DNA of 64,000 bases from Microbacteriaceae bacterium (GTDB lineage: Bacteria > Actinomycetota > Actinomycetes > Actinomycetales > Microbacteriaceae): the NCBI GenBank assembly GCA_025465095.1, contig JAODME010000033.1, positions 1-64,000 of the forward strand. Direction: 5' to 3'. The position numbers and the translations under genes were made by a program. Shown one piece after another: positions 1-64,000 of this stretch; within the stretch, counting starts at the first letter, position 1; each line of letters begins with the position of its first letter. The notes beneath the pieces were generated by a model that was not told the origin of the DNA, did no database searches, and worked only from the letters and a program-made list of their open reading frames with translations.

Positions 1-1
1 C

Positions 2-1450
2 ATCGACCAGCTGCTCGACCACGGCTCCTTCGTCGAGCTCGATGAGTTCGTGCGGCACCGCACCCACGCGTTCGGCATGGACAAGAGCCGCCCATACGGC
101 GACGCCGTCGTCACCGGCACCGGCACCATCCACGGTCGCCAGGTCGCCGTCTACTCGCAGGACTTCACGATCTTCGGCGGGTCCCTCGGCGAGGTAGCCG
201 GCGAGAAGATCATCAAGGTGATGGACTTCGCTCTCAAGACCGGGGTACCGATCATCGGCATGCTCGATTCCGGTGGCGCCCGCATCCAGGAGGGTGTCGT
301 CGCGCTCGGCAAGTACGGGGAGATCTTCCGGCGCAACACCCAGTCGTCCGGGGTCATCCCGCAGATCTCGATCATCATGGGCCCGGCCGCCGGCGGCGCC
401 GTGTACTCCCCCGCCCTCACCGACTTCGTGATCATGGTCGACAAGACGAGCCAGATGTTCGTCACGGGCCCCGACGTGATCAAAACGGTCACCGGCGAGG
501 ACGTCGGCATGGAAGAGCTCGGCGGAGCGCTCACCCACAATCAGAAGTCCGGTGTCTCGCACTACCTGGCGAGCGACGAGGACGACGCGCTCGACTACGT
601 GCGGACGCTGCTGAGCTACCTGCCGGACAACAACCTCGCCGAGCATCCCGTGTTCGCGAGCGAGGTCGAGCTTGAGATCACCGACGAGGACCGCCGCCTC
701 AACACGATCATCCCCGACAGCCCGAACCAGCCGTACGACGTCAAGTTCATCATCGAGCACATCGTCGACAACGGCGACTTCCTCGAGACGCAACCTCTAT
801 TCGCACCGAACATCGTCGTCGGCTTCGGTCGGGTCGAGGGCCGCGCCGTCGGCATCATCGCCAATCAGCCGAATGCGATGGCGGGAACCCTGAATATCGA
901 GGCCGGTGAGAAGGCGGCGCGCTTTGTACGCTTCTGCGACGCGTTCTCGCTGCCGATCGTCACACTCGTGGACGTGCCGGGCTACCTCCCGGGCACCGAC
1001 CAGGAATGGACAGGGGTGATCCGTCGCGGCGCCAAACTGCTCTACGCCTACGCGGAGGCGACGGTGCCGCTCGTCACCGTCATCACCCGCAAGGCGTACG
1101 GCGGCGCCTACATCGTGATGGGGTCGAAGCAACTCGGCGCCGACATCAACTACGCCTGGCCCACCGCGGAGATCGCCGTGATGGGCGGTCAGGGAGCTGT
1201 CAATATCCTGTATCGCAACGAGATCAGGGCCGCCGAGGCCGGCGGCGAAAACGTCGCGGAGGTGCGCGCTCGCCTGGCCAGCGAATACACCTACAACGTC
1301 GCCTCGCCATTCCTCGCCGCCGAACGAGGGGAACTCGACGGGGTGATCGAGCCGGCCGCCACGCGCGTGGCGGTGACCAAGGCGCTACGCGCGCTCCGCA
1401 CTAAGCGCGCCAGCCTTCCCCCCAAGAAGCACGGGAACATTCCGCTATGA
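2..1450 (+). CDS. accD: acyl-CoA carboxylase beta (carboxyltransferase) subunit, 5' truncated by window edge
   Basis: Frame open from base 2 ([41 protein letters not shown]...), carboxyltransferase motifs [39 protein letters not shown] overlap with next gene. Confidence 0.95.
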
Positions 1451-1686
1451 GCTCGGAACGCTCGGAACCGGATGCCGCGGCGACCGAGATCCGCGTGCTG
1501 TCGGGCGATCCCAGCTCGGCCGAACTCGCTGCCGTGACCGCGGTGATCGCGGGCATGGCGGAGGAGCAGTCGGACGCGGCGGGCGAGGCGCCGCCACGAG
1601 GGCTCAGCGCATGGCAGCGCAGTCAGGCCCCGATTCGCGGTCCGCTCACTCGCGGCATGAACACGTGGCGCGGGTTCGCCGGTTAG
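1447..1686 (+). CDS. accE: acyl-CoA carboxylase epsilon subunit
   Basis: 79 aa, [21 protein letters not shown]...[24 protein letters not shown]; coupled ATGA overlap with the beta subunit. Confidence 0.85.
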
Positions 1687-1956
1687 GCACCCTGCCGTCG
1701 TACCCCGGAATTTCGGTGGTCGAAGAAATCGTCGAGGCAGCAGCGCCTGCGAATTGGCTGGACGGCGAGGAAATGTACCCCGAAAGTCCTCTAAAGATGC
1801 GACTTTCGGCTAGGCTCTTTGCACCGCATTATTGATAATGCCAAGTGTTACTCGAAAGAGTCCACTACCAATCATTGGCCGACTAGGGTAAGCGGGCCAA
1901 TGCATTGGGGGCGAGTCAGGGCGATATTCGGGTTATTGCCCTGACTCGGAAAAGGC

Positions 1957-1986
1957 AATGGGACCGGCACACGTGCCGGTCCCATT
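1957..1986. terminator. probable bidirectional terminator hairpin
   Basis: Perfect inverted repeat AATGGGACCGGCAC-AC-GTGCCGGTCCCATT followed by CTCTTTGTCTCC, between convergent genes. Confidence 0.75.
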
Positions 1987-1988
1987 CT

Positions 1989-2026
1989 CTTTGTCTCCTT
2001 GCTCGCGCTTTGTCTCCTTGCTCGCG
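1989..2026. repeat. tandem duplication, 2 x 19 bp
   Basis: CTTTGTCTCCTTGCTCGCG repeated exactly twice. Confidence 0.9.
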
Positions 2027-2027
2027 T

Positions 2028-3083
2028 CTATGGCGTTGCGGCATCCGTGACGGAGCGCGGGATCTCGAGCCAGAGGTCGATCTCGTCCTCGCCATCCTCG
2101 TCCGAGTTCCGGGCAGGCCAGGCCGGTTCGCCCGCGCCCGAGCTGAGGCCGACGACGGTGACCGCGATGGGAGAGCCGTGCGGAACGGTGCGGGCGATGA
2201 TGCGGTCAGTGGAGGTACCGCGCGTGTCACCGATAGCCGCAGCTAATTGATTGAGCACCCGATCGAGATCCGCCTGCGGCAGATCGTCGATGCCGCCCTC
2301 GTCGAGCAGGGTGACGGTGACGCCTCGTCGCCTCGCGGCCATGACCTCCTCCCGCACCCGGTCGTTGAGCAGCTCGCGTCCGCGGATCTCGTCGCGGATC
2401 GCGCCCTCGAGGTACACGCACTCCCGGCGTTGCTCGTCCGTGAGGTGACCGCCCGTGACCACAATCTGCCTCAGCATGGGCAGTGACATCCGACTTGTCT
2501 GTCCCAGCCGGAACTGTCGTTCGAACACGTGCGCCTCCTGGGCGGCGCGCCACTGGGCCGCCTCCCGCTCGGCCAGCGCATACTGCCGGGTGTCGCGCCC
2601 TGCGGAGGACAGCGAGTAGGCCAGAGCGTGGGAGATGCCGATCCACGCGATGCTGCCGACCACCCCGTACAGGACCAACCCGCCCACACCCTGCCAGGCG
2701 ACAGTCTGCACGCCGAGGATGCCGACGCCCAACCATGCGAAGGACTGGCGCATCTTGGTCGAGGTGATCACCATGAGCGTGCCTACCGCGGCGGTATGCC
2801 ATGCGGCGTAGCTCCCGACGGCGCCGTCTGGCAGCTGACTTGTCACGAGCAACGACATCGCGACCGCCGCCGCGACGTTGAACGCGGCGAGCCAGATCTC
2901 CATCCGTGACCGCTTCGACGGCCACAGGCTCGCGATCGTCGCCACCGCATAGATCGCCATCGCCCCGATATACGGTCCCGTGCGAACTGGCACATCGATT
3001 GAGACTGCCGCGAGCACTAGGTGATATGCGGAGAACAGAGCGGCGAGGGCGACGATAAGCGAGCGGGGTATCGCGATGATCAC
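2028..3083 (-). CDS. membrane protein, sensor-kinase-like with a degenerate or absent ATPase domain
   Basis: Multiple N-terminal TM segments, then a helical region and a C-terminal domain lacking clear N/G boxes; 4-bp overlap with the upstream histidine kinase. Confidence 0.65.
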   Translation of the reverse strand: MIIAIPRSLIVALAALFSAYHLVLAAVSIDVPVRTGPYIGAMAIYAVATIASLWPSKRSRMEIWLAAFNVAAAVAMSLLVTSQLPDGAVGSYAAWHTAAVGTLMVITSTKMRQSFAWLGVGILGVQTVAWQGVGGLVLYGVVGSIAWIGISHALAYSLSSAGRDTRQYALAEREAAQWRAAQEAHVFERQFRLGQTSRMSLPMLRQIVVTGGHLTDEQRRECVYLEGAIRDEIRGRELLNDRVREEVMAARRRGVTVTLLDEGGIDDLPQADLDRVLNQLAAAIGDTRGTSTDRIIARTVPHGSPIAVTVVGLSSGAGEPAWPARNSDEDGEDEIDLWLEIPRSVTDAATP

Positions 3084-4417
3084 GGCGTCCCGCCCTGACC
3101 GTCGGTGACCATCGCCGGTAGCGCTGCACCGGCCTTCGAGTCGGGGGTTGAGCTGCGCTGCTGCTCGCGCGGGCCGTCATCGGGCACCAGCGGACCGGGC
3201 CAGGTGATACTGATCACCGCGCCCTCACCCGGGGCCGAATCGACTTCCACGTTTCCGCCGACCTGAATCACTCGTTCGATGATCGACACGCGCAGGCCTA
3301 TCCGCGCGACAGGGACGGCGTGCACGTCGAAGCCCACTCCGGTGTCACCCACCTCCACCGTGATTCCGCCGGCTTCTGTGCCGCGGATGCTGAGCCAACG
3401 AGCCACGTCCGCCCCCGCCCCCGCATGTTGAGTGCTGTTCACCATCGCCTGCACGGCTGCCGAATAAACCGCCTCTGCCGCCTGGGCAGACAGGTCGGCG
3501 CCTTCGACGCGTCCGTCGCGGATCTCGAAGGCAGCGGCGAGGGTCGGCGCAACGGTCCTGATGCGATGAGCCAACTCCGACACGGGTACTGTCGCATTGT
3601 CAGGCGGAGACGACGCCGCCTCACGGAGATATCCCATCGCGTCTGCCGCCATCCGGGCGGCGAGCGATTCCGACTCCGGCGTGGTCGCACGTGCGGCGGA
3701 GATGAGCGTGGTGAGCACGCTGTCGTGCACGATCGCGTCGACCTGCACGCGTTCGACCTCGGTCGCGTGCTGCCCGACGGCAGTCGAATAGCGGTCGAGC
3801 GCGGTCGCCTGCGCGAGGTCGACCGATACCGCGGCGTGCCTCAACAGGGTCATGATGATGAGCACCGTTCCGCCGAGGATCAGGGCGTACACGACATCGA
3901 GTGCCACGAGTTCGACCCCCGCCCCACCTCCTGACGGGGTGACCCGAACGATCCCATAGGTCAGGGACGCGGCGACGAGGGCGATCGTGGCCGCCCAGAC
4001 GGGCCAGGCCACCGCAGCGGCCGCTGTCGCGACCGTCAGCAGAAACCAGGGCCACGGCCGCCCATCCTCGACGAGCTCCGAGCCGGTGACTGCGAGCGGC
4101 CACGTCATCATGACCACAATCCAGGCGACCACGACCGCGCTGTTCACGGCGCGCACTCCACGCTTGCTCACCGACGCCACCATCGCCGCGAGAAGTCCGC
4201 CATACACGGCGGCGCTGGAGAGAAGGAACCATACCGGCGCGAGCTGATCGGCCTGACCTAGCAGGACGGGGAGTGTCTGAGCACCGAAGACGAGCCCGAA
4301 GACCCCGGATGATCGTGAGACGGCCGTCTCGATCCGGCGCCGGCTGGTCGGGTTGCGCGGAACCCTCGGGCCCGCCGATTCTCTGTGAGGCGGGTCGTCA
4401 GCGACCATCGCCGGCAT
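3080..4417 (-). CDS. sensor histidine kinase
   Basis: TM-rich N-terminus, VDAIVHDSVLTTLISAAR phosphoacceptor-like region, HATPase N and G boxes MVNSTQHAGA / VGDTGVGFD; start chosen at MPAMVADDP. Confidence 0.85.
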   Translation of the reverse strand: MPAMVADDPPHRESAGPRVPRNPTSRRRIETAVSRSSGVFGLVFGAQTLPVLLGQADQLAPVWFLLSSAAVYGGLLAAMVASVSKRGVRAVNSAVVVAWIVVMMTWPLAVTGSELVEDGRPWPWFLLTVATAAAAVAWPVWAATIALVAASLTYGIVRVTPSGGGAGVELVALDVVYALILGGTVLIIMTLLRHAAVSVDLAQATALDRYSTAVGQHATEVERVQVDAIVHDSVLTTLISAARATTPESESLAARMAADAMGYLREAASSPPDNATVPVSELAHRIRTVAPTLAAAFEIRDGRVEGADLSAQAAEAVYSAAVQAMVNSTQHAGAGADVARWLSIRGTEAGGITVEVGDTGVGFDVHAVPVARIGLRVSIIERVIQVGGNVEVDSAPGEGAVISITWPGPLVPDDGPREQQRSSTPDSKAGAALPAMVTDGQGGTP

Positions 4418-5108
4418 CCGGGTCGAGGCCCGGGAGAATGCCGTCTTCCACCGCACGACGGAGCAGGTCGACCTTCGTCGGCGCGGGACGCCCGACCTCG
4501 ACGTACTTCACACGGATGCGGTCGAGGTACTCCCTTGCCGTGGAGTAGCCGATGCCGAGTTGTTGGGCCGCGAGCTTGAGCGGGAACCCGGAGGCGTACA
4601 AATGCAGAATCTCGCGCTCACGGCGACCCAGCTGCGCCTTCGCGAATTCGCTGTCCGCGTCGATGGCGGTCGCCCATTCGAGGTTGTTGAGCACCTCGCC
4701 CCTCGCCACGGTCTCGACGGCGGAGATCACGGTCTTGGTCGCCGACGACTTGGGGATGACGCCGGCGGCTCCCGCGGCCAACGCCTCGCGCACGGATGCA
4801 ACCCGGTCCGCGATGCTGTGGATCAGGACCGCGGCGCCGATTGCCTGAACGCGCTTGACATTCTCGGTAACCGTTGATCCGTCTCCGAGGGAGAGGTCCA
4901 GCACGACGACGTCGCATTCCCGAGCGCCGAGGCTTGTGACGAAGTCGTCGACGGATGCCGCCGCGACGACGAACTCGAAACCCGCTTCGACGCACGCGGC
5001 CTTGAGTCCGAGCCGCACCGATTCGTGGTCGTCCACCACGGACACACGCACGGTCTTCGCCGTGGTTCCGCTGTCGGGGACTTGCGTTGTGGGCTGCGCC
5101 ATCGTCAT
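4398..5108 (-). CDS. two-component response regulator with C-terminal HTH
   Basis: MTMAQPTTQVPDSGTTAKTVRVSVVDDHESVRLGL...VVVLDLSLGDG...VIPKSSA and an HTH at REREILHLYASGFPLKLAAQQLGIGYSTAREYLDRIRVKY. Confidence 0.88.
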   Translation of the reverse strand: MTMAQPTTQVPDSGTTAKTVRVSVVDDHESVRLGLKAACVEAGFEFVVAAASVDDFVTSLGARECDVVVLDLSLGDGSTVTENVKRVQAIGAAVLIHSIADRVASVREALAAGAAGVIPKSSATKTVISAVETVARGEVLNNLEWATAIDADSEFAKAQLGRREREILHLYASGFPLKLAAQQLGIGYSTAREYLDRIRVKYVEVGRPAPTKVDLLRRAVEDGILPGLDPDAGDGR

Positions 5109-5190
5109 CCTGTCTCCTGCCAACCGTCGTCTCGACGATCTAACCACCCAGCTTAACGGGCGGGCTAGCGTCGGGCGCCGTTCGGCGAGG

Positions 5191-6447
5191 TCAACGGCGC
5201 ACGAAAGTCGCAACCGCCTCTACGTGGTGCGTGTTCGGAAAAAGGTCGAACGCACGCAGAGTGCTGAGCGCATACCCGTGACCGGCGAGTAGTGCGACGT
5301 CGCGGGCGAGGGCGACCGGGTCGCAGGCGACGTAGACCAGTTGAGCGGGGGAAAGCGCCGCGAGCTCGTTCACGACCGCCTTCCCCGCACCGGCGCGGGG
5401 CGGATCGAGCACCACCGTCGCTCGAGCCAACCGCTCCTTCTCGCCGGCTCCCGCACTCGCCCGAAGTTTCTGCAGATACCGCTCGACCCGACCGGTGACG
5501 GCGGAAGCTCCCGGCCACTGCGTCAGGTTCGCCGCCGCGTGCGTGGTGGCGGTCGGGTCGCTCTCGACTGTCGTGATCTGCACGGTGTCGCCGAATCGGT
5601 CGCCGACGGCGGCGGCGAGCAGCCCGACTCCTCCGTAGAGGTCGAGGTTGGCCGCGCGAGGGTCGAACAGCGCCTCGTCGACCGCCGACTGCACGGCCTC
5701 GGTGAGGGTGGTCGCCGCATGCCGATGCACCTGCCAGAACCCGCGGGCCTCGAGACGGAACTCCCGGTCGCCCACCCGTTCGAGGATCCGACTCGCCCTG
5801 CGAGTGTTCTTCCGGTCGCCTACGAGGACGAAAGCGTTGCCGACGGACGGCACGACCACGTCCACGAACTCCGCCCCGGGAAATCTCTCGTCGAGGGGCA
5901 GGATGGCCTGCGCCTCCGCGACCGCGAGCGGAACGTCGGTGACGGGGACCACCCGGTGCGAACGTGAAGCATACGGTCCCGGCGTTCCGTCCTCGGCGAC
6001 GTGCAGGCGGATTCGGGTGCGCCAACCGGTGCCGTCACTGTCGACCCCCCCACCGTTCCCCGACGGAAGCGGTTCGACCGTGACATCCGTTTCCTGCTTC
6101 GCCATCCGGGAGAGGGCGTCCGCAAGCACCTGGCGCTTCAGCTCCCGCTGGTGCGGGAGGGCGATGTGACCGAATTCGGCTCCTCCTGCGCGGTCGGCGG
6201 GCTCGCGCTCGATCGAAGCGGCGTCCCACACATGCGGCCGACGATGCTCGGACGGCGTGAGCACCTTCACCGTTTCAGCGCGCCAGAACTTCGGCTTCGC
6301 GTCGTCGGTGATCTCGGCGAGGACGGTTTCGCCGGGGATGGCGTCGCTCACGAAGATCACCCGCCCCTCATGACGGGCGACGAAGACGCCCCCGTGCGCC
6401 ACGCCTGTAATCTCGACCTCGACGCGTGTGCCCTGCATGTCGCCCAT
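5191..6447 (-). CDS. class I SAM-dependent RNA methyltransferase (TrmA/RumA-like with TRAM domain)
   Basis: MGDMQGTRVEVEITGVAHGGVFVARHEGRVIFVSDAIPGETV TRAM-like start; NLDLYGGVGLLA, VLDPPRAGAGK, LVYVACDPVALARD motifs. Confidence 0.88.
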   Translation of the reverse strand: MGDMQGTRVEVEITGVAHGGVFVARHEGRVIFVSDAIPGETVLAEITDDAKPKFWRAETVKVLTPSEHRRPHVWDAASIEREPADRAGGAEFGHIALPHQRELKRQVLADALSRMAKQETDVTVEPLPSGNGGGVDSDGTGWRTRIRLHVAEDGTPGPYASRSHRVVPVTDVPLAVAEAQAILPLDERFPGAEFVDVVVPSVGNAFVLVGDRKNTRRASRILERVGDREFRLEARGFWQVHRHAATTLTEAVQSAVDEALFDPRAANLDLYGGVGLLAAAVGDRFGDTVQITTVESDPTATTHAAANLTQWPGASAVTGRVERYLQKLRASAGAGEKERLARATVVLDPPRAGAGKAVVNELAALSPAQLVYVACDPVALARDVALLAGHGYALSTLRAFDLFPNTHHVEAVATFVRR

Positions 6448-6467
6448 CCTTCGAGCATAGGAGCATC

Positions 6468-7121
6468 GTGCGCCTGTATCTGGCCTCCACCTCGCCCGCA
6501 AGGCTCGCGACGCTGCGCGCAGCCGGAATCGAGCCGATCGTCGTCGATCCCGAGGTGGACGAGGAGGCCGTGGTGCAGGGGTGGGTCGCCGAGCACGGGA
6601 CCATCGGGGCCGAAGCCATGGTCGAACTGCTGGCCAGGGCGAAGGCGGAGGCGGTGGCATCGCGAGACTCCGCCGCCCTCGACGGGTTCATCCTCGGCGG
6701 GGACTCCGCCTTCGAGCTCGACGGCGTCATCTACGGCAAGCCACACCTTCCGGCGGTCGCACGCGAGCGCTGGCTGCTACAGCGCGGGCGCACCGGCCAC
6801 CTGCACTCAGGGCACTGGCTCATCGACCGCCGCGCCGAGGTTCTGGGCGCTTTCCCCGGCGACGACACGAGGGGCATCGGCTCGGTCACCACCACCGGCG
6901 TGACCTTCGCGTCGAACATCAGCGAACAGGAGATCGACGCGTACATCGCCACCGGCGAGCCGCTCAAGGTGGCGGGCGCGTTCACGATCGACTCCCTCGG
7001 CGCGCCATTCATCACCTCGGTGGACGGCGACCCGCACGCCGTTGTCGGTCTGTCGCTCGCCGCCCTGCGGGAGCTCTTCCTCAGCTTCGACGTGAGCTGG
7101 CCGGAGCTTTGGAACCGGTAG
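6468..7121 (+). CDS. maf: Maf family nucleotide pyrophosphatase
   Basis: VRLYLASTSPARLATLRAAG, LGGDSAFELDG, GAFTIDSLGAPFI. Confidence 0.9.
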   Translation: MRLYLASTSPARLATLRAAGIEPIVVDPEVDEEAVVQGWVAEHGTIGAEAMVELLARAKAEAVASRDSAALDGFILGGDSAFELDGVIYGKPHLPAVARERWLLQRGRTGHLHSGHWLIDRRAEVLGAFPGDDTRGIGSVTTTGVTFASNISEQEIDAYIATGEPLKVAGAFTIDSLGAPFITSVDGDPHAVVGLSLAALRELFLSFDVSWPELWNR

Positions 7122-7220
7122 CGGGTTCGTGCTCTTTGTAGAACGTCACACCGAGACAGCCGGCATTTTTGTCGCTCTGGTCCAATTCCACGGATAGCGG
7201 CGGCAATAAGCTAGGTCATT

Positions 7221-8975
7221 ATGCCCCGGATAACCAAGGTCTTGATCGCGAATCGTGGAGAGATCGCGGTGAGGGTGATCCGGGCGGCGCGGGACGGCGG
7301 AATCGGCTCGGTCGCCGTCTACGCCGACCAGGACCGGGACGCCCGGCACGTCAAACTCGCCGACGAGGCTTACGCGCTCGACGGGGCGACCTCCGCGGAG
7401 ACATACCTGCGCATCGATAAGATCCTGTCCATCGCGAGGCGTTCGGGAGCGGATGCGGTGCATCCCGGCTACGGCTTCCTCGCCGAGAACGCCGGATTCG
7501 CGCGAGCAGTCATCGACGCCGGGCTCGTCTGGATCGGCCCGTCTCCCGAGGCGATCGAGCAGCTCGGCGACAAGGTCTCGGCGCGTCACATCGCCGAGCG
7601 CGTCGGGGCGCCCCTCGCCCCCGGCACGCTCAACCCGGTCTCCGGAGCGAGCGAAGTCCTCGACTTCGTCGACCAGCACGGCCTTCCCGTCGCGATCAAA
7701 GCCGCATTCGGCGGCGGCGGACGCGGACTCAAGGTCGCCCGCACGCGCGAGGAGATCCCGGAACTGTTCGACTCGGCGACTCGCGAAGCCGTCGCCGCGT
7801 TCGGTCGTGGGGAGTGTTTCGTCGAGAAGTACCTCGACGAGCCGCGCCACGTCGAGACCCAGTGCCTCGCCGATGCGTTCGGCACCGTCGTCGTCGTCTC
7901 CACCCGCGACTGCTCCCTCCAGCGTCGACACCAGAAGCTCGTCGAGGAGGCGCCCGCCCCGTTCCTCAGCCCTGAGCAGAATGAACTGCTGTACACCGCG
8001 TCGAAGGCGATCCTGCGGGAGGTTGGCTATCTGGGCGCCGGCACCTGCGAGTTCCTCGTCGCGAAGGACGGCACCATCTCGTTCCTCGAGGTCAACACGC
8101 GACTGCAGGTGGAGCATCCGGTCTCCGAAGAGGTCACCGGCATCGACCTGGTGCGGGAGCAGTTCCGTCTGGCCGAAGGTGAGGCGATCGGCTACGACGA
8201 CCCTTTACCGAAGGGCCACTCGTTCGAGTTCCGCATCAACGGGGAGGACGCCGGGCTGAATTTCATGCCGTCGCCCGGCCCCGTGCACGTGCTGCGTTTC
8301 CCCGGCGGACCGGGGGTGCGCGTCGACAGTGGCGTCACGACGGGCGACGTCATCAGTGGCGCGTTCGACTCCCTGCTCGCGAAGCTCATCGTCACCGGCT
8401 CGACGCGTGAGGACGCGCTCGAGCGCTCCAGGCGCGCCCTCGACGAGTTCGAGGTCGCCGGGCTGCCCACCGTGCTCCCCTTCCACCGGGCGATCGTCCG
8501 GGATCCCGCCTTCACGTCCTCGCCGTTCAGTATCTACACGCGCTGGATCGAGACGGAGTTCGTGAACGAGATCGAGCCGTGGAGTGGATCCCTCGCCGAC
8601 TCGACTCCCGCGGCGGCACGCACGAGCGTCGTGGTCGAAGTCGGGGGCAAGCGGATCGAGGTGGCGCTTCCCGCACGCCTGACCGCCTCGACCGCTGCGC
8701 CCTCGCTCGTGCCGGCGCCCCGGAGGCACGCGAGCGGCGGCACCGTCGTCACGGCGACCGGTGACTCGGTGAAGGCTCCCATGCAGGCGACGATCGTCAA
8801 GCTCGCGGTCGTCGATGGAGCCACCGTGGTCAAGGGCGACCTGATCCTCGTGCTCGAGGCGATGAAGATGGAGCAGCCGATCACCGCACACAAGGACGGA
8901 GTGATCGCGAACATCAATGCCGCCGTGGGTGCCACCGTGTCATCCGGGCACCTGCTGCTCGATATCCGGGACTGA
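7221..8975 (+). CDS. accA: acetyl/propionyl-CoA carboxylase alpha subunit (biotin carboxylase plus BCCP)
   Basis: [53 protein letters not shown], biotinylation motif LEAMKMEQP. Confidence 0.96.
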
Positions 8976-9012
8976 CCCGGGTCGCGGCGGCTTCGTTGCC
9001 CGCGGCGAAACA

Positions 9013-9110
9013 CATCGTCGCAGATCGGGTGCCCGCTCCGCAGCAGGGAGGGCCGTCGTTGCATACCGCGTTCCCGCTTCGCAGTGATGACGGCTGTCGT
9101 TGCAGAAGCG
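9013..9110. repeat. array of degenerate ~41-bp units related to the dispersed palindromic repeat, mainly in reverse orientation
   Basis: CATCGTCGCAGATCGGGTGCCCGCTCCGCA (9013), CGTCGTTGCATACCGCGTTCCCGCTTCGCA (9054) and a third start TGTCGTTGCAGAAGCGG near 9095, spaced ~41 bp. Confidence 0.6.
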
Positions 9111-9112
9111 GC

Positions 9113-9153
9113 GTGACGTCGCGCCCCATATGCGATGACAAGGCTCACAACCG
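9113..9153. repeat. dispersed 41-bp palindromic repeat, copy A
   Basis: GTGACGTCGCGCCCCATATGCGATGACAAGGCTCACAACCG; aligns without gaps to copies at 10207, 14438 and 32569. Confidence 0.8.
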
Positions 9154-9217
9154 TGCAGCCCACGAGCGGCTCCCGCCTCGCGCCCGCAGCCGCTCGCCGA
9201 CGCCCTGCTCGTTCCGT

Positions 9218-10053
9218 TCAGCGCAGTCCGGCCGCGCGCAGCCGGGCGTCGAGCAATGGAAGTGACCGCGCTATATCCCAGTCCCACCGGACCATCGTCG
9301 GTCCGAGCGCACGGATGCGGTTCTCCCTGTCCTTCTCCGCGAGGAGCACCTCGGCGGTTGTTCTTCCCGCGAGCATTTCGTCCCGCAGGTACTTCCCCTT
9401 GCCGTCGAACTCCCCAGCAAGATTGAACTCCGGCCACCAGAAGTCGACGATCATCAGTCCCCGCTCGTCACGCCGTGAGCGGCGGGATGACGGACGAGGG
9501 TCTCAGCCAACTCTTTCGACGTCACCATCGCCGCGTCCACGCCCATCGCTCGCGGTGACTTCACCCCGAGTGCGTGATCCGCCATCGCGACGGCGGTGCC
9601 AAGGCTCGCGGTGCGCGCTACGTCAACGACCGTTCTGGCCAACGTCGTGACCGTCAATTCATCGATGCGGTCGAGGTCGAGGTCGAACGGAAGGCCATGG
9701 GTATGCGCGAGGAAGGCAGTGGCCGAGCGCCCGCCGCCGCCCGGCTCCCTGCGCACCTCGGGTCTCGCCGGCCGCGATCCGACCATCGGCAGATGCCACA
9801 GTGCCGCGGCGGAGAAGTGGGAGAACACCAGGGTCAGCTCGTGCCGTATCGCCACCGCCTGCACCTTGGCGAGATACCGGTCATCCTGAGACATCTCTTT
9901 CCAGGCAGCTGTCGGCAGCCAAACACCCCGTGCCAGCTGCTGGTAGTGGCCGGCTTTGGCTGCACGATAAAAGGCTGCTCGCGTTCCGGCGCTGGCGACT
10001 CGCGAGGCGAGCACGAAGTCATTTCTCCAGCCGGGAGCCGACGAATAGTCCAC
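9218..10053 (-). pseudogene. disrupted AbiEi-antitoxin-like / DUF559-like protein gene
   Basis: N-terminal part (ORF 9454..10242: RVASAGTRAAFYRAAKAGHYQQLARGVWLP...TLARTVVDVARTASLGTAVAMADHALG) ends at TGA overlapping the ATG of a second ORF (9218..9454: MIVDFWWPEFNLAGEFDGKGKYLRDEMLAGRTTAEVLLAEKDRENRIRALGPTMVRWDWDI) that looks like the C-terminal part of the same family. Confidence 0.6.
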
Positions 10054-10206
10054 TCGGACATGGTGAGCCGGCGTGCCCTCCGGACGGGCCGAGACGGCTG
10101 CTCGGTGGAGTACTCGAGTCGGCTCCTGCCCGTGCAGGAGCGGACGCGTCGCCCGACCGGCAACTCTCCTGCGCGCAGTTGTGACGGGTGTCGCGCCGGA
10201 TGACCC

Positions 10207-10247
10207 GTGACGTTGCACCTCATTTGCGACGACACCCCTCAAAGCCG
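10207..10247. repeat. dispersed 41-bp palindromic repeat, copy B (with an adjacent inverted partial copy at ~10178-10204)
   Basis: GTGACGTTGCACCTCATTTGCGACGACACCCCTCAAAGCCG; upstream reverse complement GTCATCCGGCGCGACACCCGTCACAAC resembles the second half of the repeat. Confidence 0.85.
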
Positions 10248-10272
10248 GTGCGCCGCGGCGGCGCGGGATTCC

Positions 10273-11709
10273 TCAGGCGACGATGTGCATCGCGCGCGCA
10301 GCATCGGTGATGCTGCTCGACAGCGACGGATAGACCGCGAAGGCCCGCGCCACCTGGTCTACCGTGAGCCGATGCTCGACCGCGATCGCGATCGGCAGAA
10401 TGAGTTCGGACGCGTTAGGCGCGACGATCACGCCGCCGATGACGGTGCCGGAACCGGTGCGGGCGAAGAGCTTGACGAAGCCCTCCTTGATTCCCTGCAT
10501 TTTCGCGCGCGGGTTCGACGCGAGCGGCAGCTTGTAGATGTCGCCCTGCGCGACGCCGTCCTCGATCTGCTTCTGCGTCCAGCCGACCGTCGCGATCTCG
10601 GGCTGCGTGAAGATGTTGGAGGTCACGTTCCGCAGCTCGGTCGGGTTGACCGCGTCACCCATCGCATGGAACACGCCCGCGCGGCCCTGCATGGCGGCGA
10701 CGGACGCGAGCGGCAGGAAGTCGGAGCAGTCCCCAGCGGCATAGATCGACGGCATCGAGGTGCGGGCGACGCGGTTGACCCGGATGTGACCCGAGTCGGT
10801 GAGCTGCACACCCGCCTCCTCGAGCCCGATGTTCGCGGTGTTCGGAATGGAACCGACCGCCAGGAGGCAGTGGCTGCCCTCGACGGTCCGGCCGTCGGCG
10901 AGGTTCGCGATGACGCCGTGTTCGGTGCGCGTGACCGACTCGGCCCTCGACTTGGCGAGCACGGTCATCCCGTTTCGCTTGAAGACGTCCTCGATGACGC
11001 GAGCAGCGTCGGCGTCTTCTCCCGGCAGCACCTGGTCCCGCGAAGAGATGAGCGTAACCCTGGAGCCGAGCGCTCGGTAGGCGGACGCGAACTCGGCGCC
11101 GGTGACGCCAGAGCCGACGACGATGAGATGCTCGGGGATGGCCTCGAGGGCGTAGAGCTGGGTCCAGGTGAAAATCCGCTCACCGTCGGGCACGGCGGAT
11201 GGAAGGATGCGCGGGCTCGACCCGACCGAGACGACGAGGGTGTCGGCGTCGATCTCGTCGAAGTCGGTCGCGCCCCTGCCGCGGCCGGTCGCGACGATGA
11301 GCCTCTGCGGTCCATCGAGCCGCCCGTCGCCGTGCACGATGCGCACGCCGGCCTTGATGAGCTGCGACTTCATGTCCTCGGACTGCTGCCGGGCGAGCCG
11401 CAGCAGCCGCGCGTTGACCGCCGCGAGGTTGACCGCGATCTCAGGCCGGACCGATCGTCCGGACTCGCCGCGCGCGAAGAACTGCACCCCGAGCTCCGCA
11501 GCCTCCCCAATCGAGCCGGCGGCTGCCGCCGTCGCGATCAGGGTCTTCGAGGGCACGACATCGGTGAGCACCGCTGAGCCGCCGACTCCGACTCGTTCGA
11601 CGAGGGTCACGTCGGCGCCGAGCTGTGCGCCGGCGAGCGCGGCTTCGTATCCGCCTGGCCCTCCGCCGAGGATCGCGATGCGCTGCTTGCGCTCGAACTG
11701 GTAGGGCAT
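10273..11709 (-). CDS. lpdA: FAD-dependent NAD(P)H-quinone dehydrogenase / dihydrolipoamide dehydrogenase-like (LpdA type)
   Basis: RIAILGGGPGGYEAALAGAQLGADVTLVE, GSGVTGAEFASAYRALGSRVTLI, YAAGDCSD; active-site region GVGGSAVLTDVVPSKTL lacks both redox Cys. Confidence 0.85.
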   Translation of the reverse strand: MPYQFERKQRIAILGGGPGGYEAALAGAQLGADVTLVERVGVGGSAVLTDVVPSKTLIATAAAAGSIGEAAELGVQFFARGESGRSVRPEIAVNLAAVNARLLRLARQQSEDMKSQLIKAGVRIVHGDGRLDGPQRLIVATGRGRGATDFDEIDADTLVVSVGSSPRILPSAVPDGERIFTWTQLYALEAIPEHLIVVGSGVTGAEFASAYRALGSRVTLISSRDQVLPGEDADAARVIEDVFKRNGMTVLAKSRAESVTRTEHGVIANLADGRTVEGSHCLLAVGSIPNTANIGLEEAGVQLTDSGHIRVNRVARTSMPSIYAAGDCSDFLPLASVAAMQGRAGVFHAMGDAVNPTELRNVTSNIFTQPEIATVGWTQKQIEDGVAQGDIYKLPLASNPRAKMQGIKEGFVKLFARTGSGTVIGGVIVAPNASELILPIAIAVEHRLTVDQVARAFAVYPSLSSSITDAARAMHIVA

Positions 11710-11787
11710 GTGCTCATTCTCGCCTACTGCCGGCGCCCACCCAAACGAATGGCCTCTGCCCCGGGTGCGACTGAATAAGCTGGGCGG

Positions 11788-12621
11788 ATGTCGACGACGC
11801 TGCAGCACCCCCTAGACGACCCCCGCGCCGACCCGTTCGAGGTCGCCGCCGCCGCGGCCGCGGACATCGCCGAGAGGACCGGGGTCGAGCGCCACGACAT
11901 CGCCCTCACCCTCGGATCGGGCTGGGCGAAGGCCGCGGACCTCATCGGGGAGACTGTTGCGAACATTCCGGCGACGGATGTCACGGGCTTCAGCAAGCCC
12001 GCACTGGCAGGTCACGTCGGCTCGCTCCGATCGATCCTGCTGCCGAGCGGCAAGCGGGCCCTCGTGATCGGCGCACGCACCCATTATTACGAAGGCCACG
12101 GCGTGCGCAGGGTCGTGCATAGTGTGCGGACCGCGGCCGCGACGGGCGCCACGATCATGATCCTCACCAACGGCGCCGGTGGCATCAAACCGAACTGGAT
12201 GCCCGGCACCCCTGTCCTGATCAGCGACCACCTCAATCTGACAGCCGACTCGCCGCTCGAGGGCGCGACGTTCGTCGATTTGACCGACCTGTACTCGGCT
12301 CGGCTGCGCGGCATCGCAAAATCGATCGAGCCCGGCCTCGACGAGGGCGTGTACACGCAGTTCCGCGGACCACACTACGAGACGCCCGCCGAGGTACAGA
12401 TGGTCAAATCCATCGGGGGACACATCGTCGGCATGTCGACGGCGCTCGAGGCGATCGCGGCGCGGCAGGCAGGCATGGAGGTGCTCGGGATGTCTCTCAT
12501 CACCAACCTCGCCGCCGGCATCCAGACGACGCCGCTCAGTCACGCGGAGGTGCTCGAGGCCGGTCAGGTTGCCGAGCCCGTGATCAGCGCGCTGTTGGCG
12601 AGGATCGTGGGGGCACTGTGA
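11788..12621 (+). CDS. purine nucleoside phosphorylase
   Basis: IALTLGSGWAKAADL, TRTHYYEGHG-like GARTHYYEGHGVRRVVHSVR, LTNGAGGI, GVYTQFRGPHYETPAEVQMVK. Confidence 0.93.
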   Translation: MSTTLQHPLDDPRADPFEVAAAAAADIAERTGVERHDIALTLGSGWAKAADLIGETVANIPATDVTGFSKPALAGHVGSLRSILLPSGKRALVIGARTHYYEGHGVRRVVHSVRTAAATGATIMILTNGAGGIKPNWMPGTPVLISDHLNLTADSPLEGATFVDLTDLYSARLRGIAKSIEPGLDEGVYTQFRGPHYETPAEVQMVKSIGGHIVGMSTALEAIAARQAGMEVLGMSLITNLAAGIQTTPLSHAEVLEAGQVAEPVISALLARIVGAL

Positions 12622-14357
12622 CGTCGCGAGCGACCGACGGTGACGGGGCGTTCGATACCGGCTCTGTGTGCCCCGCTCAACCAGCGGGGGTCCTCGACGC
12701 GGCACGTGCCTGGCTCGCCCAGGACCCGGACGAGGAGACGCGAACCGAACTGGAAACCCTTATCTCGGATGCCGCGGCAGGCTGCGAGACCGCGCTCGGC
12801 GCCCTGCACGACCGCTTCGATACCCGGCTCGAGTTCGGCACCGCCGGGCTGCGCGGTGCCTTGGGCGCCGGTCCGAATCGAATGAACCGGGTGCTCGTCG
12901 CGCAGGCCGCCGCCGGTTTTGCCTCCTGGTTGCTTTCGCGCGGACCGGATTCCGGCAGCACCGGTCAGAGCGTGGTGATCGGCTACGACGGACGCAAGAA
13001 CTCGAGCATCTTCGCGTCGGACACGGCCGAGATCATGGCCGGCGCGGGCATTCGAGCGATCCTGCTCCCCCGAATGCTGCCGACCCCGGTCCTCGCGTTC
13101 GCCGTTCGTCACTTCGCCGTGAGCGCTGGCGTGATGGTGACGGCGAGTCACAATCCCGCTTCCGACAACGGCTACAAGGTGTACTTGGGCGGCGAGGACA
13201 ACGGGTCGCAGATCGTCTCGCCGGCTGACGCGGACATCGCCGCCCACATCCACAGGGTCGCAGCGGAGGCGAGCGCTGCGGAGCTTCCCCGTTCTCGCGA
13301 CTTCGAGGTTGCGGGCGATGAGATCCTCGACGAGTACGTGCGACGCACCGCTGCGCTCGCCGGGCATGCGTCCGCTGCCGTCCGCTTCGTCTACACGGCA
13401 CTGCACGGGGTCGGCTGGGAGACCGCGCGACGTGTCTTCGCCGAGGCCGGATTCGGCGAGCCGGTGTCGGTTGCCGAGCAGCAGGAACCGGATGCCGCAT
13501 TTCCGACCGTCGTGTTTCCCAACCCGGAGGAGCCGGGAGCGCTCGACGTCTCCTATCGGACCGCGACGGGTGCCGGGGCGGAACTGGTCATCGCCAACGA
13601 TCCGGATGCCGACCGGCTCGCCGTCGCAATCCCCACTACATCCGGTGGTTGGCGCCGCTTGAGCGGCAACGAGGTCGGCTTCCTGCTCGGCTGGAGGGCG
13701 GCGGAGCGTCTGTCGGCGACCGCCCGGGAAGGGACGCTCGCCTGCTCGTTGGTGAGCTCGCCCGCGCTGCGCGAGATCGCGCGCGACTACGGTCTCGGCT
13801 TCGCCGAGACTCTCACCGGCTTCAAGTGGATCTCCCGCGCCGGAGGCCTCGCCTACGGCTACGAGGAGGCCCTCGGCTACCTCGTAGATCCCGACAAGGT
13901 CCGCGACAAGGACGGCATCTCCGCTGCTGTCGACTTCCTGGTCCTCGTCTCGGAGCTGAAGGCGGCAGGCCGCACGGTGGAGGACCACCTGCTCGCCTTC
14001 GCCGAGAGGTTCGGCGCGTTCGCGTCGGGTCAGATCTCCGTGCGAGTGACGGATGTCGCCGAGATCGCCCATTCCATGGCACGCCTGCGGCAGGCTCCGC
14101 CGCGCACGATCGGTGACGCGCGCGTCGATCGCTTCGAGGACTTCCGCGACGGATTCGACGGGTTTCCGGCGAGCGACATCCTGCGCATCTGGATGGAGGA
14201 CGGATCCCGCGTCATCATCCGGCCGAGCGGCACCGAGCCGAAGGTCAAGGTGTACATCGACGCGTCCAGTACCCAGGGGACGGGCGCGCAAAGGCAGGAG
14301 GCGGCGCAGTCCGTCGTGGACCGGCTGGACGCCGGCATCCGGTCGCTCCTCGGCTGA
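12618..14357 (+). CDS. phospho-sugar mutase (phosphomannomutase/phosphoglucomutase)
   Basis: FGTAGLRGALGAGPNRMN, VMVTASHNPASDNGYKVY, NDPDADRLAVA, RPSGTEPKVKVYID; 4-bp overlap with the upstream gene. Confidence 0.93.
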   Translation: MTSRATDGDGAFDTGSVCPAQPAGVLDAARAWLAQDPDEETRTELETLISDAAAGCETALGALHDRFDTRLEFGTAGLRGALGAGPNRMNRVLVAQAAAGFASWLLSRGPDSGSTGQSVVIGYDGRKNSSIFASDTAEIMAGAGIRAILLPRMLPTPVLAFAVRHFAVSAGVMVTASHNPASDNGYKVYLGGEDNGSQIVSPADADIAAHIHRVAAEASAAELPRSRDFEVAGDEILDEYVRRTAALAGHASAAVRFVYTALHGVGWETARRVFAEAGFGEPVSVAEQQEPDAAFPTVVFPNPEEPGALDVSYRTATGAGAELVIANDPDADRLAVAIPTTSGGWRRLSGNEVGFLLGWRAAERLSATAREGTLACSLVSSPALREIARDYGLGFAETLTGFKWISRAGGLAYGYEEALGYLVDPDKVRDKDGISAAVDFLVLVSELKAAGRTVEDHLLAFAERFGAFASGQISVRVTDVAEIAHSMARLRQAPPRTIGDARVDRFEDFRDGFDGFPASDILRIWMEDGSRVIIRPSGTEPKVKVYIDASSTQGTGAQRQEAAQSVVDRLDAGIRSLLG

Positions 14358-14437
14358 CTGCCCTAGTCGAGCCTCCGCCAGACCGCGGATGTCAGCCGGG
14401 CCGCGCAACTCGTGGGGGGCCTTGTTTCAGGTGAAGC

Positions 14438-14478
14438 GCGACGTTGCCCGTCATCCGCGACGACACGGCTCACGACCG
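14438..14478. repeat. dispersed 41-bp palindromic repeat, copy C
   Basis: GCGACGTTGCCCGTCATCCGCGACGACACGGCTCACGACCG between convergent genes. Confidence 0.8.
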
Positions 14479-14485
14479 CGCGACG

Positions 14486-14758
14486 CTACCCGAGCGACTT
14501 CTCGAGCTTTTCGGCGAGCTCCTGCTGGTCGAAGTAATTCTCGATCACGATGACGTCGGCGTAGGTCTTGCCGATCGCCTCGACGAACTCGGCCGACGTG
14601 AGGATGACCTGAGCGTCGGCGGCGTCCCGCTGCACCGACCCGATGTCGGTCGCCGTGACATCCGCCTCCAGTCCGAGCCTCAACAGCACCCGCTCGGCGT
14701 TGACCTTGAGGATGCCCGAGCTGCCGATGCCGGCACCGCAGATCGCGACGATTTTCAC
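14486..14758 (-). CDS. PTS sugar transporter subunit IIB (ascorbate/UlaB-like)
   Basis: MKIVAICGAGIGSSGILKVNAERVLLRLG phospho-Cys loop. Confidence 0.82.
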   Translation of the reverse strand: MKIVAICGAGIGSSGILKVNAERVLLRLGLEADVTATDIGSVQRDAADAQVILTSAEFVEAIGKTYADVIVIENYFDQQELAEKLEKSLG

Positions 14759-15201
14759 TGGTTCCTCTTCAGAATGGCGATGACGGTGGCGGCGTCCTCG
14801 GCCGCGGCGATCGCCGGAATGGCCGCCTGGTCGTTGAACACGTTGGCGAGATCCGCGATCGACTCGAGGTGACGCTCACGGGAGCTGATGGCCAGGCCGA
14901 GGACAACACTGACGGGATCGTTGTGCGGATGCCCGAACGAGACGGGTTCTCGCAGGGTGACCACGGCGAGCCCGTCCGTGAGCACGTCCGGCCCGGGGCG
15001 GGCGTGCGCGAGCGCGAGCCCCGGCGCGATGACGACGTACGGACCGTGTTCGTCGATCATGCGGATCATCTCGTCGGAATAGCCGGGGCGGGCGGCACCG
15101 GAGGTGGCGAGCGCGGCCCCCGCGAGCCGCACGGCGTCGCGCCAGGTCGCGGCCTCGCCGCGGAGGACGATGGCGGATTCCGGAAGCGGCGGAAGCGTCA
15201 T
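14755..15201 (-). CDS. PTS sugar transporter subunit IIA
   Basis: MTLPPLPESAIVLRGEAATWRDAVRLAGAALATSG...YVVIAPGLALAHARPGPDVLTDGLAVVTLREPVSFGHPHNDPVSVVLGLA; overlaps IIB by 4 bp. Confidence 0.85.
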   Translation of the reverse strand: MTLPPLPESAIVLRGEAATWRDAVRLAGAALATSGAARPGYSDEMIRMIDEHGPYVVIAPGLALAHARPGPDVLTDGLAVVTLREPVSFGHPHNDPVSVVLGLAISSRERHLESIADLANVFNDQAAIPAIAAAEDAATVIAILKRNQ

Positions 15202-15203
15202 CC

Positions 15204-16322
15204 TCAGGCTCGCTCGAAGCCGGCACTGATGCGCTCGGCGAGCTCTTCGCGGTCCTCCGCGGGGAGGAAGGCCGCCGCGGCCGCGTTGAGCTGGAACGCC
15301 TCGAGGTCGTCGAGGTCGTACCCGAACGCCTCGCTCAGCAGCCCCAGCTCCTTGGTGAGCGTCGTGTTGCTCATCAGGCGGTTGTCCGCGTTCACGGTGA
15401 CTTGGAATCCGAGCTGGTAGAGCAGGTCGAACGGGTGGTCGATGATGTCGTCGCCCCATGCCGCGACCGCGCCGGTCTGCAGGTTCGATGACGGGCTGAG
15501 CTCGAGCGGGATCGCGCGATCCTTCACCCACTGGGCAACGGACCCGAGTGTGACGTAGGCGTTCTCCGCGTCCTCGCTCTCGAACTCGATGTCCTCGGCG
15601 ATCCGCACGCCGTGACCGAGCCGCAGTGCGCGCCCGTCGAACAGGGCGCCCCGGATGCTGTCGATGCCCTCTGCCTCGCCGGCGTGGACGGTCACCGGGA
15701 ACAGGTGCACCGCTAGGTAGTCGAACGCGACCCGGAGATTGCTGGCGGGGAAGCCCGACTCGGCGCCGGCGATATCGAAGCCGACGACGCCGCGGTCGCG
15801 GTGGCGCACGGCGAGTTCGGCGATCTCGAGGCCACGATCGGCGTGCCGCATCGCGGACAGGATCTGGCCGACGTCGATGCGTGATCCGGCGTGGCGGGCT
15901 TCCTCGACCCCCGCCTCGATACCCTCCTGCACGGCCTCCACGGCGGCGTCGAGATCGAGTCCACGTTCGAGGTGCTGTTCGGGCGCCCAGCGCACCTCCC
16001 CGTAGATCACGCCGTCCGCGGCGAGATCCTGTACGAATTCGCGAGCACATCGAGCCAGACCCTCCCTCGTCTGCATGACGGCCGTAGTCACGTCGAAGGT
16101 TTTGAGGTAGTCCACGAGCGAGCCGGAGTCGGCCTGGTCGGCGAACCACGCGCCGAGGCTCGCCGCATCCGTGGCCGGCAGTTCGAGACCGATGGCATCG
16201 GCGAGCTCGATGATGGTCGCCGGGCGCAGGCCGCCGTCCAGGTGATCATGCAGGGACACCTTGGGGAGGGCACCGATACTCGCGCCACCTCGGAGGCGGT
16301 AGTCCTCAGGGGGAGTGTTCAT
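15204..16322 (-). CDS. add: adenosine deaminase
   Basis: LPKVSLHDHLDGGLRPATIIELA, HAGEAEGIDSIRGAL, LGHGVRIAED, ELSPSSNLQTGA, VTVNADNRLMSNTTLTKE. Confidence 0.94.
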   Translation of the reverse strand: MNTPPEDYRLRGGASIGALPKVSLHDHLDGGLRPATIIELADAIGLELPATDAASLGAWFADQADSGSLVDYLKTFDVTTAVMQTREGLARCAREFVQDLAADGVIYGEVRWAPEQHLERGLDLDAAVEAVQEGIEAGVEEARHAGSRIDVGQILSAMRHADRGLEIAELAVRHRDRGVVGFDIAGAESGFPASNLRVAFDYLAVHLFPVTVHAGEAEGIDSIRGALFDGRALRLGHGVRIAEDIEFESEDAENAYVTLGSVAQWVKDRAIPLELSPSSNLQTGAVAAWGDDIIDHPFDLLYQLGFQVTVNADNRLMSNTTLTKELGLLSEAFGYDLDDLEAFQLNAAAAAFLPAEDREELAERISAGFERA

Positions 16323-16331
16323 GAGACAAAT

Positions 16332-17024
16332 CTACCGGTTGGGTTGGTCGGGAAAACCCTGCAGTCGAGCGGAGATGATGTCCCCGGCCGAACGGAGCTG
16401 CTGGAGCACGGCATCGGCACCCAACCCGCTGTAGCTCGTCGCGACGTATGGCACGGTGAGTGCGGCCACCGGTTCGCCACCCGCGCCGAGAACGGGGACG
16501 ACGAGATCGGTGATTCCCGGCTGAATGGCGTCGTCCTGACGAAGATATTCATGCCGCTCCCCAGCGCTGAGCACGAGTCCGGCCGGCGTGGCGACGGGGA
16601 ATGCCGCCCCCACGCGCACGCGGAACCCGAAGTCCGACGGGCTCTCGACCTGCGCGATCACGCGCACCCGGTCCGACTCGAGCACGCTCAGGTTGCAGGA
16701 CTGCCGCACCGACTCCGCGAGTTCACGCATCGGACCGAGCGCCATTTCGACGAGGCCGCGAAGCGGCGGGTGCCGATTCGCCAGGTCGAGCATCCTCGTC
16801 GACAGGACGTAGAGGCCGGACTGCTTCTCCCGAAATATCCAGCCACGCCGCTCGAGGCGCTGCAGCACGCGGAAGATCTGGCCGACCGAGCGGTCGACCG
16901 CATCGGCGATCGCACCCTGGGTGAGCCCTCCCGGCTGGTCTGCCAGCAGCTCGAGAACGTCGAGTGCCTTGTCGAGCGCGGGGACGGCGTACTCCGGCTG
17001 CTCCTTTCCGATCGGGGCGGTCAC
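16332..17024 (-). CDS. IclR family transcriptional regulator
   Basis: ALDKALDVLELLADQPGGLTQGAIADAVDRSVGQIFRVLQRLERRGWI wHTH; IclR effector domain VRVGAAFPVATPAGLVLSA; GTG start. Confidence 0.88.
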   Translation of the reverse strand: MTAPIGKEQPEYAVPALDKALDVLELLADQPGGLTQGAIADAVDRSVGQIFRVLQRLERRGWIFREKQSGLYVLSTRMLDLANRHPPLRGLVEMALGPMRELAESVRQSCNLSVLESDRVRVIAQVESPSDFGFRVRVGAAFPVATPAGLVLSAGERHEYLRQDDAIQPGITDLVVPVLGAGGEPVAALTVPYVATSYSGLGADAVLQQLRSAGDIISARLQGFPDQPNR

Positions 17025-17026
17025 GG

Positions 17027-18214
17027 TCAGCGGTGCGCTTCCATCGCGGCGAGCATCCGCCTGGCGATCTCCCGGTCGATGTCCTCGGGCACCGGCTGCG
17101 CGCCCGGGTTCAGGGAAGCGGATGCTGCGGCGACACGCTCGAGGGACAGCACCTGCAGCAGGAAGCCGAGGTCCATCGATTCGAGCGAGTTGCCCTTGGG
17201 TTCCCGGCCGGCAAGGTTCATCATCCGACCGTTTGCGAGCAGGATCACGTGGCGCCCGTTCCCGAGGTCGATGCGCTCGATCGCGTCGTCGAGCGCGTGC
17301 ACCGTCGTGGCTTGGGCCTTGAGCGACTCGACGTCGATCTCCCACGGGAAGTGTCCGCAGTTCGCGAGCACCGCGCCGTCCCTCAGCCGCGGAAAGACGG
17401 TGGCACCGAGGACATCAGGCCGCCCCGTCGCGGTGATGAACACGTCACCCCACGGCGCGAGGTTCTCGACAGTGTCGACCCGATAGCCGTCGAGCGCGGC
17501 CTCAAACGCCCTGATCTCATCGATCTCGGCCACGGCGACCCTTCCGCCGAGGGCGCGCAGGTACTGCGCCACCCCACGTCCGCACCATCCGTAGCCCACG
17601 ACCACGAAGCGGCGCCCCGGAATCATGAGGTTGGTGAGGCGCATGAAGCTCTCGACCACGGATTGGCCGACCGCGTGCCGGTTCTCGCCGATCGCCTTGA
17701 GCAGACTGTCGTTGATGACGATCACGGGGAACGGCACGCGTCCGGCGAGCTCGCCGCGCAGGCGGTCCCCGCCGGAGGTGGTCTCCTCCGTGCCACCGAG
17801 GATGGTGTTCTGCACGCCCCTGCCGAGAACCCCTGCGACGAGGTCGCCCCCGTTGTCGAGCAGGATGTCCGGGCGCGCGTCGAGCACTCCCCCGACATTG
17901 GCGTGGTGCTGTTCGAGGCTGTCGGCGCGGCTCCCGAACACGGTTATCCCGTCTGCGCGAAGCACGGCGACGATGTCGTCCTGGGTGGAGCCGTGATTTC
18001 CGGTTGCGACGATCTCGGCGCCGCCCGCCGCGAGCGTCTCGAGCAGCACGGCCGTCTTCGGCTCGAGGTGCAGTGACATTCCGATGCGGCGGCCCGCGAA
18101 CGGCCTCGTTCCGGCGAACTCGGCACGTGCCGCGGCGAGCAGCGGCATTCTCGACCGGATCCAATCGATTCGTCGGCGGCCGCTCTCAACCAATTCCTGC
18201 GCTGCATCACTCAT
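17027..18214 (-). CDS. adenosylhomocysteinase-like protein (divergent S-adenosylhomocysteine hydrolase family)
   Basis: ATGNHGSTQDDIVAVL, LDNGGDLV, LGGTEETTSGGDRL, NDSLLKAIGENRHAVGQSVVESFMR, VVVGYGWCGRGVA, ITATGRPDVL, LANCGHFPWEIDV; lacks the canonical C-terminal K-x-x-x-Y-R-Y tail. Confidence 0.8.
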   Translation of the reverse strand: MSDAAQELVESGRRRIDWIRSRMPLLAAARAEFAGTRPFAGRRIGMSLHLEPKTAVLLETLAAGGAEIVATGNHGSTQDDIVAVLRADGITVFGSRADSLEQHHANVGGVLDARPDILLDNGGDLVAGVLGRGVQNTILGGTEETTSGGDRLRGELAGRVPFPVIVINDSLLKAIGENRHAVGQSVVESFMRLTNLMIPGRRFVVVGYGWCGRGVAQYLRALGGRVAVAEIDEIRAFEAALDGYRVDTVENLAPWGDVFITATGRPDVLGATVFPRLRDGAVLANCGHFPWEIDVESLKAQATTVHALDDAIERIDLGNGRHVILLANGRMMNLAGREPKGNSLESMDLGFLLQVLSLERVAAASASLNPGAQPVPEDIDREIARRMLAAMEAHR

Positions 18215-18262
18215 GAGCCTCACCTTACCCCTGTAAATATCACTTTCATATATGCTTGGGAC
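18215..18262. promoter_or_regulatory. divergent intergenic regulatory region
   Basis: 48-bp AT-rich stretch (CTGTAAATATCACTTTCATATATGCTTGGGAC) between divergent starts of the SAHase-like gene and nucleoside hydrolase. Confidence 0.45.
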
Positions 18263-19210
18263 ATGCCGACGAAGATAATTCTTGACTGCGACCCGGGGCA
18301 CGACGATGCGATCGCATTGTTGCTCGCGCACGGCAACCCCGACATCGAGCTAGTCGCGGTCACGACCGTGCACGGCAACCAGACGATTGAGAAGGTGACC
18401 CGGAACGCACTCGCCGTCGCTCGTATCGCCGGGATCACGGGTGTGCCGTTCGCCGCGGGCGCGCACCGCCCGCTCGTGCGAGCGGCGGAGGTCGCCGAGT
18501 CGATTCACGGCGAGTCCGGGCTCGACGGGCCCGTGCTGCCAGAGCCGACCATAGTTCCGGATGCTCGGCACGCCGTCGACCTGATCATCGACACCGTGAT
18601 GTCCGCGGCGCCGGGCACGATCACCCTCGTGCCGACAGGAGCGCTCACGAACATCGCCCTTGCCGTCCGCAAGGAGCCGCGGATCGCCGAGCGCGTGAAG
18701 GAGGTCGTGCTGATGGGGGGCGGCTATCACGGAGGCAACTGGAGCGCGGCATCCGAATTCAACATCGTGATCGACCCGGAGGCCGCGCATATCGTGTTCA
18801 ACGAGCCGTGGAAGCTCACAATGGTCGGACTCGACCTCACCCATCAGGCCATAGCGACCCCGGATGCCGTCGCCGCGATCGCCGCCGTGGACACCGGGCC
18901 GGCGCGATTCGTGCTCGAACTACTCGAGTTCTTCGGGCGCACCTACAACGAGTCACAGGGGTTCGAGTATCCCCCCGTACACGATCCGTGCGCCGTCGCC
19001 CTTGTGATCGACCCGTCGGTCATGACCGTCGTACGGGTGCCGCTCGACATCGAGCTCGCGGGGACCCTGACGCTTGGGATGACCGTGGCCGACTTCCGCT
19101 CCCCCGCACCCGAGAGCTGCACGACGTTCGCGGCGACGGATCTCGACCACGGACGCTTCTGGGCGCTGATCGTGGACGCCCTCGAGCGGATCGGGGACGT
19201 GCGCGTCTAA
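18263..19210 (+). CDS. inosine-uridine preferring nucleoside hydrolase
   Basis: PTKIILDCDPGHDDAIALLLAHG, TVHGNQTIEKVTRNAL, GALTNIALAVRKEP, EVVLMGGGYHGGNWSAASEFNIVIDPEAA. Confidence 0.94.
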   Translation: MPTKIILDCDPGHDDAIALLLAHGNPDIELVAVTTVHGNQTIEKVTRNALAVARIAGITGVPFAAGAHRPLVRAAEVAESIHGESGLDGPVLPEPTIVPDARHAVDLIIDTVMSAAPGTITLVPTGALTNIALAVRKEPRIAERVKEVVLMGGGYHGGNWSAASEFNIVIDPEAAHIVFNEPWKLTMVGLDLTHQAIATPDAVAAIAAVDTGPARFVLELLEFFGRTYNESQGFEYPPVHDPCAVALVIDPSVMTVVRVPLDIELAGTLTLGMTVADFRSPAPESCTTFAATDLDHGRFWALIVDALERIGDVRV

Positions 19211-19294
19211 TCGGCGGCGTTCCCCGCCAGAGGCCCGTTCCGTCACCCGCGGGCCCGCGTGAATCCGATCACGAACCGGCACCTGGCCGCCCGT

Positions 19295-20590
19295 TCAAGC
19301 GCGGATGCGCTCCACCACGAGCGGGCCGCCGGTGAGGATCTCGTCTCCCACGTCGCCGATGCGATAGGCACCCTCGAGCGACTCGAGGGCCCGGGCGAAT
19401 CGCTCCGGCTCGTCGGCGCTCAGCGTGAACAGCGGCTGTCCCTCGTACACCGCATCGCCGGGCTTCGCGTGCAGGTCGATCCCGGCGGCGTGCTGCACCG
19501 GATCCTGCTTGCGCGCGCGCCCCGCTCCGAGCCGCCACGCGGCGACCCCGAACGGCAGCGCGAGCTGTTCCACGAGGACGCCGGAACGGGCCGCGGTCAC
19601 CACGTGGCGTTCACGGGCGGCAGGCAGTGCGGCATCGGGATCCCCTCCCTGTGCGCAGATCATGGCACGCCAGGTATCCATCGCCGAACCGTCGGCGAGC
19701 GCCGCAGCAACGTCGGCGTCGGGTTGGCCGGCGAGAGCGAGCATCTCGCGGGCGAGCGCGACGGTGAGTTCGACGACATCCGCCGGTCCCCCACCGGCGA
19801 GCACCTCGATCGACTCGCGCACCTCGTTCGCATTTCCGATGGCGAGCCCGAGCGGCACGTTCATGTTTGTGAGGAGAGCGGATGTCGCGACGCCAGCGTC
19901 TTCACCGAGCGCGACCATCGTGCGCGCCAACTCGCGGCTGTGCTCGATGTCCTTAAGGAAGGCGCCGGACCCGAACTTCACGTCGAGTACGAGCGCGGAG
20001 GTCCCCTCGGCGATCTTCTTGCTCATGATCGACGACGCGATGAGCGGGATGGACTCGACAGTGGAGGTGATGTCGCGCAGGGAGTACAGCTTGCCGTCCG
20101 CCGGTGCGAGACCAGCGCCGGCGGCGCAGATGACCGCGCCGACTTCGGCGAGAATCGCGGACATCCGCGCGTTGGAGATGGACGCCTGCCAGCCGGGGAT
20201 CGACTCGAGCTTGTCGAGCGTGCCACCGGTGTGCCCGAGGCCGCGACCGGACAGCTGCGGTACCGCGATGCCGAAGGACGCGACGAGAGGGGCGAGAGGG
20301 AGGGTGATCTTGTCGCCGACCCCGCCGGTGGAGTGCTTGTCGACGGTGCGCTTGGGCAGCGAGTCGAAGTTCATCCGCTCGCCGCTCGCGATCATCGCGA
20401 GAGTGAGATCGCGAATCTCCTGCCGTTCCATGCCGTTGAGGAAGATCGCCATGCTCATGGCGGCCATCTGCTCGTCGGCGATGTACCCGCGCGTGTAGGC
20501 GTCGATCATCCAGTCGATCTGCGCGGTCGAAAGCTCGCCGTGGTCGCGTTTGATGCGGATGAGGTCGACGGTGTCGTACGGCTCGGTCAT
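19295..20590 (-). CDS. deoA: thymidine phosphorylase
   Basis: VDLIRIKRDHGELSTAQIDWMI, DKHSTGGVGDKITLPLAPLVASFG, PQLSGRGLGHTGGTLDKLESIPG. Confidence 0.95.
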   Translation of the reverse strand: MTEPYDTVDLIRIKRDHGELSTAQIDWMIDAYTRGYIADEQMAAMSMAIFLNGMERQEIRDLTLAMIASGERMNFDSLPKRTVDKHSTGGVGDKITLPLAPLVASFGIAVPQLSGRGLGHTGGTLDKLESIPGWQASISNARMSAILAEVGAVICAAGAGLAPADGKLYSLRDITSTVESIPLIASSIMSKKIAEGTSALVLDVKFGSGAFLKDIEHSRELARTMVALGEDAGVATSALLTNMNVPLGLAIGNANEVRESIEVLAGGGPADVVELTVALAREMLALAGQPDADVAAALADGSAMDTWRAMICAQGGDPDAALPAARERHVVTAARSGVLVEQLALPFGVAAWRLGAGRARKQDPVQHAAGIDLHAKPGDAVYEGQPLFTLSADEPERFARALESLEGAYRIGDVGDEILTGGPLVVERIRA

Positions 20591-20994
20591 GAGCGAAAGT
20601 CCTCGAGAGTGCGAGGCCCGAAGGCGTCGGGAATGACCTCGTCGATCGTGCGGATTCCAGACACCGTTTCGAGCAGCATGCCCGGGGCGGAGTGTTCGAA
20701 GAGCAGCTGGCGACACCGGCCGCACGGCATGAGCGCTCCACCGTTGCCGTCCACACAGGTGAACGCGACGAGCTTTCCGCCGCCGGTCATGTGGAGCGTC
20801 GACACGAGGGTGCACTCCGCGCAGAGAGTGAGCCCGTACGAGGCGTTCTCCACGTTGCAGCCGGAGATCACGCGGCCGTCGTCGACGATCGCGGCCACGC
20901 CTACCGGAAACCTCGAGTAGGGCACGTAGGCCTTCTGCATCGCCTCGAGCGCGACGGCTCGGAGGAAATCCCAGTCGATCACGGCGTCGGTCAT
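20587..20994 (-). CDS. cdd: cytidine deaminase
   Basis: YVPYSRFPVGVAAIVDDGRVISGCNVENASYGLTLCAECTLV, LMPCGRCRQLLFE. Confidence 0.95.
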   Translation of the reverse strand: MTDAVIDWDFLRAVALEAMQKAYVPYSRFPVGVAAIVDDGRVISGCNVENASYGLTLCAECTLVSTLHMTGGGKLVAFTCVDGNGGALMPCGRCRQLLFEHSAPGMLLETVSGIRTIDEVIPDAFGPRTLEDFRS

Positions 20995-22276
20995 GCTTTC
21001 ACGTATGGTTTGCCTGCGGCGGCGGGCCCGCGGACCTGTCCGACGAGCCCGGCGACGGCGAAGATCGTCACGATGTACGGAAGCATGAGCATGAACTCGC
21101 TCGGCACGGGCGAGCCGATCACTCCGAGCACGTTCTGCAGGTTGGTGGCGAAACCGAACAGCAGGGCGGCGAGCGTCGCACGGATCGGGTCCCAGCGGCC
21201 GAAGATCACGGCGGCGAGAGCGATGAACCCTGCGCCGGCCGTCATCTCCTTGTTGAAGGACCCGACCGAACCCAGCGTGATGAACGCACCGCCGAGCCCC
21301 GCGATGGCCCCGGCGAGCGACACGGTCCAGAATCGGGTGCCCGTCACTCGGATGCCTACGGTGTCGGCTGCCGTCGGATGCTCACCGACCGCGCGAACAC
21401 GAAGGCCCCACTTGGTTTTGAACAGGCCGAACCAGGCCAGGAACACGGCGACGTACATGATGTAGACGATGATCGTCTGCTGGAACAACACCGGCCCGAG
21501 GATCGGGATCTCGCTGAGTAGGGGGATCGGGATGCGCTCGAACCGTGGCGGCTGGTTCAGCAGCGCCGCGTTCGGGGCCAGCAGCTGAGAGTACAGGAAG
21601 CTCGTGAGACCCGTTATGAGCACGTTGAGCACGACGCCGACGATCACCTGGTCGACGAGGTATTTGATCGAGAATGCCGCGAGCACGAAGCTCACGAGCA
21701 CTCCGGCGACCATCGCGCCCAGGAGTCCTACGAGCGGCAGCCCGGTGAGCGACGCGATCATCGCGGACGTGAACGCACCCGCTAGCAACTGCCCCTCGAT
21801 CGCGACGTTGATGACGCCCACCCGCTCGGAGATGACGCCGCCGAGGGCGCCGAAGATGAGCGGGGAGCTCAGCGCGAGCGTTCCGACCAGCAGACCCGGC
21901 ACGGGGATGGTGGCGCCGGCGGATGCCCAGGTCAGGAACCCGATCAGGAACACGACGGCGAAGACGCTCGTGAGCCAGAGCGGCACACGTCGCGCCCGGT
22001 GAATGAGATATGCGGCGACGCCGGTGAGGAGCAGCAGCAGCAGCACGACAGCCACACCGGCCGGTCTCGTCGGCAGCCCGACATCCGGAAGCTGAATGAG
22101 ATCTGTGCTCGTCGAGAGCCGGAAATTGCTGACGCCGTCGCGCCCGCCGGCGACAAAGAGCACGAACGCCAGCAGCACGAATATCGCGAACGCGATCGGT
22201 GCCTTCCAGCTCTTCACCTGCGCGGTCGCGAGCGTCGCCGAACCCTCAGCGGACCTCGCGTCAGTGGTCACGGCGC

Positions 22277-22280
<4 letters not shown>
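20991..22280 (-). CDS. ABC transporter permease (nucleoside/simple sugar type)
   Basis: Multi-TM; RVGVINVAIEGQLLAGAF, TKWGLRVRAVGEHPTAADTVGI; overlaps next permease by 4 bp. Confidence 0.9.
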
Positions 22281-23568
<1,288 letters not shown>

Positions 23569-23572
<4 letters not shown>

Positions 23573-25083
23573 GCCGCAACTCCTGACGGGACTTCTCCGG
23601 CCATCATGAGACCGAGGATCTCTCGCGGGGTATTCCCCGGCACGATACCGACGATCGTGCCCCGGTACATGACCGCTATCCGGTCGGCGAGCGCGACGAC
23701 CTCGTCGAGCTCGGTCGAGACCACGATCACTGGTGTGCCCGCGTCCCGCGCCGCGATAATCCTGCTGTGCACGAACTCGATGGAGCCGACGTCGAGCCCG
23801 CGCGTCGGCTGGGCCGCGACGAAGAGTCGCAGATCACGACTGAGCTCGCGGGCGAGTACGACTTTCTGTTGGTTCCCCCCGGAGAGGCGTCCGACGTGGG
23901 TTTCGATCCCCTGGGCACGGATGTCGAACTCCTTGACCTTGGCCTCGGCGAATTCTGCGAGATAGCCAAGCTGGAGGTTGCCTGCCTTGACGAAGGGCGC
24001 GGAGTCCGCGCGGTCGAGCATGAGGTTCTCAGCGATCGTGAAATCGGCGACCAGACCGTCCTGCGTGCGATCCTCCGGTATGAAGCCGACACCCGTGTTG
24101 AGCACGCGGCGGACGCTGAGTCCGCGGAGGGAGGCGCCGTCGAGCATGATCTCGCCGGTGACCCTGTGCTGGAGCCCCATGATGGCCTCGGTGAGTTCCG
24201 TCTGACCGTTTCCCTGCACACCGGCGATCGCGAGCACTTCTCCGGCCCGGACCTCGAAGCTCACCTCGTTCACCACGAGTTGGTTGCGGGCATCGATCAC
24301 AGAGAGATTCTCGACCACGAGCGCCGCGGCTCCAGGCTTCGCCGGGCTCTTCCGCACTGTCAGCTCGACCGACCGGCCGACCATGAGGGAGGCTAGTTCG
24401 GTGTTAGTCGCCGTGGGTTGCGCCTCGCCGACGACCTTGCCGAGCCGGATGACGGTGATCCGGTCGGCTACCTCACGCACCTCGCGCAGCTTGTGGGTGA
24501 TGAACACGATGGAGGTTCCCGCGGACCTCAGCTGACGCATGATCGCCATCAGCTCGTCCGTCTCCTGAGGCGTCAGGACCGCTGTCGGCTCGTCGAAGAC
24601 CAGGACGCGGGCGTCCCGGCTCAGGGCCTTGATGATCTCGACCCGCTGCTGCACACCGACGGGAAGGTCATCGACGAGCGCATCGGGATCGACGTCGAAG
24701 CCGAAGCGCTCGGAGATCTCGCGCACCTTGCTGCGCGCACCCGCGAGATCGAGGCGTCCGCCGAATTTCGTGTCCTCATGCCCGAGCATGACGTTCTCGG
24801 CCACCGTGAACACGGGGATGAGCATGAAGTGCTGGTGAACCATGCCGATGCCGGCGGCCATCGCGTCACCGGGACCGGAGAAGCGCTGAACCTCGTCGTC
24901 GAGCAGGATCTCGCCCTCGTCGGCACGATACAGGCCGTACAGGACGTTCATGAGAGTGGACTTGCCGGCACCGTTCTCACCGAGAAGGCAGTGGATCTCA
25001 CCTGCTTCAACCGTGAGGTCGATGTGGTCGTTTGCGACCAGGGCACCGAATCGCTTCGTGATGCCGCGTAGTTCGAGCTTCAT
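23569..25083 (-). CDS. ABC transporter ATP-binding protein, two ABC domains (nucleoside/simple sugar type)
   Basis: MKLELRGITKRFGALVANDHIDLTVEAGEIHCLLGENGAGKSTLMNVLYG; second domain GRLSGGNQQKVVLARELSRDLRLFVAAQPTRGLDVGS. Confidence 0.94.
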
Positions 25084-25168
25084 GGGAACCAACCTAGAGG
25101 AGCGCCCGAGCAGGAATCGTCGAGCGTCGGCACTGACGGGTACGTGTTTCAAGGGATTCATGCGAAAC

Positions 25169-25195
25169 GGGGAGGCCAGCGATGCTGGCCTCCCC
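25169..25195. promoter_or_regulatory. strong intergenic stem-loop between bmpA-like gene and ABC ATPase gene
   Basis: Perfect inverted repeat GGGGAGGCCAGC-GAT-GCTGGCCTCCCC. Confidence 0.8.
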
Positions 25196-25213
25196 GAGCC
25201 GTTACCTCAAATG

Positions 25214-26317
25214 CTACTTGGGAGAAGCGGGCGATTCGACCACGAGCGTTCCGGAGACGATGTCCGCCTCGATCGCTTCGAGCTCGGCCGCGAGATCCGG
25301 CGACACGAGGTCCTCGAAGTCGTGGAATGGCGCCAGTCCGACTCCGCCGTTCTCGAGCGTGCCGACGAACGGGCTGTTGTCGAACTCGTCCTTCGAGGCG
25401 GCAATGACGACCTCGTAGACGCCGACATCGACGCCCTTCTGGATCGAGGTGAGGAAGAGGTCAGCGAGATCGGGTGCCGTCTCGTACGCGTCGGCGTCGA
25501 CTCCGATGAGCACGATCTCCTTGCCGGAGTCGCGGATCGCTTCTCCCGCGCTTAGAAAGATCGGTCCACCGACAGGCAGGATGACGTCGGCTCCCTGATC
25601 GATGAGCGTCTGCGCGGCCTGCTTGGCCTCTGTCCCGGGAGCGAAGCCCCCGGTGAAGGAACCGGTCTGCGACGCGACATCCCAACCGAGAACCTGGACG
25701 TCGGCGCCCTTCTGCTCGTTGTAGTAGTCGACGCCCTCGGCGAAACCGTCCATGAAGATGGTGACCGGCGGAATCTGGATGCCGCCGAAGGTTCCGACGA
25801 CGCCGCTCTTCGAGTAGCTGGCGCTCGCGTAGCCGGCGAGGAACGCGGCCTGCGCGGTGTCGAAGACGATGGGCTTGCCGTTCTCGACGTCGGGGGTGCC
25901 GTCGAAGTCAGCGTCGAGCTGGTCATCGATGATCGCGAAGTTCACGTCGGGGTTGGCTTCCGCGCCGGCGATCGTTGCTTCGGCCAGCAGGAAGCCGACC
26001 GTGACGACGAGGTTGCAGCCCTCGGCAATGAGGTTGTCGACGTTCGGCCCGTAGGCCGACTCGTCGGCCGACTCGACCGCGTTGGGCTCGACGCCGAGCT
26101 CGGCGGAAGCCTCGTCGAGGCCGGCCTTGCCAAGCTGGTTGAAGGACTTGTCATCGAATCCGCCCGCATCGGAGACCATGCAGGGGAGGAAGTCGGATTC
26201 GGGGGCAGCAGCGCCGCCTTCCTCCTCCTCGGGAGCTGCGGCACAACCGGCCAGCAGGGCGCTGATGCCGACGATAGCGAGAGCGCTGTATGCGCCTCTG
26301 CGCGTGGTGATTCTCAA
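25214..26317 (-). CDS. BMP family (BmpA/Med-like) substrate-binding lipoprotein
   Basis: Lipobox ALLAGC; MVSDAGGFDDKSFNQLGKAGLDEA; TTG start preceded by GGAGGA. Confidence 0.9.
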   Translation of the reverse strand: MRITTRRGAYSALAIVGISALLAGCAAAPEEEEGGAAAPESDFLPCMVSDAGGFDDKSFNQLGKAGLDEASAELGVEPNAVESADESAYGPNVDNLIAEGCNLVVTVGFLLAEATIAGAEANPDVNFAIIDDQLDADFDGTPDVENGKPIVFDTAQAAFLAGYASASYSKSGVVGTFGGIQIPPVTIFMDGFAEGVDYYNEQKGADVQVLGWDVASQTGSFTGGFAPGTEAKQAAQTLIDQGADVILPVGGPIFLSAGEAIRDSGKEIVLIGVDADAYETAPDLADLFLTSIQKGVDVGVYEVVIAASKDEFDNSPFVGTLENGGVGLAPFHDFEDLVSPDLAAELEAIEADIVSGTLVVESPASPK

Positions 26318-26450
26318 GATGTCCTCCAAGGTGCTGCCCGAAACTCGGATGCCGGGCCGGTAGAGCCATAACTTACCCAAAGCCGGGCGAAGGAACGCGC
26401 GAAACGGCAAGCCGTCGCTCAATGGTTACAAAGCCACCAGGGCGCCTCTA

Positions 26451-27509
26451 CTAGGGTGCACTCGGCGAGGTGACCTCGAGGCTCCCGTCGATGATCGCGG
26501 CACGAAGTCCCTCGATCTCCCTGGACAGCTCGGAGGAGACGGCCGACTCGAGGTCGTGGAACGGCGCGATGTCGACTCCCCCGTTCTCGAGCGTTCCGAC
26601 GAAGGGGTCGTTGGTGAACTCGTCGTCCCTGCTCTGCCGAGTGATCTCCAGCACCGCGGCCCCGGTGTTCTTCAGCACCGAGGTGAGCACGATGCCGCGA
26701 TACTCGGCGGGGAGGGTGTCGTAGCCGTCGTTGTCGACCCAGATGATTGACACGTCGCCCGCCTCCTGGGCAGCGGCGGCAGCCCCCTCGCCGACCTGTC
26801 CGGCGACGGGAAGGATGACGTCGGCTCCCTGGTCGATGAAGGCCTGCGCTGTTGTGAGTCCCTTGCCGGTGTCCTCGAAGTCGCCGGTGAACACGCCGTC
26901 CTGCAGCTCCTTGTCCCAGCCGAGCGCCTTCACCGCGGAGCCGTGCACTTCGTTGTACTTCGCGACGCCGTCGACGAACCCGTCCATGAAGAGAGTCACC
27001 GGCGGCTGGTTGCCTCCGCCGAAGGTAGCTACAGTGCCGGTCTTCGTCACGCCCGCGGCGAGGTAACCCGCGAGGAAGGCGGCTTGGGCGGTGTCGAACA
27101 CGATCGGCTTGATGTTCTCCCCGTCGACCTGTTCGTCCACGATGGCGAAGTCGACGTCGGGATTCAGCTCGCCCTGTTCCGCGGTCGCCGGGGCGAGCTC
27201 GTAACCGACGGTCAGGACGAAGCCGCAGCCGGTGTTCACCGCCTCCTGCACGTTCGGCGCGAGGTCGGTCTCAGTCGTGGAGACGAGCACCTCCGCGTCG
27301 ATGCCGAGAGACTCCTCCGCGTCCTGAAGCCCGGCCCAGCTGGACTGGTTGAAGGAACGGTCCTCGAGCCCCCCGGAGTTGGTGACCATCACGGCACAGA
27401 AGTCGGTGCCGGCAGAACCGTCGTCCGCAGGCGGTGTCGCGCAGCCGGACAGGAGCACGAGCGAAGCGGCAGCGAGGGCGATCGGGCGAAGTGCGAGGAT
27501 TTTCGACAT
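26451..27509 (-). CDS. BMP family (BmpA/Med-like) substrate-binding lipoprotein, second paralogue
   Basis: MSKILALRPIALAAASLVLLSGCATPPADDG lipobox; MVTNSGGLEDRSFNQSSWAGLQDAEE. Confidence 0.9.
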   Translation of the reverse strand: MSKILALRPIALAAASLVLLSGCATPPADDGSAGTDFCAVMVTNSGGLEDRSFNQSSWAGLQDAEESLGIDAEVLVSTTETDLAPNVQEAVNTGCGFVLTVGYELAPATAEQGELNPDVDFAIVDEQVDGENIKPIVFDTAQAAFLAGYLAAGVTKTGTVATFGGGNQPPVTLFMDGFVDGVAKYNEVHGSAVKALGWDKELQDGVFTGDFEDTGKGLTTAQAFIDQGADVILPVAGQVGEGAAAAAQEAGDVSIIWVDNDGYDTLPAEYRGIVLTSVLKNTGAAVLEITRQSRDDEFTNDPFVGTLENGGVDIAPFHDLESAVSSELSREIEGLRAAIIDGSLEVTSPSAP

Positions 27510-27642
27510 GACTCGAACGGTAGTTGGGCCGGCGGGCACGGCATCGGGCCAGGACGACCCGAAGGTGGCTTCGTTACCCATTCGTGACCGGTCGACGCAC
27601 GCTTCCTGAAAAGCTTGCGCAACGCGCGTATAGCAAGGCCGC

Positions 27643-28764
27643 CTAGAGTACGTCGCCCTGCCCGGACAGCTTCAGCGCGTCGACCACCGACTTGACCCGC
27701 TGGGCGTTCGCGCTAGTCGTGACGAGGAGGGCGTCCTCGGTGTCGACGACGACGATGTCGGTGACCCCGATCAGCGAGATGAGCCGGCTCGTCTGGCTGA
27801 CCACCACGCCGCTCGACGAGTCGGCGAGCACGCGCGCGTTCTCGCCGAGGATTGCGAGGTCTGATCGCCGTCCGCCGGAGAGGATCTTCGCGATCGCAGC
27901 GAAGTCGCCGACATCATCCCAGCCGAAGTCGCCTGGGATCACGGCGAGACGTCCGGCGGCCGCAGCGGGTTCCGCGACGGTGTAGTCAATTGCGATCTTC
28001 TTGAGGCCCGGCCAGACGCGGTCGACAACCGCTCCCCTGTTCGGGGTGTCCCACGACTCGGCGAGCTCGGTGAGGCCCGCGAGGAGTTCCGGCTCCGACT
28101 CCCCGAGCTGCTTCAGCAGAACGGATGCCCTCGCGATGAACATCCCACCGTTCCAAAGGTAGTTACCGCTTTCAAGGTACTTCGTCGCCGTGGCGATGTC
28201 GGGCTTTTCGACGAAGGCATCGGCCTTCAGGGCACTCGGCGACGAGTCGATGTCCAGTCGGCCGTGGCAGTGAATGTATCCGAAACCGATCGCCGGCTCA
28301 CTCGGAGTGATGCCGATCGTGGCGATGTAACCCGCCTCGGCAGCGGCGACCGCCTCGACGACCGCGCGCCGGAAACCGTGCTGATCCGTGATCACGTGGT
28401 CGGCCGCGAAGGACCCGATGATGACGCCCGGCTCGCGGCGCTCGAGGATCGCGGCGGCTAGCCCGATCGCAGCGGACGACTCCCGCGGCTCGCTCTCCAG
28501 CACGATGTTCGGGTCGCTCAGGTCGGGCAACTGCTCCTCGACGGCGGCGCGGTGCGCTCGACCGGTCACGACCATGATGCGGTCGTCGCCCACGAGCGGC
28601 GCCAGTCGGTCCCAGGTGGCACGCAGGAGGGTGCTGCCGGAGCCGGTGAGGTCGTGCAGAAACTTGGGAGCGTCGGCGCGCGACAGCGGCCAGAGCCGCG
28701 ATCCAATGCCGCCGGCCGGGATGATCCCGTAGAACTTCTCGAGTCCGTCGACGTGCTGAGTCAT
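27643..28764 (-). CDS. manC: mannose-1-phosphate guanylyltransferase
   Basis: FYGIIPAGGIGSRLWPLSRADAPKFLHDL; GFGYIHCHG; FVEKPDIATATKYLESGNYLWNGGMFIA. Confidence 0.92.
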   Translation of the reverse strand: MTQHVDGLEKFYGIIPAGGIGSRLWPLSRADAPKFLHDLTGSGSTLLRATWDRLAPLVGDDRIMVVTGRAHRAAVEEQLPDLSDPNIVLESEPRESSAAIGLAAAILERREPGVIIGSFAADHVITDQHGFRRAVVEAVAAAEAGYIATIGITPSEPAIGFGYIHCHGRLDIDSSPSALKADAFVEKPDIATATKYLESGNYLWNGGMFIARASVLLKQLGESEPELLAGLTELAESWDTPNRGAVVDRVWPGLKKIAIDYTVAEPAAAAGRLAVIPGDFGWDDVGDFAAIAKILSGGRRSDLAILGENARVLADSSSGVVVSQTSRLISLIGVTDIVVVDTEDALLVTTSANAQRVKSVVDALKLSGQGDVL

Positions 28765-28875
28765 TCCCTCACCCTAATCGCAGACCCATTTGCCGATCGC
28801 CCCTCGAAGTATCTCGACGTCGAGCCATTTAGGTTGGCCTTGCAGGCGGTTCCTCGAACCCTCGAATAGACTCGA

Positions 28876-28898
28876 ATTCGTTCGAAGACCGAACGAAT
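28876..28898. promoter_or_regulatory. perfect inverted repeat upstream of sdhC
   Basis: ATTCGTTCG-AAGAC-CGAACGAAT, in the divergent manC/sdhC intergenic region. Confidence 0.6.
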
Positions 28899-28946
28899 GC
28901 CTGCCCCGGGCACCGGGGCCACAATCATCCGCAGGGAGGATTACTC

Positions 28947-29411
28947 GTGTCAGAGAAATCCGCGGGTACCCTCGCCGCTTCCGGGCCGGGACAGCCAGCG
29001 TCGAAGAAGCGGGGACGGTCACCGAGAATCGGTGCGCCACGGGCTCCGGCCGGCACGCTCTATCGCGGGAACACCGGTATGTGGTCGTGGGTCCTGCACC
29101 GCATCACCGGGGTGGCGATCTTCTTCTTCCTCCTCGTGCACATCCTCGACACCGCGTTGGTTCGGGTCAGCCCCGAGGCATACAACGCGGTCATCAACAC
29201 CTATAAGACGCCGATCATGGGCCTCGGTGAGCTCGGACTTGTCGTCGCGATCGGATTCCACGCGCTCAACGGGCTGCGCATCATCCTGATCGATTTCTGG
29301 GGAGTCGGGCCGAAGTACCACAAGCTCATGTTCGTCGTCGTGATCCTGCTCTTGATCGTTCTGCTGGCGGGCTTCGTGCCACGTCACCTGATGCACGTCT
29401 TCGGAGGCTGA
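28947..29411 (+). CDS. sdhC: succinate dehydrogenase cytochrome b556 subunit
   Basis: GTLYRGNTGMWSWVLHRITGVAIFFFLLVHILDTALVRVSPEAYN; position 5' of sdhDAB. Confidence 0.92.
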   Translation: MSEKSAGTLAASGPGQPASKKRGRSPRIGAPRAPAGTLYRGNTGMWSWVLHRITGVAIFFFLLVHILDTALVRVSPEAYNAVINTYKTPIMGLGELGLVVAIGFHALNGLRIILIDFWGVGPKYHKLMFVVVILLLIVLLAGFVPRHLMHVFGG

Positions 29412-29415
29412 GCGG

Positions 29416-29901
29416 ATGACCACCGAACGTATCGAGGCGCCGAGGAGCGCCCGCGCGGCACGCTCCTCCGGGCGCGGCATCAACTGGGAAAAGTGGGGCT
29501 GGATCTACATGCGCGTGAGCGGTGTGATCCTCGTCGTCCTGATCTTCGGACACCTCTTCGTGAACCTTGTCTCCGGCGAAGGCGTCAACGCCATCGATTT
29601 CGCCTTCGTGGCCGGCAAGTGGGCCGACCCGTTCTACATCGTGTGGGACACGCTGCTGCTCTGGCTGGCCCTCATCCACGGAGCAAACGGCATGCGCACG
29701 ATAGTCAACGACTACGCGAGCACCCGCCCCTACTTCACCTTGTTCAAGAAGAACGTCTCGCTCTCCACCATCTTCAAGGGTGCGTTACTCGCGTCCACCG
29801 TCATCCTCCTCATCTTGGGAACTCTCGTGATCTATACCTTCGACCCGTGCCTCGGCGACCCGCAGAGCTCCGGCCTGCAAGAAATCTGCGCGGCCAAGTA
29901 G
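29416..29901 (+). CDS. sdhD: succinate dehydrogenase membrane anchor subunit
   Basis: Three TM segments; [56 protein letters not shown]; operon context. Confidence 0.88.
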
Positions 29902-31730
29902 TGGCTGCTGAGCGGGGTACCGAGGAGGGCCAGGGCGGCACGATCGTCGACGGGATCCACTATCACCAGCACGACGTCGTCATCGTCGGTGCCGGCGGCG
30001 CGGGCATGCGCGCCGCGATCGAGGCGGGGCCGAACGCGAGCACGGCCGTGATCTCGAAGCTGTACCCGACCCGCTCCCACACCGGAGCAGCGCAGGGCGG
30101 CATGGCGGCGGCGCTCGCGAACGTCGAGGAAGACAACTGGGAGTGGCACACCTTCGACACGGTCAAGGGAGGCGACTACCTCGTCGACCAGGATGCCGCC
30201 GAGATCCTGGCGAAGGAGGCCATCGAAGCGGTCATCGACCTTGAGAACATGGGCCTGCCGTTCAACAGGACTCCCGACGGAAAGATTGACCAGCGCAGGT
30301 TCGGTGGCCACACCGCCGAGCACGGCAAGTCGCCGGTGCGTCGCGCCTGTTACGCGGCTGACCGCACCGGCCATATGATCCTGCAGACCCTGTACCAGAA
30401 CTGCGTCAAGCACGGCATCAACTTCTTCAACGAGTTCTATGTACTCGACCTGTTGATGACCGAGGTCGAGGAGGGCGGCAAGAAGGTCAAGCGACCATCC
30501 GGAGTGGTCGCGTACGAACTCTCGACCGGCGACATCCACGTCTTCCAGGCGAAGGCGATCATCTTCGCGACCGGCGGCTACGGCAAGATCTACAAGACGA
30601 CATCCAATGCGCACACCCTCACCGGTGACGGTGTCGGCATCGTCTGGCGCAAGGGCCTCCCGCTCGAGGACATGGAGTTCTTCCAGTTCCACCCGACCGG
30701 ACTGGCCGGGCTGGGCATCCTGCTCTCCGAGGCTGCCCGCGGCGAGGGCGCGATCCTGCGCAACAGCGAGGGCGAGCGTTTCATGGAGCGGTACGCACCC
30801 ACCATCAAGGACCTTGCCCCGCGTGACATCGTCGCCAGATGCATGGCGACCGAGATTCGCGAGGGGCGCGGCGGCGGTCCGAACAAGGACTACGTCTACC
30901 TCGACATCACCCACCTCGAGCCCGCCGTGATCGACGCGAAACTGCCCGACATCACCGAGTTCGCCCGCACCTATCTCGGGGTGGAACCGTACTACGAACC
31001 GGTGCCGGTGCTGCCGACGGCGCACTACGCGATGGGCGGCATCCCGACGAACGTCAACGCCGAGGTGCTGAGCAACAACACGACGGTCGTTCCCGGCCTC
31101 TACGCTGCCGGCGAGTGCGCCTGCGTGTCGGTGCACGGCTCCAACCGCCTCGGCACCAACTCTCTGCTCGACATCAACGTGTTCGGCAAGCGGGCAGGCA
31201 AGAACGCGGTCGAGTACGTCAAGACCGCAGAGTTCGTGCCGCTGCCCCCGAACCCGGCCGCTGAAGTCCGCGCCCTCCTCGACGGGGTGCGCGGAGGAGA
31301 TGGAACCGAGCGGATCGCGGTCATCCGTCGGGAACTGCAGGAGTCGATGGACCGCAACGCGCAGGTGTTCCGCACCGAAGAGTCGTTGCTGGAGGTGACC
31401 ACGGTGATCCAGGGGCTACGCGCCCGCTACAAGAACATCGCTGTGCAGGACAAGGGAAAACGGTACAACACCGACCTGCTCGAGGCCGTCGAACTCGGCT
31501 TCCTGCTCGATCTGGCAGAGGTCGTCGTTTACTCCGCGCGCAACCGCAAGGAGAGCCGTGGGGCTCACATGCGGGAGGACTACACGAAGCGCGACGACGT
31601 GAACCTCATGAAGCACACGATGGCGTATCTCACCGGCGACCTGGACTCCGGCGACGCCGGCAGCCACATCACCCTCGACTGGAAGCCCGTCGTGATCACC
31701 AATTACCAGCCGATGGAAAGAAAATACTGA
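29901..31730 (+). CDS. sdhA: succinate dehydrogenase flavoprotein subunit
   Basis: [21 protein letters not shown]-like start, [54 protein letters not shown] start overlapping the sdhD stop. Confidence 0.96.
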
Positions 31731-32482
31731 TGAGCACAATTCTCGAACGCGAGCCCGCGGCTGCGGAGGTCATCCCCACGTTCACGGCCACGCTCATCAT
31801 CCGCCGCTTCGACCCGGAGGTGGACGACGAGCCTCGCTGGCAGGACTTCGACGTGGAACTGTACGGCACCGACCGGGTGCTCGACGCGCTGCACAAAATC
31901 AAGTGGGAGCAGGATGGCTCGCTCACGTTCCGTCGCTCCTGCGCCCACGGCGTGTGCGGCTCGGACGCGATGCGTATCAACGGACGCAACCGGCTCGCCT
32001 GCAAGACGCTGATCAAGGACCTGGACATCTCCAAGCCGATCTACGTCGAGGCGATCAAGGGCCTGCCCCTCGAAAAAGACCTCATCGTCAACATGGACCC
32101 GTTCTTCGAGAGCTTCGCCGAGGTGCAGCCGTTCCTCATCGCCTCGAGCAAGCCGGACAAGGAGCGTCGGCAGAGCCCGGCCGAACGTGAGCGGTTCGAC
32201 GACACCACCAAGTGCATCCTGTGCGCGGCTTGCACGTCGAGCTGCCCGATCTTCTGGACCGACGGCCAGTACTTCGGTCCAGCCGCGATCGTCAATGCGC
32301 ACCGCTTCATCTTCGACTCCCGCGATGAGGGCTCGCAGGTGCGCCTCGATATCCTCAACGACAAGGAGGGCGTGTGGCGCTGCCGCACGACTTTCAACTG
32401 CACCGAGGCGTGCCCCCGCGGCATTCAGGTGACGCAGGCAATCGCCGAGGTCAAGCAGGCAATCATGCGGGGCAAGCCCTAA
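31730..32482 (+). CDS. sdhB: succinate dehydrogenase iron-sulfur subunit
   Basis: SCAHGVCGSDAMRINGRNRLACKTLI; CILCAACTSSCPIFW; CRTTFNCTEACPRGIQVTQAI. Confidence 0.96.
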   Translation: MSTILEREPAAAEVIPTFTATLIIRRFDPEVDDEPRWQDFDVELYGTDRVLDALHKIKWEQDGSLTFRRSCAHGVCGSDAMRINGRNRLACKTLIKDLDISKPIYVEAIKGLPLEKDLIVNMDPFFESFAEVQPFLIASSKPDKERRQSPAERERFDDTTKCILCAACTSSCPIFWTDGQYFGPAAIVNAHRFIFDSRDEGSQVRLDILNDKEGVWRCRTTFNCTEACPRGIQVTQAIAEVKQAIMRGKP

Positions 32483-32568
32483 GGCTTATCCGCGCCCGAC
32501 GGTGCCATCCCCGTACCGCTCGAGCGACGCTCGGGCGACCCTCGGAGGCGTGTCATTGCAGGTGAGGG

Positions 32569-32609
32569 GTGACGTCGCGTGTCATCTGCGACGACACCCC
32601 TCACAAGCA
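32569..32609. repeat. dispersed 41-bp palindromic repeat, copy D (most symmetric)
   Basis: GTGACGTCGCGTGTCATCTGCGACGACACCCCTCACAAGCA; stem GAGGGGTGaCGTCGC / GCGACGaCACCCCTC across 32564-32602. Confidence 0.85.
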
Positions 32610-32672
32610 GTTACGCGTGCCAAAAGCAGAACCGGTGAAGCGCTTACCGCGCGACTTCGCGGGGCGCCGCGC

Positions 32673-34313
32673 TCAGGCGGATGCCGCCGTGCGCGCCTCT
32701 GCGGCGGTGCGGGCCGCGAGCGCCCTCGTGGCGCGCTCCCGAGCCTCCGCGAGGGTGACCCCGAGCAACTCCGCGCGCACGTCGGCGAGCGCTGCCGGCG
32801 TCATCGACAACGTGGTGGCACCGAGCCCAACAAGCACAACCGCCAACTGAGGATCCGCGGCGGCCTCACCACAGATGCCGACGGGTTTCCCCGCCGCCGC
32901 CCCGGCGTCACCCAGCATCTTGACCAGGCGGAGGACCGCCGGATGCCACGGGTCCTGATAGGACGCGACGCTCCCGAGCATCCGGTCGGCCGCGAGCGTG
33001 TACTGGGTGAGGTCGTTGGTGCCGATGCTGACGAAGTCCGCGGACTCCAGGACCTGGTCGGCGACGACGGCGAGTGACGGCACCTCGGCCATCACGCCGA
33101 CGGTCGTCAGGCCGAGCTCCCGCCCGAGCGCGACGAAGTATTCCGTCTCTTCGGCGTCGGACACCATCGGCGCCATCACCCACAGCTCGGCGCCCGTCGC
33201 CGCTTGCGCGTTCGCGAGGGCGGTGAGCTGGTCGCGCAGGATCTGTTCGCTCGCCCGCAAGGCGCGCAGGCCCCGCAGCCCGAGGGCCGGGTTCTCCTCA
33301 TGGGCGTCATTGAGGAAGCTCAGAGGCTTGTCGGCGCCGGCGTCGAGCGCGCGCACGACAACCTTCCTGCCGGGGAAATGGGAGAGCAGCTCGCTGTACT
33401 TCGCCTGCTGTTCCTCGACCGTCGGCGCGGTCTTCGCGTCGAGGAACAGGAACTCGGTACGGAAGAGCCCCACTCCTTCCGCTCCGAGCGCGACCGCCTC
33501 GGCCGCGTCGGCGGGCGACCCGAGGTTCGCCAGAAGCGGCACCCGGGTGCCATCCGCGAGCACACCGTCGGTGATGGGCGCGGCGGCCGCCGACGACCGC
33601 TCCTCGATCCGGGCGCGGACAGCGGAGACCTCGTCCTCGGTTGGGTCGGTCGTGACGACGCCGGAGGACGCATCCGCGACGACGATGGTGCCGTCCGTGA
33701 GCTCGAGCGCCCCGGTCACTCCCACAATCGCCGGAATGGACTTCGATCGGGCGAGAATCGCCGTGTGGCTCGTAGGGCCTCCGTCGCGGGTGATGAGCGC
33801 GAGCACCTTGGCGAGGTCGAGCAGTGCGGTGTCGGCCGGAGCAAGGTCTTTCGCGACGAGAATGAAAGGCTCGTCGCTCGTCGGCACGCCCGGCGCCGGC
33901 ACGCCTCGCAACCTCGCGATGACGCGCTGAGCCACGTCGCCGAGGTCTGTCGCACGCTCGGCCATGTACCCGCCCATGCCGGTGAGGATGTCCTGGAAGG
34001 CCGCGAACGCCTCGTAGACCGCACGTTCGCCGGTGGTACCAGACTCGATCCTCGACTTGACGTCCTCGGCGAGGCTCGGGTCCCCCGCCATCATCGCGGC
34101 GGCCTCGAGCACGTCCTTGGCTTCGCCGCCAGCCTTAGCACCCCGGGCGACGAGCTCGGCGGCGACGGCGTGCAACGCCGCGGTCGCTGTCGCATACTCG
34201 GCGTCGGCATTCCCGGCGTGCCGGCCGGGCTCGGGGTCCGGCAGTGGATCCGGCATCCGGAGGATGGGGCCAACGGCCAGACCTCGACCGACTCCGACGC
34301 CCTTGAATTGCAT
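32673..34313 (-). CDS. ptsI: phosphoenolpyruvate-protein phosphotransferase (PTS enzyme I)
   Basis: MQFKGVGVGRGLAVGPILRM; GGPTSHTAILARS active-site His; LGAEGVGLFRTEFLFLD; GTNDLTQYTLAADR; GICGEAAADP. Confidence 0.95.
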   Translation of the reverse strand: MQFKGVGVGRGLAVGPILRMPDPLPDPEPGRHAGNADAEYATATAALHAVAAELVARGAKAGGEAKDVLEAAAMMAGDPSLAEDVKSRIESGTTGERAVYEAFAAFQDILTGMGGYMAERATDLGDVAQRVIARLRGVPAPGVPTSDEPFILVAKDLAPADTALLDLAKVLALITRDGGPTSHTAILARSKSIPAIVGVTGALELTDGTIVVADASSGVVTTDPTEDEVSAVRARIEERSSAAAAPITDGVLADGTRVPLLANLGSPADAAEAVALGAEGVGLFRTEFLFLDAKTAPTVEEQQAKYSELLSHFPGRKVVVRALDAGADKPLSFLNDAHEENPALGLRGLRALRASEQILRDQLTALANAQAATGAELWVMAPMVSDAEETEYFVALGRELGLTTVGVMAEVPSLAVVADQVLESADFVSIGTNDLTQYTLAADRMLGSVASYQDPWHPAVLRLVKMLGDAGAAAGKPVGICGEAAADPQLAVVLVGLGATTLSMTPAALADVRAELLGVTLAEARERATRALAARTAAEARTAASA

Positions 34314-34391
34314 GGATACTTCCTCCCGACTGGCCAACGCACCGTAATCGCTGCTCCCGCCAGCCTAGCCGCGCGTAGTTAAGCTGGGCCC

Positions 34392-35456
34392 ATGACGAAC
34401 AAGGCGGACGACACGGTGGAGACCCAAACGCCGACCGGATTCGCCGCGATTCTAGCTAAGGCGGTGAAGCTCAAGCTCGTCCGCGTCATGCTGCACTTCG
34501 CCTCCGAGCGGGGGCCTCTCATGGGATCCGGATTGGCGTTCCAGGCGCTGTTCGCCGTGTTCTCCGCGCTCTGGGTCGGCTTCTCGATCGTCGGCTTCGT
34601 CATTCAGGGCGACATTGGACTGCGGACGTCCCTGATCGAGACCCTGGCGGAGGCGGTGCCCGGCCTCATCGACAGTGGTGACGGATCGGGCGCCGTCGAC
34701 GCGTCGGTGCTCCTCGAGGCGGGCGCGCTCACTTGGAGCGCCGCGTTCGCGCTCGTCATCCTGTTCGCGACCGCCCTGAACTGGCTCGCGTCCGCGCGCG
34801 AGGCGGTGCGTGCGATCTTCGAACTTCCCGGCCCCACCACCAATCTTCTGTTGCTCAAGCTCAGGGACCTCGGTGTCGCGATCGTGTTGGGTGCCGCACT
34901 CATCATCTCCGTCGTACTGTCGAGCGTCAGCACGAACCTGCTCGGTGCCGTGCTCGATTTCACCGGGATCGGGTCGGAGTCCCTGGTTGCGACCGTACTC
35001 GGCCGCATCGTCGGGCTCGCGGTCGCACTCACGCTGGACACCTTCGTCCTCGTGGCGCTGTACCGGCTCCTGTCGGGCGTGCATATCCCGTTTCCGCGCC
35101 TCGTCTTCGGGTCACTTCTCGGCGGTGTGGCCCTCGGCGCGCTCAAGGCCCTGGGAGGTCTGCTCCTCGGCGGGGCGAGCAACAATCCGCTGATCGCCTC
35201 GTTCGCGGTGATCGCCGGGCTCCTCATCTTCTTCAACCTGGTCTGCCAGGTGATTCTGATCAGCGCGGCATGGATCGCGATCGGCATGAAGGACGACGGC
35301 ATTCCCGCGGACCCGAAAGCCGAGGCGGCCCGGCTCGAGCAGGAACGGCTCGCGCGTGAGGCCGCCGAAGCGCGGCGCCCACGACGGCTTGCCCAGCTTT
35401 TCCAGCGTCTCAGAGGACGTGCCCGCGGTGGTCAGAAGGCCAGCGCTCCGAAATAG
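34392..35456 (+). CDS. YihY/virulence factor BrkB family membrane protein
   Basis: ERGPLMGSGLAFQALFAVFSALWVGFSIVG; six-TM-like pattern, YihY-type PFPRLVFGSLLGGVALGALK. Confidence 0.8.
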   Translation: MTNKADDTVETQTPTGFAAILAKAVKLKLVRVMLHFASERGPLMGSGLAFQALFAVFSALWVGFSIVGFVIQGDIGLRTSLIETLAEAVPGLIDSGDGSGAVDASVLLEAGALTWSAAFALVILFATALNWLASAREAVRAIFELPGPTTNLLLLKLRDLGVAIVLGAALIISVVLSSVSTNLLGAVLDFTGIGSESLVATVLGRIVGLAVALTLDTFVLVALYRLLSGVHIPFPRLVFGSLLGGVALGALKALGGLLLGGASNNPLIASFAVIAGLLIFFNLVCQVILISAAWIAIGMKDDGIPADPKAEAARLEQERLAREAAEARRPRRLAQLFQRLRGRARGGQKASAPK

Positions 35457-35465
35457 GATGAACGG

Positions 35466-36323
35466 ATGCCTCCTGCCCTCCGCATAGCGTCCGTCAACGT
35501 GAACGGCATCCGAGCCGCCTACCGAAAGGGCATGGGCGACTGGCTCGACGGGCGCAACGTGGACATCCTCGCCCTGCAGGAGGTCCGGGCATCGACGGAG
35601 GACCTCCAGGGTCTACTCGGGCCGGAATGGGACGTGCTGCACGACGCCGCGACGGCGAAGGGTCGAGCGGGGGTGGCCATCGCCAGCCGCGCACGCGGCC
35701 GACGTGGCCCGTCGATTCACCGGGTCAGCCTCGGCGCGGACGACTTCGACAGCGCGGGGCGCTGGCTCGAGGCCGACTACGAGGTCGGGGACAAGATCGT
35801 CACGGTCGTCAGTACCTACGTGCACTCCGGCGAGGTAGGCACCCCCAAACAGGACGAGAAATGGAAGTTCCTCGACGCGATGACTGCGCGCTTTCCCGAA
35901 CTCGCGGCGCACAGTGAGCTCGCGCTCGTCGTCGGTGACCTGAACGTCGGTCATCGCGAGCTCGACATCCGCAACTGGAGGGGCAATCGCAAGAGCGCCG
36001 GCTTCCTGCCGGAGGAGCGCGCCTACTTCGACCGTTTCTTCGGCCCGCTCGGCGAGACCGTCACGGGTGTCGACGGGTCGACCGGGCCCGGGCTTGGCTG
36101 GGTGGACGTCGGCCGTCGATGGGCGGGCGAGGTCGACGGCCCATACACGTGGTGGTCGCAGCGCGGCAAGGCCTTCGACACGGACACCGGGTGGCGGCTC
36201 GACTATCACGTCGCCACACCCGCGCTCGCCGCTACCGTGACGGACTACTCGATCGATCGGGCATCCGCCTGGGACAGCCGCTGGTCCGACCACGCTCCCG
36301 TCGTGGTCGACTACGCCATCTAG
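35466..36323 (+). CDS. xth: exodeoxyribonuclease III
   Basis: LRIASVNVNGIRAAYRKGMGDWL; LALQEVRAS; GDLNVGHRELDIRNWRGNRKSAGFLPEER; RLDYHVATP; SDHAPVVVDY. Confidence 0.93.
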   Translation: MPPALRIASVNVNGIRAAYRKGMGDWLDGRNVDILALQEVRASTEDLQGLLGPEWDVLHDAATAKGRAGVAIASRARGRRGPSIHRVSLGADDFDSAGRWLEADYEVGDKIVTVVSTYVHSGEVGTPKQDEKWKFLDAMTARFPELAAHSELALVVGDLNVGHRELDIRNWRGNRKSAGFLPEERAYFDRFFGPLGETVTGVDGSTGPGLGWVDVGRRWAGEVDGPYTWWSQRGKAFDTDTGWRLDYHVATPALAATVTDYSIDRASAWDSRWSDHAPVVVDYAI

Positions 36324-36333
36324 CCCGGCCGTA

Positions 36334-36354
36334 ACGCTTCTTCGGATGAAGCGT
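36334..36354. terminator. possible terminator hairpin downstream of xth
   Basis: ACGCTTC-TTCGGAT-GAAGCGT, no strong T tract. Confidence 0.45.
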
Positions 36355-36373
36355 GACAGCTTTCAGCAACTGA

Positions 36374-37393
<1,020 letters not shown>

Positions 37394-37641
37394 GCATCGG
37401 GAGTTCGCGCGCTGGCAGGAGCTCGAGGAGCACCACTACCACCACTACCTTGGTGGTGAGACAACTCCTTGAGCAGCGCCGCGCCCGCGATTTCGTGCCG
37501 CCGGACGACCTCGACCTGACGCCCGACGACGCGGCCGACGCGTGGTTCAACACCCCGTGCCGGCCGAGGTGGCTGCGGCCGCAGCATCCGGGGTTGCAAT
37601 GGTTTGCGGTCTCGACGAGCTGGCGGCGCTGTTGACGGGTT
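37394..37641 (+). pseudogene. possible degenerate coding remnants of unknown identity
   Basis: Coding-like peptides in shifting frames: EHREFARWQELEEHHYHHYLGGETTP*, then RRARDFVPPDDLDLTPDDAADAWFNTP, then VPAEVAAAAASGVAMVCGLDELAALLTG*. Confidence 0.35.
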
Positions 37642-37707
37642 AGAGGCTGTCGCCGGTGACGGCTCGTCGGTGGCAATGATCACGGGAATACGCGGGCGGC
37701 GGCCGCG

Positions 37708-37736
37708 TTGACTACACTCAGATCGAAGTAAATAAG
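37708..37736 (+). promoter_or_regulatory. putative promoter of the rib operon
   Basis: TTGACT followed ~15-17 bp later by TAAATA/AATAAG, just upstream of the FMN riboswitch. Confidence 0.5.
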
Positions 37737-37738
37737 TA

Positions 37739-37888
37739 CGTGCTCCGGGGTCGGTGTGAGTCCGAACCGGCGGTGACAGTCCGCGACCCGAGGGACCTCG
37801 CAAGAGGAAGCCCGGTTGAGCCGGTGGAATTCCGGGACCGACAGTAATGAGACCGCGAGGTCTCTCAGTCTGGATGGAAGGCAGCACG
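37739..37888 (+). ncRNA. FMN riboswitch (RFN element)
   Basis: GGGGTCGGTGTGAGTCCGAACCGGCGGTGACAGTCCGCGACCC ... GCCGGTGGAATTCCGGGACCGACAGTAATGAGACC...GTCTGGATGGAAGGCAGCAC; closing P1 cGTGCT/AGCACg; upstream of ribD. Confidence 0.95.
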
Positions 37889-37997
37889 CGCAGTCGTCTC
37901 GCGGCGGCTGCGAACGCAGAAGTCGCCGGTTGCAAGCGGCACCTGCGGCGAATACCCCCGGAGTCCGTCTCGCGAATGTCGAGATGTCAGGAACCGG

Positions 37998-39062
37998 ATG
38001 AGCGCCACCCCAGTTGTCGAGTCGGCGATGCGCCGCGCACTGTCGCTCGCCTCCCGCGGGCCGGCCAGCGGCCCCAACCCACGCGTCGGCTGCGTCATCC
38101 TCTCTCCCGCGGGTGAGATCATCGCCGAGGGCTGGCACCGAGGCGCCGGAACGCCGCACGCGGAAGTGGATGCCCTGTCGAAGCTCGACGACGCCCGCGG
38201 CACCACCGCGGTCGTCACCCTCGAACCGTGCAATCACACCGGACTCACCGGGCCATGCAGCGAGGTGCTGATCGCGGCCGGCGTCGACCGGGTTGTCTAC
38301 GCCGTCGCCGACCCAGGCGACCGCTCACGCGGCGGCGGCGACCGGCTGCGCGAGGCCGGCATCGCCGTTGACGGCGGTGTGCTGGCAGATGAAGCGGCGA
38401 GCGCCCTTCGCGTATGGCTCACCGCAATGCGGTTGGGGCGCCCGTTCGTGACCCTCAAGTGGGCGTCGACCCTCGACGGACGCGCAGCCGCGGCAGACGG
38501 AACGAGCCAGTGGATCACGGGCGCGGCCTCCCGTCAGCGTGTGCACGAACAGCGGGCGGCATCTGACGCCATCCTCGTCGGTACGGGCACGGTGCTCGCC
38601 GACGATCCAGCCCTCACCGCCCGTGGCGAGGCGGGAGAGCTCACTGCGCACCAACCGATTCCGGTCGTGATCGGCGAGCGTGCGATTCCGGACGGCGCGA
38701 AAATCCTCGACCATCCGCAGCGGGTGGTCGCCACCGGCAGCCGTGATCTCGTGGCTGCCCTCGCGACACTGTTCGACCGCGGCATCCGATCTGTTCTCGT
38801 CGAGGGCGGGCCCGCGCTCGCGAGCGCCTTCGTCGCGCAGAACCTCGTCGACGAGTACCTGATCTATCTCGCACCCTCCCTCCTCGGCGGCGACCGGCTC
38901 GCGATCGGCGACATCGGCGTCGGCACGCTCGGCGAGACCAAGAAGCTGCGGATTGACGGCGTGGAGACCCTCGGCGACGACCTGCTGATCACGGCACGAC
39001 CAGAAGCGGCCCCCGCGGCACTACGCCCGGGCGCACGAAGCACGACGGAGAGGAACGCATAG
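37998..39062 (+). CDS. ribD: bifunctional diaminohydroxyphosphoribosylaminopyrimidine deaminase / 5-amino-6-(5-phosphoribosylamino)uracil reductase
   Basis: GPNPRVGCVILSPAGEIIAEGWHRGAGTPHAEVDAL, VTLEPCNHTGLTGPCSEVLI; reductase domain PFVTLKWASTLDGRAAAADG. Confidence 0.95.
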   Translation: MSATPVVESAMRRALSLASRGPASGPNPRVGCVILSPAGEIIAEGWHRGAGTPHAEVDALSKLDDARGTTAVVTLEPCNHTGLTGPCSEVLIAAGVDRVVYAVADPGDRSRGGGDRLREAGIAVDGGVLADEAASALRVWLTAMRLGRPFVTLKWASTLDGRAAAADGTSQWITGAASRQRVHEQRAASDAILVGTGTVLADDPALTARGEAGELTAHQPIPVVIGERAIPDGAKILDHPQRVVATGSRDLVAALATLFDRGIRSVLVEGGPALASAFVAQNLVDEYLIYLAPSLLGGDRLAIGDIGVGTLGETKKLRIDGVETLGDDLLITARPEAAPAALRPGARSTTERNA

Positions 39063-39682
39063 TGTTCACCGGAATCATCGAAGAGCTCGGCGAAGTGATT
39101 GCCTGGCACATGAGCGGCGACGCGGCGCGGCTGACCGTCCGCGGTCCGATCGCCGTGAGCGACGCCAAGCGCGGCGACTCCATCTCGGTCAGCGGCGTGT
39201 GCCTCACCGTCGTCGATCAGGGTGACGACTGGTTCACCGCAGACGTCATGGCACAGACCATCGCCATGAGCACCCTCACCGCCCCGGCGACCGGCGACCG
39301 AGTCAACCTCGAACGCGCCGCCCAGGTGGGCGACCGGCTCGGCGGGCACATCGTGCAGGGCCACATCGACGGCACGAGTACCCTGCTGAGCATCACCGAC
39401 GGCAGCGCCTGGCGTGTTCTCCGATTCAGCCTGGCCCCGGACGTCGCGGCTCTGGTCACCGGCAAGGGCTCGATCGCGGTCGACGGGGTGTCGCTCACCG
39501 TCAGCGCGGTGGGGACGGACGGCGACGGACTCGAGTGGTTCGAGGTGTCGTTGATTCCCGAGACCCTCGCGATGACGACCCTCGGACTCAGGGCGGTCGG
39601 CGACCACGTGAACATCGAGACAGACATCCTCGCGCGCCACGTCGCCCGCATGCTTCAACTCAGTTCAAGGAGTAACTCATGA
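39062..39682 (+). CDS. ribE: riboflavin synthase alpha chain
   Basis: MFTGIIEELGEV; SVSGVCLTVVDQGDDWFTADVMAQT; GGHIVQGHIDGTSTLL. Confidence 0.95.
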   Translation: MFTGIIEELGEVIAWHMSGDAARLTVRGPIAVSDAKRGDSISVSGVCLTVVDQGDDWFTADVMAQTIAMSTLTAPATGDRVNLERAAQVGDRLGGHIVQGHIDGTSTLLSITDGSAWRVLRFSLAPDVAALVTGKGSIAVDGVSLTVSAVGTDGDGLEWFEVSLIPETLAMTTLGLRAVGDHVNIETDILARHVARMLQLSSRSNS

Positions 39683-40977
39683 GCCTCGCCAGCATCCCCA
39701 CCGCCCTAGAGGCGCTGCGCGCAGGACGACCGGTCATCGTCGCGGACGACGAGGGACGCGAGAACGAGGGCGACGTGATCCTCGCGGCCGAACTCGCGAC
39801 CCAGGAGTGGATCGCGTGGACGGTGCGCAACTCATCCGGGTTCATCTGCGCGCCGATGCCGAACGACATCGCCGACCGCCTCGAGCTACCGGTGATGGTG
39901 GTGCACAACGAGGACCCTCGCGGCACCAACTACACGATCACGGTTGACGCGGCCGACCGCTTGAGCACGGGCATCAGCGCGGCTGACCGGGCGCACACCC
40001 TTCGGGTCCTCGCCGACATGGACTCGACACCGGCGAGCCTCAACCGGCCAGGTCACATCCTTCCCCTTCGCGCCGCGGACGGCGGGGTGCGAGAGCGCGA
40101 TGGCCACACGGAGGCCGCCGTCGATCTACTCAAGCTCGCGGGCCTGACGCCCGTGGCGGCGATCGCCGAGATCGTCGCCGACGACGGCGAGATGATGCGC
40201 CTGCCCGGCCTCATCACGCTCGGCGAGCGCGACGACATCCCGGTCATCACTATCGCCGCACTCATCGACTACCTGCAGGAGGTGCACTGTGACGTCGCGG
40301 TACCGGTCGTCGTGCCGATCCCCGAAACATCCAGGGTCATCTTCGAGGTCGAGACGGTTGTCCCGACCACGCACGGCGCCTTCCGGATCCGCGCCTACCG
40401 GGACCGGATGACGGGAGCCGACCACCTCGCGATCATCGCCGGCAGCCCCACCAACGGCGCCATCGTTCGCGTGCACTCCGAGTGCCTCACGGGTGAGGTA
40501 CTCGGTTCGCTCAAGTGCGAGTGCGGTCCGCAGCTCGACTCCGCGCTCGAGGCGATCCAGGACAACGGCGGCGTCGTCATTTACATGCGCGGTCACGAGG
40601 GGCGCGGCATCGGCCTGATCAACAAGCTGAAGGCGTACCGTCTGCAGGAGGATGGCCTCGACACACTCGATGCGAATATCGCGCTCGGCTTCCCCGCGGA
40701 CGGGCGCGACTACGGCGCCGCGGTCGCGATCCTCCATGACCTGGGCCTCGACGCGGTTCGCGTCATCACCAACAATCCCGACAAACTGAAGCAGCTGAGC
40801 GATCGCGGGATCACCGTCCTCGAGCAGGTGCCGCTCGTCGTGGGTGTCGACGGCTTCAACGAGGCCTACCTCGGCGCGAAGCGCGACCGGATGGGGCACC
40901 TCCTTCCAAGCGATGACATTCTCGACCAGGTGGTCGCCGCGGCGGCCGCCCAAACACTCAAGGAGCAGGAACTGTGA
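39679..40977 (+). CDS. ribBA: bifunctional 3,4-dihydroxy-2-butanone-4-phosphate synthase / GTP cyclohydrolase II
   Basis: VIVADDEGRENEGDVILAAELAT; RAGHTEAAVDL-like RDGHTEAAVDLLKLAGL; VHSECLTGEVLGSLKCECGPQL; RGHEGRGIGLINKLKAY. Confidence 0.95.
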   Translation: MSLASIPTALEALRAGRPVIVADDEGRENEGDVILAAELATQEWIAWTVRNSSGFICAPMPNDIADRLELPVMVVHNEDPRGTNYTITVDAADRLSTGISAADRAHTLRVLADMDSTPASLNRPGHILPLRAADGGVRERDGHTEAAVDLLKLAGLTPVAAIAEIVADDGEMMRLPGLITLGERDDIPVITIAALIDYLQEVHCDVAVPVVVPIPETSRVIFEVETVVPTTHGAFRIRAYRDRMTGADHLAIIAGSPTNGAIVRVHSECLTGEVLGSLKCECGPQLDSALEAIQDNGGVVIYMRGHEGRGIGLINKLKAYRLQEDGLDTLDANIALGFPADGRDYGAAVAILHDLGLDAVRVITNNPDKLKQLSDRGITVLEQVPLVVGVDGFNEAYLGAKRDRMGHLLPSDDILDQVVAAAAAQTLKEQEL

Positions 40978-41447
40978 GCGGTTCAGGAGCACGGGACATC
41001 ACGCCGGTCGACGGCAGCGGCATCAAGGTGACCATCGTCGCCGGCCAGTGGCACGAGGCGATCAGCAACGGCCTCATCGAAGGCGCACGCCGCTACCTAG
41101 CGGAGGCGGGCGCGGAGGTCACCGAGGTGCGGGTCGCCGGCAGCTTCGAGCTGCCGGTCGTCAGCAGAGTGGCACTCGAGGCGGGAGCGGACGCCGTGGT
41201 GGCGCTGGGGGTCATCATCCGTGGCGGCACGCCGCACTTCGAATATGTGGCGGATGCGGCGACCTCCGGGCTGACCCAGGTGAGCATCCTCACCGGAAAG
41301 CCGATCGGTTTCGGCGTGCTCACGATCGAGAACGAGCAGCAGGGTCTCGACCGGGCCGGGCTGGAGGGGTCGAAGGAGGACAAGGGCGCAGAGGCGGCGG
41401 ACGCTGCGCTATCGACGGCACTGCTTCTGCGGTCGATCAAGGCGTAG
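40974..41447 (+). CDS. ribH: 6,7-dimethyl-8-ribityllumazine synthase
   Basis: VTIVAGQWHEAISNGLIEGARRYL; RVAGSFELPVVSR; VVALGVIIRGGTPHFEYVADAATSGL. Confidence 0.95.
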   Translation: MSGSGARDITPVDGSGIKVTIVAGQWHEAISNGLIEGARRYLAEAGAEVTEVRVAGSFELPVVSRVALEAGADAVVALGVIIRGGTPHFEYVADAATSGLTQVSILTGKPIGFGVLTIENEQQGLDRAGLEGSKEDKGAEAADAALSTALLLRSIKA

Positions 41448-41543
41448 TCCGCCCCCGTATCGGATCGCAACCCGTCGGAACGGCACACTTTCCGGCGTAA
41501 GGTGAGTCCTGCAAATTCCACCTCCCAGCTTCGGAGTTCCCGT

Positions 41544-42887
41544 ATGTCAACTTCCCCCAGCACTGTCGACGACCAGGCGAAGACCAACCCTAGGTCACGT
41601 GTCATCTTCGCCAGCCTCATCGGCACCTCGATCGAGTTCTACGACTTCTACGTCTACGCGACGGCCGCCGTGCTCGTGTTCCCCGCCCTGTTCTTTCCCG
41701 GCGACGACCCGACGCTGTCACTGCTCAAGTCCTTCGCGGCGTTCGGCGCAGCCTTCGTCGCACGACCGATCGGCTCCATCGTGTTCGGCCACTTCGGTGA
41801 CAGGATCGGCCGTAAAGGCACCCTCGTCGCGTCGCTGCTGACGATGGGCATTGCCACTATCCTCATCGGCTGCCTTCCTACCGCACTCACGCCGGGCTGG
41901 GAAATCCTCGCGCCCGCCCTCCTTGTGCTCATGCGATTCGCGCAGGGTCTGGGCCTCGGCGGCGAATGGAGCGGCGCTGCCCTGCTCGCGACCGAGAACG
42001 CTCCGGAGGGCAAGCGCGCCATCTACGGCACCTTTCCCCAGCTCGGTGCCCCGATCGGTTTCATCGTCGCGAACGGCGTGTTCCTCATCCTCGCTTCCAC
42101 CATGTCGGAGGACGCATTCCTGACCTGGGGGTGGCGTGTGCCGTTCCTCGCGAGCGCCATCCTCGTCATCATCGGCCTCTACGTGCGGTTCAAGCTCATC
42201 GAGACTCCCGCGTTCCAGAAGGTTGTCGAGAGCGGCGAAGTCGTCAAGGTGCCCCTCGCGCGCGTGTTCAAGTACAGCTGGCGCGAGCTCATCCTGGGCA
42301 CGTTCATCATGCTCGCGACCTACACGCTCTTCTACCTCATGACTACGTACACCCTCACCTACGGAACCACCCCGACCGACGCGCCCGTCGCCGGGCTCGG
42401 CTACAACCGTGACGACTTCCTCATCATGCTCATCATCGGGGTCGTGTTCTTCGGCATCTTCACCCTCGTGTCGGGACCGCTCGCCGAGAAGTTCGGCCGC
42501 CGAGCGCACCTCATCGTCACGACGGTCGCGATCATCATCTTCGGTGCCCTGTTCGTGCCCCTCTTCAGCGCCGGCACCGTCGGCGTGTACGCCTTGCTGA
42601 TCATCGGCTTCACCCTCATGGGTCTCACCTTCGGGCCGATGGGCGCGCTGCTGCCCGAACTTTTTCCCACCAATGTGCGGTACACCGGCTCCGCGGTCAG
42701 CTACAACGTTGCCAGCATTCTCGGCGCTGCGGTGGCACCGTTCATCGCGGTGGCCCTCTGGGAGGCCGCGAACGGCAGCCCGGTTCTCGTCGGCGTCTAC
42801 CTCAGCGCCATGGGAGCGATCACTCTCGTCGCGCTTCTCATCAGCAAGGAGACGCGCGACCTCGACTACAACTCGCACACGAGCTGA
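41544..42887 (+). CDS. MFS transporter, metabolite:H+ symporter (MHS) type
   Basis: ASLIGTSIEFYDFYVYATAAVLVFPALFFP; RPIGSIVFGHFGDRIGRKGTLVASLLTMG; 12-TM pattern; start at MSTSPS. Confidence 0.9.
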   Translation: MSTSPSTVDDQAKTNPRSRVIFASLIGTSIEFYDFYVYATAAVLVFPALFFPGDDPTLSLLKSFAAFGAAFVARPIGSIVFGHFGDRIGRKGTLVASLLTMGIATILIGCLPTALTPGWEILAPALLVLMRFAQGLGLGGEWSGAALLATENAPEGKRAIYGTFPQLGAPIGFIVANGVFLILASTMSEDAFLTWGWRVPFLASAILVIIGLYVRFKLIETPAFQKVVESGEVVKVPLARVFKYSWRELILGTFIMLATYTLFYLMTTYTLTYGTTPTDAPVAGLGYNRDDFLIMLIIGVVFFGIFTLVSGPLAEKFGRRAHLIVTTVAIIIFGALFVPLFSAGTVGVYALLIIGFTLMGLTFGPMGALLPELFPTNVRYTGSAVSYNVASILGAAVAPFIAVALWEAANGSPVLVGVYLSAMGAITLVALLISKETRDLDYNSHTS

Positions 42888-42958
42888 CGCCCGGCAGAGC
42901 TCTCGTCGCAACCTGCAGCGCGTGCGACGACGAAGGCCCGCTCAAGGCGATCCGCGCC

Positions 42959-43102
42959 GTGAGCGAATTGCGCAGGGAACTCGACCGTCACGAAGCTACG
43001 CTGGTTCGCAGGGCACGCAACCTCGGTTGCGGCTGGCGAATGATCGCCAGTGCTCGCGGCGTGTCTCGTCAGGCCGTTCACCAGAAGTACGGCCGAAAGT
43101 GA
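42959..43102 (+). CDS. small helix-turn-helix DNA-binding protein (below the size limit of the ORF track)
   Basis: V/MSELRRELDRHEATLVRRARNLGCGWRMIASARGVSRQAVHQKYGRK*, HTH of the RxxGxSWxxIAxxLGVSRQAVHxKYG type; start uncertain (GTG 42959 or upstream). Confidence 0.65.
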   Translation: MSELRRELDRHEATLVRRARNLGCGWRMIASARGVSRQAVHQKYGRK

Positions 43103-43162
43103 CCGATCGGCCGCGCACGTCGACGCTCGACCGTCGCTGAGCACCATGCAGAGGAACAGCTC

Positions 43163-45028
43163 ATGAGCACCACCACGAAACAGGCGCGCCCAAGGCGGAT
43201 GGGCTTCGGAAAGTCAGACGCGGACGTCGGCCCCCGCGCCACCTTCGGTCAGCTTCTCCCGTACCTGCTGGAACATCGGAGGGTCCTCTCCGTCGTCGTC
43301 GTCCTCAGCGTGCTCGGGGCAGCGGCGTCACTCGCTCAGCCGCTGCTCGTGTCTAGCGTCATCACGGTCGTCGAGGCCGGCGAATCGCTCGAAGGGCTCG
43401 TCTGGCTGCTCGTGGGACTCGTCGTCGCATCCGCACTCATCAGCGGCTACCAGCACTACCTCCTCCAGCGCACCGGGGAAGGCGTCGTGCTCTCGAGCAG
43501 GCGTCAGCTCGTCGCGCGCATGCTGAAACTCCCGATCAGCGAGTTCGACATCCGCCGCACCGGCGACCTCGTCTCGCGCGTCGGTTCGGACACGACCCTC
43601 CTGCGTGCCGTGCTCACCCAGGGACTCGTCGAGGCGATCGGAGGCTCGCTCACCTTCATCGGTGCGCTCATCGCGATGGCGATCATCGACCCGATCCTCC
43701 TCGGGCTCACCGTGCTGGTGATCGGCGTCTCCGTCACAACCGTCATCCTGCTGAGTGCACGAATCCGCGTCGCGAGCCGCAGAGCGCAAGAGAAGGTCGG
43801 GGATCTCGCCGCCTCGGTTGAGCGCTCGATCAGCGCGGTCCGCACCATCCGTGCTTCGAACGCCGCCGACCGTGAGATCGCCGCCGTGCAGAAGGAAGCC
43901 GAGGGTGCGTGGCAGATGGGCATCAGCGTCGCGAAGGTCTCTGCGCTCGTGGTTCCGATCGCCGGAATCTCGATGCAGGTCTCGTTCCTGGTCGTCCTCG
44001 GCGTCGGCGGCTTCCGGGTCGCGGACGGCTCGATCACGGTCGCCGACCTGGTCGCATTCATCCTCTTCCTCTTCCTCTTGATCATGCCGCTCGGTCAGAC
44101 GTTCGGCGCGATCACTTCGGTCAACTCCGCGTTGGGCGCCCTCGGACGCATCCAGGAGATCATCTCCCTCCCCACCGAGACCGAACGAGACCACGAAATC
44201 GCCGATTCCGCCGTCGCCCCTGTGCGCACGGATGATGCGATCACCTTCGATGACGTGCAGTTTCACTACGCCGCGCTGCCGGAGAAGGATGACGCCGCGC
44301 ACCAGCGCTCGGTGCCCGAGGAGACCGTCGAAGAGCAGCCGCGCGACCGCACGGTGCTCCGCGGGGTGTCCTTCTCCGCACCGAGGGGGCAGCGGACAGC
44401 CCTGGTCGGCCCGTCCGGAGCCGGGAAAAGCACGATCTTCGCACTCATCGAGAGGTTCTACGACCCGACCGGCGGCGTCATCCGTCTCGGCGGCGTCGAC
44501 CTTCGGGCCCTGGACCGCGAATCGCTCAGGGCACAGATCGGTTACGTCGAGCAGGATGCCCCCGTGCTCGCCGGCAGCCTGCGCGAGAACCTCAAGCTCG
44601 GGGCGCCGCAGGCGACCGACGAGGAATGCGTTCAGGTTCTGCGCGAGGTGAATCTCACCGAGGTGCTCGACCGTAACGCCCTCGGGCTCGGCGCTCCCGT
44701 CGGCGAGGACGGCGTCATGCTCTCCGGCGGGGAGCGCCAGCGGCTCGCGATCGCGCGCACTCTACTCGCGGCGCCGCCCATCCTGCTGCTCGACGAGTCC
44801 ACCTCCTCGCTCGACGGGCTCAACGAGCAGATGCTGCGCGAGGCCATCGATGCGGTCGCTCTCGGCCGCACGCTCATCGTCATCGCACACCGACTGTCGA
44901 CAGTCGTCGATTCCGATCAGATCGTGGTACTCGACAACGGTGGCGTCGTCGGGGTCGGCACCCACTCGGAGCTCGTGAAGTCGACGCCGTTGTATCGGGA
45001 GCTCGCGAAGCACCAGCTGCTCGTGTAA
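43163..45028 (+). CDS. ABC transporter, fused permease and ATP-binding protein (exporter type)
   Basis: Six-TM ABC exporter domain; ALVGPSGAGKSTIFALIERFYDPTGG; MLSGGERQRLAIARTLLAAPPILLLDESTSSLD. Confidence 0.93.
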   Translation: MSTTTKQARPRRMGFGKSDADVGPRATFGQLLPYLLEHRRVLSVVVVLSVLGAAASLAQPLLVSSVITVVEAGESLEGLVWLLVGLVVASALISGYQHYLLQRTGEGVVLSSRRQLVARMLKLPISEFDIRRTGDLVSRVGSDTTLLRAVLTQGLVEAIGGSLTFIGALIAMAIIDPILLGLTVLVIGVSVTTVILLSARIRVASRRAQEKVGDLAASVERSISAVRTIRASNAADREIAAVQKEAEGAWQMGISVAKVSALVVPIAGISMQVSFLVVLGVGGFRVADGSITVADLVAFILFLFLLIMPLGQTFGAITSVNSALGALGRIQEIISLPTETERDHEIADSAVAPVRTDDAITFDDVQFHYAALPEKDDAAHQRSVPEETVEEQPRDRTVLRGVSFSAPRGQRTALVGPSGAGKSTIFALIERFYDPTGGVIRLGGVDLRALDRESLRAQIGYVEQDAPVLAGSLRENLKLGAPQATDEECVQVLREVNLTEVLDRNALGLGAPVGEDGVMLSGGERQRLAIARTLLAAPPILLLDESTSSLDGLNEQMLREAIDAVALGRTLIVIAHRLSTVVDSDQIVVLDNGGVVGVGTHSELVKSTPLYRELAKHQLLV

Positions 45029-45029
45029 C

Positions 45030-45827
45030 TCAGGCCAGCGCGTACATCGCGACCGCCGCGGTCGCCGCGACGTTGAGGCTGTCGATTCCATGCCGCATCG
45101 GTATCTGCACGACCGTGTCCGCGGCGGCGAGCGCCTCAGCCGTCAGCCCATGGCCTTCCGCCCCGAGAACGAGGGCCACCTTCGCCGGCGCGGTCGCGGC
45201 GAACTCCCGGAGGCTGAGCGCGTCGTCGGTCAGCGCGAGCGCCGCGACCTCGAACCCGGACGCCGCGAGCAGTGCCTTCGTCGACGGCCAGTCGCCGACG
45301 CGCGCCCAAGGCACCTGCAGGACCGTGCCCATGCTGACCCGGATCGCGCGCCGGTAGAACGGGTCGGAGCAACGCGGGGTGACGAGCACGGCATCGGCTC
45401 CGATCGCGCCCACCGATCGGAAAATCGCGCCCACATTGGTGGGGTCGGCGATGTTCTCGAGGATCACTACGCGACGCGCGGTGGCAAGGAGCGATGCGGG
45501 CGTCGGCAGGGCCGGCCGGTGCATCGACGCGATGAGCCCGCGGTGCAGCAGATACCCGGTCAGTTGCTCGAGCAGCTCCGGCGGGCCGGAGAACACCGGT
45601 ACGTCGTGGTCGCCGAGCGCCGAGAGCGCGTCGACCACCGACGCGCCGAGCGCGAGCACCGACCGCGGTTCATGGCCGGCGGCGAGGGCGCGCTGCAGAA
45701 CGAGCAGCGACTCGGCGATGTAGAGCCCGTGCTCGCTGCCGCGTGCCTTCTTCAAAGCGACATCCGTCTGGTGCGCGTAGTCGACGAGGCGCGGGTCCTC
45801 GAGCGACGTGATCCCGATCACCGGCAT
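45030..45827 (-). CDS. TrmH/SpoU family RNA 2'-O-methyltransferase
   Basis: VVILENIADPTNVGAIFRSVGAIGADAVLVTPRCSDPFYRRAIRVSMGTVLQVPW; LVLGAEGHGLTAEAL; IPMRHGIDSLNVAATAAVAM. Confidence 0.92.
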   Translation of the reverse strand: MPVIGITSLEDPRLVDYAHQTDVALKKARGSEHGLYIAESLLVLQRALAAGHEPRSVLALGASVVDALSALGDHDVPVFSGPPELLEQLTGYLLHRGLIASMHRPALPTPASLLATARRVVILENIADPTNVGAIFRSVGAIGADAVLVTPRCSDPFYRRAIRVSMGTVLQVPWARVGDWPSTKALLAASGFEVAALALTDDALSLREFAATAPAKVALVLGAEGHGLTAEALAAADTVVQIPMRHGIDSLNVAATAAVAMYALA

Positions 45828-45846
45828 CGGTGCAACCCCTGCGCGT

Positions 45847-47319
45847 TCACGCGAACGGATTCGGCGTGAGCGTGTATTTCGTCTCGAGGTACTCGTGGAT
45901 CCCCGCCGAGCCGCCCTCGCGCCCGAGCCCCGACTGCTTGATCCCGCCGAACGGGGCCGCAGCGTTCGAGATGACGCCGACGTTGAGCCCCATCATGCCC
46001 GTCTCAAGGCTCTCGATCATCCGCTGGCCGCGCGCGAAATCGCGCGTGAATACATAGCTCACGAGACCGTACTGGGTGTCGTTGGCCTTTGCTACGGCAT
46101 CCGCCTCATCGGTGAAGGTGATGATTGACAGGACAGGGCCGAAGATCTCCTCGCGCAGGATGTCACTTCCCGCAGCGACACCACTGATCACCGTCGGCTC
46201 GTAGAACGTTCCGGCCCCCGCGACTCGTGAACCTCCGGTGCGCACGGTGGCGCCGCGCGCTACCGCGTCCTCGACAAGGTCGCTAGCCTTCTGCACCGCG
46301 CCGGCGTTGATGAGCGGACCGATGCGCACGCCGTCATCGGTTCCCCGCCCGACCTTGAACTCCTTCACCGCCGCGGTGATGCGGGTCGCGAACTCCTCGG
46401 CGATCGACTCGTGCACGATAAACCGATTCGCGGCCGTACACGCCTCGCCGATGTTCCGAAATTTCGCCAGCAGTGCACCTTCGATGGCGCGGTCGAGATC
46501 GGCGTCCTCGAACACGAGGAAGGGCGCGTTGCCGCCGAGTTCCATCGACGTGCGCAGAACCCCGCCGGCGGCTTGCTTGAGCAGCGAGACGCCGACCGGT
46601 GTCGAGCCGGTGAAGCTGAGCTTGCGCAGTCGCGGATCGGCGATGATGGGCTCACTGACGTCACGCGACTTCGACGTGGTGATCACGTTCACGACCCCCG
46701 GCGGGAGTCCCACATCCTCGAGCAGCTTCGCGAAGTACAGGGTCGTGAGGGGGGTGAGCTCCGCCGGCTTTATCACCGACGTGCAGCCGGCGGCGATCGC
46801 CGGCGCGATCTTGCGCGTAGCCATGGCGAGCGGAAAGTTCCACGGGGTGATGAGGAACGACGGGCCGACGGGGCGGTGCGTCACGATCATCGTTCCGCTA
46901 CCCTCCGGGTTGCTGCCGTAGTGGCCGGAGATGCGCACGGCCTCCTCCCCGAACCAGCGAAGGAACTCGCCCCCATAGGCCACCTCTCCGGCGGCCTCGG
47001 CGAGCGGCTTTCCCATCTCGAGGGTCATCAGCAGAGCGAACTCGTCCTTACGCTCCTGCATCAGGTCGAAGGCCCTGCGTAGGATCTCCCCGCGCACCCG
47101 GGCCGGGGTCGCGCCCCACTCCCCCTGTGCCGCCACTGCGGCGTCAAGGGCTCTCGCACCGTCCTCGACAGATGCATCAGCGATCGTCTTGAGCACCTCG
47201 CCGGTCGCCGGATCGGTCACCTCAATCGAGCGGCCGGAGGTCGATCCGACCCATTCGCCGCCGACGTACAGGCGGTCGGGAACCTTCGCGAGCAGTTCGG
47301 CTTCAGACGCGGCGGTCAT
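45847..47319 (-). CDS. gabD: NAD(P)-dependent succinate-semialdehyde dehydrogenase
   Basis: GPSFLITPWNFPLAMATRKIAPAIAAGCTSVIKPAELTPLTTL; LSFTGSTPVGVSLLKQAA; MELGGNAPFLVFEDADLD; GEACTAANRFIV. Confidence 0.93.
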   Translation of the reverse strand: MTAASEAELLAKVPDRLYVGGEWVGSTSGRSIEVTDPATGEVLKTIADASVEDGARALDAAVAAQGEWGATPARVRGEILRRAFDLMQERKDEFALLMTLEMGKPLAEAAGEVAYGGEFLRWFGEEAVRISGHYGSNPEGSGTMIVTHRPVGPSFLITPWNFPLAMATRKIAPAIAAGCTSVIKPAELTPLTTLYFAKLLEDVGLPPGVVNVITTSKSRDVSEPIIADPRLRKLSFTGSTPVGVSLLKQAAGGVLRTSMELGGNAPFLVFEDADLDRAIEGALLAKFRNIGEACTAANRFIVHESIAEEFATRITAAVKEFKVGRGTDDGVRIGPLINAGAVQKASDLVEDAVARGATVRTGGSRVAGAGTFYEPTVISGVAAGSDILREEIFGPVLSIITFTDEADAVAKANDTQYGLVSYVFTRDFARGQRMIESLETGMMGLNVGVISNAAAPFGGIKQSGLGREGGSAGIHEYLETKYTLTPNPFA

Positions 47320-47439
47320 CGACGACCCTCCTTCTTCGTGGCGTGCTTTCCCATGGTATCGATCTCGGCCAATGCGGGTCAGTCGGAGCCGGCAACGTGG
47401 GTGCGCGGCGGACGCTCGGGCAGCGCCGTCACCTCCGAT

Positions 47440-49554
47440 TCACCGATACTCGCCTCGGCGGGCACGTGAGCCGCGCGGACCGCCGTTTCCCGCATCCGTT
47501 CTGCCAAGCTTCGACGGCCACCAGATCCGCCGCCCGATGTCGTACGCAGCTGCGGGCACGAGGAGCGAGCGCACGATCAGGGTGTCGAGGAGCACGCCGA
47601 ACGCGACGATGAATGCGATCTGCACGAGGAACAGGACCGGGATGACGCTGAGTGCAGCGAACGTTGCAGCCAGTACTATCCCGGCCGAGGTGATCACCCC
47701 GCCGGTGACGGCGAGTCCGCGCACGATACCCTCGCGGGTACCGTGCAGCAGGCTCTCCTCCCGCACCCTAGTCATCAGGAAGATGTTGTAGTCGATGCCG
47801 AGCGCGACGAGGAACACGAACCCGAACAGCGGGACCGAAGGATCGGCTCCCGGGAACCGGAAGACACCATTGAAGACCAGGGCGGCGACGCCGAGGGCTG
47901 CTCCGAAGGACACGATGACGCTCAGGATCAGTAGCACGGGAGCCACGATCGAGCGCAGCAGAAGCGTGAGGATCAGGAGGATCACCGCGAGAACGAGAGG
48001 AATGATCCGGTTGCGGTCCTCGATCGAGGTCCGGTCGGTGTCGATGGCGATCGCGGTCACACCTCCGACGAGCGCATCCGGGTCGACTCCTCGCACTTCC
48101 TCACGGAGGTCCCCGATGGTCCGGCCCGCGGCGGCCGAGTCGGCAGCGTCCGTCAGCGTGGCCTGCAGCAGGATGCGACCGTTTACGACCTTCGGCTCCT
48201 CATTCGAGACGGCGACGACGGAGTCGATTCCGCGCACCTCGGCCGACGCATTCGCTAGCTCGTCAATCAGATCTTCGTCGCCGAGGATCAGGGCGGGGCT
48301 TCCCGTTCCCGCGGGGAAGTGCTCACCGAGAACGGCCTGACCGCTGCGCGCTTGGGATGAACTCAGGATCAGGTCGCTCTGCGGCACTCCTGCGGCCTTG
48401 AGTTGCAGCACGCCCCCGGTAGCGATGAGCAGTAGAACAGTCGAGGAGACCCAGAGCATCCGCGAATGCCCGGACACGAGCCGGCCGACGCGCCCCCACA
48501 GGCGGTCCATCGGGTGGCGTCGCAGAGTCACCGGATTCGGATTGAACCGGGGTCGCAGCGGCCAGAAGGACGCCCGCCCGCAGGCGAGGAGCAGGGCGGG
48601 AAGCAGGGTGAGCGCGGCACACACCGAGAGCGCGACCCCGATCGCCGCGACCGGCCCGAGCGCCTTGTTCGAGTTGAGGTCGGAGAGCAAGAGGCAGAGC
48701 AGGGCGACGATCACGGTGCCGCCCGAGGCGAGGATCGGCTCAAGGCTGCCACGCAGGGCGGCGAGCGTCGCGTTCCAGCGCTTCTGATGATCACGCAAAG
48801 CTTCGCGATACCGGGACACGTAGAGCAGCGAATAGTCCGTCGCGGCTCCGATCACGAGAATGAACAAGATGCCCTGCGCCTGGCCGTCGAGTGATACCAG
48901 GCCGGATTTTGCGAGCCGCCAGACAATCAGAATGCTCGCGGACAGCGCGATCAGCGCCGTGCCGAGCACGAGGATCGGCAGCAGTGGCGACCTGTAGACG
49001 ATGAGCAGGATCAGCAGCACTGAGCTCAGTGCGACGATCAGCAGCACCCCGTCGGTGCCGGCGAACGCCGCGACGAGATCAGCGGTGAAGCCGGCGGGGC
49101 CGGTGAGATAATGCTCAAGCCCATCGGGCGTCTGCTCCGCGAGGAATGCCCGCAGAGCCTTGACCGTCTCGAGGGAACCCTCCATCGTCACCGGCACGAT
49201 GATCTCGAGCGCCTCGCCGTCATCGGATTCGAGTGATGGCGACACCCCCTCGGCGACTCCATCGAACCCGGCGATGCTCGCGGCGACGTCCGCACCGAAG
49301 AGACGGTCGGTGGGGTGGAGACCTCCCTCTCGTTGGAACACGACAACCGCAGGGACAGTGTCGCCATCCCGGAAGTCGCGGAGGACGTTCTGCACCCGGG
49401 CGGCTTCCGCGCTCGCCGGCAGGAAGCTCGTCTGGTCGTTCGAAGACACCTCGTCGATCCGGCCCAAGTATGGTCCGCCCACACTCGCCGCCGCCAGCCA
49501 GCCGAGGATGAGCATCACGGGGATGACCGCCCTCAGCCAGCGCGGCACGGTCAT
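47440..49554 (-). CDS. MMPL family transporter
   Basis: RND/MMPL architecture; GAATDYSLLYVSRYREALRD, FLVALGIDYNIFLMTRVREE. Confidence 0.9.
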   Translation of the reverse strand: MTVPRWLRAVIPVMLILGWLAAASVGGPYLGRIDEVSSNDQTSFLPASAEAARVQNVLRDFRDGDTVPAVVVFQREGGLHPTDRLFGADVAASIAGFDGVAEGVSPSLESDDGEALEIIVPVTMEGSLETVKALRAFLAEQTPDGLEHYLTGPAGFTADLVAAFAGTDGVLLIVALSSVLLILLIVYRSPLLPILVLGTALIALSASILIVWRLAKSGLVSLDGQAQGILFILVIGAATDYSLLYVSRYREALRDHQKRWNATLAALRGSLEPILASGGTVIVALLCLLLSDLNSNKALGPVAAIGVALSVCAALTLLPALLLACGRASFWPLRPRFNPNPVTLRRHPMDRLWGRVGRLVSGHSRMLWVSSTVLLLIATGGVLQLKAAGVPQSDLILSSSQARSGQAVLGEHFPAGTGSPALILGDEDLIDELANASAEVRGIDSVVAVSNEEPKVVNGRILLQATLTDAADSAAAGRTIGDLREEVRGVDPDALVGGVTAIAIDTDRTSIEDRNRIIPLVLAVILLILTLLLRSIVAPVLLILSVIVSFGAALGVAALVFNGVFRFPGADPSVPLFGFVFLVALGIDYNIFLMTRVREESLLHGTREGIVRGLAVTGGVITSAGIVLAATFAALSVIPVLFLVQIAFIVAFGVLLDTLIVRSLLVPAAAYDIGRRIWWPSKLGRTDAGNGGPRGSRARRGEYR

Positions 49555-50153
49555 GCCGAATCGGTGATCGTGGCGCCGGCGTCCGCGAGAGCCGCCAGCG
49601 CCTTCTCGCTGGATTCTGCGGCGACACCCGCGACGAGGTCGCGGAAGACGCGAACGGTGCGGCCCGAGTGGATGGCGTCCCGGGCCGAAGCGAGCACGCA
49701 GTGGTCGGTGGCGATCCCCGCGAGGTCTATGTGCGTGATCCCAAGCTGCTTGAGCTTGTCATAGACAGTCGAACCGTCGTCGGTCACTCCTTCGAAGATC
49801 GAATAGGCGGGCTTGCCCTGCCCCTTGAGAACGTGCACCGTCACCCGCGCCGTGTCCAAAGCCGGGTGATACTCGGCGCCAGCGGTGCCTGCGACGCAAT
49901 GCACCGGCCAGGTCACGACGAAGTCGGGCGCGCCGTCCGAGGCGAAGTGTCCGCCGTTGTCGCCGGCCCCGTCATGCCAGTCGCGTGACGCGAAGACATG
50001 TTCATAGGCATCCGGATCACGCGTCAGAAGATCGCTGATCCGCGCGGCCACTGCCGCTCCCCCGGTCACCTCGAGCGCACCACCCTCGGTGAAGTCATTC
50101 TGCACATCGATGACGAACAGCGCCCTGCGCGGCGGCACGCCCTGATCGTTCAC
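49551..50153 (-). CDS. pncA: isochorismatase family protein, probable nicotinamidase
   Basis: ALFVIDVQNDFTEGGALEV; FASRDWHDGAGDNGGHFA; DLAGIATDHCVLASARDA. Confidence 0.88.
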   Translation of the reverse strand: MNDQGVPPRRALFVIDVQNDFTEGGALEVTGGAAVAARISDLLTRDPDAYEHVFASRDWHDGAGDNGGHFASDGAPDFVVTWPVHCVAGTAGAEYHPALDTARVTVHVLKGQGKPAYSIFEGVTDDGSTVYDKLKQLGITHIDLAGIATDHCVLASARDAIHSGRTVRVFRDLVAGVAAESSEKALAALADAGATITDSA

Positions 50154-51145
50154 AATCTCATGATATCGGCAGGATACTCGAGCCCCACCTGGCGCCTGAT
50201 CTCATCCAAGGTCGCCATGATCGCGACGCTCTCCGACGGGGGCAGGATCGTGCCCGCGGTCGATCCCGCCTCGACGAGTCGTTCCAATTCGGCGGCCTGG
50301 AACTGCATGCCGCGACCCTCGACGGTCTCCTCGAATCGCTCTATCACCTGCCCCGAGCTCTCGAACACGCTGAACGATGTAGGCGAGTACCAGACGCCCT
50401 CGACCGAGATCCAGCCACCGGTCCCGATGATCGTCGCAGTATTGGGTCCAAGCGCGTCGAGGGAGGTGTGCAGCAAGGCCTGGCGTCCGCCTTCGTAACC
50501 GAGGATGATCGCCGTCTGCCGGTCCACGCCGGTCGCGGTCATCGCGGCATGCGCCAGCACGGACGTCGGCTCGCCGAACAGGTCCCAGGCGAACGAGACC
50601 GGGTAGACGCCGAGGTCGAGCAGCGCCCCGCCTGCGAGCGCCGGGTCGTTCAGCCGGTGCTTCGGGTCGGCCGGTAGCTTCTGGTTATGGTCGGCGATGA
50701 GCGTTCGCACCTCGCCGATCTCGCCGGCCGCTACGATCTCGCGCAGCCGGACCATGTGCGGCAGGAACCGTGTCCACATGGCCTCGAGTAGCACGAGTCC
50801 CGAACGGTCGGCGAGATCGACGAGAATCGCCGCCTGCTCGGACGTGACGGTGAACGCCTTCTCGAGGAGCACATGCTTTCCGGCCTCAAGGGCGAGGCGC
50901 GCGTGTTCGTAGTGGTGCGAGTGGGGCGTTCCGACATAGATCACGTCGACCTCGGCGTCGTCGACCAGCTCGCTGTAGCTGCCGTACGCCTTCGCGATAC
51001 CGAAGCGGTCGGCGAATACCCGAGCGGCTGTCACCGAGCGGGACCCAACGGCGGTGACCGCGAATCCGCTCCCCAGCAGGTCCGCCACCTGGAGCGTCGA
51101 GATGAAGCCGGGGCCGAGAATGCCCCAACGGAGTGTTCCTGGCAT
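50150..51145 (-). CDS. Gfo/Idh/MocA family oxidoreductase
   Basis: RWGILGPGFISTLQVADL; DVIYVGTPHSHHYEHARLALEAGKHVLLEKAFTVTSEQA. Confidence 0.92.
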   Translation of the reverse strand: MPGTLRWGILGPGFISTLQVADLLGSGFAVTAVGSRSVTAARVFADRFGIAKAYGSYSELVDDAEVDVIYVGTPHSHHYEHARLALEAGKHVLLEKAFTVTSEQAAILVDLADRSGLVLLEAMWTRFLPHMVRLREIVAAGEIGEVRTLIADHNQKLPADPKHRLNDPALAGGALLDLGVYPVSFAWDLFGEPTSVLAHAAMTATGVDRQTAIILGYEGGRQALLHTSLDALGPNTATIIGTGGWISVEGVWYSPTSFSVFESSGQVIERFEETVEGRGMQFQAAELERLVEAGSTAGTILPPSESVAIMATLDEIRRQVGLEYPADIMRL

Positions 51146-51158
51146 GGGTTCCTTCCGC

Positions 51159-51176
51159 GTGGACCGCGCGGTCCAC
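51159..51176. promoter_or_regulatory. perfect 18-bp palindrome, candidate operator
   Basis: GTGGACCGCGCGGTCCAC, 14 bp upstream of the Gfo/Idh start codon. Confidence 0.75.
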
Positions 51177-51270
51177 CAGCGAATGTAGCATTCAGCGCTC
51201 GTCCGTCGAGCAATGGGGACGCAACGTCAACCCGTCGAACTGGGCGCTCCACGCCACCTAGTGTCGACCC

Positions 51271-51552
51271 ATGTCGAACCTCAACAACATCCACCGGCCG
51301 TCGACAGGCAAGCGCTGGCTCGTGATGGGCGCCATCCTGCTTCTCGTCGGGCTCATCGGCGTCGTCGTCTTCGCCTTCCCGAGGCCGAGCGACGTCGTCG
51401 GCGGCGATCCTCAAATCGACGGGTTGTGGCAGGCGGGCGTGACTATCGGCAGCGCGGTCGCCACTGGTGCCGGTCTGACGATGCTGCTTATCGGGCTCAT
51501 CAAGCGGCGCAAGCTACCACCCGACGACCACGGCAGCAGGAACGCGAGTTGA
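51271..51552 (+). CDS. small two-TM membrane protein
   Basis: 93 aa with KRWLVMGAILLLVGLIGVVVFAF and VTIGSAVATGAGLTMLLIGLI TM segments. Confidence 0.6.
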   Translation: MSNLNNIHRPSTGKRWLVMGAILLLVGLIGVVVFAFPRPSDVVGGDPQIDGLWQAGVTIGSAVATGAGLTMLLIGLIKRRKLPPDDHGSRNAS

Positions 51553-51750
51553 GCAGAAGCCGTTTCGATGACGGTGATACCGTCCTGCACGAGCGGCTTA
51601 TGAGCAGTTGATATCCACGGCTGCACATTCACACGAACCCCATATGCTGGACACGGGAAGTCGTTCCACACGTGTTGCGTGAGCGCACTCGTAACGTCCA
51701 TAGGTGTTCGATAGCACATCGTAGTCATCGGCCCAATCCTGAGAGGTATC

Positions 51751-52728
51751 GTGAATATGTCTTGGCCGACAGCGAAGGCACTCTTACGCCCCTACATACG
51801 CGCGCGGTTCGCCGGGAGCAAGTTCGGCTGGTCTGATATCCCGGCACCGACCGACGCGCCCCGCGTCTTCTCACCGGGGGCGGATCCGGACAACATTCTT
51901 CTGATCGGGGACGGACCGGCGATGGGGTTTGGGGTCACCAGCCACAACATCGCTCTGCCCGGGCATATTGCACGCCAGCTGTCGAGCCTGACCGGCCGCG
52001 GCGCCTGCGTGCATGTCGTCGCCGACGAGGGCTTGGATGTGCGCAATGTGGAGGCCAGGTTCGCCGCCGGTCAGCCGGAGCGGTGCGACGCCGTGGTCGT
52101 CATGCTTGGCGTTTCTGACTCCATGCGTCTCACCGCCCTCCGAACCTGGCGAGAATACCTCCACAGGTTCATCCGACGAGTCAACCGCGACGCGCCGGGC
52201 GGGGTTCAAGTGGTGCTGGTCGCGATCGCGCCGATCTCCCGCATGCCGATCCTGAGGGGGCGGTCGGCGTTCTATGCCCGGCAGCATGCGGTGCTCCTCA
52301 ACCGAGAGTTACGGACGGCGGCGTCCGGCTACGCCAATGTCGCCTACCTGCCGTTCGCTCCACCTAGCGAGCCCGATCCGGACCGCTACAGGAGCTCCAG
52401 CACATACCGGAAGTGGGCAACCCATATCACGCCGACGGTTGCGGAGCTCCTGGACGTTCGAGCACGAACCGTATCCGCAGAAGCCGCTGTTCCTCCGTGG
52501 TTCCAGGCACCGGAACGCGTCGTGGTACCGGTGGCTCACCTCTACCGCGCAGCGGGGATCGCACCGCCATGGGAGCGGGTCTGGGACGGCGAGCGGGACG
52601 TGACCGAAGAACCTCCCGAGGAGTGGCCGTGGCCATGGAACCCGAACGGCGTCTCGGCCCACCCGGCGGCAGTTGCCGGGGGCAGTAACGGGCTTCCCGA
52701 TTCGAGCCGCCTGTCAGAATCGAACTGA
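51751..52728 (+). CDS. SGNH/GDSL-hydrolase-fold protein with altered catalytic blocks
   Basis: NILLIGDGPAMGFGVTSHNIALPGHIARQLSSLTGRG, VVVMLGVSDSMRL, YRKWATHITPTVAELL. Confidence 0.7.
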   Translation: MNMSWPTAKALLRPYIRARFAGSKFGWSDIPAPTDAPRVFSPGADPDNILLIGDGPAMGFGVTSHNIALPGHIARQLSSLTGRGACVHVVADEGLDVRNVEARFAAGQPERCDAVVVMLGVSDSMRLTALRTWREYLHRFIRRVNRDAPGGVQVVLVAIAPISRMPILRGRSAFYARQHAVLLNRELRTAASGYANVAYLPFAPPSEPDPDRYRSSSTYRKWATHITPTVAELLDVRARTVSAEAAVPPWFQAPERVVVPVAHLYRAAGIAPPWERVWDGERDVTEEPPEEWPWPWNPNGVSAHPAAVAGGSNGLPDSSRLSESN

Positions 52729-52777
52729 CGACCTTCTCATTACGAGTGAGATGCTCTACCGACTGAGCTAAGGCGGC
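52705..52777 (-). tRNA. tRNA-Thr (anticodon CGT)
   Basis: Reverse complement GCCGCCTTAGCTCAGTCGGTAGAGCATCTCACTCGTAATGAGAAGGTCGTCAGTTCGATTCTGACAGGCGGCT folds as a cloverleaf. Confidence 0.95.
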
Positions 52778-52827
52778 GTGACGGTCGACGTACGCCGACA
52801 GGCACAGCATGAAAGCTTAGCCGATCA

Positions 52828-53475
52828 TTACACGGAAGCTGTGCCGAGAACCTGTCCGAGCTGCGCGAATGAGGCACGAAGACGGTCGCCGAGGGAACGC
52901 TCCCGTTCGAGATCGTCGGCCCAGCTCGACCAAGCGTGCCGCATCGCCCCGAACGCGACGAGGGTGATCAGGCGCGCCCGGTCGTTCAGGGCGACCGGAT
53001 CCCCGGCGAGCTCAACGTCGTCACGGCCGAGACGGCGTGCCACGACCGCGGCCAGTTCGTCCTCGAAGCTGCGCATCGTCGCCATCCGCAACGCGAACAA
53101 CTGCGGGTGATCCTTGAGGATGCTGCGCTGCACCTGGAGCAGATCGACGTCGTCCTCTGCCGCTTCGACCGACTTCACGAGAAGTCCGGCGAGGTCGGCG
53201 AGGAGGTCCGATGCCGGTCCCGCATTGACGAACACGAGGACGTCCGATTCGCTCGGAAGGGTCGGGCCGTCCCCGATCGCAGCGACCTCCTTCGAAGCGA
53301 AGTAGTTGAAAAAGGTGCGCGGGGAGACATCGGCCCGGTTGCTGATCTCTTCGACCGTGACGCGGTCGAAGCCCCTTTCCGCTATGAGCGACAGCACCGC
53401 GAGCCGGATCGCCCTGCGGGTGGCGTGACGCTTGCGCTCACGCAATCCCACGATTTCGATACTCACAGCCACCAT
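52828..53475 (-). CDS. TetR family transcriptional regulator
   Basis: LRERKRHATRRAIRLAVLSLIAERGFDRVTVEEISNRADVSPRTFFNYFASKEVAA; start at MVAVSIEIVG. Confidence 0.9.
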   Translation of the reverse strand: MVAVSIEIVGLRERKRHATRRAIRLAVLSLIAERGFDRVTVEEISNRADVSPRTFFNYFASKEVAAIGDGPTLPSESDVLVFVNAGPASDLLADLAGLLVKSVEAAEDDVDLLQVQRSILKDHPQLFALRMATMRSFEDELAAVVARRLGRDDVELAGDPVALNDRARLITLVAFGAMRHAWSSWADDLERERSLGDRLRASFAQLGQVLGTASV

Positions 53476-53483
53476 TCTTGCAG

Positions 53484-53503
53484 TTTGTGCAATTTTGCAC
53501 AAA
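53484..53503. promoter_or_regulatory. perfect 20-bp inverted repeat, probable TetR autoregulatory operator
   Basis: TTTGTGCAA-TT-TTGCACAAA, 8 bp upstream of the TetR ATG. Confidence 0.8.
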
Positions 53504-53515
53504 GATGCGGACGTG

Positions 53516-55033
53516 CTAGCACTGTGGATCGGTCGCGGGAACTTTTCCGTCGATGATGTAGTCGTCGACAGTATCGTTGACGCAAGCGTTGGACTTGTTG
53601 TAGGCCGTGTGGCCCTCACCGTGGTAGGTGACCAGGTGGCCGCTGTCCAGTTGAGACGCGAGATTCTGCGCCCAGACGTACGGTGTCGCCGGGTCGTTGG
53701 TGGTGCCGACCACCAGGATCGGGGCGGATCCCGCTGCGTCGATCGCTGCGCGCTCCCTTGTCGCCTGATACGGCCAGTCCGCGCATCCAGTTCCTCCATA
53801 AGACATGGAGGGGCCGAAGACGGGCGCAAGGCGCACGAGCTCCGCCGCCTCCACCGGAAGGGACTCGGTCGTGCTGGTCGTGCGGTAGTCGAGGCAGTTG
53901 ATCGAAACGAACGCCTCCGTCGAGTTGTCGGAATACGTCCCGTCTGGGGAACGAGCGTAGTAGTCATCGGCTAGCAGGAACGCGTAGTCGGCGTCACCCG
54001 ACATCACGCTGGTGAAGAGGTCCCTCAGGTACACCCAGTTGTCAGGGCTGTAAAGCGGCGTGATAACCGCCCTGAACATCGACCCCCTGCCGAGCTCGCG
54101 ACCGTCGGTCGCACGGATGGGGCTCGCGTCAAGGCTCTCGAAAAGCGCTTGGACATCGGTCACCGCCTCCTCCAAAGTGCCCGTGAACGGGCAGTCCGTC
54201 GCGGTCAGACAGTCCCTCAGGAACGCCCGAAGCGCAGCTTCGAAGCCCTGCGCCTGAGTGGCGGAGACCTCAAAGTCGGTGGTCGCGGGGTCGACAGCGC
54301 CGTCGAGGACGAGCCGGCCGGTCTTGTCCGGGTAGAGCTCGGCGTAGGTCGCGCCCAGCAGGGTTCCATAGGAGTAGCCGAGGTAGTTGAGCTTGTTGTC
54401 ACCCAGCACTGCTCGGAGGAGGTCCAGGTCACGTGCGGCGCTCTCGGTGTCGACGAAGCCGAGTAATTCGCCCGTGTGCTCGAGGCACGCCTGCCCGAAC
54501 GCCTTGAATTGCGCCTCGATCTCGGCAATCGACTCGGCTGACCCGGTCTCGTTCTGCGAGACGTCGAACAGGAACGCATCCAACTCGGCGGGGTCGTCGT
54601 AGCAAGACACCGCGGACGAGCGGTTCACCCCACGCGGGTCGAAGCCGACAATGTCGTAGTGAGCCTGAACGGTCGATGAGACGGCGAAGTCGATGCTGTC
54701 GCGAACGAGATTGTACCCGGATGCTCCCGGCCCGCCCGGATTGACGAGCAGCGAACCCAGATCGCCGCCCTCCGAGCGGATGAGGGCGAGCTCGATGGTA
54801 CGGCGACCCGGGTCGTTCCAGTCCATAGGCGCTTCGGCAGTGGCACACTGGAAGTTCACCTCGCAGGTTGACCATTCGAGCACCTGAGAGTAGAAGGGTT
54901 CGAGTTCCGCTGAAACCGGTTCGCCGGTAGGAGTCGACGTGGTCTTCTCCGGCAGGAACAGCGAGACGCAACCCGTTAACGCCATCACGACGGCCAGCCC
55001 GACGGAAACGGCAGCTACGCGGGCGCGTCTCAT
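53516..55033 (-). CDS. secreted lipoprotein alpha/beta hydrolase (tripeptidyl aminopeptidase-like)
   Basis: Lipobox ALTGC; LLVNPGGPGASGYNLV; NYLGYSYGTLLGATYAELYPDKTGRLVLDGAVDP; LVTYHGEGHTAY. Confidence 0.9.
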   Translation of the reverse strand: MRRARVAAVSVGLAVVMALTGCVSLFLPEKTTSTPTGEPVSAELEPFYSQVLEWSTCEVNFQCATAEAPMDWNDPGRRTIELALIRSEGGDLGSLLVNPGGPGASGYNLVRDSIDFAVSSTVQAHYDIVGFDPRGVNRSSAVSCYDDPAELDAFLFDVSQNETGSAESIAEIEAQFKAFGQACLEHTGELLGFVDTESAARDLDLLRAVLGDNKLNYLGYSYGTLLGATYAELYPDKTGRLVLDGAVDPATTDFEVSATQAQGFEAALRAFLRDCLTATDCPFTGTLEEAVTDVQALFESLDASPIRATDGRELGRGSMFRAVITPLYSPDNWVYLRDLFTSVMSGDADYAFLLADDYYARSPDGTYSDNSTEAFVSINCLDYRTTSTTESLPVEAAELVRLAPVFGPSMSYGGTGCADWPYQATRERAAIDAAGSAPILVVGTTNDPATPYVWAQNLASQLDSGHLVTYHGEGHTAYNKSNACVNDTVDDYIIDGKVPATDPQC

Positions 55034-56190
55034 TCGTGCGGCCTTCGGACCGCCGAGATCAGCATCGCCTCGAGAGCGAGCGCGGGCGCGACGTTTCCCT
55101 CGATGCGGTTACGGGTGCTTGTGATCGCGTCGAGCGTCGCCAAGGTCTGCTCGGGTGTCGCGGCGCGGCTCGCAGCGAGGATGTCGGGGCGGATGCTCGC
55201 GTTGATGAGTTCGCCTCCGACTCCCAACTGCGTAAGCAGCACGTCCCGATACAGCGAAAGCAGGTCGACCATGATGCGGTCGAGGCCGTCGCGCAGGCTC
55301 CGGGTGGCCCGACGTTTCTGGTCCTCTTCGAGCCCTTTGAGTTGCCCGCGCAGCGCGGCGGGCACGGTTCCGCCGGGTTCGACGCCGAGCGAGCGGAGCG
55401 CGCTTTCTCTCTCCTGAGCGTCCCGCTCCTCGGTGATCACCTTTGCATCTTCACCGGCCAGCTCGAGCAGGGTGGCGGCGGCGAGCACGGCATCCGAGGC
55501 CGACCGGATGCCGAGCGCGGCCTGCAACGTCTGCTCCCGGCGGCTCCGCGCGTGCTCGTTCGTCGCGAGCCGGTGCGCCATGCCGATGTGACTTTGAGCC
55601 TCCCTGGCGGCGCGGATCGCCGTCGGCAGGTCCACCCCGTCCCTTCGGACGATCAGCTCCGCCACATCCTCGACACTCGGCACGCGGAGCCGCACGCCGC
55701 GAACCCGGGACCGGATCGTGGGCAGGAGGTCGGCCTCGCTCGGGGCGCACAGAATCCAGACCGTGCGGGGCGGCGGCTCCTCGAGCGCCTTCAGCAGCAC
55801 ATTCGATGCGGCTTCGCGCATCCGGTCGGCGTCTTCGATGACCATCACACGGTAGCGGGCGACGGATGGGGAGTAGTTCGAGCTCTTCACCAGGTCGCGA
55901 ACCTCGCTGATCGTGATGATCACGCGTTCGGTGCTCAGGACCCCGAGGTCCGGATGCGATCGCGCCTCGACCTGACGCTGGGTCGCCTCATCCCCGGCAG
56001 GATCGCCGGGACTGAGCAGCGCGGTGGCGAAGGCGAAGGCGAGGTTCGATCGACCAGAACCAGGCGGTCCGGTGATGAGCCAGGCGTGGGTCATCGAGCG
56101 GCTCGCCTCGCCGTCCGCGGACTGCTCGGCAGCGGCACGGATCGTCTCGATTGCGCCCGCTTGGCCGGTCAACTCATCCCATACGGACAT
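55030..56190 (-). CDS. holB: DNA polymerase III subunit delta'
   Basis: MSVWDELTGQAGAIETIRAAAEQ; HAWLITGPPGSGRSNLAFAFATALL; VMVIEDADRMREAASNVLLKALEEPPPRTVWILC. Confidence 0.93.
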   Translation of the reverse strand: MSVWDELTGQAGAIETIRAAAEQSADGEASRSMTHAWLITGPPGSGRSNLAFAFATALLSPGDPAGDEATQRQVEARSHPDLGVLSTERVIITISEVRDLVKSSNYSPSVARYRVMVIEDADRMREAASNVLLKALEEPPPRTVWILCAPSEADLLPTIRSRVRGVRLRVPSVEDVAELIVRRDGVDLPTAIRAAREAQSHIGMAHRLATNEHARSRREQTLQAALGIRSASDAVLAAATLLELAGEDAKVITEERDAQERESALRSLGVEPGGTVPAALRGQLKGLEEDQKRRATRSLRDGLDRIMVDLLSLYRDVLLTQLGVGGELINASIRPDILAASRAATPEQTLATLDAITSTRNRIEGNVAPALALEAMLISAVRRPHE

Positions 56191-56257
56191 GCGGCAAGCC
56201 TAACTCGAGCCGCCGACAGCACCCGGCGCGGCGGGCGCCGGTTCCCATGAGCGGCAG

Positions 56258-56875
56258 CTACAGGAGCCGGGCGACGCGCTCCATGATGGCGCGCGCGATC
56301 TCCCCGACCGGCAGCGCCCCATCGATCACGAGGAACCGAGAGGGTTCGGATGCGGCGAGCTCGAGGTAGGCGTCACGCACGCGTGAGTGGAAGTCGACCT
56401 TCTCCGCCTCCAACCGGTCGAAGACTTTGTCGTCGGCGTCGAGCCTCGCGCGGCCGGACGCGACGTCGAGGTCCAGTAGCACCGTGAGATCGGGGAGCAG
56501 TCCGTCTGTCGCCCATAGCGACAGTTCGCGTACCTCCGCGCCACCGAGGACGCGTCCGGCGCCCTGGTAGGCAACCGAGGAATCGAGGTAGCGGTCCTGA
56601 ATCACGATCTCACCGCGATCGATCGCCGGACGGACCCGCGTCGCGATGTTCTGGGCGCGGTCCGCCGCGTAAAGAAGGGCCTCCGCGCGCGGAGTGATGT
56701 ACCCGCGACGGTGCAGGATGATCTCGCGAAGCTCGACCCCGAGCTCCGTGCCGCCCGGCTCCCGGGAATGGACCACGGTCCTGCCCTCGCCGACGAGCCA
56801 CTCGGCGAGCAGAGCCGACTGTGTCGACTTGCCCGATCCGTCACCGCCCTCGAGCGTTATGAACAGCCCGGCCAC
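56258..56875 (-). CDS. tmk: thymidylate kinase
   Basis: GLFITLEGGDGSGKSTQSALLAEWL; VVHSREPGGTELG; QDRYLDSSVAYQGAGR. Confidence 0.95.
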   Translation of the reverse strand: MAGLFITLEGGDGSGKSTQSALLAEWLVGEGRTVVHSREPGGTELGVELREIILHRRGYITPRAEALLYAADRAQNIATRVRPAIDRGEIVIQDRYLDSSVAYQGAGRVLGGAEVRELSLWATDGLLPDLTVLLDLDVASGRARLDADDKVFDRLEAEKVDFHSRVRDAYLELAASEPSRFLVIDGALPVGEIARAIMERVARLL

Positions 56876-56877
56876 GA

Positions 56878-59724
56878 CTATTCGGCAGCCGGCTTCTTCG
56901 GCGCCGCCTTGCGGGCGGGCGCCACCGACTTCACGGCCTTCGACGCGGCCGGCTTCTTCGCCACCGGCTTCTTCGCGGGCGCCTTCCGCGCCGTCGCCTT
57001 CTTGGGCGCCGGCCCCTTCGCCCGCTTGTCGGCCAACAGCTGCACGGCACGATCGAAGTCGATCTCCTCGACGGTCTCACCGCGTGGAATGGTCGCGTTC
57101 GTGACTCCGTCGGTCACGTAGGCGCCGAAACGACCGTCCTTGATCCGGATCGGTTTGCCGCTCTCGGGGTCGGCCTCGAATTCCTTGAGCGCGCTCGACG
57201 CCTTGCGGGCACCGTACTTCGGCTGCGCGTACAGCTCAAGGGCGCCGGTCAGCTCGATCTCGAATATCTGGTCCTCATCGGTGAGCGATCGCGTGTCGGC
57301 GCCCTTCTTCAGGTAGGGCCCGAACTTGCCGTTTTGAGCGAGGATGTCCTCTCCGGTCTCCGGGTCCTGCCCGACAACGCGCGGGAGAGCGAGCAGCCGC
57401 AACGCGGTCTGGAGGTCGACCGTAGCGAGATCCATCGACTTGAAGATGGATGCGGTGCGCGCCTTGACGACAGCCGGCTTCTTCGCGGCCGGCTTCTTCT
57501 TCACCACGACCGCGGTGACCTCACCGGTCGCCGCGTCGACGGAATCCGGCGATTCGGCTTCGGAGGTCGCCGCTTCGGGCTCGAGTTCCGTGACGTAGGG
57601 GCCGAATCGACCGTCCTTCGCAACCACCTGCTTTCCGTTCTCCGGGTTGATCCCGATGATCCGGTCCACGACGACCGGCGCGTCGACGAGCTCCTGGGCC
57701 TTCGCCGCGGTCAGTTCGTCCGGCGCGAGGTCGAGTGGTAGATTCACCCGTCTCGGCGTTGCTGGGGTCTCCCCCGTCGTGTTCGCGGCGTCATCCGGCG
57801 CCACCTCGAGGTAGGGGCCGTACTTGCCGATTCGCAGCGTGATCCGGTCGGTCAGCACGATCGAGTTGATCGTCTTCGCGTCGATGTCGCCGAGGTTGTC
57901 GATCACATTGCGGAGCCCGCGATGCTTGTCGCTGCCGAAGTAGAAGCTCGTGAGCCACGCGACTCGATCCTCCACTCCTCCTGCAATGCGGTCGAGATCG
58001 TCTTCCATACCCGCTGTGAAGTCGTACTGTACGAGGTCGCCGAAGAACTCCTCGAGCAGGCGTACGACGGAGAATGCGACCCAGTTCGGCACGAGCGACT
58101 GACCACGCGGGGTGACGTAGCCGCGGTCGATGATCGTGGAGATGATCGACGCATAGGTCGACGGACGCCCGATTCCCAGCTCCTCAAGGGTCTTGACCAG
58201 GCTCGCCTCGGTGTAACGGGGAGGAGCGCTGGTCTCGTGGCCCTTCGCCTCCACCGCTGCGATCGTGAGCACTTGGCCGACGGTCAGCGGGGGCAGCTTC
58301 GCCTCGGCCGGCTCCGCGGATTCGTTGCGTTCCTCGTCGCGGGACTCCTCGTACGCCTGCAGGAACCCCCGGAAGGTGATGACGGTGCCACTCGCCGTGA
58401 ATTCAGCGATCGTAGGACCGTTGCCGGGAAAGCCGTCGAGCGGCTCGGTGACGGTCGCTGAGATGACGACGGATGCGGTGGACCCCTTGGCATCCGCCAT
58501 TTGGGACGCGACGGTGCGCTTCCAGATCAGGTCGTACAGTTTCCAGTCGTTGCCACGCAGCGTTCCCTCGAGCTGGCTAGGGGTGCGGAATGTATCGCCT
58601 GCCGGACGGATTGCTTCGTGCGCCTCTTGCGCGTTCTTGTTCTTGCCGCTGTACAGCCTCGGCTTGTCCGGGACGGTGTCCGGACCGTAGAGGGAGGACG
58701 CCTGCGCACGTGCCGCGGTGATTGCCTGCTGCGACAGGTTGGGCGAATCGGTACGCATGTACGTGATGTGGCCATTCTCATACAGTCCCTGAGCGACGCT
58801 CATCGTCTGTCGAGCGGAGAAACGCAACTTACGGGCGGCCTCCTGCTGGAGGGTCGACGTCGTGAACGGTGCAGCGGGGCGGCGCGTGTACGGCTTCGAG
58901 TCCACGGATGCCACCGACACCGTGACGTCCGGATTCCGAAGCGCCGACGCGAGAGATTCGGCGGCTGCCTCCTCGAGCACGGTGGTGTCGGACTTGAGCT
59001 GTCCGCGGTCGTCGAAATCTTTACCCTGCGCGATGCGGGCACCGTTGATGCGGGCTAGTCGCGACTCGAAACTCGTGCCGGTGGAAGGCGCGAGGCGCGC
59101 GGCCAAATCCCAGTAGCTTGCTGCCGTGAAGGCGAGCCGCTCGCGTTCGCGATCAACGACGAGTCGCGTGGCAGCGGATTGCACGCGCCCGGCGGAGAGT
59201 CCGGGCCCGACCTTTCGCCACAGCACGGGCGAGACCTCGAACCCGTAGAGGCGGTCGAGGATTCGGCGGGTTTCCTGGGCGTCGACGAGAGCAGTGTCGA
59301 TGTCACGCGTGTTCTCCCGGGCTCGCTCGATCGCCTCCTTCGTGATCTCGTGGAACACCATACGCTTGACGGGCACCTTGGGCTTGAGCTCCTGCAGCAG
59401 GTGCCACGCGATGGCCTCGCCCTCGCGGTCCTCATCAGTCGCGAGGTAGAGCTCATCGGCGTTCTTCAGGGCACGGCGAAGTTCCGCGACGGTTTTCTTC
59501 TTCTGATCGGATACCACGTAGTACGGCTCGAAGCCGTTCTCTACGTCGACCGAGAACTTGCCGAGCGAACCCTTTTTGAGCTCCGGCGGGAGGTTTTTCG
59601 GCTCAATCAGGTCACGGATGTGGCCGACTGAGGCCTGCACCTCATAGCCGTCCCCGAGGTACTGGGCAATCGTCTTCGCCTTCGCGGGCGACTCGACGAT
59701 TACCAGCTTTTTCGTGCCTGGCAC
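56878..59724 (-). CDS. topA: DNA topoisomerase I
   Basis: KKLVIVESPAKAKTIAQYLGDGYEVQASVGHIRDL; YLATDEDREGEAIAWHL; ITYMRTDSPNLS; Lys/Ala-rich C-terminal tail. Confidence 0.96.
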   Translation of the reverse strand: MPGTKKLVIVESPAKAKTIAQYLGDGYEVQASVGHIRDLIEPKNLPPELKKGSLGKFSVDVENGFEPYYVVSDQKKKTVAELRRALKNADELYLATDEDREGEAIAWHLLQELKPKVPVKRMVFHEITKEAIERARENTRDIDTALVDAQETRRILDRLYGFEVSPVLWRKVGPGLSAGRVQSAATRLVVDRERERLAFTAASYWDLAARLAPSTGTSFESRLARINGARIAQGKDFDDRGQLKSDTTVLEEAAAESLASALRNPDVTVSVASVDSKPYTRRPAAPFTTSTLQQEAARKLRFSARQTMSVAQGLYENGHITYMRTDSPNLSQQAITAARAQASSLYGPDTVPDKPRLYSGKNKNAQEAHEAIRPAGDTFRTPSQLEGTLRGNDWKLYDLIWKRTVASQMADAKGSTASVVISATVTEPLDGFPGNGPTIAEFTASGTVITFRGFLQAYEESRDEERNESAEPAEAKLPPLTVGQVLTIAAVEAKGHETSAPPRYTEASLVKTLEELGIGRPSTYASIISTIIDRGYVTPRGQSLVPNWVAFSVVRLLEEFFGDLVQYDFTAGMEDDLDRIAGGVEDRVAWLTSFYFGSDKHRGLRNVIDNLGDIDAKTINSIVLTDRITLRIGKYGPYLEVAPDDAANTTGETPATPRRVNLPLDLAPDELTAAKAQELVDAPVVVDRIIGINPENGKQVVAKDGRFGPYVTELEPEAATSEAESPDSVDAATGEVTAVVVKKKPAAKKPAVVKARTASIFKSMDLATVDLQTALRLLALPRVVGQDPETGEDILAQNGKFGPYLKKGADTRSLTDEDQIFEIELTGALELYAQPKYGARKASSALKEFEADPESGKPIRIKDGRFGAYVTDGVTNATIPRGETVEEIDFDRAVQLLADKRAKGPAPKKATARKAPAKKPVAKKPAASKAVKSVAPARKAAPKKPAAE

Positions 59725-59878
59725 GTGACTCCTTGCTTGAACTGCCGATGATGATGACGAAATGGGAGGGATTGATCCTCACGCTACGGTGAGCGACATG
59801 GAACGGACTGCGCACCACAACGGGTGCCGGTTGAACGGTCCGACACGCACACCATACACACACAAACAGTCAGCGCCC

Positions 59879-60259
59879 CTAATCCGTTCCCGAATCGGGT
59901 GGCCCCGCCGTGGCTGCGGACGGAATCAAGAAACCGGCCGCCGGAACGCTGACCCGCACCGTCACGACCAGGCCGTCCACCTGACATTCGGTCACGGTTG
60001 CCTCGTTCGCGGCGGCCACCGATTCGGCTACCGGGCAGGGAAAACCACCGCGGATGCCGACCGCGGTGTCCGCGGCGGCCAGGGCGGCGGAATCCGCAGC
60101 GCCGGATGCACGCTGCTTCGCGTCCAGCACTATGACAAGGGGCAGCAGCATCGAGAGCACCGCGAGGATCACGGCGACGAGCGCGAGCGCGAGTATCGAC
60201 CCCGCACCCCGATCCGCGACGATTCCATCGACCTCCGCGGTCGGGTCGCTGCCGGTCAT
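59879..60259 (-). CDS. TadE/TadG-like secreted protein of flp locus (Rv3654c-like)
   Basis: DRGAGSILALALVAVILAVLSMLLPLVIVLDAKQRASGAADSAALAAADTAVG; locus context. Confidence 0.75.
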   Translation of the reverse strand: MTGSDPTAEVDGIVADRGAGSILALALVAVILAVLSMLLPLVIVLDAKQRASGAADSAALAAADTAVGIRGGFPCPVAESVAAANEATVTECQVDGLVVTVRVSVPAAGFLIPSAATAGPPDSGTD

Positions 60260-60615
60260 CGGCCGTCTCCAAGCGCGCAACTGCTCGCCCTGAGCGACAC
60301 GGCGCCGAACAGTCCTGGGGCTCCGGTCCCGTGAAGTCGAACGCAGACCAGATCCCCTCGCGAGTGCATTTCGAACGTGACGCCGCTCAGCAGTTCGGAT
60401 GCTCGCCGCGTTGCGGCACCGGCGCCCTCTCCTCGCGCGACGATCCGTGCTGCGTCGGCGGCGGCGTCCTGCAGCTGCAGTTGGCGACCAGACAACTGCA
60501 CCGCCGAGAGGCAGAGCGCCAGCAGAAGGATGACAACTGGCATGGCCATCGCGAACTCTGCCGTCACACTGCCGCGTTCCGGTCGGGAACGGTCACCCTG
60601 AGAAGGCGAGCGCAC
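60256..60615 (-). CDS. TadE family pseudopilin-like protein
   Basis: ERGSVTAEFAMAMPVVILLLALCLSAVQLSGRQLQLQDAAADAARIVARGEG. Confidence 0.8.
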   Translation of the reverse strand: MRSPSQGDRSRPERGSVTAEFAMAMPVVILLLALCLSAVQLSGRQLQLQDAAADAARIVARGEGAGAATRRASELLSGVTFEMHSRGDLVCVRLHGTGAPGLFGAVSLRASSCALGDGR

Positions 60616-60781
60616 GTTGGACCAGATCGGTCAGGATGCCCCGCACCTCGTCGCTGCGCATGATCACGACCAGCAGTCCCGCAAATCCAACGGCGGCCAT
60701 GGTTGCGATCGCGTATTCGGCGGTCGCCGCGCCCTCCTCTCGTTTCATCAGCGTCAGCGCCGATCGCGTTCGATTCCGCAT
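60593..60781 (-). CDS. Flp-type pilin-like protein (DUF4244-like)
   Basis: MRNRTRSALTLMKREEGAATAEYAIATMAAVGFAGLLVVIMRSDEVRGILTDLVQRALAFSG (62 aa; prepilin-like G/E-T-AEYA motif). Confidence 0.82.
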   Translation of the reverse strand: MRNRTRSALTLMKREEGAATAEYAIATMAAVGFAGLLVVIMRSDEVRGILTDLVQRALAFSG

Positions 60782-60870
60782 TGTGTTTCTCCTCCGTCGG
60801 TCGGCTCCCCGCAAGTGTCGCCGGCACCGACCGTCCACGGGGGCCGGAGCCCGTAATGGTGCGGAAACCT

Positions 60871-61803
60871 TCAGAAGGTGTCGACTGTGGACGAGATGAC
60901 AGAAATGAGCAGTGGCGCGACGCCGAGCAGCATGAATGCGGGAAGCACGCACACTCCGAGCGGCAGCATGAGGGTCACCGCGAGGATGGCCGCGCGCCGG
61001 TCGCCGTCACTTCGCGCGACGCGGCGCTGCTCGTCCGCCTCGCTCCTCAACAGCGCGGCCGCGGGAACACCCGCCCGCTGCGAAAGCTCGAGCACCTCGG
61101 CGAGCGCCGTGTCGTCGGTGTCGCCGCCGAGCGCACAGGACGCCTTCGCCTCGTCGACCGCGGCGACGGCACGCGGAATCGACGCGCCGCCGGAAAGCGC
61201 GATCGCCATCAGATCGAGCGTTAGCCCGGGAGTGAGCGTCTTCGGCCGAGCGCGTGCGACGAGTCCCCTGCTCCACAGGCGGGCGGTCGCCATGAGCGCG
61301 AGTCCGAGCAGGAGACAGAGCAGTCCCGGCCCTGTGGCGAACAATGTCCCGATCGTGTCGAAGCCGAGGGCGAGACCCAGCAGCACGCCGAGGACGGGCA
61401 GCACCATCACGAGGCGCGCGGTCGAAACCGATCCGGCGAGCGCTACCTCCAGATCGCGCTCCAGCTGAGCCAGCGAGCGCAGCGATGCAGCGAATTCACG
61501 AAGCGTCGACGAAAGAGGGGCGCCGGCCTCGGTCGCGATCCTCCACGCGGCCGCGAGCCCGCGCCACGCGGGTGCGTCGGCCGCCGCGATGGTCGACAGC
61601 CCCTCCATGATGCTGTCCGATACCGGTTCGCCTGCCCTGGCTCGCTTCCCCACGAGGGCAAGCATCTTTGTCACCGAACCGGTCGACTGCTCCGCGAGAT
61701 ATAGCCAGCTCGACGCCGGAGTCACGCCGGCCGCAAGCAGCACCGCCAATTTCTGTACGATCGACGCCACGGGATCGAGCACCGGCGGCCGCTGCTCAAC
61801 CAT
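60871..61803 (-). CDS. type II secretion system F family protein (TadB/TadC-like)
   Basis: MVEQRPPVLDPVASIVQKLAVLLAAGVTPASSWLYLAEQ; C-terminal TM pair; upstream of pilin gene and coupled to tadA. Confidence 0.78.
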   Translation of the reverse strand: MVEQRPPVLDPVASIVQKLAVLLAAGVTPASSWLYLAEQSTGSVTKMLALVGKRARAGEPVSDSIMEGLSTIAAADAPAWRGLAAAWRIATEAGAPLSSTLREFAASLRSLAQLERDLEVALAGSVSTARLVMVLPVLGVLLGLALGFDTIGTLFATGPGLLCLLLGLALMATARLWSRGLVARARPKTLTPGLTLDLMAIALSGGASIPRAVAAVDEAKASCALGGDTDDTALAEVLELSQRAGVPAAALLRSEADEQRRVARSDGDRRAAILAVTLMLPLGVCVLPAFMLLGVAPLLISVISSTVDTF

Positions 61804-62971
61804 CCGTGCTCCCTTCGACCATGCGCAGACGGTCGCCGGCGTCGAGTGCGAATCGGCCCATCTGGACCAGCCGGCGGGATTGCCTGTTCCGTTCGATGTG
61901 CAGGACGGTGTGGATTGCGCTGACCGTCTGGCGTGCGACCGCGGTCGGTGACATTCCTGCGAGCGCGCCGAGCGCCTCGAGACGGGCAGGAACGTCGGCG
62001 AGGGAATTGGCGTGCAGGGTGCCTGCCCCTCCGTCGTGGCCGGTGTTGAGGGCTGCGAGCAGTTCCCGCACCTCGCCGCCGCGACATTCGCCGAGCACGA
62101 GCCGGTCCGGGCGCATCCGCAGCGCCTCGCGCACCAATCGTTCGAGGCCGATTGCGCCTGCACCCTCGAGGTTCGCCTGCCTCGCCTCAAGCGAGACGAA
62201 ATGTGGGTGGTCGACGCGCAGCTCCGCAACGTCTTCGATCGCCACGATCCGATCGGATGGTTCGGCCAGCGCGAGGAGCGCGGACAGGGCCGTGGTCTTG
62301 CCGCTCCCGCCGGCTCCTGTGAGCAGGATGTTGCGTCGACGAGCGACCAGTTCGCGCACCGGTTGCGCGGGTACAAGCTCGAAGAATCCCTGGCGCTCGA
62401 GTTGATCGACCGTGATGCGCGCCACTCGCGGAAGGCGTATAGAAAGGAGCGTGCCGATCGGTGATACCGGTGGTAGCACCGCGTGGACGCGGATGCCGTC
62501 GTGCAGTCTCACATCGACGCACGGCGTCGCTTCGTCGATGTGACGCCCCCCGCAGGCGATCAATCGGATCGCGAGCGCACGGAGCTCAGCCTCGTCCAGT
62601 CCCGGCTCCGGCGCGAGGGCGAGCCCGCTGCCTCGATCGACCCATAATCGTCCGGCCCCGTTGAGGAAGACATCCGTGACTCTCGGATCGACGACGTAGC
62701 TGCTCAGAACGCCGAACTCGCTCAAGTCCGCCCCACCACTGCCAACCCGCGCGTCCCCGAGCGCCTCGTCCGCGCTCATCATGGAGCTGGTGCGAGTGCC
62801 GTCGTCGGGATTCTTCCTTGGGCGCGCGTCCTCGTACGGCCGCCGATCCGAACGGCGAAGCGCCTGCGCGGCAACCGCCGGCTCCTCGCCGACGCTCGGC
62901 ACCGCGGCTCGGCCGGTGCGCCTCGCAACGAATCGGCCTGCCGGGGGGTGAGACAGCAGCTCGTCCGTCAC
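61796..62971 (-). CDS. tadA: TadA family secretion ATPase
   Basis: NILLTGAGGSGKTTALSALLAL Walker A; RPDRLVLGECRGGEVRELLAALNTGHDGGAGTLHANS. Confidence 0.93.
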   Translation of the reverse strand: MTDELLSHPPAGRFVARRTGRAAVPSVGEEPAVAAQALRRSDRRPYEDARPRKNPDDGTRTSSMMSADEALGDARVGSGGADLSEFGVLSSYVVDPRVTDVFLNGAGRLWVDRGSGLALAPEPGLDEAELRALAIRLIACGGRHIDEATPCVDVRLHDGIRVHAVLPPVSPIGTLLSIRLPRVARITVDQLERQGFFELVPAQPVRELVARRRNILLTGAGGSGKTTALSALLALAEPSDRIVAIEDVAELRVDHPHFVSLEARQANLEGAGAIGLERLVREALRMRPDRLVLGECRGGEVRELLAALNTGHDGGAGTLHANSLADVPARLEALGALAGMSPTAVARQTVSAIHTVLHIERNRQSRRLVQMGRFALDAGDRLRMVEGSTDG

Positions 62972-63151
62972 TCGCTGCCCGCCGCTTGCGCTTGCGTCAT
63001 CCCGCCAGTGTGTTCCCAGCGGGTGGGGACGTGTCTAGGAGAGCGGTCACCCGGCGGAAAGCGGACGGGCGGGCGCTTGTGCAGGAGCGGTCATCGCCCG
63101 GATGTGACGTGACGTGCACATGCAGCGGAAGCCGACGGGTTAACGAAGAGG

Positions 63152-63183
63152 GGCGGCACCGGTTGGGGGGAACAGGTGCCGCC
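63152..63183. promoter_or_regulatory. hairpin with G6-containing loop
   Basis: GGCGGCACC-GGTTGGGGGGAACA-GGTGCCGCC. Confidence 0.6.
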
Positions 63184-63221
63184 ACAGCGACGCGCGATTG
63201 GGGGGAATCGTTAGACGTCGC

Positions 63222-63244
63222 TCGTCAAAATTGAATTCTGACGA
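63222..63244. promoter_or_regulatory. near-perfect 23-bp palindrome
   Basis: TCGTCAaAATTgAATTcTGACGA. Confidence 0.6.
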
Positions 63245-63522
63245 AGACAAGTTTAGCCCGGAAGCACCCGCGCGCAAGGGGGCAAGGCCTCGAATTTGGA
63301 TCTGTCGGAAGCGTCGATCTCCACCGCGCGAAGAAGTCGATATCGAGGGTAGAGGTGCGCCACACCGCGCCGCAAATGCCCGGCGCGAAATGCCGCGGCG
63401 TCCGACGGAACACCTCCCCCGGCGACACTCCTCGCTGGGGCGACCCCGTCCCACAACTAGTATTGTGCGATTGCACGCCGGAGCGCCGCGCACGGTGCCC
63501 AGAGGTCGAAGAGGATCCACGA

Positions 63523-64000
63523 ATGCCCATCAACTCGATTGACAGCCTGCTCCAGGAAGAGCGGCGCTTTCCGCCGACGGAGGAGTTCGCCGGCAATGCC
63601 GTCGCCACCCGGTCGCTCTACGAGGAGGCAGCGGATGACCGCCTCGCGTTCTGGGCGAAGCAGGCGAGATCGCTCCACTGGCACCAGGACTTCACCGAGA
63701 CGCTGGACTGGTCGAACCCGCCGTTCGCGCGATGGTTCGCCGACGGCAAGCTCAATGTCGCCTACAACTGCCTCGACCGGCACGTCGAGGCGGGCAACGG
63801 AGATCGCGTAGCGATCCATTGGGAGGGAGAGCCCGGCGACAGCCGCTCACTCACCTATTCCGACCTCACCGCCGAGGTGAAGCGGGCAGCCAACGCGATG
63901 ATCACCCTCGGAATCACCGCCGGCGATCGGGTCGCCATCTATCTTCCGATGATTCCCGAGGCGATCGTGGCGATGCTCGCCGTTGCCCGCATCGGGGCCA
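63523..64000 (+). CDS. acs: acetyl-CoA synthetase, 3' truncated by window edge
   Basis: FAGNAVATRSLYEEAADDRLAFWAKQARSLHWHQDFTETLDWSNPPFARWFADGKLNVAYNCLDRHVEAGNGDRVAIHWEGEPGD...SRSLTYSDLTAEV. Confidence 0.93.
   Translation, partial: MPINSIDSLLQEERRFPPTEEFAGNAVATRSLYEEAADDRLAFWAKQARSLHWHQDFTETLDWSNPPFARWFADGKLNVAYNCLDRHVEAGNGDRVAIHWEGEPGDSRSLTYSDLTAEVKRAANAMITLGITAGDRVAIYLPMIPEAIVAMLAVARIGA

Follow-up and report, generated by a model that had tools for sequence, protein, structure and literature searches.

In REPIN/RAYT systems, REP doublets are paired with a tyrosine transposase, the RAYT, which is thought to move or copy the REPINs (PMC3116915). CGTC-tagged REPs, which are end-tagged and 20 to 40 bp long, have been recorded in five phyla, Actinobacteria not among them, and REP families without a known transposase are also on record, none of them from Actinobacteria (PMC3733652). 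For AbiEi and the related Rv2827c, the binding sites are pairs of 23-bp inverted repeats, and neither protein binds the sites of the other (PMC7319586). For many intergenic palindromes of bacteria no mover is known, and no function is known for AbiEi/DUF559 fusions; in actinobacteria the AbiEi-DUF559 proteins are annotated as lone antitoxins or as of unknown function. Our literature search, which had most subscription journals outside its coverage, found no link of DUF559 or AbiEi genes to dispersed palindromes. Pairing the palindromes with the proteins would assign each a role open to testing and would mean that REP-like systems have evolved around enzymes of unrelated families. Such a pairing would also explain why the repeats differ between species and provide a simple rule that predicts which repeat belongs to which gene.

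The locus described here lies in a window of 64,000 nucleotides (the whole stretch analyzed) from a Microbacteriaceae bacterium. The window holds four copies of a palindromic dyad, a broken gene between two of them, and additional units beside one copy, as follows.

9006..9046, plus strand: weak, more degenerate member of the 41-bp tandem that precedes dyad A, with 30/41 identity at offset 41 and a low unit score of its own
9047..9062, plus strand: additional half-unit with the sequence GGAGGGCCGTCGTTGC and a unit score of 12.7, 41 bp upstream of dyad A's left arm
9085..9150, no strand: dyad A, centered at 9117/9118, downstream bracket of the pseudogene, 58.7 bits (model R1); units at 9088-9103 and 9107-9122 (plus) and at 9113-9128 and 9132-9147 (minus)
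9218..10242, minus strand: broken AbiEi/DUF559-type gene (wHTH plus Vsr-like nuclease), placed by its open reading frames and the match to its homologue in genome G040
10179..10244, no strand: dyad B, centered at 10211/10212, upstream bracket of the pseudogene, 60.3 bits (model R1)
14410..14475, no strand: solo dyad in the gap where a phosphomutase-type and a PTS IIB-type gene converge, 55.6 bits
32541..32606, no strand: solo dyad, the top-scoring copy, in the gap where an sdhB-type and a PTS enzyme I-type gene converge, 67.3 bits

The original prediction had built the repeat on four gapless 41-mers, at 9113, 10207, 14438, and 32569. All four are real (0 expected, from 100 shuffles), and the repeat is indeed gapless in all copies, but the 41-mer is not the whole unit; it forms the right two thirds of a longer, 66-bp imperfect dyad with the consensus TTGTGAGGGGTGTCGTCGCAGATGAGGCGCGACGTCGCGCCTCATCTGCGACGACACCCCTCACAA. 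An inverted partial partner that had been placed upstream of copy B as a separate unit is the left arm of dyad B. The 41-bp tandem upstream of copy A was upheld, with 41 as the best offset and 17 or fewer identities at other offsets. Among the units proposed for this tandem, the one at 9054 is a genuine extra half-site, the one at 9013 is weak, and the one near 9095 is the left arm of dyad A. The elements have more extra units within 100 bp than expected (4 versus 0.3; P = 3e-4).

Each dyad contains four 16-bp units of the form TGA-N6-WCGTYGC, two direct with a 19-bp period and then two inverted, the inner two of the four overlapping. Unit positions 2, 7, 10, 13, and 16 are near-invariant in inner and outer units alike, position 14 is split between C and T in the same way in both unit classes (24:7 and 23:7), and the conservation profiles of outer and inner units are correlated (r = 0.58, p = 0.009). 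The two halves of the dyad also mirror each other in conservation (Spearman 0.57; p = 0.002 by permutation within base type). The dyad copies carry 190 substitutions over 960 positions and no indels, and the 16 dyads of the genome show neither subfamilies nor covariation between the arms (348 paired cells versus 345 expected). Given this unit anatomy, the mirrored constraint, and the absence of indels, arm covariation, and subfamilies, the dyad looks like a protein recognition site on DNA, which is a better fit than an RNA hairpin or simple decay. Neutral decay from a single master was ruled out as the sole account by the mirrored, uneven conservation without indels or subfamilies. A 10-bp, face-of-helix periodicity of the conserved bases was dropped (p = 0.65), and Rfam gave no credible match to the dyads. 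The consensus has the ends TTGTGAGG...CCTCACAA and lacks the GTAG-type terminal tag of REPIN/RAYT. In contrast to the CGTC-tagged REPs, the window dyad is 66 bp long and has four internal units, and in contrast to REPINs its center is conserved too.

As originally predicted, only a broken AbiEi/DUF559-type gene lies between dyads A and B. It is read in two frames, an N-terminal part at 9454-10242 and a C-terminal part at 9218-9454, and both fragments match a single intact homologue in G040, a genome of another genus (E = 3e-23 and 2e-21), with 52% identity in the C-terminal part. The true start of the pseudogene is probably downstream of dyad B. Compared with homologues, the fragments apparently lack the segment with the conserved SxxE motif. 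Because of this apparent loss and the split into two frames, the gene in the window is almost certainly dead.

Pfam gave no direct match for the window fragments or the G040 protein, and the gene was assigned to its family by a chain leading from the window to the G040 protein, from there to a gene of genome G200 (E about 1e-11), and on to MTES_1575 and AbiEi_1. The N-terminal part of the homologues is of AbiEi type (PADLOC AbiEi down to 6e-11), with Pfam AbiEi_4 or AbiEi_1 in several of them, mostly under the curated cut-off, and the C-terminal domain matches DUF559/REase_MTES_1575. Searched with a profile of the family, PDB gave 3hrl (3e-8) and the mobile-intron protein 3r3p (0.003), and Vsr was a weak match. 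In eight diverse members, S244, E247, D279, and E290 are among the residues that never vary, a pattern that an active Vsr-like nuclease should show; cleavage at or near the dyads would be predicted. The proteins share an AbiEi-type DNA-binding part with the AbiEi antitoxins and Rv2827c, but they differ from the antitoxins in the fused nuclease domain and in having sites to either side of the gene as well as at other places in the genome. No DUF1814 toxin partner was seen among the annotated neighbors of the genes examined; in the plasmid-collection loci, the neighbors are annotated as housekeeping or hypothetical. By profile match, the nuclease domain is related to that of 3r3p, a Vsr-like homing endonuclease that belongs to mobile introns, whereas the gene here is free-standing between palindromes. 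No AbiEi-type relatives were confirmed in viral contigs. The genome of the window carries a second AbiEi-DUF559 gene, apparently intact and of another subfamily (L222:4009-5193, on contig C4, about 110 kb), with its own weaker flanking unit, CTCCTGWTTYYCGTGC.

Bracketing was scored as the highest-scoring local match of one flank of a gene to the other, for 21 AbiEi-DUF559 loci and 253 control genes, with a threshold of p < 0.02. A shared flank repeat was found at 14/21 loci, several of the 21 being orthologues and hence not all independent. The other seven fell under the threshold, some with repeats visible by eye. The maximum control score was 18.0 for the 253 genes, and 36 annotated CDS scored 13.5 or less. 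Three of four AbiEi-type loci that were new to the test were positive, and one standalone DUF559 without the AbiEi part was negative. The highest score, 63.5, came from an Actinomyces oris plasmid record (L241:1195-2097), in which an AbiEi-DUF559-like gene has a long, near-identical direct repeat on either side.

Genes from Tsukamurella and Arthrobacter, picked by protein similarity only, are flanked on both sides by a same-sequence palindrome of 60 to 70 bp, and this palindrome differs for each gene. Four congeners have an intact AbiEi-DUF559 gene at the locus of the window's pseudogene, between inverted arrays of another unit, TCATNATTCAGGAG, and a second AbiEi-DUF559 gene of congener G084 lies among dyads built on TCGGAAATTCAGGA. 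In congener G199, the gap between the bccp and dehydrogenase genes (L150, 1588-2203) lacks the AbiEi-DUF559 gene and holds a short CTGGGCCCGATTT tandem instead. Bracketing by a gene-specific palindrome appears to be usual for the AbiEi-DUF559 family in several actinobacterial groups, and for this reason the gene in the window most likely encodes the enzyme to which the repeats belong. Its original treatment, in effect as passive cargo or as the victim of a recombination hot spot, is probably wrong.

Repeats of this kind also occur away from their genes. Seven further records of its strain carry the Tsukamurella palindrome, which no other organism in the collection has. In these solo copies of Tsukamurella tyrosinosolvens (L230-L236), the 22-bp arms are near-identical and the 19-bp center is unrelated from copy to copy, with the total length fixed; most begin 2 to 12 bp past a stop codon, and no target duplication was seen by eye. 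Inverted conserved ends around a variable center, found in the Tsukamurella and G084 families, are a likeness to REPINs. Near-identical arms with unrelated centers would not be predicted by simple copying of whole elements, which counts against the reading favored below. A second Tsukamurella gene has its own family with about nine solos, and one Arthrobacter gene has about three. In the genus of the window, the bccp-locus unit has 21 copies outside the locus in 359 kb from four gene-carrying genomes and 0 in 722 kb from three genomes without the gene, with essentially nothing for control patterns. Where examined, solo repeats recur within the same genome as their gene.

In the 2.45-Mb genome of the window, a sequence-only profile of the copies found exactly 16 dyads, at 50 to 67 bits, with the next match at 17 bits. 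The original prediction was to be refuted if a genome-wide search found only the window's copies without a 3'-end bias; the outcome speaks against refutation, as there are 16 copies and 15 of them adjoin the 3' end of a gene. All 16 are intergenic, forming extragenic inverted doublets dispersed over the genome. Nine lie in convergent gaps, six are in tandem contexts (downstream of a gene or the small SRP RNA), and one is in a divergent gap. Of the other gaps in the same stretches that measure 66 bp or more, 17/88 are convergent. Contexts were called with a simple gene caller, and the case on contig C38 was reread by hand against homologous sequence. Gene order at several dyad sites is common to congeners in which the dyad is missing, and at the 32.5-kb site two congeners have ordinary U-tract terminators in its place. 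No base-precise empty site or target duplication was found, congeners being too diverged. As in REPIN/RAYT, extragenic, dispersed, species-specific repeats occur beside one gene for a DNA-cutting enzyme, but there are at most tens of copies, not hundreds. As with the CGTC-tagged REPs, the palindromes lie downstream of genes and between convergent genes, and no dedicated transposase is known.

The dyad patterns had no match in 199 genomes of the family, five congeners, viral contigs, or plasmids, and no exact-pattern match in about 85,000 species. When 150 family genomes were searched by profile, two weak matches came from outside the dyads' own genome. One of them led to G040, in which a pair of related dyads (24.7 and 19.6 bits), separated by 1.1 kb, has the intact gene between its members. 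A weak phage match in Gordonia (E = 0.04, under an annotated gene) and a model match in genome G126 (in an ABC-transporter-like reading frame) were set aside as chance.

These observations suggest a system of enzyme and repeat that has not been described before and whose behavior resembles that of REP elements with their RAYT transposases. The dyads are probably cognate sites of the AbiEi-nuclease, each gene being bracketed by its own dyad, with solos at gene 3' ends and the local copies being relics or co-opted. The pair would resemble REPIN/RAYT in that the repeats flank the enzyme gene, with an AbiEi-DUF559 gene instead of a RAYT gene, and would differ in its unrelated enzyme, a wHTH plus Vsr-like nuclease rather than a Y1/HUH transposase. 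In the simplest account, each AbiEi-nuclease protein would read its own dyad, and binding of the dyads by the protein is likely. A role of the nuclease in moving or copying the dyads, as thought for RAYTs and REPINs, is suggested by the nuclease domain together with the bracketing and the species-bound spread, although this step from binding to spread is less certain. With the local enzyme dead, the 14 solos and the two bracketing copies would be relics or would have been taken over for another use. Since the copies are strongly constrained despite the loss of the enzyme, a host role for the dyads is possible. We propose more tentatively that AbiEi-DUF559 proteins form a second class of REP-associated enzymes, of independent evolutionary origin, and that each of them would recognize and disperse its own palindrome and seed the 3' ends of host genes.

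The chief rival is a regulatory pair without mobility, in which the protein would control its own gene through the bracketing dyads and the solos would be stoperator-like road-blocks or terminators between convergent genes. AbiEi does autoregulate through inverted repeats (PMC7319586), and the 3'-end placement of the dyads, the position of the Tsukamurella solos just past stop codons, and the terminators that replace the dyad at 32.5 kb would all agree with such a role. However, an autoregulator has no need of a downstream site, the nuclease residues are conserved, and the solos are many, species-bound, and different for each gene. We regard this reading as unlikely.

Still less likely, an unrelated transposase would move the dyads as ordinary REP/MITE repeats, and the nuclease gene would just happen to be a frequent neighbor. 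The REP/MITE-type label of the original prediction holds for the behavior of the copies, which are extragenic, dispersed, palindromic, species-specific, and strongly biased to 3' ends and convergent gaps, but it does not extend to a known mover. The suggested search for a RAYT-type transposase gave no RAYT or IS200-type Y1 gene: Y1 transposase (PF01797) had no match in the genome, which is 97.7% complete, and the same search was positive in 5/14 control genomes. RAYT was accordingly rejected as the mover of the dyads, and so were IS481 ends as their source, the one partial IS481-like gene being without similar ends. A MITE would have terminal inverted repeats that match those of an autonomous element; no matching IS end was seen among the sites and the IS481-like gene examined in this fragmented assembly. 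An unrelated transposase also leaves unexplained the same-sequence brackets on both gene sides in several families and the co-occurrence of gene and solos, and the lack of subfamilies speaks against it.

Protein-independent bidirectional terminators or RNA hairpins would suit the bias to 3' ends and convergent gaps, and several copies fold well (z down to -7.5), but this reading is highly improbable, as some copies show no better folding than shuffled sequence, covariation between the arms is absent, there is no U tract, one copy is in a divergent gap, and conservation sits at fixed unit positions.

Nearly all 16 copies map to the origin half of the chromosome, as placed via the complete congener G084 (dnaA at C29:100980 in the window's genome and at C1:406849 in G084), and 6 of the 16 are on contig C13. 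This origin-proximal bias is suggestive only, with positions taken via one congener, and could reflect gene content instead. A distinct dyad family, TGTCGGAAANTCAGGA...TCCTGANTTTCCGACA, with conserved ends and a variable center of about 55 bp, was seen in G084 (C1:1980739-2006707, L192 and L193; C1:108838-109015) and in G201 (contigs C164, C192, C202, C224, C313, and C342). In G084 it is clustered within 26 kb roughly opposite dnaA, around another AbiEi-DUF559 gene.
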